The translations under genes and the position numbers were made by a program. From Methylococcus mesophilus (GTDB taxonomy: Bacteria; Pseudomonadota; Gammaproteobacteria; Methylococcales; Methylococcaceae), in the NCBI RefSeq assembly GCF_026247885.1, contig NZ_CP110921.1, positions 1,054,001-1,118,000 of the forward strand: a stretch of DNA of 64,000 nt. The letters run 5' to 3'. Numbering within the stretch: position 1 is the stretch's first letter; each line of letters begins with the position of its first letter. A model generated the notes under the pieces. That model made no database searches, was not told the origin of the DNA, and worked only from the letters and a program-made list of their open reading frames with translations. Positions 1-64,000 of the stretch are shown here, piece after piece.

Positions 1-1754
1 TGGCCATGGTCCAGCCGATAATCCGCCACCACCAGATCGCTGGTGCCGCCGCCGATGTCGATCGAGGCGACCGTGATCGCTTGGGCCACGCGGTCCGAAC
101 CGGCCCGTCGGAGGGAACGGAAGAAATCCTCGGGTCGTCCGCCGAAATGTTCGTGGATGCCGCTGAACAGGAATACCGCCTGCGCGCAGGTGGCCTCGTC
201 CCATTCCGTGTGGACGGTCGGGAAGCGCGGCCAAGCGGTGGAGTTGCCGGCCGCGTCCACCGCGTCGATGCCGTCGTCCTCCGGCTGCCAGCCCAGCGCC
301 TTCCATACCAGAGCCATGGCCTGGCGCAAACGCGCCGCGAAGATCTGCCGCTCCGGCTTGGGCATGGAGGGCGGCACGGTGATGATGATGGAGCGCAGAT
401 GCCTGGGCTTCTCCGGATCGCCCTGCTTGATCCGCTGGGCCGGGCTGTTGATCTGGCCGAGCGCATGGATGAGGATTTCGGCCAGGAAGAAGCACATCAA
501 GGAGCTGCGCGAATATTTGGGCACGAACACCGGCATGCGCTCGGCCTCCGGCAGCTCGTGCAGGGCTTCGCCGCGTTCGTTGATCAGGTTGCTGAACGGC
601 GCGCCGGTGGCGTGGGGTTCGATCTCCTCGCGGCTGTAGGCGACGTTGAAACGCCAGCCGGGTTCGTAGCGGTCTTCGTCCCAGAGGTAGCGCTTGGGGC
701 TGGAAAGCCCGGTCGAGCCTTCGGTGCCGCGGCGGTGGTTGGCCAGCTGCGCCGCCTCTCGCCCCACCCGGACGATGGTCGGCCAGACGAAAGCGTCGTT
801 GCGTCCGCTCTTGCAAGCCAGGTGCTCCTTGCCCAACAGGGCCTGGGCGAATTCCACCCGGCTCTCGAAGGGTTCGTGATAGACCTTGTGCGGCTCGGAC
901 AGGTCGCGGATAGTGAGTTCGTAGCGGTTCTTCAGGCCATCGTGCTGCTGCGGGTGCTCCTCGACCAGGATGCCGCAGGTCCTGGAGTTGCCGACGTCCA
1001 GCACCAGATCCACCGGGATCGGCGCGTAGACGTCGTCAGGCGCGTTGCTGCGGACCCGGACTTCCGGGACACCGGCCCGCGTGCCGATCAGGTGCAGGAA
1101 ATTTAGATAATGGGCGTGATGGCTGAGCTGTTCAATCTCGCTGTCGACGTCTTCCGCCGGCAGCCGCAGCCTCGCCGCCGCCTCGTCGCGGAACACCTCC
1201 GCCAGCCATTGGTCCACCCAGGGCAGCTCCGGATACCAGCCCATCTCGTGCGCCCGGTGGGCGAGCTGGAAACTCGCGCCGGTCTGCACGTCGGCGCGGG
1301 TCGGCGCCAAATAGGCCGTAGCCTCGCGCGCCTCCAGCACCTGGGTGTCGAAAGCCAGCGTCAGGCGGTGGGTGTGGCCGCGCAGGTCCTCGCCTTCACC
1401 GAGCTTGACGATGCGGCCGCGGGCCCAGGTGGTGGGCCCCTGATCGAAGCGGCGCTGGGGACCGGCGCGCAGCATGGGCAGCGGCAGCCAGCAGCCGTCC
1501 AGCAGCTTGATGGACTCCTCCGTGCCGACGCTGAACTTGGGTTTGACCACCAGCACCGGATCGCCCGGATGCACGTGGCGCTCGCGCCGCTCGTCCCACT
1601 CCAGCCGCGCCAGCGAGCGCTGGCCGCTCTGCAAGGCGAACTCGCCGGGCGGCTCCCGGCGCAGATCCAGCGTCAGCCCGAAATCCATGAACTGGACCCC
1701 GCTGCGCATGATCAGCGTGGCGTTTTCGGCGAACTCCACCAACTCGCTCAGCAT
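1..1754 (-). CDS. srfB: SrfB-family protein, 3' end outside window
   Basis: The visible 584 residues begin at an ATG 21 bases after the srfA stop; an in-frame TAG (the srfA stop itself) fixes this start. No stop occurs before the window edge, so the gene is partial; SrfB proteins usually reach about 1000 residues. Two actin/Hsp70-like nucleotide-binding motifs are visible: a phosphate-1 loop DVGNSRTCG near residue 245 and a phosphate-2 loop DIGGGTSDLVV near 570. The family was named in Salmonella as an SsrB-regulated factor; its biochemical role is not settled. The coupling to srfA supports the assignment. The third family member, srfC, would lie beyond the left edge. The ATPase-fold reading is inferred from the motifs. 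Confidence 0.85.
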   Translation of the reverse strand, partial: MLSELVEFAENATLIMRSGVQFMDFGLTLDLRREPPGEFALQSGQRSLARLEWDERRERHVHPGDPVLVVKPKFSVGTEESIKLLDGCWLPLPMLRAGPQRRFDQGPTTWARGRIVKLGEGEDLRGHTHRLTLAFDTQVLEAREATAYLAPTRADVQTGASFQLAHRAHEMGWYPELPWVDQWLAEVFRDEAAARLRLPAEDVDSEIEQLSHHAHYLNFLHLIGTRAGVPEVRVRSNAPDDVYAPIPVDLVLDVGNSRTCGILVEEHPQQHDGLKNRYELTIRDLSEPHKVYHEPFESRVEFAQALLGKEHLACKSGRNDAFVWPTIVRVGREAAQLANHRRGTEGSTGLSSPKRYLWDEDRYEPGWRFNVAYSREEIEPHATGAPFSNLINERGEALHELPEAERMPVFVPKYSRSSLMCFFLAEILIHALGQINSPAQRIKQGDPEKPRHLRSIIITVPPSMPKPERQIFAARLRQAMALVWKALGWQPEDDGIDAVDAAGNSTAWPRFPTVHTEWDEATCAQAVFLFSGIHEHFGGRPEDFFRSLRRAGSDRVAQAITVASIDIGGGTSDLVVADYRLDHG

Positions 1755-1775
1755 TCGGCTTCCCCGCTCGTTCCG

Positions 1776-3356
1776 CTATTTCTTGGTGATCCGGACATTG
1801 TAATCGGAGCCGTCCGGATTCTTGCCCTTGCACACGGCATGGCCTTGCGGGTCGGTGGCGCATTCCACCTTGGAGCGCTGTATGCTGCTGCCGTCGGGAC
1901 AGCGGATGTCGCCGGCCTGGTCGATTACCAGCTTGGAACCGCTGAAGCTGGAGGTCACCGGCGCGGTGCATTCCATCTCCTTGCCGCCGACCGAGCGCTT
2001 CAGCCGGGCCATGCCTTCCTTGCCCTTGAAGTCGTATTCGAGCTGGACCGGATTGCCGGAGCTGTCCTGCAGACCGGTGACGGAATGCCACTGGCCGTTC
2101 AGGAAGTCTGTCGACCCTTGCCTGGCGGCCTCCTTGGGGATCGTCAGCGGCGCGCCGGAAGTCCTCGCGTTGCCGCCAGCCTTGGAAATGGCTTTTTCGG
2201 ACGGAGCCTCAGCAGGCGGTTCGGTTTTCGCTGCAGATTTATCTTCGCCGGATTGGCCGCCTTCATCGGCCGGCTCGCCCTCGGCAGTTTGTCCTCCCCT
2301 ACCGGGATCCGGTTGCGGCTTATCGTCGCCAGGCGATTCGGTCTCAGCCATGCCGGTGTCGGCAGACTCGGCCTCAGAGGCTGACGTGCTTTCGGCCGCG
2401 TCAGCCGCACTTCCCGGCGGCATGGCGGCTGACGTGTCCCAGTTCTCGGTATCGGTCGCACCTTCCGGGCTTTGACCCGCTTGCGTGGAGTCCACGACGG
2501 TCCGGGACCCCTCCACCGAGCGGTTCACGCTCACCGTATCCCGATCGTGGCGCTCGCTCCGGTCGATCCGCTCGCCGAAGGCGGCATCGTCACGGCGGCT
2601 CTTTTCCCCACTTTCCTCCTTTGCATCGGGACTGGGAGATACGTCGGGGATGACATCTCCATCCCTTTCCAGCGGAACCGGGCTCGGCGTAGGCCCTTGC
2701 CGGACGAACCCGGACAGACGGTCCGGCCCGCAACTCTTCAAGCCGAACAAGAGGAATCCCAGCAGAAGCAGCAGCGGCAACAATAGCCACAGCCAGCGCA
2801 ACCAGCGCCGACGCTCAGGCATCGGTGGAATCCTACCCGGCCCCGCCTCGAAACGCGCCGCCGATGCCGAGATGCCGCTTACGTCGAGGCTGGCCAGCAC
2901 GTCGCGCTCCGGCGGCGCGTCACGCTCGCCAAAGCCCCAGAACGTCATTACCGGCCGGCCTCCGACGAGATACACGTGATCCTCTCCCGGAATCCGCGTT
3001 GCCAGCGCCAGCAGCTTGCCGAAAACCTGCTGCTCGCTGTCCTCCGACGCCTGCAGCGCCCGGCTCTTTTCCAGCAGGCGCTCGCGCGCGGCCAAGAGGC
3101 TGGCCCTCGCCGGACCTCGTTCCTCCGGCATTGCCGAAGTCCAGGGCACCACATCCCCATCGAAGGCGGAATACCAGTCCAGGGCTTCTCCCTTTTCGTC
3201 CTGAACCGGTACGGCGAAGTAATCCGCCGCCTCCTGGCCGAGTTGCCGCCGAATCGCGGCCCGCAATTGCGAAGCAGCCCGATAGACCGGATTGCCGGTC
3301 GCACCCAGGGGCAAAAATTGCTTCAGGCTGCCGGATCTAAGCAGGACGCCAGCCAT
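1776..3356 (-). CDS. srfA: SrfA-family membrane-anchored protein
   Basis: A 526-residue protein. The start is the ATG preceded by AAGGAG; a longer reading upstream lacks support. The N-terminal block (1-160) has the family look, with FLPLGATGNPVY near 14-25 and DWYSAFDGDVVPW near 60-72. A single membrane segment lies at about 185-206, followed by a long Ser/Glu/Asp/Pro-rich low-complexity region (about 215-415) and a C-terminal globular domain with several Cys. The topology suggests a cytoplasmic N-terminus and a periplasmic stalk and head. srfB follows 21 bases downstream, so the two are probably co-transcribed. The family assignment is from remembered SrfA similarity; the function is unknown. 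Confidence 0.75.
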   Translation of the reverse strand: MAGVLLRSGSLKQFLPLGATGNPVYRAASQLRAAIRRQLGQEAADYFAVPVQDEKGEALDWYSAFDGDVVPWTSAMPEERGPARASLLAARERLLEKSRALQASEDSEQQVFGKLLALATRIPGEDHVYLVGGRPVMTFWGFGERDAPPERDVLASLDVSGISASAARFEAGPGRIPPMPERRRWLRWLWLLLPLLLLLGFLLFGLKSCGPDRLSGFVRQGPTPSPVPLERDGDVIPDVSPSPDAKEESGEKSRRDDAAFGERIDRSERHDRDTVSVNRSVEGSRTVVDSTQAGQSPEGATDTENWDTSAAMPPGSAADAAESTSASEAESADTGMAETESPGDDKPQPDPGRGGQTAEGEPADEGGQSGEDKSAAKTEPPAEAPSEKAISKAGGNARTSGAPLTIPKEAARQGSTDFLNGQWHSVTGLQDSSGNPVQLEYDFKGKEGMARLKRSVGGKEMECTAPVTSSFSGSKLVIDQAGDIRCPDGSSIQRSKVECATDPQGHAVCKGKNPDGSDYNVRITKK

Positions 3357-3791
3357 AGGGAACTCCTTGGAATCGTCGAAACTGGGGAAAGGTCGGACGG
3401 ATCGGACACTCGGCCGGCAGCCGGACTCCGCCCCTGCCGCCCGATTGTAGCAAAGATGCTGATTGAGAACGGGAAACCATCCGAACACACGGCGCAGAGG
3501 GTATTCATTGCCGCTTTCTAAGCGTTAAGGAAAAAGTCATTCGTCACCTCGGGAGGGAGTGCCGAGGTCCAGGTTACATGGACGTATCGGCCTTGCCATC
3601 CCTGGCTTCTGGATTCCGGCACAAATCCGCCGAGAGCGGATTTTAGGCGGCACATCCCTATGCCGTCCCCTTCGGGCGACAGGCAGGTTGGCCTGCCGTG
3701 AATCCATGCCGGAATGACGGGCGATGCGACATTCATTTCTTTACGCTTAGTAAGCGGCAGAAGCCGGACAGCGCCCACGCCGGAGGACGGT
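3357..3791. other. Gene-free spacer between glmM and srfA
   Basis: This 435-base spacer holds no convincing gene. Most of it is a palindrome-rich element bounded by imperfect inverted repeats, listed separately. The srfA ribosome-binding site lies at its left edge. The glmM stop lies at its right edge. Confidence 0.7.
3510..3758. repeat. MITE-like palindromic element with terminal inverted repeats
   Basis: The two ends are inverted copies: GCCGCTTTCTAAGCGT at 3510 and, on the other strand, GCCGCTTACTAAGCGT ending at 3758, with similarity continuing for a few more bases. Inside lie perfect hairpins (AAATCCGC/GCGGATTT at 3623-3643; GGCAGG/CCTGCC at 3682-3697) and an ATTCCGGC/GCCGGAAT pair (3613-3620 and 3708-3715). 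No reading frame of note is present. The arrangement resembles a non-autonomous miniature element or large REP-type repeat. No second copy is in this window, so mobility is inference. Confidence 0.55.
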
Positions 3792-5135
3792 TCAGCCGCA
3801 AAACGCCTGCGTGACGGCACCGGCCAGCCGGTCCGCGAGTTCGTGGACTTTGCCCTCGTCGGCTCCTTCGACCATTACCCGGATCAACGGCTCCGTCCCG
3901 GAGGGGCGCAGCAATACGCGTCCGGAGTCGCCCAGTTCCAATTCCACTTCGGCCTTCACCTTCTGAACCAGCGGCGCCGAATCCAGGCTGACCCTCTCCT
4001 TCAGCCGTACGTTGACCAGACGCTGGGGATATTTTTTCATTCCCTGCTTCAGTTCGTTCAGGGATTTGCCGGTCCGGGCGATTTCCGCCAGGACTTGCAG
4101 GGCGGAAACGATGCCGTCGCCCGTGGTCGTGCGGTCGCGGCAAATGATGTGTCCCGAACTTTCGCCACCCAGAATGCTGCCGTGCTCGAGCATCATTTCC
4201 ATGACATAGCGGTCGCCGACAGCGGCCCGCCTGAACTCCAGGCCCAGGCGTCCGATGGCCTGCTCCAAGCCCAGATTGCTCATCAGGGTTCCGACCACGG
4301 AACCGGCCAACTCGCCGCTTGCGCTCCGGGCATTGGCGATGACGTAAAGCAGTTCGTCGCCGTCGACGACCTGTCCCTGGTGATCGACCATGATCAGGCG
4401 GTCGCCGTCGCCGTCCAACGCGATGCCCAGATCGGCTTTTTCCTTGAGCACCCTCTGCCGAAGGCTTTCAGGATCGGTGGCGCCGACGCGGTCGTTGATG
4501 TTGAGACCGTCCGGCGCCGCGCCGAGGGTGCTCACCGTGGCCCTGAGTTCCGAAAACACATCCGGGGCGACGTGATAGGTCGACCCGTGTGCGCAGTCCA
4601 CCACGATCCTCATCCCCGAAAAATTGATGCCCAGGGGGATCGTGCTTTTGCAGAATTCGATGTAGCGCCCCGCCGCATCACCGATACGCGTCGCCTTGCC
4701 GATGTGCGAACACTCCACGGTGGTCATCGGCTTGCGCAGGTGGCCCTCGATCTCCAGTTCGATTTCGTCGGGCAGCTTCATGCCGTCCGGCCCGAAAAAT
4801 TTGATGCCGTTGTCGTAATAAGGATTGTGGGAAGCGCTGATGACGACGCCCGCCTGGGCACGGAAGGTCCGAGTGAGATAAGCGACCGCCGGGGTCGGCA
4901 TCGGACCCAGCAGCTGCGTATCTACACCGGCGGCGGAAAATCCGGCTTCGAGAGCCGACTCGAACATGTATCCGGAAATCCGCGTGTCCTTGCCTATCAA
5001 GACGCGCTGGCTCGGCCTGTCACGGGCGAAGACGCAACCCGCCGCCCAGCCGAGTTTGAGCATGAAATCCGGCGTGATCGGGTATTCGCCTACCTTGCCG
5101 CGAATGCCGTCGGTTCCAAAATACTCTTTCTTCAC
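3792..5135 (-). CDS. glmM: Phosphoglucosamine mutase
   Basis: Converts glucosamine-6-phosphate to glucosamine-1-phosphate, on the way to UDP-GlcNAc for peptidoglycan and LPS. The 447-residue length is typical. The start is a GTG with a strong GAGGAGGAA ribosome-binding site. The N-terminal YFGTDGIRG, the phosphoserine loop ISASHNP with Ser102, the metal loop DGDGDR, and the C-terminal phosphate-binding [12 protein letters not shown] are all present. In many gammaproteobacteria folP sits between ftsH and glmM; here it is absent and a terminator-like hairpin separates the two genes, so glmM may have its own promoter in the short spacer. Confidence 0.97.
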
Positions 5136-5183
5136 TGCTTCCTCCTCATATCTGCCGCCAAAAAAATAGCGAACTCGCAGACA

Positions 5184-5221
5184 ACAGAAAACCCCTGGCA
5201 GACGCCAGCCTGCCAGGGGTT
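5184..5221 (-). terminator. Rho-independent terminator behind ftsH
   Basis: A perfect 12-base-pair stem (AACCCCTGGCAG / CTGCCAGGGGTT) with an 8-base loop lies 25 bases past the ftsH stop. On the minus strand it runs into TTTTCTGTTGT. It would separate ftsH from glmM transcription. Confidence 0.8.
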
Positions 5222-5245
5222 CGAAGGCCTGTGCGGCCCGAATGT

Positions 5246-7162
5246 TTAGTGCTGCTCCGCCGGCTTGCCGAAGGAACCCGACACCGACTCATCGCCTCCC
5301 TTTGAAGCGGACTCGCCGCTGCCGGGAGGAGTGGTGTCCTCCCAGCTCTGGGGTGCCCGCGGCGGCTTCCCTTCCATGATGTCGGCGATCTGCAGACGGT
5401 CAATGGTTTCGTATTTGATCAGCGCTTCGGCCATGAGATGCATCTTGTCCATGTTTTCCCGAAGGATGCGCTCGGAGCGTTCGTAGTTCCGGTCGATGAT
5501 CGAGCGGATTTCCTCGTCGATCAGATGCGCCGTTTCTTCCGAAACGCTCTTGTGCTTGGTGACCGAACGGCCGAGGAAGACTTCGCCCTCCTCTTCGCTG
5601 TAGGCCAACGGCCCCAGCCGCTCAGACAGTCCCCACCGCGTCACCATGTTCCGCGCCAAGCTGGTCGCGCGCTCGATGTCGTTCTGAGCACCGGTGGTGA
5701 CGCGCTCACGTCCGAACACGATCTCCTCGGCCAGCCGCCCGCCGAACAGGCTGGAAATCTGGCTCTCCAGTTTCTGCTTGCTGGCGCTGTAGGTGTCGCG
5801 CTCCGGCAGGAACATCGTAATGCCGAGGGCGCGGCCACGCGGCATAATGCTGACCTTGTAGACCGGATCATGCTCCGGCACCGACAGGCCGACGATGGCG
5901 TGGCCGGCTTCATGGTAGGCCGTGAGCTTCTTCTCCTCGTCGCTCATGACCATCGACTTGCGCTCGACGCCCATGAGGATCTTGTCCTTGGCCTTCTCGA
6001 AGTCCTCCATCTCCACGACCCGCTTGTTCTTGCGGGCCGCGAACAGGGCCGCCTCGTTGACCAGGTTGGCGAGATCGGCGCCGGAGAAACCGGGCGTACC
6101 GCGCGCCAGGTACTTGGCCTCGACGTCGTCGGCCAACGGCACCCGCTTCATGTGGACCTTGAGGATCTGCTCGCGCCCGCGGACGTCGGGCAAACCTACC
6201 ACCACCTGACGGTCGAACCGGCCCGGCCGCAGCAGCGCGGGGTCGAGCACGTCGGGACGGTTGGTCGCGGCGATCACGATGATGCCCTCGGTGCCTTCGA
6301 ATCCGTCCATTTCGACCAGCAACTGGTTCAGAGTCTGCTCGCGCTCGTCATGACCGCCGCCGAGCCCGGCACCGCGGTGGCGGCCGACCGCATCGATTTC
6401 GTCGATGAAGATGATGCAGGGCGCATGCTTCTTCGCCTGTTCGAACATGTCGCGCACGCGCGAGGCGCCCACGCCGACGAACATTTCCACGAAATCCGAA
6501 CCCGAGATCGAGAAGAACGGCACCCTGGCTTCGCCGGCGATGGCGCGGGCCAGCAGGGTCTTGCCGGTACCCGGAGGGCCGACCATGAGCGCGCCGCGCG
6601 GAATCTTGCCGCCCAACTTCTGGAACTTGCTGGGATCCTTGAGGAAATCGACCATTTCGGAGACGTCCTCCTTGGCCTCGTCGGCACCGGCGACATCGGC
6701 GAAGGTCACCTTGACCTGGTCTTCCTCGATCAAACGCGCCTTGCTCTTGCCGAAGGACATCGCTCCCCGGCCGCCGGCACCTCCCTGCATCTGGCGCATG
6801 AAGAATATCCACACGGCCACCAGCAGCAGCATCGGGAACCAGGAGATGAATATCTGCATCAAGAGCGACTGCGACTCCGGCGGCTGAGCCTTGATCTCTA
6901 CATGGTTCTTGAGCAGATCATCGACCAGGTGCGGGTCTTCCGGGTTGTAGGTCGAGAATTTCTCGCCCGTTCCCAGCATGCCGCGCACGTTCTGTCCGTC
7001 GATGGTCACCGATTTGACCTGCCCTTCATTCACGGCCGCAATGAACTGCGAATAGGACATGCTGGAATCGACCGATTTACGGGACCCGAAATTGTTGAAG
7101 ACGGACATCAGCACGACGGCGATGACCACCCAAAGAAGGATGTTCTTTAACATATCGTTCAC
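5246..7162 (-). CDS. ftsH: ATP-dependent zinc metalloprotease FtsH
   Basis: Inner-membrane AAA+ protease that degrades misassembled membrane proteins and regulatory proteins such as sigma-32 and LpxC in relatives. The 638 residues show two N-terminal membrane segments (about 5-22 and 100-124) flanking a periplasmic domain, Walker A GPPGTGKT at 195-202, the pore and second-region-of-homology AAA signatures, and the zinc motif HEAGH near 417. The start chosen is a GTG with GGAG nine bases upstream; an ATG three codons later is possible. The C-terminal tail is rich in Ser, Gly and Pro. rlmE lies upstream on the same strand, as in the conserved rlmE-ftsH pair, but with a 194-base gap. Confidence 0.97.
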
Positions 7163-7356
7163 GACTCGAATCTCCGTAGTCGGATTGGGATGGGATGGAG
7201 AGCGGCTTTTATTATTTATGTCAGACCGATGACGACAATATTATCCACACATGCTGGCGACCGCCACGAAATTCCCCGTGACACAACGAAATCATCGACG
7301 CAACACGTCATAAATATGACACATGGGTGGCCAAAATCGTTCCCGAACCCGCCCCA

Positions 7357-7989
7357 TCATCGACCCCCGCCGCGGTACCCCTTGCCGACGAGGTAGATTT
7401 CCGCGCTCCGGGCACGGGAGGCTTTCGGCTTCCTCATGGCTACGGACCCAAACGCCTTTCTGGCCAGCGCCACATATTCCTGGAACCCCTCACCCTGAAA
7501 CAGCTTCACCGCGAAGCGTCCGTTCGGCGCCAGGACCCTGTCCGCGAGATCGAAGGCCAGTTCCGCCATGTACATGCTGCGCGGCTGGTCGACGTTGCGG
7601 TTCCCACTCATATTGGGGGCTATGTCCGACAATACCACATTCGCCGAACGCCCACCGATGGCTTCCAGCACCTCCTGGAACACCGCGTCGTCGAGGAAAT
7701 CCCCTTGCACCACGGTAACTCCCGGCAAAGGCTCCATCGGCAGGATATCCAGGGCGAGAACCTTGCCTTTCGGACCCACCCGCTGCGCCGCATACTGCGA
7801 CCAGCCTCCAGGTGCCGCGCCGAGATCGATTACCGTGGCGCCGGGCTCGAACAAACGGTCGCGCTCGTCCAACTCGGTCAGCTTGAATACCGCACGCGAG
7901 CGGTAGCCCTTTTCCTGCGCCAGGCGCACGTACTCGTCGGAGAAATGCTCCGCAAGCCAGCGGCCACTGCTTCGGCTACGCTTTGCCAT
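7357..7989 (-). CDS. rlmE: 23S rRNA 2'-O-ribose U2552 methyltransferase
   Basis: FtsJ/RrmJ family enzyme methylating U2552 of 23S rRNA in the large subunit using S-adenosylmethionine. From the ATG chosen it is 210 residues, close to the 209 of E. coli. The SAM loop DLGAAPGGW is at 55-63, and the catalytic K-D-K-E tetrad is recognisable as Lys36, Asp122, Lys162 and Glu197. A TTG five codons upstream would add MKKFL; the ATG is preferred because the family starts with a basic Ser-rich stretch. It diverges from yhbY with 57 bases between starts and precedes ftsH. Confidence 0.95.
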
Positions 7990-8046
7990 GAGAAATTTCT
8001 TCAATCACGCTAGAATGACCGGCTTTTTCCCTCGAGAGTAACCTGT

Positions 8047-8328
8047 ATGACCCCTGAACTCAGACGTCAGCTGCGCGCCAAGGCTCACAAACTGAAACCG
8101 GTCGTGATCACCGGCCAAGCCGGCATTACGCCCGGCGTGCTCGCTGAGATCAGCCTGGCACTGGATCATCACGAATTGATCAAGGTCCGGGTCAATGCGG
8201 GGGACCGTGAAACCAGGGCGGAGATGACGGCGTTGATCTGTGGGGAATCGGGTGCCGAACTGGTCCAGTCGCTCGGGCACGTGATCACGCTGTTCCGGAA
8301 ATCGCCTGAGCGGGGTAAAAAAACCTAG
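8047..8328 (+). CDS. yhbY: YhbY-type CRM-domain RNA-binding protein
   Basis: A single CRM (KH-like) domain of 93 residues. The RNA-binding loop appears as GQAGIT near 26-31, and the motif HELIKVRV near 54-61 is family-typical. E. coli YhbY associates with pre-50S ribosomal particles, so a role in large-subunit assembly is likely. The ATG is preceded by GAGAG. The gene diverges from rlmE, another 50S maturation factor. It converges on greA, overlapping its stop by 4 bases. Confidence 0.92.
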
Positions 8329-8801
8329 ATATATTTGACCGACACAATTTCATATTCGCGGGTACCGCCCGGCGCCTGCACCGTGGCCACGTCGCCTTCC
8401 TGTTTGCCGATCAGGGCACGGGCGATCGGCGAAGTCACCGAGATCCGGCCTTCCTTGATCTCTGCCTCGTCCTCCCCGACGATCTGATACGTCACCACAT
8501 CGCCCGAAGCCAAGTCCTCGATCTCGGCAGTCGCACCGAAGACGATCTTGCCGCCGGGGTTCAGGCGGGTGACGTCGATGATCTGGGCGTTGGCGAGTTT
8601 GCCTTCGATCTCCTTGATCCGTCCCTCGATGAATCCCTGCTGTTCCCGCGCGGCATGATACTCGGCGTTTTCCTTCAGGTCGCCATGGGCACGCGCCTCG
8701 GCGATCGCCTCGATCACTCGGGGCCGCGCCACCGACTTCAGATGATTGAGTTCTTCACGCAGCTTTTCGGCGCCGCGCGTGGTCATGGGAGTCTTGTTCA
8801 T
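8325..8801 (-). CDS. greA: Transcription elongation factor GreA
   Basis: Stimulates RNA polymerase to cleave backtracked transcripts through the secondary channel. The 158 residues match the family. An N-terminal coiled coil of about 75 residues ([18 protein letters not shown] onward) carries the conserved acidic tip, followed by the C-terminal FKBP-like domain ending in the family-typical [14 protein letters not shown]. The gene lies 24 bases downstream of carB, so it is probably in the carAB transcript, as in related genomes. Confidence 0.97.
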
Positions 8802-8825
8802 CGCTATTCGTTCCGATTCTCCGAT

Positions 8826-12044
<3,219 letters not shown>

Positions 12045-12059
12045 GAACGAAGGACGCTA

Positions 12060-13205
12060 TTAATGACGGTTGCGGGCGACTTTCATGTCGGCAATGAAGC
12101 GGTCGAACAGATCGCACAGATCGTGCGGACCGGGACTCGCTTCCGGATGCCCCTGGAAGCTGAACGCGGAACGATCGGTGTATTCGATGCCCTGAAGACT
12201 GCCGTCGAACAGCGAACGGTGGGTCGGCCGCACATTTTCGGGCAGGCTGGCTTCCTCGACGGCGAAACCGTGGTTCTGGCTGGTGATCACCACCCGGCCG
12301 GTGCTCAGATCCTGCACCGGATGATTGGCGCCGTGATGGCCGAATTTCATCTTCAGGGTGCGCGCGCCGGCCGCAAGGGCCAGCAACTGGTGTCCCAGGC
12401 AGATGCCGAACACGGGAATGCCGGTGGACAAAAATTCCCGGATCGCGGCGATGGCGTAGTCGCAGGGCTCCGGATCGCCGGGGCCGTTGGACAGAAACAG
12501 GCCGTCCGGCTTCAGCGCCAGCGCCTCAGGCGCCGGCGTCCTGGCGGGCACCACTGTGACGCGGCAGCCTCGGTCCGCAAGCAGGCGCAGGATATTCTGC
12601 TTGACGCCAAAATCGTAGGCCACCACGTGGAAGCCGCCGTTACCGGCATGCACCGGCTCGGCGCCAAGCTGCCAGGTGCCTTCGGCCCACTCATAGGACT
12701 GCTGCGTAGTCACGACCTGGGCCAGATCCATGCCCTGCAGGCCGGGAAAGTCGCGAGCCATGTCCACCGAGGCATCGGCATCCAGGCCGTCGCCGGCCGC
12801 GATGCAGCCGCGCTGGGCGCCCTTGTCGCGCAGGATACGGGTTAACCGGCGGGTATCCAGGCCGGCGATGCCGACCACGCCCCGCTGACGCAGATAATCG
12901 TCGAGCCGGATCTGGCTCCGCCAGTTGCTGGCCCGCAGCGGCAGGTCGCGGATGACCAGGCCGCTGGAGAAAATGCCGGCGGATTCGGCATCCTCTTCGT
13001 TGATACCGGTGTTGCCGACGTGCGGATAGGTCAACGTGACGATCTGGCGGGCGTAGGACGGATCGGTAAGAATTTCCTGGTAGCCGGTGATCGAGGTATT
13101 GAACACCACCTCGCCCACCGACGAGCCTTCGGCTCCAATCGCGTAGCCGCGAAACACGGTACCGTCTTCAAGAGCAAGCAGCGCGGGAGTTTTCAATAAG
13201 GCCAC
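12060..13205 (-). CDS. carA: Carbamoyl-phosphate synthase small (glutaminase) subunit
   Basis: Class I glutamine amidotransferase that hydrolyses glutamine and feeds ammonia to CarB. The 381 residues show the N-terminal CPSase domain ([15 protein letters not shown]) and the glutaminase domain, with catalytic Cys in [13 protein letters not shown] and the C-terminal His/Glu in [13 protein letters not shown]. The start is a GTG; no better in-frame start fits the family N-terminus. The gene has its own candidate promoter and leader hairpin upstream, although dapB lies only 122 bases away on the same strand. Confidence 0.97.
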
Positions 13206-13213
13206 CTTAAGAT

Positions 13214-13247
13214 GTGCAAAACGGGGCAGACCCGAAGATATGCCCCG
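13214..13247 (-). terminator. Hairpin in the carA leader (possible attenuator)
   Basis: On the minus strand CGGGGCA and TGCCCCG form a 7-base-pair GC-rich stem around a 12-base loop, directly followed by TTTTGC. It sits between the candidate carA promoter and the carA start, ending about 13 bases before the GTG. The same hairpin could instead end dapB transcription. Confidence 0.5.
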
Positions 13248-13279
13248 CTCGTTGGAATTCGACGCGTTTTAGCCGCTCG

Positions 13280-13308
13280 ATTATAGAAGATCGCCCTAAT
13301 GGAGTCCA
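13280..13308 (-). promoter_or_regulatory. Candidate sigma-70 promoter for carAB
   Basis: On the minus strand a perfect TATAAT (13280-13285) lies 17 bases downstream of TGGACT (13303-13308), which matches the -35 consensus at four of six positions. The predicted transcript would start about 65 bases before the carA start codon and include the leader hairpin. Confidence 0.55.
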
Positions 13309-13327
13309 TCTGGAGCGCGGGGGCGGC

Positions 13328-14155
<828 letters not shown>

Positions 14156-15292
14156 TCAAAGTCCCAGACGATCGAAGAACTGCTTGACGCCGTCCAGCCA
14201 GCCGTGCGCCTGTGGGCTGTGATGGCTGCCCCCGCCGCGCAGGGATTCGTCCAGCTGCCGGATCAGCTCGGTCTGCTCCTTGTTCAGGTGCACCGGCGTC
14301 TCCACCCGCACCCGGCACAGCAAGTCTCCGGCCACGCCGCCACGGACCGGCTTGACGCCCTTGCCCCGGACCCGGAACAGCCGCCCCGTCTGGGTCTCGG
14401 ACGGAATCTTGAGCACCACCTTGCCGTCCAGTGTCGGCACTTCCAGCTCGCCACCCAGGCAGGCGGTGGGAAAACTGATCGGCACTTCGCAATACAGGTC
14501 GGCGCCGTCACGGGTGAAGATCGCATGCTCCTTCACGCCGATGTGTACGTAGAGATCACCCGGCGGCCCCCCGCCCTCTCCCGCTTCGCCCTCGCCGGAC
14601 AGACGGATGCGGTCGCCGGTGTCCACGCCGGGCGGGATCTTGACCGAAAGCGTCTTGGTTTCCTGCACGCGGCCCTGGCCGTAGCAGACCCGGCATGGAT
14701 CGGAGACGTGTTGGCCAGTGCCGCGGCAGGTCGGGCAGGTCTGCTGGACGGAGAAGAAGCCCTGCTGCATGCGGACGGCGCCCTGGCCGTGGCAGGTCGG
14801 GCAGGTCACGGGTGAACTGCCTTTCTTGGCGCCGGAACCCTCGCACTCGGAGCACGAAACCCAGGTCGGTACCTTGATCTTGGTTTCGGTGCCGGCCACG
14901 GCCTCTTCCAGCGTCAGCTCGAGGTTATAGCGCAGGTCGGCGCCGCGCTGTCCGCGGCCACGGCGGCGACCTGCGCCGCCGCCGAAGATGTCGCCGAAGA
15001 CGTCGCCGAAGACGTCGCTGAAATTATCGCCGGTGAACCCGAAGCCGCCGCCTCCGCCCATCGAGGGATCAACGCCGGCATGGCCGAATTGGTCGTAGGC
15101 GGACCGTTTCTTGGGGTCGGACAGCACCTCGTAGGCTTCCTTCGCGCTCTTGAAACGCTCCTCGGCCTCGGGATTGTCCTTGTTCCGGTCGGGGTGGTAT
15201 TTCATCGCCAGGCGGCGGAACGCCGTTTTGATGTCGCTGTCGCTGGCGTTGCGCGGAACCCCGAGCGTTTCGTAATAGTCTTCTTTTGCCAT
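14156..15292 (-). CDS. dnaJ: Chaperone DnaJ
   Basis: Hsp40 co-chaperone that delivers substrates to DnaK and stimulates its ATPase. The 378 residues contain the J domain with HPD near 33-35, a Gly/Phe-rich linker (about 75-115), four CxxCxGxG zinc-binding repeats (for example CSECEGSG and CPTCHGQG between about 145 and 215), and the C-terminal substrate-binding and dimerisation region. It follows dnaK after a 95-base spacer with a hairpin and precedes dapB by 18 bases. Confidence 0.98.
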
Positions 15293-15302
15293 AAACGCAC
15301 AA

Positions 15303-15323
15303 CCGCCGGCTTGACGCCGGCGG
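15303..15323 (-). promoter_or_regulatory. Hairpin in the dnaK-dnaJ spacer
   Basis: A perfect 8-base-pair stem, CCGCCGGC / GCCGGCGG, with a 5-base loop sits 11 bases before the dnaJ start. No clear T-run follows it (TTGTGCGTTT), so partial termination or mRNA stabilisation is as likely as full termination. Confidence 0.4.
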
Positions 15324-15387
15324 CCCGATTAGAGGGATAAGGATGAGCCGCCCCGCACCCTAAAGACGCGAAGCGGTCCGCCGCGGT

Positions 15388-17313
<1,926 letters not shown>

Positions 17314-17380
17314 GGATTTCTCCGGTTTATCTGTGATTGTTCTGACGGATAGATGCTATGTGAGGCCGATCCAGGGGATT

Positions 17381-17935
17381 TCAAGCCTGGGCTACGACCA
17401 CGAGCGCAGGGCGCAGCAGACGGTCGTTCAACAAATAGCCTTTCTGAAATACCTTGAGCACAGTGTTCGGCTCGACCGCCTCGGCGGATTCCATGGCCAT
17501 GGCCTGGTGCTGTTCCGGATTGAATTTCTCGCCGACCGGATCGACGGCCAAGATGCCGAACTTCTCGAACACGCTCTGAAACTGCTTCAAGGTCAGCTCC
17601 GCGCCTTCCCTGAGCTTGGCGACATCGGGGGTGTCAGCAGTCGAGGCCGCGATGCCGAGTTCCAGGCTGTCCATCACAGGCAAAAGCTCCCTGGCGAATT
17701 TTTCCAGGGCGTACTTATGTGCATTCTGGAGATCTTTCTCCACCCGCCGGCGCAGGTTTTCCATTTCCGCCTGAGCCCGCACGAAACGCTCCCAGTTGTC
17801 GCTCGCCTGCTGCTGCGCTTCAAGCAATGCCCGGTCGGGCTCAGCGGCAGGCACTTCGGCAGGTTGCGCCTCCACTTCCAGAAGCTCCGGCTGCGCGTCT
17901 GTGCCGGGACCGTTGGTCAATTCTTCTTCGCTCAT
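17381..17935 (-). CDS. grpE: Nucleotide exchange factor GrpE
   Basis: Releases ADP from DnaK. The 184 residues have an acidic, Pro/Glu-rich disordered N-terminus (1-45), a long dimerising helix (about 45-95, with NWERFVRAQAEMENLRRR) and the C-terminal beta domain with VEPNTVLKVFQKGYLLNDR. It lies between hrcA and dnaK. A TATAAT hexamer sits just upstream of the ATG, but no matching -35 was found, so a separate grpE promoter is uncertain. Confidence 0.97.
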   Translation of the reverse strand: MSEEELTNGPGTDAQPELLEVEAQPAEVPAAEPDRALLEAQQQASDNWERFVRAQAEMENLRRRVEKDLQNAHKYALEKFARELLPVMDSLELGIAASTADTPDVAKLREGAELTLKQFQSVFEKFGILAVDPVGEKFNPEQHQAMAMESAEAVEPNTVLKVFQKGYLLNDRLLRPALVVVAQA

Positions 17936-17967
17936 AATCCGAATTATAGGGGTTCAAAATTTTTCGA

Positions 17968-18011
17968 TCGGGAAAAACGAAACCGCCCGGCTCCTTAAAG
18001 GGAGCGGGCGG
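17968..18011 (-). terminator. Terminator-like hairpin between hrcA and grpE
   Basis: On the minus strand CCGCCC-GCTCC and GGAGC-CGGGCGG form an 11-base-pair stem with one bulged G on one side, followed by the T-rich TTTCGTTTTT. It lies about 35 bases past the hrcA stop. It could partly terminate the hrcA transcript so that chaperone genes are set at a different level. Confidence 0.65.
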
Positions 18012-18045
18012 CGGACGTCCCGGTGCCGTCGCAACTCCGGAGACG

Positions 18046-19098
18046 TTAAGTTGGGGCCAGCGTCCGCTGATTCAAGGCTGCCCCCACCAGTTTCGCGGTG
18101 ATGTCCACCAGCGGGATCACCCGTTCGTATTTCATCCGGGTCGGCCCAATCACGCCGAGGACACCCACCACCCGGTTGTCGACCGAGTAGGAGGCGGTCA
18201 CCAGGCTGCAGGGCTCAAGCGGCCGGAAACCGCTTTCTTCTCCAATGAGTATCTTGACGCCGGGCGAATCGAGGCAGCGATCGAGCAGGCCGACGATGCT
18301 TTCCTTCTGCCGGAACGCCTCGAACAGGCCGCGCAGCCGATCGACGTCGGCCAGTTCGACGAAGTCCATGAGGTTAGTCTCGCCGCGCACCAGAAACGGC
18401 TTCTTGGAGCGTCCACCCTCGAGCAGAGCCTGCTCGGCGATTTCGCCCGCCTGCAACAGCTGTTCGCTCAAACGCTCGCGTTCGTTCTGCAATTCGGCGC
18501 GCAGATGTTCGCGCGCCGAAGCCATGTCCTTGCCGGCGCAGACGGCGTTGAAAAAGTTGGCGGCGGCCTGCAATTCCGCGGCGCTGAAACTGTGGGGAGT
18601 GTGAATGATCTTGTTGTGGATTTCCTGGTCGCTCGTCACCAGGATGGCGAGCACCCGATGGTCCGACAGGGGCAGAAATTCAATGTGCTGGAATGCCAGA
18701 GTTTCCCGCCTCGGCATGGAGATGATGCAGGCCATGTGGGTGAGCTCCGACAGCAGCTTGGAAGCCGTCTCCAGCAAGTCACGCGGATTGTCCCGGCTTT
18801 CGAGATCCAGCCACAACTGGTCGACGATGCCCTGCTGCAACGGCTTCACGGTAAGCAGAGAATCGACGAACAGGCGATAGCCGCTCACGGTGGGCAGGCG
18901 CCCCGCCGAGGTATGCGGCGAGGTGATCAGACCGAGTTCCTCGAGATCGGCCATGACATTGCGTATCGTTGCCGGACTCAAGCCGGCATCCCTGGCAAGG
19001 ATACGCGAACCGACCGGCTGGCCTTCGCCGATATAGCGCTCCACCAGCGCCTTCAAAAGGTGCTGCGCTCGCTCGCTCAGTTCGGGAAAACTCGCCAC
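18046..19098 (-). CDS. hrcA: Heat-inducible transcription repressor HrcA
   Basis: Represses chaperone operons by binding CIRCE operators; GroEL modulates its activity in known systems. The family N-terminal winged helix (LSERAQHLLKALVERYIGEG) and the DNA-contacting ATIRNVMADLEELG are present, followed by the GAF-like and dimerisation regions. The frame stays open to position 19158, but a start there would lie across the CIRCE and upstream of the predicted transcript start. The GTG at 19098, giving 350 residues with VASFPELSERAQ, is therefore preferred. A promoter and operator lie directly upstream. Confidence 0.93.
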   Translation of the reverse strand: MASFPELSERAQHLLKALVERYIGEGQPVGSRILARDAGLSPATIRNVMADLEELGLITSPHTSAGRLPTVSGYRLFVDSLLTVKPLQQGIVDQLWLDLESRDNPRDLLETASKLLSELTHMACIISMPRRETLAFQHIEFLPLSDHRVLAILVTSDQEIHNKIIHTPHSFSAAELQAAANFFNAVCAGKDMASAREHLRAELQNERERLSEQLLQAGEIAEQALLEGGRSKKPFLVRGETNLMDFVELADVDRLRGLFEAFRQKESIVGLLDRCLDSPGVKILIGEESGFRPLEPCSLVTASYSVDNRVVGVLGVIGPTRMKYERVIPLVDITAKLVGAALNQRTLAPT

Positions 19099-19121
19099 GG
19101 AAATTCCGGAAAGAATCTGGA

Positions 19122-19148
19122 TTAGCACTCGACCGATTGGAGTGCCAA
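19122..19148 (-). promoter_or_regulatory. CIRCE operator
   Basis: TTAGCACTC, nine spacer bases, then GAGTGCCAA. This matches the canonical CIRCE inverted repeat (TTAGCACTC-N9-GAGTGCTAA) at all but one base. It overlaps the expected transcription start of hrcA and is the binding site expected for the HrcA protein encoded immediately downstream. Confidence 0.95.
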
Positions 19149-19177
19149 AAACTAGCAACCCCTAGATTAAGTGTCAA
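19149..19177 (-). promoter_or_regulatory. Sigma-70 promoter of the hrcA operon
   Basis: On the minus strand a perfect -35 TTGACA (19172-19177), a 17-base spacer, and a -10 TAGTTT (19149-19154) lie directly before the CIRCE. Transcription would begin within the CIRCE, which is the usual layout for HrcA repression. Confidence 0.85.
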
Positions 19178-19312
19178 GAAGGTCCTACCATTTGGCGGAC
19201 ATGCCGCACCCGGATTATTTAACCGGCTGCGGCGACTGAGCCTTGCCAATCCTGTCAAGACCTTAAGGCATCGAACTTTCAACCCCTCCCTATCTCACCC
19301 GAGTTCAGGCGG

Positions 19313-20185
19313 ATGCTTTCGCAATTTCGCACCATCGCGCTCATCGGAAAGCCGGACGCTCCCCGGATAGCGGATACGCTCGCCGCCATTCATACCTATC
19401 TGCTGACTTCCGGACTCGAAATCCTGGTGGAACGTGGGTGCGCGACGCTTTTTCCGCATTCCGAACGGATATGCACGATGCCGGAACTGGCGCAGCGGGC
19501 GGACATCGCCGTGGTCGTCGGCGGGGACGGCACTTTGCTGGGAGCCGCGCGGAGCCTTTATGCGCACGGCGTTCCCCTCATCGGGATCAACCTGGGCCGG
19601 CTGGGCTTTCTGGTGGACATTTCCCCGAACGAGGCCGTCGGCAAACTCCACGCGATACTGACCGGCGCCTGTCGCGCCGAGGAACGTTACCCCCTGGTGG
19701 CACGGCTGATCCGGGAGGAAGAGATCATCGCACAGGGCAGCGCCATCAACGAAGTCGTCGTCCATAGCGGCAGCGCGACCAGTATGATAGAGCTCGAAAC
19801 CACCATCGACGGCGTCTTTCTGAATTCGCAGCGCTCCGACGGCCTGATCGTCTCCACGCCTACCGGTTCGACCGCCTATGCGCTGTCAGCCGGCGGTCCG
19901 ATCCTCTACCCCGCACTCAATGCGATGGTGCTGGCGCCGATCAACCCCCATACGCTGTCCAATCGCCCCATCGTCATCTCCGGGGACAGCCTGGTCGCGA
20001 TCGCCTTCCGGCCGAACAAGGAATTCCGCGCCCAGGTGAGCTGCGACAACGTCCCCTTCCCGGACGTCGCGATCGAGGACCGCATCGAGATTCGCAAGGC
20101 GGAACGGCCCTTCCGCATCCTCCACCCGACGGATTACGATTTTTTCCAGATCCTGCGGCTCAAGCTCAACTGGAGCAACCGCTAG
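19313..20185 (+). CDS. nadK: NAD kinase
   Basis: Phosphorylates NAD to NADP using ATP or polyphosphate. The 290 residues carry the signature GGDGT at 70-74 with Asp72 as general base, a conserved NE (INEVVVH) motif, and the glycine-rich TPTGSTAYALSAGGPI near 182-197. The ATG chosen has AGGCGG very close upstream, but the N-terminus fits the family. The gene diverges from hrcA, and recN follows after 3 bases, a pairing common in proteobacteria. Confidence 0.96.
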   Translation: MLSQFRTIALIGKPDAPRIADTLAAIHTYLLTSGLEILVERGCATLFPHSERICTMPELAQRADIAVVVGGDGTLLGAARSLYAHGVPLIGINLGRLGFLVDISPNEAVGKLHAILTGACRAEERYPLVARLIREEEIIAQGSAINEVVVHSGSATSMIELETTIDGVFLNSQRSDGLIVSTPTGSTAYALSAGGPILYPALNAMVLAPINPHTLSNRPIVISGDSLVAIAFRPNKEFRAQVSCDNVPFPDVAIEDRIEIRKAERPFRILHPTDYDFFQILRLKLNWSNR

Positions 20186-20188
20186 GCC

Positions 20189-21865
20189 ATGCTGACCACT
20201 CTCAGCATTCGGGATCTGGCGGTGGTGTCCGCCCTCGACCTGGAGCTCCGGCCTGGCTTCACCGTGCTCACCGGCGAAACCGGCGCAGGCAAATCGATCC
20301 TGCTCACCGCTCTGGGCCTGGCACTCGGCGACCGGGCCGACTCCGGCCTGGTGCGGCCAGGTGCGGAGCGTGGCGAAGTCAGCCTGTGCTTCGATCTGGA
20401 CGACGCTTCGTCCGCCCGCGATTGGCTACTCGATAACGAACTGGCCGAAGCCGACGAGGACACCTGCCTGATCCGCCGGACCATCAGCGCCGACGGGCGT
20501 TCCCGCGCTTTCATCAACGGCCGCCCCGCGACCCTGCCGAACCTCCAGGCCTTGGGCCGGCACTTGGTGGAAATCCACGGCCAGCACGCCCATCTGAACC
20601 TGCTGCAGGCCGGCGAGCAGCGAGCCTTGCTGGACCGGCATGCAGGTTCCCGTGAACTGGCCTCGGAACTGAAGCGGCTTTTCGATCGCTGGAAAGAGAT
20701 TTCCGAGCGGATCGACCGGCTGCAGCAGGATGCCAGCAGCCGCAACGCCCGCCAGGAACTGCTCCAGTACCAGGTGAACGAACTGGAACAGCTCGAGATC
20801 GAGACCCTGGATTACCGTGCCCTGTCGGAAGAACACGAACTTCTGGCCAATCTCGGCCGAGTCTCCGAAATCGGCTACGCCCAGCTCAAGCTGCTCTACG
20901 AGGACGAACAATATTCAGTCAACGGGCTGCTGGCCCAGTCCACCCATGCGGTCGGCGAACTCGCCCAGATCTCGCGGGACTTCGCGGAAACGCTGGAACT
21001 GCTGGAAAGCGCCCGCATTCAGGTCAAAGAGGCGGCGATGGCGTTGCGCCATCACCTGGACGCCCTCGATCCCGACCCGGCTAAATTCGCGGCGCTGGAA
21101 CAACGGCTGGCGGAAGTCCACCAGCTCGGACGCAAGCACCAGGTGCGCCCGGAAGAGCTGCCCGCCCACCTTGAAACGCTCCGGACCGAATTGCGGGGCC
21201 TTGCGACCGGCGAGGAGCGGCTCGAGCACCTGCTTTCCGAACAAAGCGAACTGCTTTCCGCCTATGACGCCGCCGCCCGCAGCCTGTCTCAACACCGGCA
21301 GCAAGCCGCGGAGGCGCTGGAAACCGACATCTCCCGGCTCATCCACGAACTCGGCATGCCGCACGGACGCTTCGCCGTCGCGTTCGAGACCGACGCGGAG
21401 GCATTGCCCGCTCCCCATGGGCGGGACAGGATCGAGTTCCTGGTCAGCGCCAATCCGGGCCTGCCGCCGCGGCCGCTGTCGCGGGTTGCCTCCGGCGGCG
21501 AGCTTTCGCGCATCAGCCTGGCGATCGAGGTCGCATCGATTGCGCAAAAGACCACGCCGACCCTGATCTACGACGAGGTGGACACCGGCATAGGCGGCGG
21601 CGTCGCCGAGATGGTGGGGATCAAGCTGCGCTCGCTCGGCATCAACCGCCAAGTGCTGTGCGTGACCCACCTGCCCCAGATCGCGGCTCTGGGTCATCAG
21701 CATCTGCTGGTCGAGAAACATGCGAAAGACGGCATCACCCAGTCCACGGTACGCCCGCTGAACATGGACGAACGTACCGGCGAGATCGCCCGCATGCTCG
21801 GCGGTCTGCGCATCACCGAGCAGACCCTGGCTCACGCACGGGAAATGCTGGCCCTGGCGCATTGA
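20189..21865 (+). CDS. recN: DNA repair protein RecN
   Basis: SMC-like ATPase involved in double-strand break repair. The 558 residues show Walker A GETGAGKS at 29-36, a long coiled coil in two arms (about 150-370), and the C-terminal ABC signature ASGGELSRISLAIE with Walker B LIYDEVDTGIGG. The gene starts 3 bases after nadK, so the two are probably co-translated. Confidence 0.97.
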   Translation: MLTTLSIRDLAVVSALDLELRPGFTVLTGETGAGKSILLTALGLALGDRADSGLVRPGAERGEVSLCFDLDDASSARDWLLDNELAEADEDTCLIRRTISADGRSRAFINGRPATLPNLQALGRHLVEIHGQHAHLNLLQAGEQRALLDRHAGSRELASELKRLFDRWKEISERIDRLQQDASSRNARQELLQYQVNELEQLEIETLDYRALSEEHELLANLGRVSEIGYAQLKLLYEDEQYSVNGLLAQSTHAVGELAQISRDFAETLELLESARIQVKEAAMALRHHLDALDPDPAKFAALEQRLAEVHQLGRKHQVRPEELPAHLETLRTELRGLATGEERLEHLLSEQSELLSAYDAAARSLSQHRQQAAEALETDISRLIHELGMPHGRFAVAFETDAEALPAPHGRDRIEFLVSANPGLPPRPLSRVASGGELSRISLAIEVASIAQKTTPTLIYDEVDTGIGGGVAEMVGIKLRSLGINRQVLCVTHLPQIAALGHQHLLVEKHAKDGITQSTVRPLNMDERTGEIARMLGGLRITEQTLAHAREMLALAH

Positions 21866-21963
21866 AATCGATTCCTCCACCGAATTTTGCTTTAAAATTG
21901 GCGCAAGCATCGCAATATCGGTTTTCTTCGACCCGATTACCCACATAACCACCAGGAATCCGC

Positions 21964-22119
21964 ATGACTGACTCGACCCCAGAGACGAAGCCGACACGGT
22001 CCCTCAAGGAAAATCTCCAGGAAACCCTGGAAATCCTGAAAAGCGGCGAATCCGTTACCCTGCCCAGAAAGGTGGTGATCGCGGCCGTAGTAATCGCCCT
22101 GGGTCTCATCGTTTTCTGA
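21964..22119 (+). CDS. 51-residue protein with C-terminal membrane segment
   Basis: An ATG preceded by AGGAA opens a 51-codon frame. The first 33 residues are charged and helical (SLKENLQETLEILKSGESV), and residues about 34-51 form one hydrophobic segment that ends at the C-terminus (VVIAAVVIALGLIVF), like a tail anchor. It lies between recN and the agmatine genes on the same strand. No family is recognised. Support is the ribosome-binding site and the membrane-helix pattern; it could still be a chance frame. Confidence 0.6.
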   Translation: MTDSTPETKPTRSLKENLQETLEILKSGESVTLPRKVVIAAVVIALGLIVF

Positions 22120-22227
22120 ATTCGACTGCGTCCTTACCGTGCGCCGCCGGCTCACGGTCTCGCCGTTCCGCTACCCGTTTCCTGAACCCGGCGGTACAAG
22201 CCGGTCATCCGCATCTTTCCGAATCAC

Positions 22228-23274
22228 GTGACCTCGATACGATTCATTCCCGAATGGGAAAAACAATCCGCCGTGCTGATCGCCTGGCCGCCGGGCAGCG
22301 GCGATTTCGCCCCCTGGCTGGGCGACGTCGAGCAGACCTATGCGGCCATCGCCGCGGCAGTGAGCCGGCGCGAAACCCTCCTGATCGCCTGCCTGGACCC
22401 GGCCCATGAACGGCGTATCGGCGAGATCCTGAAAAATACCGGGGTGGACGACAACCGAGTTGTTTTCATCCGGATTCCGTACGACGACATCTGGGTGCGC
22501 GACACCGCACCCTTGAGCCGCCTGAATGATGGCCGGGTGGAACTGCTGGATTTCCGTTTCAACGGCTGGGGCGGGAAATACGAATGCGCTGACGATGCGG
22601 CACTGGCCGCCCGCCTCGTTGCGGCGGGCATCTTCGGCCGGACGCCGCGAGTGGCGGTCGATTTCGTACTGGAAGGCGGCAGCGTCGAAACCGACGGGCT
22701 CGGGACCGTGCTGACGACCAGCCACTGCCTGCTCAATCCGAACCGCAATCCCGGCTACGGCCGCTCGGAAATCGAGGCTTGCCTTTCGGAGACGCTGGGG
22801 GCCGACCGGATACTTTGGCTGGATCACGGCAAAGCCGAAGGTGACGACACCGACGCTCATGTCGATACCCTGGCGAGGTTCTGCTCGGAACACACCATCG
22901 CCTACACCGCCTGCGACGACGAATCCGATCCGCACCATGCACCGCTCAAGGCGATGGAGCGGCAGTTGCAAGATCTGAAACAGCGCGACGGCCGCCCCTA
23001 CACCCTGGTGCCGCTGCCGATCCCTCAACCCATCCGCGACGAGGAAGGCCGGCGCCTGCCCGCCACCTATGCCAATTTCCTGATCGTCAACGGCGCCGTT
23101 CTGGTCCCCGTCTACGGCGATCCGGCAGACTCGGTCGCCCTCGAGCGCCTGGCGCCGTGCTTCCCGGACCGCGAAATCGTCCCCATCCGCTGTACGCCGC
23201 TGATCCACCAGTACGGCAGCCTGCACTGCATGAGCATGCAATTTCCCGAAGCCGCCGGAGTCTCCCGCCCATGA
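22228..23274 (+). CDS. aguA: Agmatine deiminase
   Basis: Peptidylarginine-deiminase-like fold enzyme that converts agmatine to N-carbamoylputrescine and ammonia. The 348 residues include RFIPEWEKQSAVLIAWP at the start, the substrate-binding DDIWVRDTAPL near 90, the catalytic His region DDTDAHVDTLARF near 210, and the catalytic Cys334 in GSLHCMSMQ. The start is a GTG; no better ATG fits. It overlaps the next gene by ATGA, forming a two-enzyme route from agmatine to putrescine. Confidence 0.93.
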   Translation: MTSIRFIPEWEKQSAVLIAWPPGSGDFAPWLGDVEQTYAAIAAAVSRRETLLIACLDPAHERRIGEILKNTGVDDNRVVFIRIPYDDIWVRDTAPLSRLNDGRVELLDFRFNGWGGKYECADDAALAARLVAAGIFGRTPRVAVDFVLEGGSVETDGLGTVLTTSHCLLNPNRNPGYGRSEIEACLSETLGADRILWLDHGKAEGDDTDAHVDTLARFCSEHTIAYTACDDESDPHHAPLKAMERQLQDLKQRDGRPYTLVPLPIPQPIRDEEGRRLPATYANFLIVNGAVLVPVYGDPADSVALERLAPCFPDREIVPIRCTPLIHQYGSLHCMSMQFPEAAGVSRP

Positions 23275-24158
23275 AGTCCACCCTCAAGCTGGCACTGGCA
23301 CAGCAGCCCTGCAACGGCAGCCGGGAACAGAATCTGGCCTCATCCGTCGAAGGCATCCGCAACGCCAAGGCCCAGGGCGCCGATCTGGTGATGCTACCGG
23401 AACTGCACCTCGGCCCGTATTTCTGCCAAACCGAGGACTGCAGCTGTTTCGACGGCGCGGAAACCATCCCCGGCCCCACCACCGCCGAACTTGGGTCCGT
23501 GGCGCGGGAACTCGGCATCGTGGTGGTCGCCTCGCTGTTCGAACGGCGGGCCCCCGGCCTCTATCACAACACGGCGGTGGTGCTGGAAAGTGACGGCAGC
23601 CTGGCCGGAAAGTACCGGAAGATGCACATCCCGGACGATCCGGGCTATTACGAGAAGTTCTATTTCACCCCGGGCGATCTCGGCTTCCGCCCCATCGACA
23701 CTTCGGTCGGACGCTTGGGGGTGCTGGTCTGCTGGGATCAATGGTATCCGGAGGCCGCGCGCCTGATGGCGCTGGCGGGTGCCGATCTCCTGCTGTACCC
23801 CACGGCGATCGGTTGGAACCCGGCCGACGACGAGGCCGAACGGTCGCGCCAGCTCGAGGCCTGGATCACCGTGCAGCGCGGCCACGCGGTCGCCAACGGA
23901 CTGACGGTAGCGGCCTGCAACCGCATCGGCAGCGAACCCGACCCGAGCGGCCAAACGCCGGGCATTCTGTTCTGGGGAAACAGTTTCGCTGCAGGCCCGC
24001 AGGGAGAATTCCTCTGCCGTGCCGGATCCGCGGACGCGGAATTGCTGATGGTGGAGGTCGACCGCAAGCGCTCCGAAGACGTCCGGCGCATCTGGCCTTT
24101 CCTGCGGGACCGCCGTATCGACGGTTACGACGGATTATTACGGCGCTATCTCGATTAA
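23271..24158 (+). CDS. aguB: N-carbamoylputrescine amidase
   Basis: Nitrilase-superfamily hydrolase that releases putrescine from N-carbamoylputrescine. From the ATGA-coupled ATG it is 295 residues, the usual size. The catalytic triad is visible as Glu44 (MLPELHL), Lys117 (KYRKMHIPDD) and Cys154 (LVCWDQWYPE). Translational coupling to agmatine deiminase strongly supports the substrate assignment. A terminator follows. Confidence 0.94.
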   Translation: MKSTLKLALAQQPCNGSREQNLASSVEGIRNAKAQGADLVMLPELHLGPYFCQTEDCSCFDGAETIPGPTTAELGSVARELGIVVVASLFERRAPGLYHNTAVVLESDGSLAGKYRKMHIPDDPGYYEKFYFTPGDLGFRPIDTSVGRLGVLVCWDQWYPEAARLMALAGADLLLYPTAIGWNPADDEAERSRQLEAWITVQRGHAVANGLTVAACNRIGSEPDPSGQTPGILFWGNSFAAGPQGEFLCRAGSADAELLMVEVDRKRSEDVRRIWPFLRDRRIDGYDGLLRRYLD

Positions 24159-24183
24159 CTCTTCTCCTGGGCAGCCCTCCCCC

Positions 24184-24227
24184 AAAAAAAAACCGGGGAC
24201 GAGCAAGAAGCTCGCCCCCGGCTTTTT
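24184..24227. terminator. Bidirectional rho-independent terminator
   Basis: A 12-base-pair stem with one mismatch (CCGGGGACGAGC / GCTCGCCCCCGG) and a 5-base loop is flanked by CTTTTT on the plus side and a run of nine A on the other. It can end both the agmatine operon and the convergent H-NS-like gene. Confidence 0.9.
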
Positions 24228-24237
24228 ACCACCGGAA

Positions 24238-24576
24238 TCAGGCCTTGATCTCGAATTCCTTGATATCGCGGCCCTGCGCAACCAAAGCCTGCAACCAACG
24301 CGGTTTTACGCCCCGGCCGCTCCATTTTTCCGCAGGATTATGCGGATTCTGGTATTTCGCGGGCACTTTGGCACCCCGACGAGTACTCGGTGCGGCCGCA
24401 CCTTTCGAAAGATCTTCGACGATCTGGAACTTGACGCCCGCCTTGGAAGCCAGTTCATTCATCTGGCGAAGATATTCGCGCCGCTCCGATTCCTGTTTTT
24501 CCTTGAGCGCCTTGGTCGCCGCATCGATCAACGACTGTAATTCCTGCGCCGTATAACCCGAAAAATCATGTGACAT
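24238..24576 (-). CDS. H-NS family nucleoid-associated protein
   Basis: A 112-residue DNA-binding protein. The N-terminal half is a coiled-coil oligomerisation region (LQSLIDAATKALKEKQESE). The C-terminal half is the H-NS domain with KYQNPHNPAEKWSGRGVKP, the AT-hook-like minor-groove loop. The ATG selected is preceded by GAGAGG at 9 bases; a longer reading by seven codons is unsupported. Such proteins silence AT-rich acquired DNA, of which this window has a stretch at its right end. Its upstream region is strikingly AT-rich. The gene symbol is left open because several paralogue types exist. Confidence 0.9.
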   Translation of the reverse strand: MSHDFSGYTAQELQSLIDAATKALKEKQESERREYLRQMNELASKAGVKFQIVEDLSKGAAAPSTRRGAKVPAKYQNPHNPAEKWSGRGVKPRWLQALVAQGRDIKEFEIKA

Positions 24577-24941
24577 TGACAACACCTCTCTGAGCAAGTC
24601 TTAAACTATATTGTTGCGACCGTTAATATAATACATAAATCCGAGAACACAATACAATATGTCTCAGCCGATCCGTCCCGAGAAGCGTGAATTCCCCGCA
24701 GGAAGCCCATCTTTTTCGCGCCGATGCCGTTTAGCGCATAACAGGCGGAGAGGAACCAACCCTTCGGCTTCGTCGACCGCGAGGCAATTCGTCAAGGCCG
24801 TGGAGCCCGATTTAACGCCGCCGCGCGCTCGCGTCCGTTGCCGGAAATTTTCCCTGGCCAGCCTCGCGCTTTAGGACGCCGCTCCACTAAAATACGCCCC
24901 TTTCCGCGGACATATCATCGGACGTCCGGTATTCCGATAGC
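24577..24941. other. Gene-free spacer upstream of the H-NS-like gene and mfd
   Basis: This 365-base divergent spacer contains no convincing gene. Its first 85 bases are AT-rich. On the minus strand TTGTGT followed after 16 bases by TATATT could be a promoter for the H-NS-like gene, at low confidence. The remainder has normal GC and must hold the mfd promoter, which was not identified. Confidence 0.55.
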
Positions 24942-28418
<3,477 letters not shown>

Positions 28419-28434
28419 GGCGACGGCAGGCCTG

Positions 28435-29559
28435 ATGGTCTCCCTGGCCCGCTCCTCACTGGTCTACGACTGGCGCCGCTATGCCGCCGCGGTGTTCGCC
28501 ATCACCTTCGCCGGGCTGCTGGTGCTGGTCCAACTGGCGCTGCTGCTGGGACTGTTCGGCACGGTCTCGGTAGCGATCGACCAGTCCGACGCGAACCTCT
28601 GGATCGGCTACCCCAAGACCCAGAGCGTGGATCTGGGCCGGCCGCTGCCGCCGGGCAGCGCGGTCAATGCCTGGATGCACCGGTGCGTCCGCCGCGTAGA
28701 GCCGCTGACCTTCGCGGTCGGCGACCTGCGCCGTCCCGATGGCGGCGCCGTGTCGGTGTTCCTCTACGGCATCGAGCCGGCGCCGGAGGGACTGGCCTTC
28801 TCCCGCAAGCTCAGTCGCGAACAGCGCAGGCTGCTGGACGAGCCCGACGCCGTCATCATCGACGTGGCAGACCAATACAAGCTGGGAGCGAGCGTAGGCG
28901 CGCGGGTCGAGATCAACGGCAAGCGCGCCCGCATCGCCGGCATCGTCGAAGGCATTCGCGGAGTCGGCACCGTCAGCGTGCTGACTTCCCGCGCCAGCCT
29001 GCGGCGCTTCTCGCCGGACCTGGGCACGACCACGACCTATCAGCTGGTTGGTCTGCGCAGCCGCGCCGATCCGGCGAGGGTTGCAGGCGAAATCGCCGAT
29101 GCGGGAGGAATCAAGCGCTACGGCGTCTGGACGGCGGAAGATTTTTCGGTCCAGTCGCAGATCTATTGGCTGCTGGAATCCGGCGTCGGCATCGGCACCG
29201 GATTCGCCTCGGCGCTGGCCCTGCTGGTAGGCGTGGTCATCACCAGCCAGACCCTCGGCGGCGCCATCCTGGCGTCCTTGAAGGAGTTCGCGGCCTTGCG
29301 CGCCCTGGGCGTGTCGAACGCCAGCTTGCGCCAGGTGGTGCTGGAGCAGTCCGCGTGGCTGGGCCTCATCGGCTTGGGGCTGACCGGCCTGCTGACGGCG
29401 GTCTCCGCCTGGCTGGGCGATGTCTTCCATGTTGCCATGTCCTTTCCCTGGTGGCTGCTGCTCGGCGTTTCCGCGGTGATTCTGGCGGTGGCGCTGGGCT
29501 CGGGCCTGCTGGCATTGCGGCCGCTGTATCAGGCCGATCCGGCCAATCTCCTGCGCTGA
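28435..29559 (+). CDS. ABC exporter permease, DevC/MacB-like (FtsX fold)
   Basis: The 374 residues have one N-terminal membrane segment (about 16-45), a large extracytoplasmic domain (about 48-230) and three C-terminal segments (about 245-270, 300-325, 335-365). This is the FtsX/MacB core topology used by DevC in heterocyst glycolipid export. The substrate cannot be read from sequence. It is followed by the ATPase, a membrane fusion lipoprotein and an outer-membrane factor, together forming a tripartite exporter. Confidence 0.85.
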   Translation: MVSLARSSLVYDWRRYAAAVFAITFAGLLVLVQLALLLGLFGTVSVAIDQSDANLWIGYPKTQSVDLGRPLPPGSAVNAWMHRCVRRVEPLTFAVGDLRRPDGGAVSVFLYGIEPAPEGLAFSRKLSREQRRLLDEPDAVIIDVADQYKLGASVGARVEINGKRARIAGIVEGIRGVGTVSVLTSRASLRRFSPDLGTTTTYQLVGLRSRADPARVAGEIADAGGIKRYGVWTAEDFSVQSQIYWLLESGVGIGTGFASALALLVGVVITSQTLGGAILASLKEFAALRALGVSNASLRQVVLEQSAWLGLIGLGLTGLLTAVSAWLGDVFHVAMSFPWWLLLGVSAVILAVALGSGLLALRPLYQADPANLLR

Positions 29560-29570
29560 GAGTCCCGGCA

Positions 29571-30296
29571 ATGCCCGCACCGACCCTGTCCAGCCACGGC
29601 ATCTCCAAAGCCTTCACCACCGGCCACATCACCCAGCAGGTGATCAAGGACAGCTCGCTCGACATCTTTCCGGGCGAGCTGACCCTGGTCGTCGGCCCCT
29701 CCGGTTCCGGCAAGAGCACCCTGCTGTCGATCCTCGCCGGCCTGCTGCGGCCCGACAGCGGCCACGTGCTGTCGCTTGGCGTCGACCTTTGGACGCTGAA
29801 GGAGGACGAGATCGACCGTTTCCGGTTGAAACACTGCGGCTTCATCTTCCAGGGCTTCAACCTGTTTTCACCGCTCACCGCGCTGGAAAACGTCATTCTG
29901 CCCCTGCAATATCTCGGCATCCGCGGCAACGACGCCGAGCGGCGCACGCGCCGGGCGCTGGACGAAGTCGGGCTGGGGCCGCGCAGCCATCTGCGGCCGA
30001 TCGAGCTGTCCGGCGGCGAAAAGCAGCGGGTCGCGATCGCCCGCGCGCTGGTCAAGGAGCCCCAGTTAATTTTTGCCGATGAGCCGACTTCCGCCCTGGA
30101 CAAGACCAACGGCCAGATCACCGTCGATCTGCTCAAGCGCATCGCCCACGAACACCGGGCGATGGTGCTGGGCGTGACCCACGATCCGCGCCTGCTCTCC
30201 CACGCCGACCGGGTGATCGAGCTGGAGGACGGCTACGTGAAGAGCGACCGGCGCTCCAGCGCCACCATGGAGGAGCCCAACCATGCTTCCGATTGA
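29571..30296 (+). CDS. ABC exporter ATP-binding subunit, DevA/LolD-like
   Basis: Energises the adjacent FtsX-type permease. The 241 residues show Walker A VGPSGSGKST near 39-48, a Q-loop FIFQGFNLF, the ABC signature LSGGEKQRVAIARAL and Walker B LIFADEPTSALDK. The start ATG lies 11 bases after the permease stop. The gene's 3' end overlaps the next start by 14 bases, indicating tight co-translation. Confidence 0.93.
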   Translation: MPAPTLSSHGISKAFTTGHITQQVIKDSSLDIFPGELTLVVGPSGSGKSTLLSILAGLLRPDSGHVLSLGVDLWTLKEDEIDRFRLKHCGFIFQGFNLFSPLTALENVILPLQYLGIRGNDAERRTRRALDEVGLGPRSHLRPIELSGGEKQRVAIARALVKEPQLIFADEPTSALDKTNGQITVDLLKRIAHEHRAMVLGVTHDPRLLSHADRVIELEDGYVKSDRRSSATMEEPNHASD

Positions 30297-31197
30297 CCCG
30301 CGGGGCCTGCGGCCGATTGTCCTGCTGGCCCTTTGCGCCGTCCCGCTCGGCGGCTGCGGGCGCGATGCCGAGCCGCCCGCGGCCGCCGAGCAACCGGCCT
30401 ATGCCGCGGCCTCCAAAGGACGGATCGACGTCGAAGGCGGGCTGGTCAAGCTCGCGGCAAAGCGCGACGGCGTGGTCCGCTCGGTGCTGGTGGAGGAAGG
30501 CGCCCAGGTCCAGCCCGGCCAGGTGCTGGCGATACTGGACGACGAGCAGGCCCGGCTTTCGGTGGCCCTAGCGCAGGCCGAGCTGGCGCAGGCACAAGCC
30601 GTCGAACCCCAGCTCCAGGTGAGACTGGCAGCGGCCGAACGCGAGCTGCGCAGGCTCAGGCCGCTGGCCGCCGACGATACGGTCGAACGGCGCGAGTTGG
30701 ACTTGACCCAAGACCAGGTCCGCCTCTTGGCCAAGGAAATCGCCGCGGCTCGCGCCGCCGCGGAAACCGCGGCCCGCCGGCTCAAAGTCGCCGAGTACGA
30801 AATCGAGCAGCGCGTCGTGCGCGCCCCAGGCGCCGGCCGGATCGTCCGGCGCACTGCGCGGGCCGGCGACGGCGTCAGCACCTTGAACGTCACCCCGTTG
30901 TTCCTGTTCGCCCCCGACACTCCCCGCATCGTCCGTGCCGAGCTGGAAGAGCGCTTCGTCGGAGCCGTCCAACCCGGCCAACCGGCCGAAGTTGCGCTGG
31001 AGGCCGACGAATCTCGGCGTTTCCCGGCGAAGGTCTTGCGGATCGGGCTGGTAGTCGGCCACCGCACGCCCACCGACGACCCCAACGAGCGGCAGGACAA
31101 CCGGGTGGTCGAATGCGTGCTGGCGATCGAGGCGCCCGAGCTGCTGATCGGCCAGCGCGTGATCGTCCGTTTCCCGCAAGGCACCGGCGGCGGATGA
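30283..31197 (+). CDS. Membrane fusion lipoprotein of the ABC exporter (HlyD/DevB-like)
   Basis: Periplasmic adaptor of 304 residues. A signal peptide ends in a lipobox LGGC with Cys25, so it is probably inner-membrane anchored by lipid. The biotinyl-lipoyl-like halves (GVVRSVLVEEGAQVQPGQVL near 61-80 and VVRAPGAGRIVRRTARAGDG) flank a coiled coil of about 90 residues. It overlaps the ATPase gene by 14 bases and the outer-membrane factor gene by ATGA. Confidence 0.9.
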   Translation: MLPIDPRGLRPIVLLALCAVPLGGCGRDAEPPAAAEQPAYAAASKGRIDVEGGLVKLAAKRDGVVRSVLVEEGAQVQPGQVLAILDDEQARLSVALAQAELAQAQAVEPQLQVRLAAAERELRRLRPLAADDTVERRELDLTQDQVRLLAKEIAAARAAAETAARRLKVAEYEIEQRVVRAPGAGRIVRRTARAGDGVSTLNVTPLFLFAPDTPRIVRAELEERFVGAVQPGQPAEVALEADESRRFPAKVLRIGLVVGHRTPTDDPNERQDNRVVECVLAIEAPELLIGQRVIVRFPQGTGGG

Positions 31198-32567
31198 GAA
31201 GGCTGCCGCCCCTCCTCTTGGCCGCAACGGTCGCCGGCTGCGCGCCCACGCCGCCGCCCGCGCCGGAACCGGCCGCCGTTCCGGCGCACTGGCGGGCCCA
31301 GGCCAGCGACACCCGGCCGCAGCCCGCCCCCGCCGAATGGTGGAAAACCTTCGCCGATCCGCAGCTCGACCGGCTGGTGGACCAGGCCCTGAGAACAAAC
31401 GCCGAGGTCGGTCAGGCCGCTGCCCGTGTGCTCCAGGCGCGGGCGGCACAGGCCGGCGCCGAGGCCGAGCTCCGGCCCGCCGTAAACGCCTTAGCCGGCG
31501 TGGACCAGGTGCGCCTCCCCGCCATGCGCCTGGGCGGGCAAAATTTCGCCCCGGAGGACGACACCTGGCCGTACGCCGGCTTCGGCTTCGACTACGAAGT
31601 GGATCTTCTGGGCCGGCTCGCCAAGGGCGCGCAGTCGGCAGCGGGCACCGCGGCGGCGGCCGAGTTCGAAAGGCAACAGGTACGCCAGTCGGTAGCGCAA
31701 GAAGTCGTCAAGGCCTACCTCGAGCTGCGCCACGCCGAAGCCCTCTCGGAGATCGACGCACGCCGCGCCGATCTGGCCGAAACGCTGGCGGCACAGGAGC
31801 GGCGCCGGCTGGCCTCCGGTTTGTCCGACCGGCAAAGGGTGAACGAGGCCGAGCGCGGCGTCAGGGACATCCGCATCGCGCGCAACCGAGCCGAACGCGA
31901 ACGCGAACTGGCCCGCGCCCGGCTGGCCCTGCTGGTCTCGCGTCCGGCCGATACCCTGGCGCTGCCGAACCGAACGGCAGCCACCCCCGAACTCGCCGTC
32001 GAACCGGATCTGCCGGCCAGCGCCGTCGGCCGCCGCCCCGACGTACAGGCCGCCTGGCAACGCCTGCTGGCCGCGACCACCGACATCGAGCGCGCCGAGC
32101 TGGAACGCTATCCGCGCCTCACCCTGACCGGCCTGGCCGGCATCGCCGCCTCCGGCTTCAGCGGCTGGCTGGCCAGCGACGCCGTGGGCTGGCTCGTCGG
32201 CGCCGCCGGGCGCCTCCCGCTCTACGACGGCGGCCGCATCCAGGCGCGGGTCGACGCCGCCGCGGCCGTCCGCGACGAACGCTTCGCGGCCTACCGCCGC
32301 GCGGTCTATCTCGCCCTGGCCGAAGTCGAATCGGCGCTGGTCGAATGGCAAACGGCGCGGACTGCCTTAGAATTCCACGCCGGCCAGTTGGCCTCGCGCC
32401 GCCAGGACGCCGCCCGCCGAGCCGAAGCGCTGGAGCTTGGCCGCACCGATCGCGCCGAACTCCTACGGCTCCAACTCGCCGCGAGCGAAGCGGAGGCCAC
32501 CGTCATCACCGCCGGCTATCAGCGCATGCAGGCCTACGCCGCAGTGCAGCGGGCGCTGGGCCGCTAG
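31194..32567 (+). CDS. Outer-membrane efflux lipoprotein (TolC/NodT family)
   Basis: A 457-residue outer-membrane factor with a lipobox (AGC, Cys16), the N-terminal WWKTFADPQLDRLVDQAL typical of NodT-type factors, two repeated OEP halves with long amphipathic helices, and the VGRRPDVQAAWQRL motif near 280. It would form the outer-membrane channel for the three preceding genes, coupled to the fusion protein by ATGA. The frame remains open far upstream, but the lipobox fixes this start. Confidence 0.92.
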   Translation: MRRLPPLLLAATVAGCAPTPPPAPEPAAVPAHWRAQASDTRPQPAPAEWWKTFADPQLDRLVDQALRTNAEVGQAAARVLQARAAQAGAEAELRPAVNALAGVDQVRLPAMRLGGQNFAPEDDTWPYAGFGFDYEVDLLGRLAKGAQSAAGTAAAAEFERQQVRQSVAQEVVKAYLELRHAEALSEIDARRADLAETLAAQERRRLASGLSDRQRVNEAERGVRDIRIARNRAERERELARARLALLVSRPADTLALPNRTAATPELAVEPDLPASAVGRRPDVQAAWQRLLAATTDIERAELERYPRLTLTGLAGIAASGFSGWLASDAVGWLVGAAGRLPLYDGGRIQARVDAAAAVRDERFAAYRRAVYLALAEVESALVEWQTARTALEFHAGQLASRRQDAARRAEALELGRTDRAELLRLQLAASEAEATVITAGYQRMQAYAAVQRALGR

Positions 32568-32607
32568 GCCTTTTGAATCCTCACCTTGAACCGATAGGAG
32601 CCAACCC

Positions 32608-33264
32608 ATGTTTACGGGAATCGTCCGAGGCCGCGGCCTGATTGTCGCTGCCGACCCGCAAGACACCGGCACCCGTTTTCGCATCCGATTTCCGGACGAC
32701 CTGCTCGGCGGCCTGGAAACCGGCGCCAGCGTGGCGGTCGACGGGGTCTGTCTCACCGTGGTGCGGATCGCCGGCAACGAGATCGACTTCGACGCCATCG
32801 CCGGCACCTTGGCGCTGACCAATCTCGGTGACCGCCGCGCCGGCGACGAGGTCAACCTGGAGCGCTCCGCCCGGCTGGGCGACGAGGTCGGCGGGCATCA
32901 CGTCTCGGGCCATGTCTCCACCACCGGCGTACTCACCTCGATCGAGCTGGAAGGCCCCGGCAGCCACCACATCGAATTCCAGGTGGACCCGGAGTGGGCG
33001 CGCTACATTTTCCTGCGCGGCTTCCTGGCGGTGGACGGCGCCAGCCTCACGGTGGCGGAAGCCGATCCCGAGCGCGGCCGGTTCCGGATCAACCTGATTC
33101 CCGAAACCCTCCGCAACACCTGCTTCCGCCGCTACCGCGCCGGCGACCGGGTGAACATCGAAGTGGAGCACCAGACCCAGGTGCTGGTGGACGTGGTGAC
33201 GCGGACGATCAGCGCCGCGCTGGCGGGCCGGGAGACCGTCAGGCCGCGAAATGAATCTCCTTGA
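32608..33264 (+). CDS. ribE: Riboflavin synthase alpha chain
   Basis: Dismutates two 6,7-dimethyl-8-ribityllumazine molecules to riboflavin. The 218 residues start MFTGIVRGRG and consist of two lumazine-binding repeats (about 1-97 and 98-200), with GVCLTVV and the matching GASLTVAE in the second half, plus a C-terminal trimerisation helix. It stands alone here, 41 bases after the exporter operon with an AGGAG before the ATG. Other rib genes are not in the window except a RibD-type reductase 3.4 kb further on. Confidence 0.96.
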   Translation: MFTGIVRGRGLIVAADPQDTGTRFRIRFPDDLLGGLETGASVAVDGVCLTVVRIAGNEIDFDAIAGTLALTNLGDRRAGDEVNLERSARLGDEVGGHHVSGHVSTTGVLTSIELEGPGSHHIEFQVDPEWARYIFLRGFLAVDGASLTVAEADPERGRFRINLIPETLRNTCFRRYRAGDRVNIEVEHQTQVLVDVVTRTISAALAGRETVRPRNESP

Positions 33265-33316
33265 CGGCCTGAATTGGTTCTTCCTGAACCAGGAATCCGT
33301 GGGTGAGGTGTAGCCT

Positions 33317-33619
33317 ATGGCACCGGATGACCGCAAGCGCTGGTCCCAGCGCGTCACCGAGACCAGCAATGCCCTGGACCTGGAGCCGGGCGTGTTCACC
33401 TGGGACGATCCGCGCCGGATCGCGCTGTCGCTGCAGCGCTCCGCCGAATCCAGCGGGCGCCGCAAGGCCCGGCCGTTCCAGTCGGCCATGTCGATGCTGA
33501 ATTTCTACATCAACCGCGCCGGCAGCCAGCTTTCCGAATCGCAGCGGGCCCGCCTGGAGGCGGCGAAGGACGAGCTGAGGGCGCTTTACGGCAGGCCGCG
33601 CCGGCGCCCGCCGCCGTAA
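33317..33619 (+). CDS. DUF3175 protein
   Basis: A 100-residue basic protein with the family pattern RWSQRVTETSNALDLEPGVF near 9-28, then SLQRSAESS and PFQSAMSMLNFYINRAG near 53-70, ending in an Arg/Pro tail. The family function is unknown; a nucleic-acid role is possible from the charge. It ends next to the convergent ferredoxin gene with no gap. Confidence 0.85.
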   Translation: MAPDDRKRWSQRVTETSNALDLEPGVFTWDDPRRIALSLQRSAESSGRRKARPFQSAMSMLNFYINRAGSQLSESQRARLEAAKDELRALYGRPRRRPPP

Positions 33620-33982
33620 TCAGTCCGTCGCCACGCCGCCGCGGGAGGCGATCACGTATTCCGCTACCGGCGTACCGCCGATCAGATGCTCCTGGATGAT
33701 CCGCTCCAGCACTTCCGGGGTGCAGTCGCGATACCACACGCCTTCGGGATAGACCACGGCGATGGGGCCTTGAGCGCAGACGCGGAGGCAGTCCGCCTTG
33801 GTGCGGAACACGCCGCGCCTGGTCAGGCCGAGTTCCTCGAGACGGCGCTTGAGGTAATCCCAGGACGCCAGGCTTTCCTCCCTGCCGCAGCACTTGGGCT
33901 TGTTCGCGCCGGCGCACAGAAAGATATGTCGCTCAATGTCGTTCAGCCCAAGTTTGGCCACGACGGCTTGCAATTCTTCCAT
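33620..33982 (-). CDS. Thioredoxin-like [2Fe-2S] ferredoxin
   Basis: A 120-residue protein with the cysteine pattern of Shethna/NuoE-like 2Fe-2S ferredoxins: [13 protein letters not shown] near 21-33 and [11 protein letters not shown] near 63-73, then VYPEGVWY. The ATG has a strong AAGGAGGAACA ribosome-binding site. It lies 40 bases downstream of recQ on the same strand, so they may share a transcript, though a functional link is not known. Its redox partner cannot be told from context. Confidence 0.9.
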
Positions 33983-34022
33983 TGTTCCTCCTTCCTCGCT
34001 GTAGGAGCGGCTCCGCCGCGAT

Positions 34023-36182
<2,160 letters not shown>

Positions 36183-36236
36183 AAAGGCGGCGGCGGAATC
36201 CAAAAAGGCTCCACTATAAAGCATCGAAGGGAGATA

Positions 36237-36626
36237 ATGGCGCCCGACTTCCCCGAGAGCACCGGTATGCCGAAAACCGACAACCTGTACTCCGCCATAC
36301 CCGCCGACCTGCCCGAAGAACTGTTCGAAACCCTCGAACAGACCGACGGCTTCCGGCTGGAACGCATCGTGTCCCGCGGACACGTCACACCGGAAGGCAC
36401 ATGGTACGACCAGCCACAGGCGGAATGGGTGGTACTGGTGCAGGGCGAAGCCTCGCTGCGATTCGAGCACGAATCCGAACCGCGGTGCCTGGCTCCCGGC
36501 GACTGGCTGCGCATCCCGCCGCATTGCCGGCACCGGGTGGAATGGACTTCGAGCCAGCCGGAAGCGGTCTGGCTCGCCCTGCATTATCCCGAACCGGTCC
36601 ACACCGAAACCCTGGAATCCGAATGA
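36237..36626 (+). CDS. Small cupin-domain protein
   Basis: A 129-residue single-domain cupin. The barrel motifs are visible as [16 protein letters not shown] near 61-76 and [17 protein letters not shown] near 89-105, with HCRH and upstream Glu residues as likely metal ligands. The ATG has AGGGAG upstream. Its stop overlaps the next gene's start by ATGA, so it is co-translated with the RibD-type reductase. The substrate is unknown. Confidence 0.88.
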
Positions 36627-37468
36627 CCCGCGGCAAGTCCGTCTACCGCCTGTTTCCCCCGCCGTTCGAGGAGGTCGCGCTGCATGGCCTGTACCTGAGC
36701 CTGAACCTGCATCGTTTAGGCCGTGCGGGCAAACCTTTCGTGTACGCCAACTTCCTCACCAGCCTGGACGGGCGCATCGCCCTGGAAGATGCGAGCGGCC
36801 AGACCTATTTGCCGAAGTCGCTGACCACGCCGGACGATTTCCGGCTGTTCCTCGAGCTGGAAGCCCAGGCCGACTGCCTCATCACCCACGGCGGCTATCT
36901 GCGTTCGCTGCAGGAAAGACGGCTGGGCAACATCCTGCAGATCGGGCAGGAGGAACGCTCGCGCGACCTGGCCGCCTGGCGCGTAGCCCAAGGACTCAAG
37001 CCCCAGCCGGACATCGTCGTCGCCAGCGCCAGCCTCGACTTCCCCATGCCCGCCTCGATCCGCGAACACGGCCAGCGCTGCCTGATCGCCACCGGCCAGC
37101 AGGCCGATCCCGGCCGGGTCCTGCATTGGCAGAAGCAAGGCCATCAAATCCTGTTCGCCGGCGGCGGCGCCATGGCCGAAGGCGACACCCTGGTCGACCA
37201 GCTCGACGCGCTCGGCTACCGCTCCATCTATCTGATCGCCGGCCCCCACATGCTCGACACCATGGTCCGCAACGGCCGCCTGTGCCGGCTGTTCCAGACC
37301 ATCACCCACCAGCTGCTCGGCGGTGAAGGCTTCCGTACCCTGGTGCCGGGCCCGGAACTCGGCCCGCATGGCCACCTGAAGATGCAGTCCTTGTACTACG
37401 ACCCGACCTCGCCACTCGACACCGGGCAGTGGTTCGCGCAGTTCGAAAACCTGGCCGGCACGGCTTGA
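36623..37468 (+). CDS. RibD C-terminal (DHFR-like) domain reductase
   Basis: The 281 residues correspond to the reductase half of RibD or a stand-alone DHFR-fold pyrimidine/pterin reductase. The family N-terminal pattern [14 protein letters not shown] is at about 38-51, with ITHGGYLRS and the C-terminal [15 protein letters not shown]. No deaminase domain is present. It is coupled by ATGA to the cupin gene. A role in riboflavin, deazaflavin or pterin metabolism is inferred from the fold; the exact substrate is open. Confidence 0.82.
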
Positions 37469-37505
37469 GCTACACTGCCCCGTCGATACCACCGCGTTAA
37501 GCCGC

Positions 37506-39191
37506 ATGCTCGTCGAAACCTTCAATACGCTCCGCGACTTCGTCCGCCTGCACGAGATCGCCTCAGTCCTGGTCCGGTTCGGATTCGGCGAGGCCGTGCA
37601 CCGGCTCGGCATCCATCATGTCCTGGAAAAGGCCGGCAAGTCCCTGGCATGGAAATATGCCGAGGAGCAGGCGCAACTCTCGCTGCCGGCCCGCATGCGC
37701 CGCGCCTTCGAGGAAATGGGACCGAGCTTCATCAAGCTCGGGCAGATTCTGTCCACACGCGTCGACCTGCTGCCGCCGGAATGGATCGAGGAACTGAGCC
37801 ACCTTCAGCGGCGGGTGCCTCCGCTCCCCTTCGAGGCGCTGCGGCCGGAGCTCGAAAGGGACCTGGGCGCGCCCGTGGACAAGGTGTTCGCGGCGTTCGA
37901 CACCCGGCCGATCGCCGCCGCCTCGATCGCCCAGGTGCACCGCGCCAAGCTGCACGGCGGCGAAGACGTCGTAGTCAAGATCCGCCGGCCCGGCATCACC
38001 AAGACCATCGACGCGGACCTGCGCCTGATGGCGAAGCTGGCGAAGCTGATCGAATTCGAGTTTCCCGAGCTCGATTACCTGCGCCCCGGCGAAATCGTGC
38101 GCCAGTTCGGGCTTTCGATCCACCGCGAGCTCGATTTCATCAACGAGTGCCGCAACACCGACCGGCTGGCTGCGAATTTCCGGACCGACCCCAGGATCGT
38201 CATTCCGCGAGTGCACTGGCAGTACGTGCGGGAGCGGGTCTGCGTCCTGGATTACATCGAAGGCATCGACGCCATGAATCTGGATGCCGTCCGCGCGGCC
38301 GGGCTGGACCAGCGAACCCTGGCACGGGTCGGTGCCGATGCCATGCTCAAGATGATCCTGCTGGACGGCTTTTTCCATGCCGACCCGCACCACGGCAACC
38401 TGCTCTATCTGCCGGACAACCGCATCGCCTTCCTGGATTTCGGCATGGTTGGCAGGCTGCCGGAACTGCGCCGCCACCAATTGGTCGATCTCCTGTCCGC
38501 CATCGTCGGCCGGGACGCGCAAACGGCGGCGGACGTCCTGCTGGACTGGGCGGGCACGGTCAACGTCGACCCCGACCTCTTGATCGCCGACATGGACAAT
38601 CTGATCGACGACTATCACGGCGCCACCTTGAGGCAGCTCAGCCTGACCCAGATGCTGACCGACCTGACCCAGCTCATGCGGCAGCACCAGTTGGCATTGC
38701 CGCCGGATCTGACCCTTTTGTTCCGGGCGCTCATCGCACTGGACGGCATCGGCAAGCAGAACGATCCGGACTTCGACATCTTCACCCAGGCTGCGCCCTT
38801 CATCGAAAAAAGCCTGAAGGAGCGCTACGACCCCGAGAAGATCGGCCGCAATGCCTGGCGCAACGCCCTGCACGCCCTGGACATGGTCGCCGGCCTGCCG
38901 ACCGAGCTGCGGCGGGTGTCGCGCGCCGCGCAGAAAGGCGCGCTCAAGCTCAACATCGACCTGGCCCGGCTCGATCACCTGGGCTGGCAGGTGGAGCGGG
39001 CGCTGGGCTGGCTCAGCCTCGGCCTGGTGGCCTCGGCGCTGATCATCGCCTCGGCCATCGTCATGACCGTGCAGGGCGGCCCGACGCTATGGGGACTGCC
39101 GGCGTTCGGCTTGCTGGGCTACGTCGGCGCCAGCGCCATGGCGACCTGGCTGCTGGTCGCGATCTGGCGCGGCACCCGGGGCAAGCACTGA
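37506..39191 (+). CDS. ubiB: UbiB/ABC1 family atypical kinase-like protein
   Basis: The 561-residue length and C-terminal pair of membrane segments (about 500-520 and 525-550) fit UbiB, needed for ubiquinone biosynthesis. Family motifs are present: [12 protein letters not shown] near 74-85 (KxGQ), [13 protein letters not shown] near 138 (Ala-rich loop replacing the P-loop), [15 protein letters not shown], and the metal-binding LDFGMVG near 314. ubiE and ubiJ are not adjacent. Its 3' end overlaps the convergent symporter gene by 105 bases. Confidence 0.93.
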
Positions 39192-40442
39192 TCGCGGCGT
39201 CCAGACACTGCTCCCGGTGTCTTCGGCCGCTCGCTCCCAGCGGGTGACGGCCAGCGTGGCGACGGCGTTGCCGATCAGGTTGGTGAGCGCCCGCGCCTCC
39301 GACATGAACCGGTCCACCCCGAGCAGCAGCGCCAGCCCCGCTACCGGCACCACGTCCAGCGAGGACAGCGTGGCCGCCAGGGTGATGAAGCCGGCCCCGG
39401 TCACGGCCGCCGCGCCTTTGGAGGTCAGCAGCAGCACCGCCAGCAGGGTGAGCTGGTGCCCGAGGGTCAGCGGCGTGTCCGTCGCCTGGGCCACGAACAC
39501 TGCGGCCATCGTCAGGTAGATCGCCGTCCCGTCCAGGTTGAAGGAATAGCCGGTCGGCACCACCAGCCCGACGATCGAACGCGGGCAGCCCGCGCCTTCC
39601 AGTTTTTCCATGAGGCGAGGCAAGGCGGCTTCCGATGAAGAAGTGCCCAGCACCAGCCACAGTTCCTCCTTGACTAGCTTCAGCAGCCGCCACAGGCTGA
39701 ACCCGGAAACTCTCGCCACGGCCCCCAGCACCAGGACCACGAAGGAAACGCAGGTCAGATAGACCCCGCCCATCAGCTTGCCCAGCGACAGCAGGGTGTC
39801 CGGCCCGTACTTGCCGATCGTGAACGCCATCGCCCCGAACGCGCCCACCGGCGCCGCACGCATGATGAGGCCGATGGTGGCGAACAAGGCTTCCGACACC
39901 CGTTCCAGGAAATCCAGCACCAGCTTGCCGCGCTCGCCCTGCCTGCTCATGGCGACGCCGAACAGGACCGAGACCAGCAGCACTTGCAGAATGTCGCCCT
40001 TGGCGAAGGCGTCGACGGCGCTGGCGGGGATGATGTTCAACACGAAATCGACGCCGTTCAGGGCCTTGGCGCCACCGGTGTATTGGCCGATCGCCGCGGC
40101 GTCCAGGGTCTTGGGATCGGCGTGGATGCCCGCCCCCGGCTGCAGGGCGTTGACCACGACCAGGCCGATCACCAGTGCCACGGTCGTCAGTACCTCGAAG
40201 TAGATCAACGCCTTCAACCCGACGCTGCCGATCTTGCGCAGATCGCCGACCTTGCCGATGCCCAGCGTCACCGTCAAAAACACGATCGGCGCGATCATCA
40301 TCTTGATGAGCTTGACGAAGCCGTCGCCCAAAGGCTTCAGCTTCACCCCCAGCTCCGGCCAGAGGGCGCCCAGCGCCACCCCGACGATCACCGCCAGGAT
40401 CACCTGGACGTAGAGTTCCTTGAATATGCGCCGCCCGGCCAT
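39087..40442 (-). CDS. DctA/GltP-type dicarboxylate/amino-acid:cation symporter
   Basis: The 451 residues follow the DAACS family: eight membrane segments, two re-entrant loops, the [18 protein letters not shown] serine-rich hairpin near 275-292, and the substrate/Na site [16 protein letters not shown] near 312-327. The ATG has GGGGGA upstream. The conserved part ends near residue 400. The last 50 residues are Ala/Arg/Pro-rich, unlike the family, and about 35 of them are encoded opposite the end of ubiB. Likely substrate: C4-dicarboxylates or glutamate. Confidence 0.92.
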
Positions 40443-40722
40443 CCGCCGTCCCCCGCCAAAAGATTCAAGCATACCCGAGCGGCCGGCATCACAGTCAGCC
40501 GCAACAGGGAGGGTAACGGCTCTCCTTTGCGGCGGCTCGGACACCGGGTTTTTCCAACCCCAAGATAGACCGTTACGCCCGACGGGATGACAATAGGAAC
40601 CGTCTCCGGTTTCTCCGCCCCGGCGATCTGCCGACACGTCGGCGATGCCGCAGTCATCCCCTGATCGGGACAAATGAGCGGATGATTGGATTCCGAATAA
40701 CAACACCTGGGAGAGATCGACC

Positions 40723-42399
40723 GTGAAACGCATCCTGAACCTGTGCCGCACCAGCCTCCGCCCCGCCGCCTATGGCCTGCTGCTGCTGATTCCGGTGGCC
40801 CAGAAACCGGCGCACTCGCAGCAAACGCAGTGCCAGGTGAAACTCTACCGGCATGTCGGCGAATACCTGCGTTGCCGGATGAACGCCGAGGCCGCCTTGG
40901 CCAGAGGGCAGGATCCGGCCAGGAACGAGCACATCCGAAAAGCCTGCGACGATGCCTACAAGAAAGGCTACCGAGCGGCCCTGAAGCTATCGACCGAAGG
41001 CTGCCCCGCGGTCGGCGACACCGAATCCGGCGCACAGTCGCCGTTAGAGCAAGAGGTCCGGCAGACGGTGGCCGAAGTGCGCGGCATGGTTGCGGGAACC
41101 CCGCCCGAGCCGGTACCGGGGCAACTCATCGTCTACAACAACTGTACCCAGCCCATAAAGTTCATGTCGCCCACCAGCAGCACGATCAACGGCACCACGC
41201 TGCAGCCGTATGACAGCACCTTTTACCCGACCGCTGCCGGCGGGGGTTTGGGCCAGAACACACCCAACACCTTCATGTTCGCGCCGATCACCACCGATGC
41301 CCAGTGCGCCCAGGTGCAATGCGGCAACTGGAAGGACATACAGACCGCGGGACAGCGCACGGGCTACATGTGGATGGACAACACTTCCAACAACCCTCCC
41401 GGCAACGACAACCTGGTTTATGCGGCCTATTGCCAGCCCACGAATGCAGCGGCGGGACAGTGCACCACCACCTCCACGACCCCGTGCTGCGGCTCGCAAA
41501 TGAATTACGACAAGACCTTCGGCACGACTTTCGAGATCACCCCGAACGGCGGTAACACGAATACCCAGGATTTCGTCGATCTCAGCACGAATTACGGCTC
41601 GGGTCCTAACTCGCCTCCCACCTTGTGCAGCGCTCCCGGTGCCGACTCCAACAATTGCGTGACCGCGACCGCGAACATCTTTTTCAACGTCCCGATCGGC
41701 GTGACCATGAGCAGCGGCGCCGGCTGCACGTTTCCGCAAGGCGGGTCGGATCTCACCTGCACGGATGTCTCGTGTCCGGACGCGTACCAGTATCCCGAAG
41801 ACAATAAGCAGGTCGCCTGCCCGGCCGGCACCGGCTACGTCGTCACGCTCTGTCCGGGCACCAGTCAACTGCCGGCACTGGGCCAGGCCGGGGCCAGTCA
41901 GAACAAGATCACGGTCCAGAACAACCTGAGCAAGAGCTCTCCCTGCGCCAACGGCAACACCGTGAGCATCTTCACCTCCGGCGGACAGCAGGTCGTCCAG
42001 CCCGGAGGCGGCTCGGTCACCTTCCAGGGCGATTATTCCGCCTATCCCGGCCTCGGCCTGCAAGTGAACAACTGGTACTGGACTTCGGAAAACCTGCCGG
42101 TTCAGAAGGGTCCGCCGCAGAATCCGGACAACTCGGGCGCGCAGTTCATGATTTCCGACCAGTGCGTCTTGTCGCAGGCGCCGCCGGTCTACGGCAAAGG
42201 CATCGAGACCTATAAGATCTCAACGGTAACCGCCCAGAAAAGCGGGACCAACGCGTGTCTGATAACGATCGGTGAGACTCAGCCCTACACCGACGCCGTC
42301 ACGCCGGGCTGCTGCGCCCCGCCCCTGCAGAACATGGGCAACGTCTGCACCGGTCCGTGGGGCGTGACCAACAACCAGCAGCCCTGGCCGCCGCAATGA
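40723..42399 (+). CDS. Secreted protein with thaumatin-like domain
   Basis: The 558 residues begin with a signal peptide (cleavage near AHS-QQ, residue 32), then a helical segment with three Cys (35-120). A region of about 240 residues (133-375) resembles the plant thaumatin fold: [11 protein letters not shown] at its start, [11 protein letters not shown] and [10 protein letters not shown] in the middle, [10 protein letters not shown], and the C-terminal hallmark [11 protein letters not shown] near 351 followed by [15 protein letters not shown] Cys-containing domain of about 180 residues follows, unassigned. More than 20 Cys suggest a disulphide-rich exported protein. The start ATG (MKRIL) has GGGAGAG upstream. 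Function is unknown; bacterial thaumatin-like proteins are uncommon. Confidence 0.78.
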
Positions 42400-42427
42400 T
42401 TGTCGGCGGACTCGGTTCAGTGCCGTC

Positions 42428-42934
42428 TCAGGCGTCCGCGTCTATATAAACCAGCTCGCCGGCCGGCACCCGGTCGAACAGATCGATGACGTCGGCGGAA
42501 GTGAGGCGGATGCAGCCATGGGACTGGGGCGTGCCGTCGACGCCGGCATCCGGACTGCCATGGATGTAGATGTAGCGCCAAGCGGTGTCGACTTCGCCGT
42601 AGCGGTTGAAGCCGGGCTGCAGGCCGCCCAGCCAGAGGATGCGGCTCAAGATCCAGTCGCGGCCGGGATGGCGGGCGGCGAGTTCGGGCGTGTGGATCTC
42701 CCCGGTGGGCCGGCGCCCGACCAGCACCGTGCCCGGCGGAAGGCCCGCGCCGATCTTGGCGCGGACCCGGTGCCAGCCGCGCGGCGTGCATTCGGAGCCG
42801 CGCTTTTCGCCCACGCCGTTCTTCGCGGTGGATACGCGGTAGCGGGCCACCACCCTCCCCGCTTCGATCAGCTCCAGACATTGCCGCGGTACGCTGATGC
42901 GCAGGAAATCGGTGGCGTTCTCAGGCGCTGTCAT
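42428..42934 (-). CDS. L,D-transpeptidase (YkuD domain)
   Basis: A compact 168-residue protein consisting almost only of a YkuD catalytic domain. The His and Cys motif is complete: HGSPDAGVDG then SHGCIRLTSADV near 135-147, with the catalytic Cys in SHGC. LELIEAGRVVARYRVSTAKN near the start is the usual first strand region. No signal peptide is visible, which is odd for a peptidoglycan cross-linking enzyme; a few stand-alone family members share this. It converges on the thaumatin-like gene with a 28-base gap. Confidence 0.9.
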   Translation of the reverse strand: MTAPENATDFLRISVPRQCLELIEAGRVVARYRVSTAKNGVGEKRGSECTPRGWHRVRAKIGAGLPPGTVLVGRRPTGEIHTPELAARHPGRDWILSRILWLGGLQPGFNRYGEVDTAWRYIYIHGSPDAGVDGTPQSHGCIRLTSADVIDLFDRVPAGELVYIDADA

Positions 42935-42988
42935 GTTCTTGTCCCAGGGCTTTGCTGGACAGGCCAGACTTGATTGCCCTCACCCCGC

Positions 42989-43009
42989 CCCTCTCCCAGA
43001 GGGAGAGGG
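42989..43009. repeat. Short palindrome CCCTCTCCC-AGA-GGGAGAGGG
   Basis: A perfect 9-base-pair hairpin with a 3-base loop, extended by further GAGAGGGAG units. It lies between the L,D-transpeptidase and the BASS transporter. Similar palindromes are scattered between genes in many GC-rich proteobacteria; only this copy was noticed here. Confidence 0.6.
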
Positions 43010-43098
43010 AGAGGGAGCGCCATTGGCTTCGGTGTATCCGGTACAAGCAGCGGCAATTACTTGTAAACTTCGCGGTTTGTCTTCCATGGCTTCCGACG

Positions 43099-44103
43099 AT
43101 GCTTCGAATCTGCAATTCATTGGCGAACCTGTTTCCGGTCTGGGTGCTGCTGTGCTCGGGGCTGGCGCTGTATTTCCCCGCCTGGTTCACCTGGTTCACC
43201 GGGTCGATGATCGTCTGGGGACTGTCGGTCATCATGCTCGGCATGGGCATCACGCTCACTTTCGACGACTTCCGCCGGGTGGCCAAGATGCCGCGGATCA
43301 TCATCGCCGGCACGGTCGCGCATTTCGGCATCATGCCGTTCCTCGGCTGGTCGATCGCGCATGGATTGGCGCTCGAACCGGAACTGGCGGTAGGGCTCAT
43401 CCTGGTCGCCTGCTGCCCCTGCGGCACGGCGTCCAACGTGGTGAGCTACATCGCCCGCGCCGACGTGGCGCTGTCCGTGCTGCTGACCATGGTGTCGACC
43501 TTCACCGCCGTCGTGATGACGCCGCTGCTGGTGAAGTTCCTGGCCGGCGCCTACACGCCGGTGGACGGCTGGGGCATCTTCCTGAACACCCTGCAGGTGA
43601 TCGTCATGCCCGTCACCGCCGGCCTCCTGCTGAACCGCTATGCGCCGCGGCTGGTGCGTGCCGTCAGCCCGGTGACGCCGCTGGTGTCGGTGATCTTCAT
43701 CGCCTTCATCTGTGCCAGCATCATCGGCGCCAATGCGGAAACCATCAAGGCTACCGCGCTCAAACTGTTCGGCGCCGTGGCGCTGCTGCACGTCGGCGGA
43801 TTCGGGCTGGGCTATGTCTTCGCGCGCGTTCTGGGCTACCGCGATGCGGTGGTCCGCACCATCGCCATCGAGGTCGGCATGCAGAACTCGGGACTCGCCA
43901 CCGTGCTGGCCAAGGCCAATTTCGCCAGCATGGCGCTGGCGCCCATTCCTTCGGCGATATCCGCCAGCTTCCATTCCATCATCGGCAGCCTGCTGGCGGG
44001 CTGGTGGCGGCTGCGCACGCACCAACCCTTACCGGCCATGGGGCACGGATTCGACGCCCCTATACCAGCCCCAGCGGATTGTCCGGATCGATGTGAGCCA
44101 TGA
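43099..44103 (+). CDS. BASS-family (bile acid:sodium symporter-type) transporter
   Basis: The 334-residue membrane protein has about ten hydrophobic segments and the family pattern GLILVACCPCGTASNVVSYI near 115-134, and the second-half EVGMQNSGLATVLA near 257-270, both part of the crossed-helix Na site. The frame is open upstream but that stretch is arginine-rich and runs through the palindromic repeat, so the ATG at MLRICNSLANLFPVW is preferred. Known BASS substrates include bile acids, pantothenate and 2-ketoacids; none is indicated here. The 3' end overlaps convergent metA by 44 bases. Confidence 0.9.
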   Translation: MLRICNSLANLFPVWVLLCSGLALYFPAWFTWFTGSMIVWGLSVIMLGMGITLTFDDFRRVAKMPRIIIAGTVAHFGIMPFLGWSIAHGLALEPELAVGLILVACCPCGTASNVVSYIARADVALSVLLTMVSTFTAVVMTPLLVKFLAGAYTPVDGWGIFLNTLQVIVMPVTAGLLLNRYAPRLVRAVSPVTPLVSVIFIAFICASIIGANAETIKATALKLFGAVALLHVGGFGLGYVFARVLGYRDAVVRTIAIEVGMQNSGLATVLAKANFASMALAPIPSAISASFHSIIGSLLAGWWRLRTHQPLPAMGHGFDAPIPAPADCPDRCEP

Positions 44104-45127
44104 AGGGCTTGCGGCGGTCCTGGTCGGTAATCTGGTATATCTTGCCGAGCCAGTTGTTGAACACTGCCTTGGCGGTATCGCGCCAAGTGTTGTCCAGGTG
44201 CCGCAGCACGAACTCCTCCGGGAATTCCGGCGGCGCCTTCCCCGAGCGGCGGGCGCTGCGCAGGGCCTGGCCGTAGTCGTTGAGCGCAGCGCCCACCTCC
44301 AGCGAGAAATAGTGTTCGGGGAACGGCGGGTAATCCTCGCGCTCGCCGGAATAGTGCCTCAGGATTTCTCGCTTGTATTCCTTGAGGAGGCTCACGGTGT
44401 CGTATTCCGGATGGGCCTGGAAGTAGACGACGCGGAACAGGTCCGGGCTCACCGCGAGATGCACCCCGGCTTCCTCACTCTCGACCAGGACCCGCAGCCC
44501 CGCGGCCTCCATGTCCTCTCGGAAGATTTCGTTGTAGCGGGAATGGGGCACGTCGAAGCGGGTGTTGATGTCCGCCACCAGCGGATGCAGCGGCTCGACA
44601 ACCCGGTGCGAATACACGCCCCAGCGCTTGAAGCCGAGATGGGTGCGCTCCACGCCGTAGCTGTACTGGAACAGCGCGTGGGTGGCGAGGCACGAGCAGA
44701 GAATGGAGGTGACGTTGCCGCGCGCCCAGTCGAACACTTCGGTGAGCGGCTGCCAGAACTGCTCCTGCTGCAGATGCGGCTGGGTGACGTTGGCCCCACT
44801 CACGATCAGGCCGTCGAGGCCCTCCTCGCGGATGCGGTCGAAGCTCTCGTAATAGCGGGCAATATGCTCCGCCGCCTGTTCGCCGCGCGGTAAGCCCTCG
44901 ATGGTGAACGGATGCATGTGGAACTGCACGATCGGATTGGCACCGCCGACCAGGCGGAAGAACTGCCGCTCGGTCGCCTCCAGCGCGGCGTCCGGCATCA
45001 TATTCAACAAGCCCACGTGCATTTCCCGGATGTCCTGCCGGGCGGCCCGCTCGACGCTCAGGACATCCTGGCCTTCTTCCCGCAGGCGCTGAAAGGTGGG
45101 CAGATCGGTGTGTGCGACCAGGGGCAT
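44060..45127 (-). CDS. metA: Homoserine O-acyltransferase MetA
   Basis: Activates homoserine by acylation (succinyl or acetyl) in methionine synthesis. The 355 residues contain VGLLNMMPDAALEATERQF near 38-56, the catalytic Cys146 in SCLATHALF aligned to E. coli Cys142, and the His of FQAHPEYD near 236 followed by the catalytic Glu region. It is longer than the 309 of E. coli by a C-terminal extension. Succinyl versus acetyl specificity cannot be decided by eye. It lies downstream of a P-loop ATPase gene with a 12-base gap. Confidence 0.93.
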   Translation of the reverse strand: MPLVAHTDLPTFQRLREEGQDVLSVERAARQDIREMHVGLLNMMPDAALEATERQFFRLVGGANPIVQFHMHPFTIEGLPRGEQAAEHIARYYESFDRIREEGLDGLIVSGANVTQPHLQQEQFWQPLTEVFDWARGNVTSILCSCLATHALFQYSYGVERTHLGFKRWGVYSHRVVEPLHPLVADINTRFDVPHSRYNEIFREDMEAAGLRVLVESEEAGVHLAVSPDLFRVVYFQAHPEYDTVSLLKEYKREILRHYSGEREDYPPFPEHYFSLEVGAALNDYGQALRSARRSGKAPPEFPEEFVLRHLDNTWRDTAKAVFNNWLGKIYQITDQDRRKPFMAHIDPDNPLGLV

Positions 45128-45139
45128 GGCTGACTTCCC

Positions 45140-45979
45140 TCAGCCGCCCAGGACCGAGGCCACGAGCCTCACGAAATCGCTCTCGTCGCGCACCTTGGCC
45201 ACATCCGCCACGTCCACCGTATAGCCGTAGCGGTCGGCGATGGCCTGATAGCGCGGCAGCCGCGATTTGAACAGGTACGGAAACACCCAGCTCACGAATT
45301 CGTCGGGCGGCATGGCCTCGACCGCAGGATAGCCCTTGTCCTTCAGAAAAACCGGCAGGTGTTCGTCCAGGAAAGCCTCCCGGTAATACAACGGTTTCGG
45401 ATCGCGGGCGGCGCGTTCAACCAGCATCTGCTCCAATTCCGGGCTGGTGCGGATGTACAGGATCAGCGTGGTTTCCGCCAGCGCTTCCAGGGTTTCCGGA
45501 TCGTCCAGCTCGCACACGCTGCCGCCGGCATCGTTGATGAAATGCTGGTAGCCGTAAATCTCGCGCACCTTGTCGATGAATTCCGGTACGTCGCGCATCG
45601 CCGCGATCTCGGCCTGGCGGTGCAGCGCCTGGCGCCGCTTGAATTCCTTCAGCGGCAGGCCGCCCCGGTCCGGATCGCCCAGTTTGCCCAGGAAGGACGA
45701 GATCGGGGCGAGGTTGTCGACGGTGATGTTGCTGCAGATGTAGATCGAATCCGACATCAGCAGATCGCGCAGGAACGGCACGTCCATGGCCTGGCGCTTG
45801 ATGTTGTCCAGGATCGGCTCGTCCAGATAGCGGGTGCCGATCCTGTAGTCGCCGGAATAATGGAACCAGGTCCGCTTCGGCAGCCTGTTGGCCAGCGTGG
45901 TCTTGCCGGTACCGGACATGCCGAGCAGGGTGATCTTCTTGCGGTCCCAGTCCAGGAATTCTTGGGGGGTCAAACGCAT
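45140..45979 (-). CDS. P-loop ATPase of unknown function
   Basis: A 279-residue cytoplasmic protein. Walker A LLGMSGTGKTTLANRLP covers 18-34, followed by the kinase-like WFHYSGDYRIGTRY. No helicase, ABC or AAA+ second-region motifs were recognised, so a small-molecule or nucleotide-kinase-like ATPase is possible. The remaining sequence is charged and mostly helical. It sits between the truncated haemoglobin gene and metA with gaps of 6 and 12 bases, so it is in one operon with nadD and proA. The function is not known to me. Confidence 0.7.
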   Translation of the reverse strand: MRLTPQEFLDWDRKKITLLGMSGTGKTTLANRLPKRTWFHYSGDYRIGTRYLDEPILDNIKRQAMDVPFLRDLLMSDSIYICSNITVDNLAPISSFLGKLGDPDRGGLPLKEFKRRQALHRQAEIAAMRDVPEFIDKVREIYGYQHFINDAGGSVCELDDPETLEALAETTLILYIRTSPELEQMLVERAARDPKPLYYREAFLDEHLPVFLKDKGYPAVEAMPPDEFVSWVFPYLFKSRLPRYQAIADRYGYTVDVADVAKVRDESDFVRLVASVLGG

Positions 45980-45985
45980 GGAGTG

Positions 45986-46384
45986 CTATCGGTCTTCGCG
46001 GTTGATCATGTGGTGGGCGGTGCGTGCCAGCGCTTCGTACAGCGCCTCACGGAACGGGCTGTCCATCGGGATGTCGTCGAGCGCCCTGCGCATGCACAGC
46101 AGCCACTGATCGCGCTCGGGCACCCCGATCGAAAAAGGGAAATGCCGCGCCCGCAAACGCGGATGGCCGAACTCCTGCATGAACAGGTCCGGGCCGCCCA
46201 GCCAGCCCGAGAGGAACTTGAACAACTTGGATTTGGCGCCCGACAGGTCATCGGCATGCATCGCCCGGATCGGGGCCGCCTCCGGCAGCGTGTCCATGTA
46301 GCCGTAGAAGCGTTCGACCAGTTCGTGCAGCACTTCTTCGCCGCCGAGGCGCTGGTAGGGCGTCTGTGTCACGGGTTCCTGCAT
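45986..46384 (-). CDS. Group II truncated haemoglobin
   Basis: A 132-residue globin on the shortened 2-on-2 fold. Family markers are YQRLGGEEVLHELVERFY at the N-terminus (B10 Tyr near 27), PRLRARHFPFSIG with proximal His81, and the group II Trp94 in RDQWLLCM. Members bind oxygen or NO; detoxification or oxygen delivery are the usual proposals. It lies 13 bases downstream of nadD, in the lipoprotein-proA-nadD-trHb-ATPase-metA run. Confidence 0.92.
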   Translation of the reverse strand: MQEPVTQTPYQRLGGEEVLHELVERFYGYMDTLPEAAPIRAMHADDLSGAKSKLFKFLSGWLGGPDLFMQEFGHPRLRARHFPFSIGVPERDQWLLCMRRALDDIPMDSPFREALYEALARTAHHMINREDR

Positions 46385-46397
46385 GGCTGAAACGATC

Positions 46398-47030
46398 TCA
46401 CTTGGCGTAAAGCGAATCCCGACGGATCAGTTCGAGCACCGCGTCCGGCATAAGATACTTGGCGCTGCGCCCTTCCCGCAGCATGCGGCGGATCGAAGTG
46501 GAGGCGATGGCGAGCTGGGTCACCTCCAGGAAGTAGATCATCCCGTCCGGTTGCGTGGCGAGTTGCGCGGGGTCCGCCACCTGCCGCTCTTCGACGCAAT
46601 GCTCCAGGTCTTCGACGTATTCGATGTCGTAATCCGGGCGCTGCAGCACCACGATGTGCGCCAACCCGAACAGCCGGCGCCAACGGTGCCAGGCCGGCAG
46701 CGCGAGGAACGCGTCCGAGCCCAGGATGAGGCAGAGCGGCTCGTCGCCGATCTCCTTGCGGATCGAGCTCAGGGTGTCGACCATGTACGACGGACCGCTG
46801 CGGTCCAACTCGCGGGTATCGAGGGCGAAGCCGCCGTCGGCGTCGGCAAGTGCGGTCTGCAGCAAGCGTAGCCGCGCCTGGACATCGGCCACAGGCGGCG
46901 GACGGTGGGGTGGCTGGCGGCAAGGCAGGAAGCGCAGTTCGCGCAGCCCCAAAGCTTCCCGGACCTCCAACGCAGCCCGCAGATGCCCGTAATGGACCGG
47001 ATCGAAAGTGCCGCCGTAGATGCCGATCAT
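46398..47030 (-). CDS. nadD: Nicotinate-nucleotide adenylyltransferase
   Basis: Forms nicotinate adenine dinucleotide from NaMN and ATP in NAD synthesis. The 210 residues contain the nucleotidyltransferase motif GGTFDPVHYGHLR at 5-17 and the ASTSIRRM motif near 181-188. It lies 12 bases after proA. In many relatives rsfS follows; here a truncated haemoglobin gene does. Confidence 0.95.
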   Translation of the reverse strand: MIGIYGGTFDPVHYGHLRAALEVREALGLRELRFLPCRQPPHRPPPVADVQARLRLLQTALADADGGFALDTRELDRSGPSYMVDTLSSIRKEIGDEPLCLILGSDAFLALPAWHRWRRLFGLAHIVVLQRPDYDIEYVEDLEHCVEERQVADPAQLATQPDGMIYFLEVTQLAIASTSIRRMLREGRSAKYLMPDAVLELIRRDSLYAK

Positions 47031-47042
47031 CCTTGCGCCATC

Positions 47043-48335
47043 TCAAGTTCTGACCTGGCCGTCGCCGAGGACGATGAACTTCTGGGTCGTTAGCCCTTCC
47101 AGCCCGACCGGCCCGCGCGCATGGAGCTTATCGGTGCTGATGCCAATCTCCGCCCCCAGGCCGTACTCGAAACCGTCGGCGAAACGCGTCGAGGCGTTCA
47201 CCATGACCGAAGCCGAATCGACCTCGCGCAAGAAGCGGCGGGCGCGGCCGTAGTCCTCCGTGACGATGGCGTCGGTGTGGCCGGAGCCGTGACGGTGGAT
47301 GTGCTCGATCGCCTCGTCCAGGCCGGCGACCACGCGGACCGCCAGGATCGGCGCCAGGTATTCCGTGTCCCAGTCCGCCTCGGTCGCCGGAATGCAGCCC
47401 GGCACGATGCGGCAGGTTTCGGGGCAGCCCCGCAGTTCGACACCCTTGTCCCGGTAAAGCGCGGCCAGCTCCGGCAGGATCGCCGATGCGACGCCCGCGG
47501 CGACCAGCAGGGTTTCCATGGCGTTGCAGACCCCGTAGCGCTGGGTCTTGGCGTTGATCGCGATATTGCGGGCTTTGGCAAGGTCCGCACCGTCGTCGAT
47601 GTAGACGTGGCAGATGCCGTCCAAATGCTTGATGACCGGAATCCGCGATTCGGCAACGATGCGCTCGATCAGCGAACGCCCGCCGCGCGGCACGATGATG
47701 TCGACATATTTGTCCGCCCCCAGCAGCGCGCCGACCGCCGCCCGGTCGGTGGTCTCGACGAGTTGGACCGCATCGGCCGGCAGGCCGCCGGCTTCCAGCC
47801 CCTGGCGGATGCAGGCCGCGATGGCCTTGTTGGAGTGGATCGCCTCGGAGCCGCCGCGCAGGATGCAGGCGTTGCCGGACTTCAGGCACAGCCCCGCGGC
47901 GTCGGCAGTCACGTTGGGGCGGGATTCGTAGATGATGCCGATGACGCCCAGCGGCACCCGCATCCGTCCGACCTGGATGCCGGATGGCCGGTAGGTCAAA
48001 CCGCTGATTTCGCCGACCGGATCGGGCAGCGCGGCGATCTCCCGGAGGCCCGCGGCCATGGCGGCCACGCGTTTGGCATCGACACCCAGCCGCTCGAGCT
48101 GGGCCCGGTCCAGCCCCTTGGCCGCCCCCGCATCGAGGTCCTTGCGGTTCTCCTCGATCAGCCTGCCCGCCGAATTCTCGAGCGCATCGGCGATCGCCAG
48201 CAGCGCCCGGTTCTTCGCCGCCGTCTCGGCCCGCCCCAGCACCCGGCCGACTTCACGGGCGCGCCGGGCCAGACCGTCCACATACGCCGCCACGGCCACC
48301 GGTTCGGCCGGACGCGGTGCGCTCGCCGCCGTCAT
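47043..48335 (-). CDS. proA: Gamma-glutamyl phosphate reductase
   Basis: NADPH-dependent reduction of gamma-glutamyl phosphate to the semialdehyde in proline synthesis. The 430 residues carry [20 protein letters not shown] near 135-154, the catalytic Cys region [11 protein letters not shown] near 250, and the C-terminal [20 protein letters not shown]. No gamma-glutamyl kinase gene is adjacent. Its ATG overlaps the TAA of the upstream lipoprotein gene by one base. Confidence 0.97.
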
Positions 48336-48733
48336 TATTCCTTCGGCCCGCTGCGTTCGATCGCCTGGCCCATGCAGGTCATGATGTAGTCGGTCATGCG
48401 CAGCGCCGCCTGGTTCGCGGCCTTGACCGATCCGAACAGGTCCTTGTACTCCTCTGCGACTTTCTCGAAATCGCCCGAGCCCCTCACCGAATAGAATTTG
48501 GCGTAAGCCGTCAGATACTGCTTGCGCCTCGGGTCCCCCGGAAAGCCGGGCAGATCGTTCGTCAGATCGTTGACCACGCAGTCCGCGATTTCACCCGGAT
48601 CGAGCTTGTAGTCCTTGAGATCGCTGTCGTCCTGGAGCTTGGCCAGCAATGCTTCGCGCAGATCGCCCTGTTCCTTGGCCGCGCAGGCAGTCAGCAGCGC
48701 GAGCAATAGAACCAATGAGAATTTCCCCTTCAT
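48335..48733 (-). CDS. Putative lipoprotein of unknown function
   Basis: A 132-residue protein with a short signal peptide and a lipobox-like LLTAC (Cys17). The mature part is charged and helical ([20 protein letters not shown]), with two further Cys (in IADCVVND and IMTCMGQ). No family recognised. The start is placed at [10 protein letters not shown] by the signal peptide; a strong ribosome-binding site is not seen. It is coupled to proA by a TAATG-type one-base overlap and diverges from the NRPS gene. Confidence 0.75.
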
Positions 48734-48987
48734 GGAATCAACCGTTTGATGATAATAATGCCGAGTCGGCCGGTCGCCGTCATCGGTCTGGATTGTACTC
48801 GCAACTCGGATATACGAGGCGTCAAGATAGAAATGATACAGCGAATCCAACCCTTTTGCGGCATGGATCGGCACCGGCGCTCGCCGCCCCCGACGAGCAT
48901 CCTATAAATGTCCAATGGCTTACACGTCTTGAGGCTATTCTGGGTCAGAGCCACGGCACTGCGGTAAGAACGTATAAGGTGCAGAAG

Positions 48988-51900
48988 ATGACGGATTGCT
49001 ACGCGCTTTCGCCGATGCAGGGAAACATGCTCTCGGCGACGCTGTTCGATCAGCGGGAAGGTACCTACATCCAGCAATTGGTCTTGCGAACCAGCGAAAA
49101 TCTCGACGAAGCCGCTTACCGGGAGGCCTGGACCCGCCTGGTCGCCAGGCATGACATCCTGCGGACGGCGTTCGTCTGGCGAAACCTGGAGGCGCCGCTG
49201 CAACGGGTCGAGCCCGCGGTGACGATGCCCTGGGCCGACTTCGACTGGCGCGGTCTGGCGCGGGCGGAACAGGAGAGCCGGTTCGACGCTTTCCTCGCCG
49301 AGGACAGGCTGCACGGCTTCGACATGGCCGAGGCGCCTCTGCACCGCCTGAGTTTGATTCGCATCGCCGGGGACGAACACTGGGCGGTCTGGACCTACCA
49401 CCACGCGCTGCTGGATGGACGGGCGCGGCTCATCATCATGGAAGAGCTGTTCCTGATCTACCAGGCACTGCGGGACGACCACGAGCCGGAGCTGCCGCCG
49501 GCGACGCCGTACCGCGGCTACATCGACTGGCTGGACTCCGTCGACTTCGCGGCGAGTGAAGACTACTGGCGTGGTCTGCTGGCGGATTCCGAAGAACCCA
49601 ACCGCGTCCTGAGCGCCCTGCCCGAGCCGCGGCCCTTGTCGCCCGCCCACACCGGCGGACTGGTTCAAGCCTGGGCGCCTCCGGCCCTTTATGAGGCGCT
49701 CCAGGAACTCGCGAAGAAGCAGGACGTCACGCTCAACACCCTGGTCCAGGCCGCCTGGGCCCTGCTGATTGCACGCCACAGCGGGCTCGACGATGTGGTG
49801 TTCGGCGCCACGCGTTCCTGCCGTAAATCCGTGCCGGCGGGCGAGGCCATCGTCGGGCCGATCATCAACACCACGCCGGTGCGCCTGAAGGCAGACCCCG
49901 CCAAGTCCGTCGCCGAATTCATCCGCGAGCTTCGGCGCCAGCACCTGAGCGTGCGCGACCACGAGCACACGCCGACGGCCCGTATCCACGCCTGGAGCGG
50001 CCTGCCGGCCGGGATGCCGTTGTTCACCACCATCGTGGTCTTCGAGAACTACCACGTGGTGAAGTCCCGGGGCGGCGACTGGGACAAGCGCCGCTTCGAA
50101 CTGAAGGAACAGACCGACCACCTCATCCTGGCGGGCTACCTCGCCGACGGCCTGCTGCTCAAGATCGAATTCGACCGCCGCCTGTTCGAGGACGACACCG
50201 TCGAGCGCATGCTGCAACAACTGCTGACGATCCTCGAGAGCCTGGCGGCCTGCGCCGACGGCAAACTCGCAGACCTGCGCAGCCTCCCGGACGGCGAACT
50301 GCACCGGCTGCTGGTGGAGTGGAACGACACCGGCACCCGCTACCCCGAAGTCACCCTGGGCGAACTCTTCTCCGCGCAGGCGCGCCGCACGCCGGACGCC
50401 ATCGCGGTCCAAAGCGGAAACCAGCGCCTGAGCTACGGCGAACTGGAACGGCGCTCGAACCGGTTGGCGGCCCTTTTGCTGAGCAAAGGCGCGGGTCCCG
50501 GTTCCGTGGTCGCCCTGCTGCTCGACCGCAGTTGCGAACTGGCGGTCGGCCTCCTCGGCGTACTGAAGGCCGGTGGCGCCTACCTGCCGCTGGATCCCGC
50601 CTATCCCGAAGACCGGCTCGCCTACATGCTCGAGGACTCGGGCGCGCGGATCGTGCTGACCCGGACCGCCCTGGCCGATGCCCTTCGCCATCCCGGCGTC
50701 GAACTGCTGCGGCTGGACACCGGCTGGGAATCCGACCCCGCCGGCTCGGACGAAGCTCCCCCGTGCTGCGCGAAGCCGGACCACCTCGCCTATCTGATGT
50801 ATACCTCCGGTTCGACGGGCCTGCCGAAGGGCGTGATGGTCCCGCACCGCGGCGTCGTCAACCTGTGTGGGGCGATGCAGCGCCGCTATGGACTCGGCCC
50901 GCACGACCGCGTCCTGCAGTACGCCTCCATCAGTTTTGACATCTGCGTGGAGGAGATTTACCCGACCTGGCATGCCGGCGGCACGGTCGTGTTCCGCGAC
51001 GAGACCCAGGGCCATTCGGTCCACGAGTTCCTGGACTGGGCCGCCCACGAAGGCATCACCGTGTTCAACCTTCCTACCGCGTTCTGGAACGAACTGGTAC
51101 GGGGACTCGGCACGAGCGGCGCAGGTCTGCCCGACAGCCTGCGATTGACCGTGGTCGGCGGGGAAAAGGCCTCCCGCGCCATGCTGGAGGCCTGGAACCG
51201 CCTGCCCGGCGCAGCCCGCGTTGCCTGGCTCAACACCTACGGGCCGACCGAAACGACGGTCACCGCGACCGTCTACCAGCCGCCGCAGTTCTCCCCTGCC
51301 GGCCCGCCGGCCACCGATCCGCCGATCGGCCGGCCCATCGACAACGTCCGCCTGTACGTGCTCGACCGCCATCTGCAACCGGCGCCTATCGGGGTGCCGG
51401 GCGAGCTGTACATCGGCGGCGCCGGCGTGGCGAAAGGCTATCGGCGGCGTCCCGAACTCACCGCCGCGGCCTTTGTCCCCGATCCGTTCGCCGGCGCCCC
51501 CGAGGCCCGGATGTACCGCACAGGCGACCTAGTGCGTTACGGCGCCGACGGCCAGTTGTCTTTCGTGGGGCGCAACGACAACCAGGTCAAGATCAGCGGC
51601 TTCCGGGTCGAACCGGGCGCAATCGAAGCGGCGATCGAGCGTTATGACGGCGTGGCCCAGGCCGCGGTGAAGGCCGTCGAAGCGCCGGGCGGGAAATATC
51701 TCGCCGCCTACGTCGTTCCGGCGCCGGGCGGCCGGTTCGACGCCAAGGACCTGGAAACCTTCCTGCGGGACACCCTGCCGGAGCACAAAATCCCCCGGGT
51801 GTTCCTAGCCTTGGCGGAATTCCCGCTCACACCGGGCGGCAAGCTGGACCGCAAGGCCCTGCCCGATCCTGCAGCGCCCTCCCCCTCAGCCGGCGGCGCC

Positions 51901-52935
51901 GAAGTTCCCCGCAGCGGCAGCGAGAGGAAACTCGCCGCGATCTTCGAGGAGCTTTTCCCGGCACGCTCGATCGGCCTCCGGGACAACTTCTTCGCCATCG
52001 GCGGCGATTCGCTGCGGGCCTTCCAACTGCTCACGCGCATCGAACTCGCCTGCGGCCAACGGCTTTCGTTCGCCGCCCTGGCGAGGGCCGCCACGGTCGA
52101 ACAACTGGCAGCACTGATCGACGGCGGGGGCGATGCGGAGACTCCGAACACCCACATCGTTCCCTTGAGCCTGGAGGCCGCCCAGGGGCCTGCGCTTTTC
52201 CTCGTCCACGGCGTGGGCGGCAGCGTGCACTGGTATCACGCCCTGGCCGAATCGCTGAAAGCCGACTTCAACCTCTACGGCATCCAGTCGCCCGGCATGG
52301 ACGAAGGCGAGGACGCCCTGATCGGCGCCGACGTCGAAAGTCTGGCCCGCCTCTACATCTCGGAAATCAAGGCCGTCCAGGCGCAGGGGCCGTATTGGAT
52401 CGGCGGCCACTCCATGGGGGGCATCATCGCCTTCGAGATGGCCCGTCAGTTCCACGCACTGGGAGACGAGGTCGCGCTGGTGGCGAATTTCGACAACTGG
52501 AACCGCGCGGCGGACGCCCCCGGTTTCGGCACCAAGCTGCTGCGTCTCGCCGTCCATTTCGTGAAACTCGGCACCGCGGACAAGCTGCGGTTCCTGCGCG
52601 ATAAGATGCAGTGGGCGAAACAGTGCCTCAGCGCGCGCTTGGCACCCGGCCGGGCCGACGCCCGTCCGCTGGAGGAAATGAAAGCCGCTAACGTCAAGGC
52701 CGCCTACCGCTACCTGCCCGGCTTCTATCCCGGCACCCTCACGCTGTTCCGGGCCCGCCAGCAGGCCGCCACCGCCCTGGACGATCCGCTGCTCGGCTGG
52801 AACGGACTGGCGGAGGAAATCGACGTCGTGGAAGTACCCGGCAATCATTACACCCTGCTCGGCGAACCGCACGTCCGCACGCTGGCCGACGAACTGAGGC
52901 GCCGGGCGCGGCCCCTGGGGAGCAGCGGGCGCTGA
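48988..52935 (+). CDS. Single-module nonribosomal peptide synthetase (C-A-T-TE)
   Basis: From the ATG chosen it is 1315 residues. Domains in order: condensation (1-440, ALSPMQGNML and catalytic HHALLDG at 138-144), adenylation (about 450-950, with YTSGSTGLPKG near 604, NTYGPTETT near 748, YRTGDLVRY near 845 and GKLDRKALP near 951), carrier (970-1045, IGGDSLRAF with the phosphopantetheine Ser near 1007) and thioesterase (1060-1310, HGVGG and GHSMGG near 1139). All core residues look intact. Stachelhaus positions read by eye give D-I-E-N-V-G-T-V-T-K; Glu at the third position hints at a basic or amino-group side chain. Two alpha/beta-hydrolase genes follow. The product is unknown. Confidence 0.93.
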   Translation: MTDCYALSPMQGNMLSATLFDQREGTYIQQLVLRTSENLDEAAYREAWTRLVARHDILRTAFVWRNLEAPLQRVEPAVTMPWADFDWRGLARAEQESRFDAFLAEDRLHGFDMAEAPLHRLSLIRIAGDEHWAVWTYHHALLDGRARLIIMEELFLIYQALRDDHEPELPPATPYRGYIDWLDSVDFAASEDYWRGLLADSEEPNRVLSALPEPRPLSPAHTGGLVQAWAPPALYEALQELAKKQDVTLNTLVQAAWALLIARHSGLDDVVFGATRSCRKSVPAGEAIVGPIINTTPVRLKADPAKSVAEFIRELRRQHLSVRDHEHTPTARIHAWSGLPAGMPLFTTIVVFENYHVVKSRGGDWDKRRFELKEQTDHLILAGYLADGLLLKIEFDRRLFEDDTVERMLQQLLTILESLAACADGKLADLRSLPDGELHRLLVEWNDTGTRYPEVTLGELFSAQARRTPDAIAVQSGNQRLSYGELERRSNRLAALLLSKGAGPGSVVALLLDRSCELAVGLLGVLKAGGAYLPLDPAYPEDRLAYMLEDSGARIVLTRTALADALRHPGVELLRLDTGWESDPAGSDEAPPCCAKPDHLAYLMYTSGSTGLPKGVMVPHRGVVNLCGAMQRRYGLGPHDRVLQYASISFDICVEEIYPTWHAGGTVVFRDETQGHSVHEFLDWAAHEGITVFNLPTAFWNELVRGLGTSGAGLPDSLRLTVVGGEKASRAMLEAWNRLPGAARVAWLNTYGPTETTVTATVYQPPQFSPAGPPATDPPIGRPIDNVRLYVLDRHLQPAPIGVPGELYIGGAGVAKGYRRRPELTAAAFVPDPFAGAPEARMYRTGDLVRYGADGQLSFVGRNDNQVKISGFRVEPGAIEAAIERYDGVAQAAVKAVEAPGGKYLAAYVVPAPGGRFDAKDLETFLRDTLPEHKIPRVFLALAEFPLTPGGKLDRKALPDPAAPSPSAGGAEVPRSGSERKLAAIFEELFPARSIGLRDNFFAIGGDSLRAFQLLTRIELACGQRLSFAALARAATVEQLAALIDGGGDAETPNTHIVPLSLEAAQGPALFLVHGVGGSVHWYHALAESLKADFNLYGIQSPGMDEGEDALIGADVESLARLYISEIKAVQAQGPYWIGGHSMGGIIAFEMARQFHALGDEVALVANFDNWNRAADAPGFGTKLLRLAVHFVKLGTADKLRFLRDKMQWAKQCLSARLAPGRADARPLEEMKAANVKAAYRYLPGFYPGTLTLFRARQQAATALDDPLLGWNGLAEEIDVVEVPGNHYTLLGEPHVRTLADELRRRARPLGSSGR

Positions 52936-52962
52936 CCCCGCATCCCCACCTCGCCGGAAATC

Positions 52963-53916
52963 ATGCCGTTCAGCCATTCCTACCCGTTCGATCCGACCTA
53001 CGGGTTTTCCCTCGACCAGCTGCTCCGGGTGGAACCGCCCGACCCGCCGGAAGACTTCGCCGCCTTCTGGTCGGCGAGGTATGACAATGCGAGAACCGTG
53101 GCTCCCCGGCCGGAACTCCGCCGCTGCGGCTGGAGCCATCCGCGCTTTCAGACATTCGACCTCACCTACCGCTCGACCGGCTCGATCGACATCGGCGGCT
53201 GGGCGCTGATCCCGGCGCACGGCCGGATCAACCGGGGCTTCGTGGTCGGCCACGGCTACGGTGGCCGCGGCGGTCCCGATCTCGATCTCCCGTTCGACGA
53301 CGCCGCCGTCCTGTTTCCCTGCTTCCGCGGCCTCTCCCGCAGCCGCTGTTCCGGCATTCCCGACGCTCCGGACCGGCATGTGCTGTGCGGAATCGAGGAT
53401 CGCGACCGCTACGTCCTCGGCGGCTGCGTGGACGACCTCTGGCTGGCCGTCAGTGCCCTGCTCGAACTGTTTCCCGAGGTCGAAGGCCGCGTGGGCTACC
53501 TCGGCATCAGCTTCGGCGGCGGCATCGGCGCCCTGAGCCTGCCGTGGGAGCCGCGCATCCGCAGGGCCCATCTCAACGTGCCGACCTTCGGCCACCAGCC
53601 GCTGCGGCTGACGCTGCCGACGGTCGGCAGCGGGGAATCGGTCCGGCGCTATCAAGCCACCCACGGTAACGTGACGGCAACCTTGGCCTATTACGATGCC
53701 GCCATCGCCGCGCGCTTCACCGGCATCCCGGTGCACGTCGCCGCCGCCCTGTTCGATCCGGCGGTCGCGCCGCCCGGCCAGTTCGCCGTCTACAACGCGC
53801 TCGCCGGGCCGAAAGAGCTGTTTGTGCTGGACGCGGGACATTTCGACTATCCGCGCAAGCCCGAACAGGACCGATCGTTGTCCGCCGCCATTGCGGCATT
53901 TTTCGAGCCGCTATGA
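52963..53916 (+). CDS. Acetyl-xylan-esterase-like (CE7/AXE1) alpha/beta-hydrolase
   Basis: The 317 residues match the CE7-type esterase layout: an N-terminal DPPEDFAAFWSARYDNA, RGFVVGHGYGGRGG near 91-104 (oxyanion region), nucleophile elbow GISFGGG with Ser183, Asp in ALFDPAVAPPGQ near 265, and His in DAGHFDYPR near 292. No signal peptide, so it acts in the cytoplasm. It starts 27 bases after the NRPS and overlaps the next gene by ATGA. Given the context it may process the NRPS product rather than a polysaccharide; this is inference. Confidence 0.85.
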   Translation: MPFSHSYPFDPTYGFSLDQLLRVEPPDPPEDFAAFWSARYDNARTVAPRPELRRCGWSHPRFQTFDLTYRSTGSIDIGGWALIPAHGRINRGFVVGHGYGGRGGPDLDLPFDDAAVLFPCFRGLSRSRCSGIPDAPDRHVLCGIEDRDRYVLGGCVDDLWLAVSALLELFPEVEGRVGYLGISFGGGIGALSLPWEPRIRRAHLNVPTFGHQPLRLTLPTVGSGESVRRYQATHGNVTATLAYYDAAIAARFTGIPVHVAAALFDPAVAPPGQFAVYNALAGPKELFVLDAGHFDYPRKPEQDRSLSAAIAAFFEPL

Positions 53917-54641
53917 ACCGGGAATATCACCGCTGGTACACCGAACGCCTGGGCCGCAACATGGAACTGCTCGTGATCGGCCATGCCGGCGCAAAAGTGC
54001 TGGTCTTCCCGACCCGTGACGGACGCTTCCACGAGTACGAAGACCTCCGGCTGGTGGAAAGCCTGCGGCACAAGATCGAGGCCGGCCACCTGCAGCTGTT
54101 CTGCCTGGACAGCATCGACCACGAAGCCCTCTATTGCTTCTGGCGCCATCCGGCCGAGCGCATCCGGCGCCACGTCCAGTTCGAGGAATACATCCTGAAC
54201 GAAGTGTTCCCGCTGATGGCCGCCAGGAACCCGCATCCCTGCACCATCGCGCACGGCTGCAGCCTGGGCGCGTACCACGCCGTCAACATCGCCTTCCGCC
54301 ACCCCCACCTGTTCCGCAAGGTGGCCGCCTTCTCCGGCCGCTACGATCTGACGCTTGGCGTGGAACACTTCCGCGACCTGTTCGACGGCTATTACGACGA
54401 CACCATCTACTACCACACCCCCTCGCATTTTCTCCCCAACCTGGAATGCCCTTGGCGGCTCGAATCGCTGCGGCGCATGGACATCGTGCTCGTGGTGGGC
54501 TGCGACGACCCCTTTCTGGGCAACAACCGCGACCTGAGCCGGATTCTGTGGTCCAAGGGCATCCCCCATGCCCTCCATACCTGGGACGGGCGCGCTCACC
54601 AGGGTCATGCCTGGCGGAAGATGGCGCCGCTGTACGTCTAA
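53913..54641 (+). CDS. Putative esterase (esterase D/antigen 85-type fold)
   Basis: A 242-residue alpha/beta-hydrolase. The nucleophile elbow is AHGCSLGAYHA with Ser117; a likely acidic residue lies in VVGCDDPFLGNN near 197, and the His in DGRAHQGHAWRK near 230. Similar proteins are annotated only as esterases. Translational coupling (ATGA) to the AXE1-like gene and proximity to the NRPS suggest a three-gene unit. Confidence 0.82.
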   Translation: MNREYHRWYTERLGRNMELLVIGHAGAKVLVFPTRDGRFHEYEDLRLVESLRHKIEAGHLQLFCLDSIDHEALYCFWRHPAERIRRHVQFEEYILNEVFPLMAARNPHPCTIAHGCSLGAYHAVNIAFRHPHLFRKVAAFSGRYDLTLGVEHFRDLFDGYYDDTIYYHTPSHFLPNLECPWRLESLRRMDIVLVVGCDDPFLGNNRDLSRILWSKGIPHALHTWDGRAHQGHAWRKMAPLYV

Positions 54642-55241
54642 GCAGGGAATGTTTCCAACTGGTGTCTGCCCTGTTCGATTCGGGCATTGAGCAGGCCGGC
54701 TGATGTGGCATCTGTTCTCGTAAAGGGACCGCCCCCCGGCCGGTAGCTCAACACGCCGAAGACAGCTCGCGACCCGTTGCCGCCAGTCAATCGGAAGGGT
54801 CGAATGGGTGGTTTTCGGTCACTAAGGTATGGGTTATCCAGAATAGCGGACGCCGAATCTGCTGGTGATGCTGGTGGGCAGATGCGGTCTAGCTAGGTAT
54901 TCCAGATTGGACGCATCACGATACTACGAAGAGGGCATCAACCTATGTCAATGGTCGCTGGCCAGCGGCTATTGAGCGAACCGGCGGCTCCGGTGGGCCG
55001 GATTCACCGGATGAAGGATGGGGGCGGAAAGACTCAGTGGTTGTCCGGTGGACGGTTCGGGTATCATTATTTCATAGTAAAGCTCGATTGCATGATGGAC
55101 CCCTTACCGCTGGAAGTCAGATAGACAGAAGGATAGAGCAGGCAACTCAAAGCATGTTGCCGGGCGGCATGATGAGAATGACCGGAAGCTATACGGAAAC
55201 AATTTAATCAATTGTTATGCATAGCATCGAAATCACCCTGG
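54642..55241. other. 600-base region without recognisable gene
   Basis: Stops are frequent in all frames and no coupling, signal peptide or known motif is seen. GC is lower than to the left, and the stretch marks the start of the compositionally different right end. It could be decayed mobile or repeat DNA, but no terminal repeats or transposase fragments were recognised. Confidence 0.6.
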
Positions 55242-55784
55242 ATGTATTCAAAAAACCCGATGGCACCTGGAAACAGTGCAAATAGATTCGATGCCCGCCT
55301 TGGACTCGGCCTCGCAGTACTGGTCACCAGTAACTTGCTGTTCATTGTTCCTTTCCTCATTCAGGAACATTGGCCGGGATGGCTTAAAGCCGTGGCCGGC
55401 TCCATGCTTCTCGCGCCGGATATTGGAACCCTGGCGGCGGTCGCAATCATGGGCAAGGAGAACTTCGAGCGCATAGTGTCCACCGCGAAACGCTGGCTTG
55501 CCAGCAACAAGCCCGCTGGTAACGTCGGGCCAGTCCGTCATTTCATCGGGCTGGTCCTATTTCTATCGCCACTGGTCGTAACTTATGTCCAAGGCTATGC
55601 CCCTGAATGGCTTCCAGACCGTTCGCCTTGGAGGCTCTACACGAACATTGCCAGCGACCTGGTATTCATTACTAGCCTCTTCGTACTGGGCGGCGATTTT
55701 TGGGACAAACTCCGAGCCTTATTCGTACGCGAAGCCCGTGCGGTGTTTCCGGAAACGGCGCAGGTGGAAAGTCAACCGCTATAA
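55242..55784 (+). CDS. Small multi-spanning membrane protein, unknown
   Basis: About 180 residues from an ATG at MYSKNP; starts at a later ATG (MAPGNSANRF) or an upstream TTG are possible and none has a good ribosome-binding site. Four hydrophobic segments are visible (about 23-40, 50-65, 98-115, 131-150), the first two resembling the short transporter-suffix type of membrane domain (LGLGLAVLVTSNLLFIVPFL). No known transporter body is present. It stands alone between empty spacers, and its function is unknown. Confidence 0.55.
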   Translation: MYSKNPMAPGNSANRFDARLGLGLAVLVTSNLLFIVPFLIQEHWPGWLKAVAGSMLLAPDIGTLAAVAIMGKENFERIVSTAKRWLASNKPAGNVGPVRHFIGLVLFLSPLVVTYVQGYAPEWLPDRSPWRLYTNIASDLVFITSLFVLGGDFWDKLRALFVREARAVFPETAQVESQPL

Positions 55785-55883
55785 TAGGCCAGCGCGGGGC
55801 CGGCCGGACATCAAACCCCGCCGAATCAGCGCGGCGCCGTTCCGCCGCAAGTGATCCGGCGTTGTCTTAATTCATCGAGGCAA

Positions 55884-55905
55884 ACCCCCAGGCATTGCCG
55901 GGGGT
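55884..55905. other. Hairpin upstream of the acyltransferase gene
   Basis: ACCCCC and GGGGGT form a 6-base-pair stem, extended past a bulged A by GGC/GCC around ATT. It is followed by AT-rich DNA without a clear T-run. A TTATTGC/GCAATAA pair lies a little downstream. It may be a weak terminator for the preceding gene or a leader structure. Confidence 0.35.
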
Positions 55906-55949
55906 AATCTAACTTATTATTATTGCGCCAGCGGCAATAAGTAATTCCC

Positions 55950-58019
55950 ATGACAACTCCCCTTCCCACCCATCGCCCTTCAACCCATCTAGCCTACCAG
56001 AAATACCGCCCTGATATCGACGGCTTACGCGCAGTTGCGGTGTTTGCTGTCGTTGGTTTTCACGCCTTTCCCGATTTCCTCAAAGGTGGATTCATCGGTG
56101 TTGATATATTTTTTGTCATCTCAGGTTTTCTCATCTCTAATATAATCCTCAGCAGTCTCGAACAGGAGCGGTTCAGCTTTACCGAGTTCTATGGACGTCG
56201 TATCCGTCGCATATTTCCTGCATTAAGTACGGTGTTGATGACTTCTTTTGCATTTGGCTGGTTTGTACTGCTGGCCGACGAGTATAAGCAACTCGGAAAG
56301 CACGTGGCTGGCTCGGCAGGATTCATTTCCAATTTTATTCTATGGCAGGAGAGCGGCTATTTCGATAACGCAGGGACGACGAAGCCTTTACTTCGCTTAT
56401 GGAGTCTTGGAGTCGAAGAACAATTCTACCTCGCCTGGCCGTTCCTACTCTGGCTGGCATGGAAATATCGTTTCAACTTCCTGGCAACAACTATTGGGAT
56501 TATAGTCGTTTCTTTTCTGGTGAACATGACGACATATCGCAGCGATGCCGTAGGAGATTTCTATTCGCCACAAACACGGTTTTGGGAGCTCCTCACGGGC
56601 TCCATCCTAGCTTATTCCATTCAGCATAAGGGTTGGCTTTCGGGTAACTCCAGGCAACTTCTAGGCATCTTGGCAGGCAAAGTTAATTCCGTATGGCACG
56701 CTGATCAAAATACCATCCAAACCAGGACTCTCCAATCAGTACTGGGCATACTTATCATTGGCACGGGGATATTTGCTATATCCAAAGAAGATAACTTCCC
56801 AGGGTTTTTGGCTACGGTGCCGGTCGCCGGTGCCGCATCGATTATCGCGGCCGGGCCTCATGCATGGGTAAACCGCGCCATACTATCAAAGAGGTTGATC
56901 GTCTGGTTCGGACTGATCAGCTACCCGCTATATTTATGGCATTGGCCGCTCTTATCGTTCGCGAACCTCGTTGAAGGTGAAACCCCCAGCCACTCCGTTC
57001 GCATCGCCGCAGTGTTATGCTCAATAGTACTCGCTTGGGCGACATACCAAGCAATTGAGAAGCCGATTCGCTCTGGGAAACATGGTAAGCCGGCAGCTAT
57101 TTCCTTGTTTATACTGATGACGCTTATCGGGTCTCTTGGATACGGCGCGTACGAAAAAAACGGGCTGCCTGATAGATTCTTTGCCGAACAACACAATAAG
57201 ATTTCTGAAGCTATCGATGACTGGGAGTGGCCAAACGGCCTGAAAAAAATTGAAGCCGATGGCTTGACTCTTTATGGAAACTCCACCCAGCCCGCCCAAA
57301 TGATTATCGTTGGAGATTCGCACGTCATGCAATTCAGTCCCAAAGTAGCGCATGCCAGCGAACAGGGACAGATTCCGCCTGTATTATTCATGGCTGACAT
57401 AGGCTGTCCCGTAGTTCCTTTTGTTTTTGACGATGCAATACACCAGCATTGCAGGAGTTTCGTAGAGAAATTTCTGGAGCTGCTAAAAAAATCGCCGGAT
57501 ATCAAGAAGATCGTCATTGGCGGGTGCTGGAATTGCTACTTCATCGACCAAACCCGCACAAAAAGGCTTAAAAACGATCCGCAGGATTTCTACTATCAGA
57601 AGGACGGTGACAAGGTGTTATTCCGAGGCCAGGACGGCAGGAGGCTGGCTCTGGCGTCCCTTAAGGAGCTGCTCACCGAACTTTCGAGAGGCTACTCTGT
57701 TTATTTGCTGCTGGACAACCCAAATGGACACTTCTTTAATCCGCGTAAAATGCTTAAGAACAGGCTCGACATTGGACGGAATTCGGAGGGAAATGTCATG
57801 ACCCTTCCCCAGGAGCAGATCGACCTGAACAATGAGTTACGCATGATTGCTCTCGAATCGGGGGCTCAGGTTATCGATCAAGTCTCAAGCCTATGCCCGG
57901 ACTATAGATGTTCACGGCTCGACAAGGATGGCCGCCCCATCTACAAGGATGAAAACCACTTGCGCTCCAGGTTTGTTATCGAAAACAGAAGCCCTATAGA
58001 TGCCGCTTTATCGCCATAG
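55950..58019 (+). CDS. OafA/YrhL-type acyltransferase with SGNH domain
   Basis: The 689 residues start with the acyltransferase-3 signature YRPDIDGLRAVAVFAVVGFH (about 18-37, catalytic His-type motif) and about ten membrane segments up to residue 395, including RIRRIFPAL and LWSLGVEEQFYLAWP. The C-terminal part (about 440-680) is a soluble SGNH esterase-like domain with VGDSHVMQF near 452 and DENHLRS near 670. Such proteins O-acetylate cell-surface glycans. GC is clearly lower than in the left part, suggesting acquisition. No surface-polysaccharide genes adjoin it here. Confidence 0.92.
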   Translation: MTTPLPTHRPSTHLAYQKYRPDIDGLRAVAVFAVVGFHAFPDFLKGGFIGVDIFFVISGFLISNIILSSLEQERFSFTEFYGRRIRRIFPALSTVLMTSFAFGWFVLLADEYKQLGKHVAGSAGFISNFILWQESGYFDNAGTTKPLLRLWSLGVEEQFYLAWPFLLWLAWKYRFNFLATTIGIIVVSFLVNMTTYRSDAVGDFYSPQTRFWELLTGSILAYSIQHKGWLSGNSRQLLGILAGKVNSVWHADQNTIQTRTLQSVLGILIIGTGIFAISKEDNFPGFLATVPVAGAASIIAAGPHAWVNRAILSKRLIVWFGLISYPLYLWHWPLLSFANLVEGETPSHSVRIAAVLCSIVLAWATYQAIEKPIRSGKHGKPAAISLFILMTLIGSLGYGAYEKNGLPDRFFAEQHNKISEAIDDWEWPNGLKKIEADGLTLYGNSTQPAQMIIVGDSHVMQFSPKVAHASEQGQIPPVLFMADIGCPVVPFVFDDAIHQHCRSFVEKFLELLKKSPDIKKIVIGGCWNCYFIDQTRTKRLKNDPQDFYYQKDGDKVLFRGQDGRRLALASLKELLTELSRGYSVYLLLDNPNGHFFNPRKMLKNRLDIGRNSEGNVMTLPQEQIDLNNELRMIALESGAQVIDQVSSLCPDYRCSRLDKDGRPIYKDENHLRSRFVIENRSPIDAALSP

Positions 58020-58229
58020 CTGAAGCTCGGAGTTCGAGTTGAGTATTCTGCCTAACCCTTCTATGCGCCAGGATATACGGAATCTCGAGAAAGAGGACTC
58101 CCTATTCTAGGCAAGCGGATTATCCGGGCCGCGCCCACCACAGGGCTGTTCAATGCTGAAAAATTGATGTAAGACACTTAATGCTTAGTATGCACCAACG
58201 CCCCAGATCTCGGAAAAAGGTTTGCATTG

Positions 58230-58931
58230 CTAAAAGACCTCGTCGCATAAACGGTAACCGATACCGGCTTCGGTCAACAAATAGCGGGGCCGGGCTGGAT
58301 CTGCTTCGATCTTGTGACGGAGTTGTCCCATGTAAATTCGTAAATAATGACTATGTTCTACAAAGGAAGGCCCCCAGACCTTTTCGAGCAATTGTCTGTG
58401 AGTAACCACGAGCCCGGCGTTGCGCGCCAGTACGCAGAGCAAGCGGAACTCGATAGGCGTTAGGTGAATTTCCTCCACACCCACGAAAACCCTGCGTTTC
58501 GTCAACTCTATTTTCAGCTCGCCGACGTGGAGAAACTCCTGAGAACCACCGGGCATTCTTGCAATGCGTCTAAGCAGGGCTTTAATGCGAGACACGAGTT
58601 CGGCCGCATTGAACGGCTTAATCAGGTAATCGTCGGCTCCATTGTCCAGCGCTTGGGTAATATCGTTTTCCTGATTACGGGCAGAGAGAACGATGATGGG
58701 CATATCAGACCACTTGCGCAAACGACGGATGACATCCTGACCATCCATGTCTGGTAAGCCCAGATCCAGTATCAACAGGCTTGGCTGTCGATTACGGGCA
58801 GCGATCAACCCGTCCCGGCCATTAGCAGTAGCAAATACCGAATAGTCTTGGGCTTCCAAAGTGGTGTTCAACAACTGTCGAAACTGTGGGTCGTCTTCGA
58901 CGACTAATAGCAAGGGGGCGGGTTGTATCAT
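58230..58931 (-). CDS. kdpE: OmpR-family response regulator, KdpE-like
   Basis: The 233 residues have a receiver domain with the acidic pair in VVEDDP (10-15), phosphoacceptor Asp56 in LILDLGLPDMDG, and the Lys of YLIKPFNAAE near 104, followed by a winged-helix DNA-binding domain (RVFVGVEEIHLTPIEFRLLC and the C-terminal YLLTEAGIGYRL). KdpE is the closest type by eye. It starts 2 bases after the kinase gene, so they form a pair. No kdpFABC genes are in the window, so the target may differ. Confidence 0.88.
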   Translation of the reverse strand: MIQPAPLLLVVEDDPQFRQLLNTTLEAQDYSVFATANGRDGLIAARNRQPSLLILDLGLPDMDGQDVIRRLRKWSDMPIIVLSARNQENDITQALDNGADDYLIKPFNAAELVSRIKALLRRIARMPGGSQEFLHVGELKIELTKRRVFVGVEEIHLTPIEFRLLCVLARNAGLVVTHRQLLEKVWGPSFVEHSHYLRIYMGQLRHKIEADPARPRYLLTEAGIGYRLCDEVF

Positions 58932-58933
58932 CG

Positions 58934-60502
58934 TCAGCCTCTCTCTTCCGGCGTAATGGTGGGAGCATGTTCCGGAATGGGAAGACGCAGCTTAAACACC
59001 GCGCCGCCCCCATCGCGGTTACTCATCTCGATCATGCCGCCGTGGGCCTCCACGATAGAGCGGCAGATGGATAAACCCAAGCCAACCCCGCTCTGTGCAG
59101 TTTCTGCGTGCACGCGAAAAAACTTATTGAAAATTTTTTGCTGCATGCTGTCAGGAACTCCAGCACCCCGATCTACGATGGATATGAATAAGCCGAGGGG
59201 CGTTGTTTGCAACTCTATGTCGATGGGCAAGCCTGCAGGGGAATATTTGTCGGCGTTGTCCAACAGATTGACCAAGACCTGCTGCAGCAGGACGGCATCG
59301 ACATAGATCAGCGCCTGACCATCTTTCATATTCAAATTGATTGACCGACCTTTAAGTCGTTTGTCGAGTCGGCGTAATGCGCTGCCGATGATTTCCTCGG
59401 GGGCGTACCATTGTCGATTGAGGACGACTTCACCGGCCTCCAGTCTCGCCATTGCCAGTATTTTGGTGGTCAGGTCCGACATACGCTGGGCTTCCTCACT
59501 GATGGCGGCCACCAATTTTTTCCTGTGGGCATCGTCCAAACGCTCCCCATCCGCTTCTAGCGTCGTGGCCGCCGTGACGATTGTGGCAAGGGGCGTTCTC
59601 AAATCGTGGGAGATACTGCTGAGCAAGGAGTTCCGCAGGGTTTCCGCCTCTATCTTCAAGGTTGCATCTTGGGCTTGCTCAGCCAGACGAGCCCTTTCGA
59701 GGGTATGAACGATCTGGTTAAGAAACGTGTCCAGGAGTTGGCGTTGTTCCGGTGCCGAAATCTGCGGCAAATCGACAGCTTCCAGTGCGAGAACGCCAAG
59801 AGGTCCCGTCGATCCGTTGAGGGGCACGTATAACGCAGTGACATTAGCGACCGGATCAGTCCCATAGCCGGTTATCTGGCCTTTCTGAAATGCCGATTGA
59901 GCCCTGTCCAAATCGGCTCCCTGCAGAGAGATCTCCAATGGAGGTTCGCCGGGATAACCGATGAGCCCATTGTGGTCAGGAAACAGCAATGTGTTTCGAC
60001 TGCCGAACTCAGAATAGACATGACGTACGCCGATTTCTACTATTTCGCTTTCGAGCTGCGCCTCCGCCAATTCCTTACTCAGTCGGTAAAGAGCCGATGC
60101 TCGATGTTCGCGCTGTTCTGCCTCCCGTTTCTGGAAACGGATTGTTTGAGCCAGCTTGCTGGTGACAGCGCCGACCAATATTGTCACTGCGAGTCCTGCC
60201 AAATTTTCCCGATCGGCGATCGCAAAGGAAAAGATGGGAGGTGCGAAGAAAAAAGCAAAGGACGCGGCGTTGATCAAGGACGCCAATATGGACGGCCAGA
60301 AGCCGAAGCGAATAGCGACGAAAAATACCCCCAGCAAATCGAACATCAGGATGTTACTTGAGGTGAGCCACTGACGGAACAGCCAATCGAGGAGAGTCAA
60401 TATCAAGGGAACGACGACCCCCCAAAACCAAGGCCAATAGCCGTACCTAGCTCTACTAACACCGGTACAATTACCGTTTGATTTACTGTCCTGGCTCATC
60501 AT
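58934..60502 (-). CDS. KdpD-like histidine kinase lacking the N-terminal KdpD sensor
   Basis: About 522 residues from MMSQDSK (a GTG six codons upstream is possible). Closely spaced membrane segments (about 20-115, DUF4118-like) are followed by a GAF-like domain (130-275), the phosphoacceptor helix SSISHDLRTPLAT with His near 298, and an ATPase with NLLDNADKYSP, DRGAGVP and GVGLGLSICRSIVEAHGG. This equals the second half of KdpD; the roughly 370-residue cytoplasmic KdpD/USP sensor that normally precedes the membrane part is absent, and no room for it exists upstream before the apbE remnant. The gene pairs with the KdpE-like regulator. Confidence 0.88.
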   Translation of the reverse strand: MMSQDSKSNGNCTGVSRARYGYWPWFWGVVVPLILTLLDWLFRQWLTSSNILMFDLLGVFFVAIRFGFWPSILASLINAASFAFFFAPPIFSFAIADRENLAGLAVTILVGAVTSKLAQTIRFQKREAEQREHRASALYRLSKELAEAQLESEIVEIGVRHVYSEFGSRNTLLFPDHNGLIGYPGEPPLEISLQGADLDRAQSAFQKGQITGYGTDPVANVTALYVPLNGSTGPLGVLALEAVDLPQISAPEQRQLLDTFLNQIVHTLERARLAEQAQDATLKIEAETLRNSLLSSISHDLRTPLATIVTAATTLEADGERLDDAHRKKLVAAISEEAQRMSDLTTKILAMARLEAGEVVLNRQWYAPEEIIGSALRRLDKRLKGRSINLNMKDGQALIYVDAVLLQQVLVNLLDNADKYSPAGLPIDIELQTTPLGLFISIVDRGAGVPDSMQQKIFNKFFRVHAETAQSGVGLGLSICRSIVEAHGGMIEMSNRDGGGAVFKLRLPIPEHAPTITPEERG

Positions 60503-60569
60503 TATCGAAGCGCTGAACACCTAATATTGGGCCTGTAACGGATGATGTCGTTCCCTTTTTTCATCCAAT

Positions 60570-61062
60570 TCATTGGGATGCAACAAAGGCCTTGCTCAAC
60601 TTTTCTCTGACACTGTCGGAGCCATCATAGAGGCAAGACTGCATCAATTTCCAGTTGCGTTGGCACCCGATTTTCAAAGCGGGAAAAGCCCAAAAATTTG
60701 AAAAGCGGCTTAACCGTCAGATCATAATAACCACTAGAACGTTCATAGACCAGGTGGGCAATGTCCAGCATTACTGCAATCTCCGCCTATACAGGCAGCC
60801 AATCGGCTGTCTCTTGCTGATTGATATGAGAGATCTCCGAATCAGCCCGGTAATTGGATAGCATAGCGTCGATCTCAGTGAGGGAGGCTGTCACCTGCTG
60901 CTTGATCTCTTCTAGGGAGGCTTGACCATCGTCGAGCACGAGCTTGATATGGTAGGTGGTGTCTTGTGCTTCGCCAGAAATTTCGGCTTCGGTGGGCGAC
61001 TGACTACAGCCCGACAGCGCCAAGATCATCAACAACGGAGCAGTCATCCAAAACCTGTTCAT
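60570..61062 (-). pseudogene. Decayed FAD:protein FMN transferase (ApbE) remnant
   Basis: The frame opens with a lipoprotein signal (MNRFWMTAPLL, lipobox LSGC) and the ApbE pattern DTTYHIKL then IDAMLSNYRADSEISHINQ. It stops at TAG (60787-60789). In the same frame beyond the TAG the ApbE sequence resumes: LVYERSSGYYDLTVKPLFKF, then PTQLEIDAVLPL, to a TGA at 60625. A +1 shift there continues for about 20 codons. The FAD-binding and transferase C-terminal half, normally to about 340 residues, is missing. It lies just downstream of nhaD. A sequencing error could explain one break, not the missing half. Confidence 0.8.
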
Positions 61063-61091
61063 GTGCGGCGATCTCAGGTGTGAACGCATAG

Positions 61092-62558
61092 TCAAAACAT
61101 GCCGCCGTTAACGGAAAACAGCGCCAGAATACTGGCAAAAAACCCTAACAAAATGGCTGGCAACCAGCGAAAATGAAACGAGAAGGTATAACCTTCGCCT
61201 TCTCCCAGGCTTCCCTTCATTAATCCCAACACATGCAACCCGGGGGCCGAGCCTATCGCCAGTAGACTGCCACCGACGCCCAGTGTGAGAGTGAGTAATA
61301 ACCATTGCCCAATGGGGAATGGCGGGCGCATATTGAGAACCGCGAACATCAACGTGCCATTGTCAATGGAGGAAGAAGCCAAACCAATAATGATGTTGGC
61401 AATTGTGGCACTAATTTCCGTGAACAGAAAATGCGCCATCGCATCTAGATACCCTAAGAAATTGAGGGCACCGACTATCATCATCGCGCCATAAAAGAAC
61501 AGCAAGGTATCCCAATCCACGCCGGCAATGCACTTGAAAACATCAAATCCTTTTTGTGAATCCAAATAGATTTGCCTTTCATTAGCCTCATAGTCGGTCA
61601 GGAAATGGTGCAATTTCTCTGACTTGGTTAAGTAATAGGCGAAGAATTGCAGTATGGCTAAACCAAACATCATGCCTGCTATCGCCGGCATGTCGAGAAA
61701 GACATTGGATAGGATAGTGATACTAAAAGTCAGGACGAATATTAAAATAATTCGCTTGCTGCCGCGCTTCAGCATGGGCGTTTCTTTCGGGAAGCTCGGT
61801 TTACCCTTCGTCACAGAGAAATGCATGATGGCGGCCGGTACCAGGAAATTGACGATGCAGGGGATCGTCAGGTCGAAGAAATCCGTGAAGTGCAGCATGT
61901 TCTGCTGCCAGACGAAGAAGGTGGAAATGCCCCCCAAAGGGCTCATGGTACCGCCCGCGTTAGCTGCAATCACCGCATTCAGGCCTGCAAGACCGACAAA
62001 CCGGTGCTGACCTTTTCCTATCTCTAAGACGATGTAGCCCATCAGCAGGCCGACCGTCAGACTGCTGATTACTGTAGACAGCACAAAGGCCAAAATGCCG
62101 GTAATCCAAAATAACTGCCGATAACTGTATTGCCGATTCGCCAGACCGATGCGCAATGCGTCGAAGATTCCGCGTTCTGTCATGGAGTTCAAGAACGTCA
62201 TCGACACGGTAATAAACAAAAATAGCTCCGCATAGGCCATCAAATTGGATTGAAAGGCGGGAGTAACATTTTTTGCGGTTCCCGTTTCTACGGAGTAATA
62301 CACAAATATGATAAACCACATGAGCGCCGATCCCAGCACCATTGGCTTTGCCTTGCTCATTTGATGCAAGTCCTCCGTCATAGCAATGGCATAGGCGAGT
62401 ACCGTTATTACAATCGCGGCATACCCGACGAAATGATGCTTCAAGTCTATCTGCATTGCCGCCGTTGCTTCTTGTGCGAAACCCAAGCCAGGCATAAGCA
62501 AGCCAAAGATAAATATCAGTAGATTACAATAATAAAATCGTTGCGTTGATGTTTTCAT
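61092..62558 (-). CDS. nhaD: NhaD-type sodium:proton antiporter
   Basis: The 488 residues have a signal-like first segment then about twelve membrane segments. Family features include HHFVGYAAIVITVLAYAIAM near 41-60, AGLNAVIAANAGGTMSPLGG near 192-211 and SSSIDNGTLMFAVLNM near 393-408. NhaD exports Na+ or Li+ at alkaline pH in halophilic and marine bacteria. It is in AT-richer DNA and upstream of the broken apbE. The pairing with a KdpDE-like system and a nearby CPA2-type antiporter suggests a cation-homeostasis cluster. Confidence 0.93.
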   Translation of the reverse strand: MKTSTQRFYYCNLLIFIFGLLMPGLGFAQEATAAMQIDLKHHFVGYAAIVITVLAYAIAMTEDLHQMSKAKPMVLGSALMWFIIFVYYSVETGTAKNVTPAFQSNLMAYAELFLFITVSMTFLNSMTERGIFDALRIGLANRQYSYRQLFWITGILAFVLSTVISSLTVGLLMGYIVLEIGKGQHRFVGLAGLNAVIAANAGGTMSPLGGISTFFVWQQNMLHFTDFFDLTIPCIVNFLVPAAIMHFSVTKGKPSFPKETPMLKRGSKRIILIFVLTFSITILSNVFLDMPAIAGMMFGLAILQFFAYYLTKSEKLHHFLTDYEANERQIYLDSQKGFDVFKCIAGVDWDTLLFFYGAMMIVGALNFLGYLDAMAHFLFTEISATIANIIIGLASSSIDNGTLMFAVLNMRPPFPIGQWLLLTLTLGVGGSLLAIGSAPGLHVLGLMKGSLGEGEGYTFSFHFRWLPAILLGFFASILALFSVNGGMF

Positions 62559-63026
62559 TTAGACTCACTGGTATTCTTGGATTTGGCGGTCGCAGCTTTT
62601 TTGGAGAAACGCGTTCGACAACGAATTTGTCGAGGAATGTCTCTTTGAAAGCCCTCCACCTTGCGTTGAAAGCGCGTGAGCTAAGCTAAGGCATCTCGGC
62701 TAAATTTTTCGTAAAGAAATGTGCTCAGGATAGAAACAGTGCTTTGTCTTTATGCGGTATTTCCAGGCAGACAAAGAACTCGCTCCGTCCATACTGAAAC
62801 GGGGAGACTCATGAAGATAGAGGACGTTCGTGAACGGCCGATATTGATCAGGGCGAATGGCCGTTGAGGCCGAGGAGGAGTCATTCCCTGCAGCGTCCTG
62901 CGGAAATCGCTTCCTGACCGAAAGAAGCCGAAAAATACATGAGCCTCCGGAGGAGGGACACTTCCATCCCGACGTCCATCAACTCAGATGCGATCCTGTG
63001 GCGAATGGTAAGCAATCCTTCTGCCC
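62559..63026. other. 468-base spacer between nhaD and the CPA2-type antiporter
   Basis: No convincing gene. A perfect 7-base-pair inverted repeat, TCGACAA / TTGTCGA around 5 bases (62615-62633), lies about 60 bases upstream of the nhaD start and could be an operator. The nhaD promoter should be in the AT-rich part; none was identified with confidence. Confidence 0.5.
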
Positions 63027-64000
63027 TTAACTTGCCTCCCTCGCGTTTCGATAAACCTTTCCGCGCCGCCGAGGCAATGCAAATCCTGCCTTCGGCAACC
63101 AAGCCCTCAAACAAGGCGTGGTCAGAACGGTGCTGACGATGGCCATCAGCACCAGCATGGTGAAGACGTTGCGGGAGATCACGCCGAGGTCGTAGCCCAC
63201 GTTGAGTACGATCAGCTCCATGAGGCCGCGGGTGTTCATCAAAATCCCGAGTATCGCCGATTCGCTGCGGCTGAGGCCGGACAGGCGGGCGGCGAAGTAA
63301 GCGCCGCCGAGCTTGCCGAGGGTGGCCAGCAGGATGATGAGAGCGCACCAGCCCCACAATTGCAGGGTGTCCAGTCCGCCGATCTCGGTGCGCAGGCCGG
63401 TGAAGGTGAAGAAGATGGGCAAAAAGAACACCGTCACAAAGTGCCCTACCTTCTCCTTCCAGGCAGCCCGGAGTGCGGGTTCGTCGTGCAGCACGACGCC
63501 CATCATGAAGCCGCCGAAGATCGCGAAGATCCCCAGCTTGTAAGTGCACATGCCGGCGAGGAATATCCCGGCCAGCAGCACGCCGAGCAGGTTGCCCGAC
63601 AACCCGGCTTCGGACTTCTGGAAGCGCCGCACCAGCCACTTCATCGCCGGCCGCACTACGAACCAGCTCAGCACGATGAACGCGGCGACCAGTCCCACTT
63701 TGAGCGCGAATTCGGCATGGGAGTATTCGGCGACCGTCAGGGTGGTCACCAGCGCCAGCAGCAACCAGCCGACCACGTCGTTGATCGCCGCAACGCTGAT
63801 GGCGATGACGCCGAGTTTGTGATCGGTCATGCCGAATTCGATCATGATCCGGCCCAGGATCGGCAGGGCCGTGATCGAGAAGGCGGTGGCAATGAACAGC
63901 GACGAGGCGAGGCGGTCGGCCTCGGGGGAAAGCAGCGGTGCGGTCTGATAGCCGAACCCCAGACCGAGCACGAACGGCAACACCAGGCCGACCAAGGCGA
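63027..64000 (-). CDS. CPA2-type cation:proton antiporter, 5' end outside window
   Basis: At least 324 residues; the frame is still open at the right edge, so the start lies outside. It shows membrane segments of the Na+/H+ exchanger (KefB/NhaS-like) domain: FIATAFSITALPILGRIM, AAINDVVGWLLLALVT with the Asp of the ion-binding site (IND), FAIFGGFMMGVVL, FTFTGLRTEIG and ILMNTRGLMELIVLNVGYDL. It ends in an Arg/Lys-rich tail with no TrkA-N domain. GC is high again, in contrast to the nhaD region. Confidence 0.9.
   Translation of the reverse strand, partial: ALVGLVLPFVLGLGFGYQTAPLLSPEADRLASSLFIATAFSITALPILGRIMIEFGMTDHKLGVIAISVAAINDVVGWLLLALVTTLTVAEYSHAEFALKVGLVAAFIVLSWFVVRPAMKWLVRRFQKSEAGLSGNLLGVLLAGIFLAGMCTYKLGIFAIFGGFMMGVVLHDEPALRAAWKEKVGHFVTVFFLPIFFTFTGLRTEIGGLDTLQLWGWCALIILLATLGKLGGAYFAARLSGLSRSESAILGILMNTRGLMELIVLNVGYDLGVISRNVFTMLVLMAIVSTVLTTPCLRAWLPKAGFALPRRRGKVYRNAREAS

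Follow-up and report, generated by a model that had tools for sequence, protein, structure and literature searches.

The domain order condensation (C)-adenylation (A)-thiolation (T)-thioesterase (TE) within one NRPS protein is known from several systems, viz. EntF of E. coli, the Acinetobacter protein ABBFA_003403, which stands alone as a protein but lies in a multi-gene operon, and SrfA-C of surfactin synthetase, which has upstream modules and receives a D-residue donor. C domains differ in type, and the type that is expected after an epimerase (E) domain is referred to as DCL. The DCL, LCL and starter classes of C domains are described in the available text of PMC1894796. For the methanotrophs, the closest described system is that of M. 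capsulatus Bath, where the available text of Ward et al. (2004, PMC517821) describes a putative copper-scavenging NRPS in which MCA2107 is the starting module and MCA1883 provides condensation and the terminal TE. In later work, the transcription of MCA1883 was lower with 0.1 uM Ce, and Ce-chelating activity was present in spent medium only under lanthanide deficiency (Xie et al. 2023, PMC10728633). The chelator is called enterobactin-like by these authors, mutants are stated to be in progress, and the gene has been in print since 2023 as a candidate lanthanide-chelator synthetase; a staphyloferrin-B-like siderophore route in Methylobacterium is cited in the same paper (PMC10728633). The available text of these two papers (PMC517821, PMC10728633) gives no structure for the MCA1883 product, and mentions neither the subtype of the C domain nor the adjoining hydrolases.

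In the present work, we have analysed a window of 64,000 nucleotides from Methylococcus mesophilus, whose genome consists of one contig of 4.34 Mb with an estimated completeness of 100%. A preliminary description of this window had proposed that an NRPS and two hydrolases form a three-gene locus, which makes and trims a small amide or ester not yet described. The NRPS is intact, but it is already in print, through its presumed ortholog MCA1883, as a candidate metal-chelator synthetase (PMC10728633 and the available text of PMC517821), and the three-gene system is not supported. Like MCA1883, the NRPS of the window has a C domain and a terminal TE, and it differs in coming from another species. 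The features of the locus are as follows.

48735..48987, + strand: intergenic region ahead of the NRPS gene, with conserved blocks, probable promoter (alignments of six and five genomes of the genus)
48988..52935, + strand: single-module NRPS, C(DCL type)-A-T-TE, 1315 aa (Pfam domains, C-domain tree and motifs)
48994..50310, + strand: condensation domain, DCL type, HHALLDG intact (PF00668, residues 3-441; structure ranking; tree)
50368..51843, + strand: adenylation domain with C-terminal subdomain (PF00501, residues 461-818; PF13193, residues 879-952)
51931..52119, + strand: thiolation (carrier) domain with GGDS (PF00550, residues 982-1044)
52192..52890, + strand: thioesterase domain, GHSMG and His motif present (PF00975, residues 1069-1301)
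52963..53916, + strand: CE7/AXE1-like serine esterase (PF05448, 78.8 bits)
53913..54641, + strand: esterase-D/CE1-like serine hydrolase (PF00756, 37.3 bits)

Domain organization and conservation of the NRPS

The reading of C-A-T-TE with all core motifs in one protein, as given in the preliminary description, is borne out, as all of the Pfam matches exceed the curated cut-offs (Condensation 273.9, AMP-binding 313.3, AMP-binding_C 41.4, PP-binding 40.2 and Thioesterase 97.9 bits), and HHALLDG, the A-domain signatures, GGDS and GHSMG are seen. The match to the amino-acid adenylation model TIGR01733 is likewise high (457.8 bits versus a cut-off of 317.4). If the C or T domain were inactive, then this would, according to the same description, speak against it; however, the active-site motifs are intact, with HHxxxDG, the A-domain motifs, GGDS, GHSMG and the His motif of the TE retained in all six Methylococcus orthologs. 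The dN/dS values for these six orthologs range from 0.19 to 0.30 for the whole gene (15 pairs) and from 0.12 to 0.49 by domain, and by this measure the gene is under purifying selection rather than decay. A dN/dS near 0.2 speaks for a functioning module. The protein is a complete and probably active single-module NRPS. The code of the A domain, which was read by eye with the GrsA numbering, is D-I-E-N/D-T/L-V-T/S/C-V-T-K in the six orthologs. The acidic residue at the third position suggests a basic side chain, and it hints, although weakly, that the substrate of the A domain may be an amino acid of this kind.

Distribution of the NRPS within and outside the genus Methylococcus

The survey of relatives covered 61 genomes, viz. 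that of M. mesophilus and 60 others, of which six in total (inclusive of M. mesophilus) belong to Methylococcus and 55 do not. Exactly one C domain match was found in each of the six Methylococcus genomes (67-100% identity, with M. mesophilus itself counted), and 22 of the 55 other relatives have a C-family match of some kind, the best of which is 40% identical. Class-wide, an E value of 1e-80 is reached in only 4 of 369 genomes, two being Methylococcus and the other two 39-40% identical, while a scan of a genome collection with the whole protein yielded three loci, in M. capsulatus Texas, in the metagenome-assembled genome Methylococcus sp. STC_26 and in a distant actinomycete. Among the genomes searched, this NRPS, as judged by these matches, is confined to Methylococcus. 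Because each of the six genomes holds exactly one C domain match, the NRPS of the window is, by elimination, most likely the ortholog of MCA1883 of M. capsulatus Bath. Nor is the NRPS new to the literature, as this presumed ortholog is treated in PMC10728633 and in the available text of PMC517821.

Type of the condensation domain

When the C domain is compared with those of solved structures, its best matches (170-254 bits) are with McyB, PvdL, bacitracin synthase 3, surfactin synthetase (SrfA-C, 2vsq) and tyrocidine synthase 2, whose C domains we take to follow E domains, versus at most 106 bits for the other matches (35 bits for the C domain of CDA synthetase). Two proteins which match well over their whole length match only weakly in this domain: EntF (5ja1) gives 417.6 bits for the whole protein and ABBFA_003403 (4zxh) 428.6 bits, but just 26.8 and 34.5 bits, respectively, for the C domain. 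A phylogeny of the C domain, which the preliminary description had proposed as a check, was constructed by a quick method from the NRPS regions of relatives and the six Methylococcus domains (104 rows; stretches shorter than 380 residues and one low-scoring row were removed). The labels in this tree are positional: a C domain that follows E counts as DCL, one that follows T as LCL, one that follows an acyl ligase as START, and the first of a chain as N-terminal. One side of the tree (40 rows, SH-aLRT 97) contains all 18 DCL rows and all six Methylococcus rows, together with nine in LCL position and seven N-terminal ones, whereas the other side (48 rows) consists of 20 LCL, 22 N-terminal, five START and one other row and holds no DCL row. 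Inside the first side, a group of 34 rows (support 83) unites Methylococcus with the 18 DCL rows, four rows in LCL position and six N-terminal ones; the exact position of Methylococcus within the DCL side has a support of only 81-84 in this quick tree. Two patterns, xMQ at C1 and HHxLLDG at C3, are confined to the DCL side, where they occur in 9 and 12 of the 18 DCL rows, respectively, and both are present in all six Methylococcus rows. By tree, motifs and ranking against PDB structures, the Methylococcus C domain is thus assigned to the DCL type, and this typing is a new point relative to the earlier literature on MCA1883. A starter C domain was also considered and is rejected, as all five START rows fall on the side of the tree opposite to the Methylococcus domains.

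Search for a donor

An N-terminal C domain, as the preliminary description had pointed out, needs either a donor from outside or an action of the module upon itself. This point stands, as the NRPS holds the only C domain (PF00668) found in a genome-wide profile search and the only one of six adenylation matches to TIGR01733 that lies above the curated cut-off. (Among the six, the L127 protein was domain-scanned, and L123 and L126 were read by eye.) The same search revealed no second C or E domain, and hence no upstream E domain that could supply a D donor; in this the genome is unlike the setting of SrfA-C. The genome further contains five carrier-domain matches and two matches of phosphopantetheinyl-transferase type. 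MbtH has no match anywhere in the genome. Building blocks were searched with an E-value limit of 0.001, and other families may have been missed. These searches gave no match to a Lys/Orn N-oxygenase in the genome, and two matches to isochorismate synthase, both below the curated cut-off. Hydroxamate building blocks, for which the Lys/Orn N-oxygenase was sought, are not supported.

If the NRPS works as in the two-protein line that was published in 2004, then MCA2107, an A-T-acetyltransferase protein, would act as the starter and pass ornithine-like units to MCA1883 (available text of PMC517821). Apart from the published proposal itself, this reading is favoured by the presence in the genome of a protein of the order AMP-ligase-carrier-acyltransferase (L133:5867-8311), the only other reading frame with both adenylation and carrier matches, which from its domain order we infer to be the counterpart of MCA2107. 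However, the L133 protein is fatty-acyl-ligase-like; its best model is the fatty-acyl-CoA ligase PRK06187 (274 bits, below the model's cut-off of 476), it carries a PF01553 acyltransferase domain, and it reaches only 173 bits for amino-acid adenylation versus a cut-off of 317. While resembling the 2004 starter, it thus looks like a fatty-acyl ligase-carrier-acyltransferase, and the N-oxygenase result also speaks against the 2004 proposal. The two-protein line is therefore regarded as quite improbable, although the L133 protein could serve as a fatty acyl donor to the NRPS.

The identity of 27% with EntF that is in print might, in turn, suggest that the protein is an EntF-like synthetase of a catecholate trilactone. 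The two proteins agree in their order of domains, and Xie et al. have termed the chelator enterobactin-like (PMC10728633), but the C domain matches that of EntF far more weakly than those of the top group of structures, and the genome, unlike the EntF system, has no MbtH and no isochorismate synthase above the cut-off. We consider this reading to be very improbable. Taken together, the scores of the L133 protein and the results for MbtH, the Lys/Orn N-oxygenase and isochorismate synthase lend no support, by sequence, to the starter of 2004 or to a catecholate route.

As the genome shows a single C domain and a single A domain above the cut-off, a further aminoacyl carrier is not apparent. This, along with the presence of a TE, favours a third reading, in which the module works iteratively and uses its own T and TE domains to build an oligomer of one basic amino acid, the charged oligomer then binding the metal. 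However, the donor in such self-condensation would be the module's own aminoacyl group, which would be L, whereas the C domain belongs to the DCL type, and iterative action thus seems unlikely.

The adjoining hydrolase genes

The two hydrolases are of the families previously proposed, as seen from their Pfam matches, and the spacing is exact, with the AXE1-like gene starting 27 bases after the NRPS gene and overlapping the esterase-D-like gene by ATGA. The AXE1-like protein has both the CE7 family match and the residues S183, D265 and H293, which are invariant in 22 of 22 aligned sequences and which, by motif, we take to be the catalytic Ser-Asp-His triad; its nearest solved relatives by sequence are cephalosporin C deacetylase and acetyl xylan esterases, and it matches the CE7 deacetylase 1l7a. 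In the esterase-D-like protein, S117 and H229 are invariant in 27 of 27 aligned sequences. The predicted structure of this protein (pLDDT 93.5) appears closest in fold, among the 50 matches listed (query TM-score 0.62-0.76, identity 13-19%), to feruloyl esterases and S-formylglutathione hydrolases, with the CE1/esterase D structures 5vol and 7yvt among its matches. An identity as S-formylglutathione hydrolase was rejected, as the equivalog model TIGR02821 gives 25.6 bits versus a cut-off of 281.7.

If these three genes constitute one locus, in which the NRPS makes an amide or ester and the hydrolases trim it, in the manner of enterobactin-type esterases acting on EntF products, then the pair and the NRPS are expected to travel together. 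Within the genus there is some indication of this. Besides the 27-base gap, the ATGA overlap and the invariant Ser and His of both hydrolases, the three genes are found together in four of the six Methylococcus genomes (M. mesophilus, L032, L033 and L034), due to which a functional link within the genus is possible and the pair may be co-transcribed with the NRPS; the enterobactin esterase Fes also appears as the last (rank 50) of the 50 fold matches listed for the second hydrolase. However, the other two Methylococcus genomes carry the NRPS without an intact adjoining pair, which is the result that the preliminary description had itself named as speaking against its proposal. In M. capsulatus Texas the NRPS is intact and the similarity to AXE1 ends after 43 residues; an island with, as read by eye, restriction-modification-like genes follows. 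The genome G004, which from its identical match values is probably M. capsulatus Texas, has no esterase-D match. In STC_26, the NRPS lies in the same upstream setting and is followed by a different, convergent gene, while the pair, flanked by other genes, is located on a separate contig and, as read by eye, behind a transposase-like end. The STC_26 assembly is fragmented and 87% complete, but on its NRPS contig the pair is missing from the roughly 11 kb that follow the NRPS.

Outside the genus, the pair is present without this NRPS. The esterase-D-like gene was detected in 26 of the 61 genomes (24 strong and two weak matches), the strong ones being from five of the six Methylococcus genomes and 19 others; none of these 19 has the NRPS of the window. 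In 17 of these 19 loci an AXE1-like gene adjoins the esterase (one of the 17 is cut by a contig end); of the remaining two, G011 has no AXE1 within the 2 kb examined, while the G028 locus runs into a contig end. At one locus (L050) a different NRPS, 25-37% identical, lies a few kb upstream. Among 398 genomes of the phylum, 36 have an esterase match, strong in seven (inclusive of M. mesophilus). At each of the six strong loci outside the order, the esterase is accompanied by AXE1, which in L112 is interrupted by an in-frame stop, and the flanking stretch examined contains no NRPS domain, whereas no AXE1 was found in the flanking stretch examined beside five more distant esterase homologs (31-35% identity). 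The one of these distant homologs that was tested (L117) adjoins an ATP-grasp gene, as is also the case in two annotated plasmid loci. On plasmids, the esterase was detected in 14 records, of which four were opened for neighbours: that of Rhizobium has the pair, that of Thiodictyon the esterase with an AXE1 fragment, and two distant ones no AXE1 match.

That the three genes travel together thus holds for four Methylococcus genomes and fails for the other two and for the loci outside the genus, and the make-and-trim locus, against which the 17 of 19 and six of six outside loci stand, is improbable. The hydrolases are also rejected as conserved partners of the NRPS; from their distribution they are most likely a separate and more widespread two-gene esterase unit, which the NRPS does not require. 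To our knowledge, no described system is built on a fixed AXE1-like and esterase-D-like pair. Other genes adjoin the pair at other loci, and no fixed functional neighbour was found by eye; at three loci, viz. two of rhizobial type and that of STC_26, dihydroxyacetone-kinase genes are found nearby. Based on these neighbours and on the nearest solved relatives, which are largely carbohydrate esterases and S-formylglutathione hydrolases, it seems more likely that the substrates of the pair are acylated sugars or related esters than that they include the product of the NRPS.

Surroundings and promoter of the NRPS gene

No methyltransferase, metal receptor or obvious exporter was found among the neighbouring ORFs tested, in agreement with the preliminary description, which had noted no methyltransferase, exporter or MbtH gene alongside. 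The nearest transporter-type gene among these ORFs encodes a CitMHS-type permease (61092-62558), about 6.5 kb away. The NRPS promoter shares no motif with the xoxF and mxaF promoters above shuffles, the best 16-base matches being 13 and 12, respectively, versus shuffle means of 11.5 and 11.3 with a maximum of 13 for both.

Discussion

The reading which we prefer, and to which we give about an even chance of being correct, is that the NRPS is an orphan module of the termination type that makes a small secreted chelator of a metal, probably a lanthanide, and that the hydrolases are a separate unit. According to this reading, a phosphopantetheinyl transferase would load the T domain, the A domain would activate an amino acid whose side chain may be basic, and the C domain would join it to a donor that is not made by another NRPS, for which there are two candidates, an acyl group delivered by a fatty-acid-type carrier and the module's own aminoacyl-T in a second copy. 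The TE would then free a small amide or a short oligomer, to be secreted as a chelator of a metal, probably a lanthanide. The transcription of the gene would, through its presumed orthology with MCA1883, fall on cerium supply, and the CE7-like and CE1/esterase-D-like genes would form a unit of their own, lying close downstream in most of the genus. Several observations speak against the orphan-module reading. A DCL domain fits a D-configured donor, and neither an acyl group nor the module's own L-aminoacyl group is such a donor. Further, there is no promoter motif common to the NRPS, xoxF and mxaF above shuffles, none of the neighbours tested is a metal receptor or obvious exporter, and the three genes are adjacent in four of the six Methylococcus genomes.

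A more specific form of the orphan-module reading is put forward tentatively and is considered doubtful. In it, a termination module that was severed from an assembly line is now self-standing, its DCL-type C domain couples a single amino acid, which may be basic, with a donor of non-NRPS origin, and the product that is freed is a lanthanide chelator, so that Methylococcus would possess a one-module lanthanophore pathway unlike the staphyloferrin-B-like route of Methylobacterium. That an orphan DCL-type termination module is the only NRPS seen in the genus Methylococcus is in itself a new point. Setting the esterase pair apart from the NRPS keeps adjacency alone from driving work on a three-gene pathway. 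A DCL-type C domain without an E domain or an upstream module provides a small test case for a chain-terminating module working alone. Further, if this module makes the Ce-chelating activity of M. capsulatus, then a single biosynthetic gene would help to explain the supply of rare earths for XoxF.

Limits of the three-gene block

The block of three genes, for the NRPS (the C-A-T-TE protein), the AXE1-like protein and the esterase-D-like protein (the esterase), terminates at a strain-variable junction (window 54642-58100). In the DNA comparison of this region, similarity to the three relatives sharing the linked arrangement ends at most about 85 bases past the esterase stop, and the genes past the junction are not common to these relatives, two of which carry, as judged by eye, transposase or restriction-modification-like genes. 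Fusions of the acyltransferase-3/SGNH type, one of which lies downstream of the AXE1-esterase pair in M. mesophilus, are frequently linked to O-acetylation of surface sugars. The lipoprotein-like gene upstream of the NRPS is kept across the aligned Methylococcus genomes, and no match for it was found in Pfam.

Window 48335-48733, divergent: small lipoprotein-like gene (by eye)
Window 55950-58019: acyltransferase-3 and SGNH domain fusion (domain match)

Variation in the AXE1-esterase pair

Three loci hold only a damaged or residual AXE1, and in two of them the esterase gene alongside is intact; AXE1 seems to be the first member of the pair to go.

L028 8345-8572: AXE1 fragment
L112 6406-7353: AXE1 with an in-frame stop
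L078 13973-14101: AXE1 truncation

Directly before distant esterase homologs (31-35% identical), an ATP-grasp gene is found in place of AXE1, which is a second two-gene arrangement.

L030 8788-10753: distant esterase homolog and ATP-grasp gene
L031 8828-10756: the same
L117 around 5207-7181: the same

Separately, dihydroxyacetone kinase genes are present near the AXE1-esterase pair in two rhizobial-type loci and one Methylococcus MAG.

L111 4751-5743: pair, rhizobial-type locus
L113 6869-7861: pair, rhizobial-type locus
L035 4106-5737: pair, Methylococcus MAG

A possible source of the starter assignment

Another locus of the M. mesophilus genome (L133) encodes a single protein that is perhaps the source of the NRPS-starter assignment of 2004 (MCA2107 feeding MCA1883; PMC517821).

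L133 5867-8311: fusion of an AMP-ligase, a carrier and a PF01553 acyltransferase
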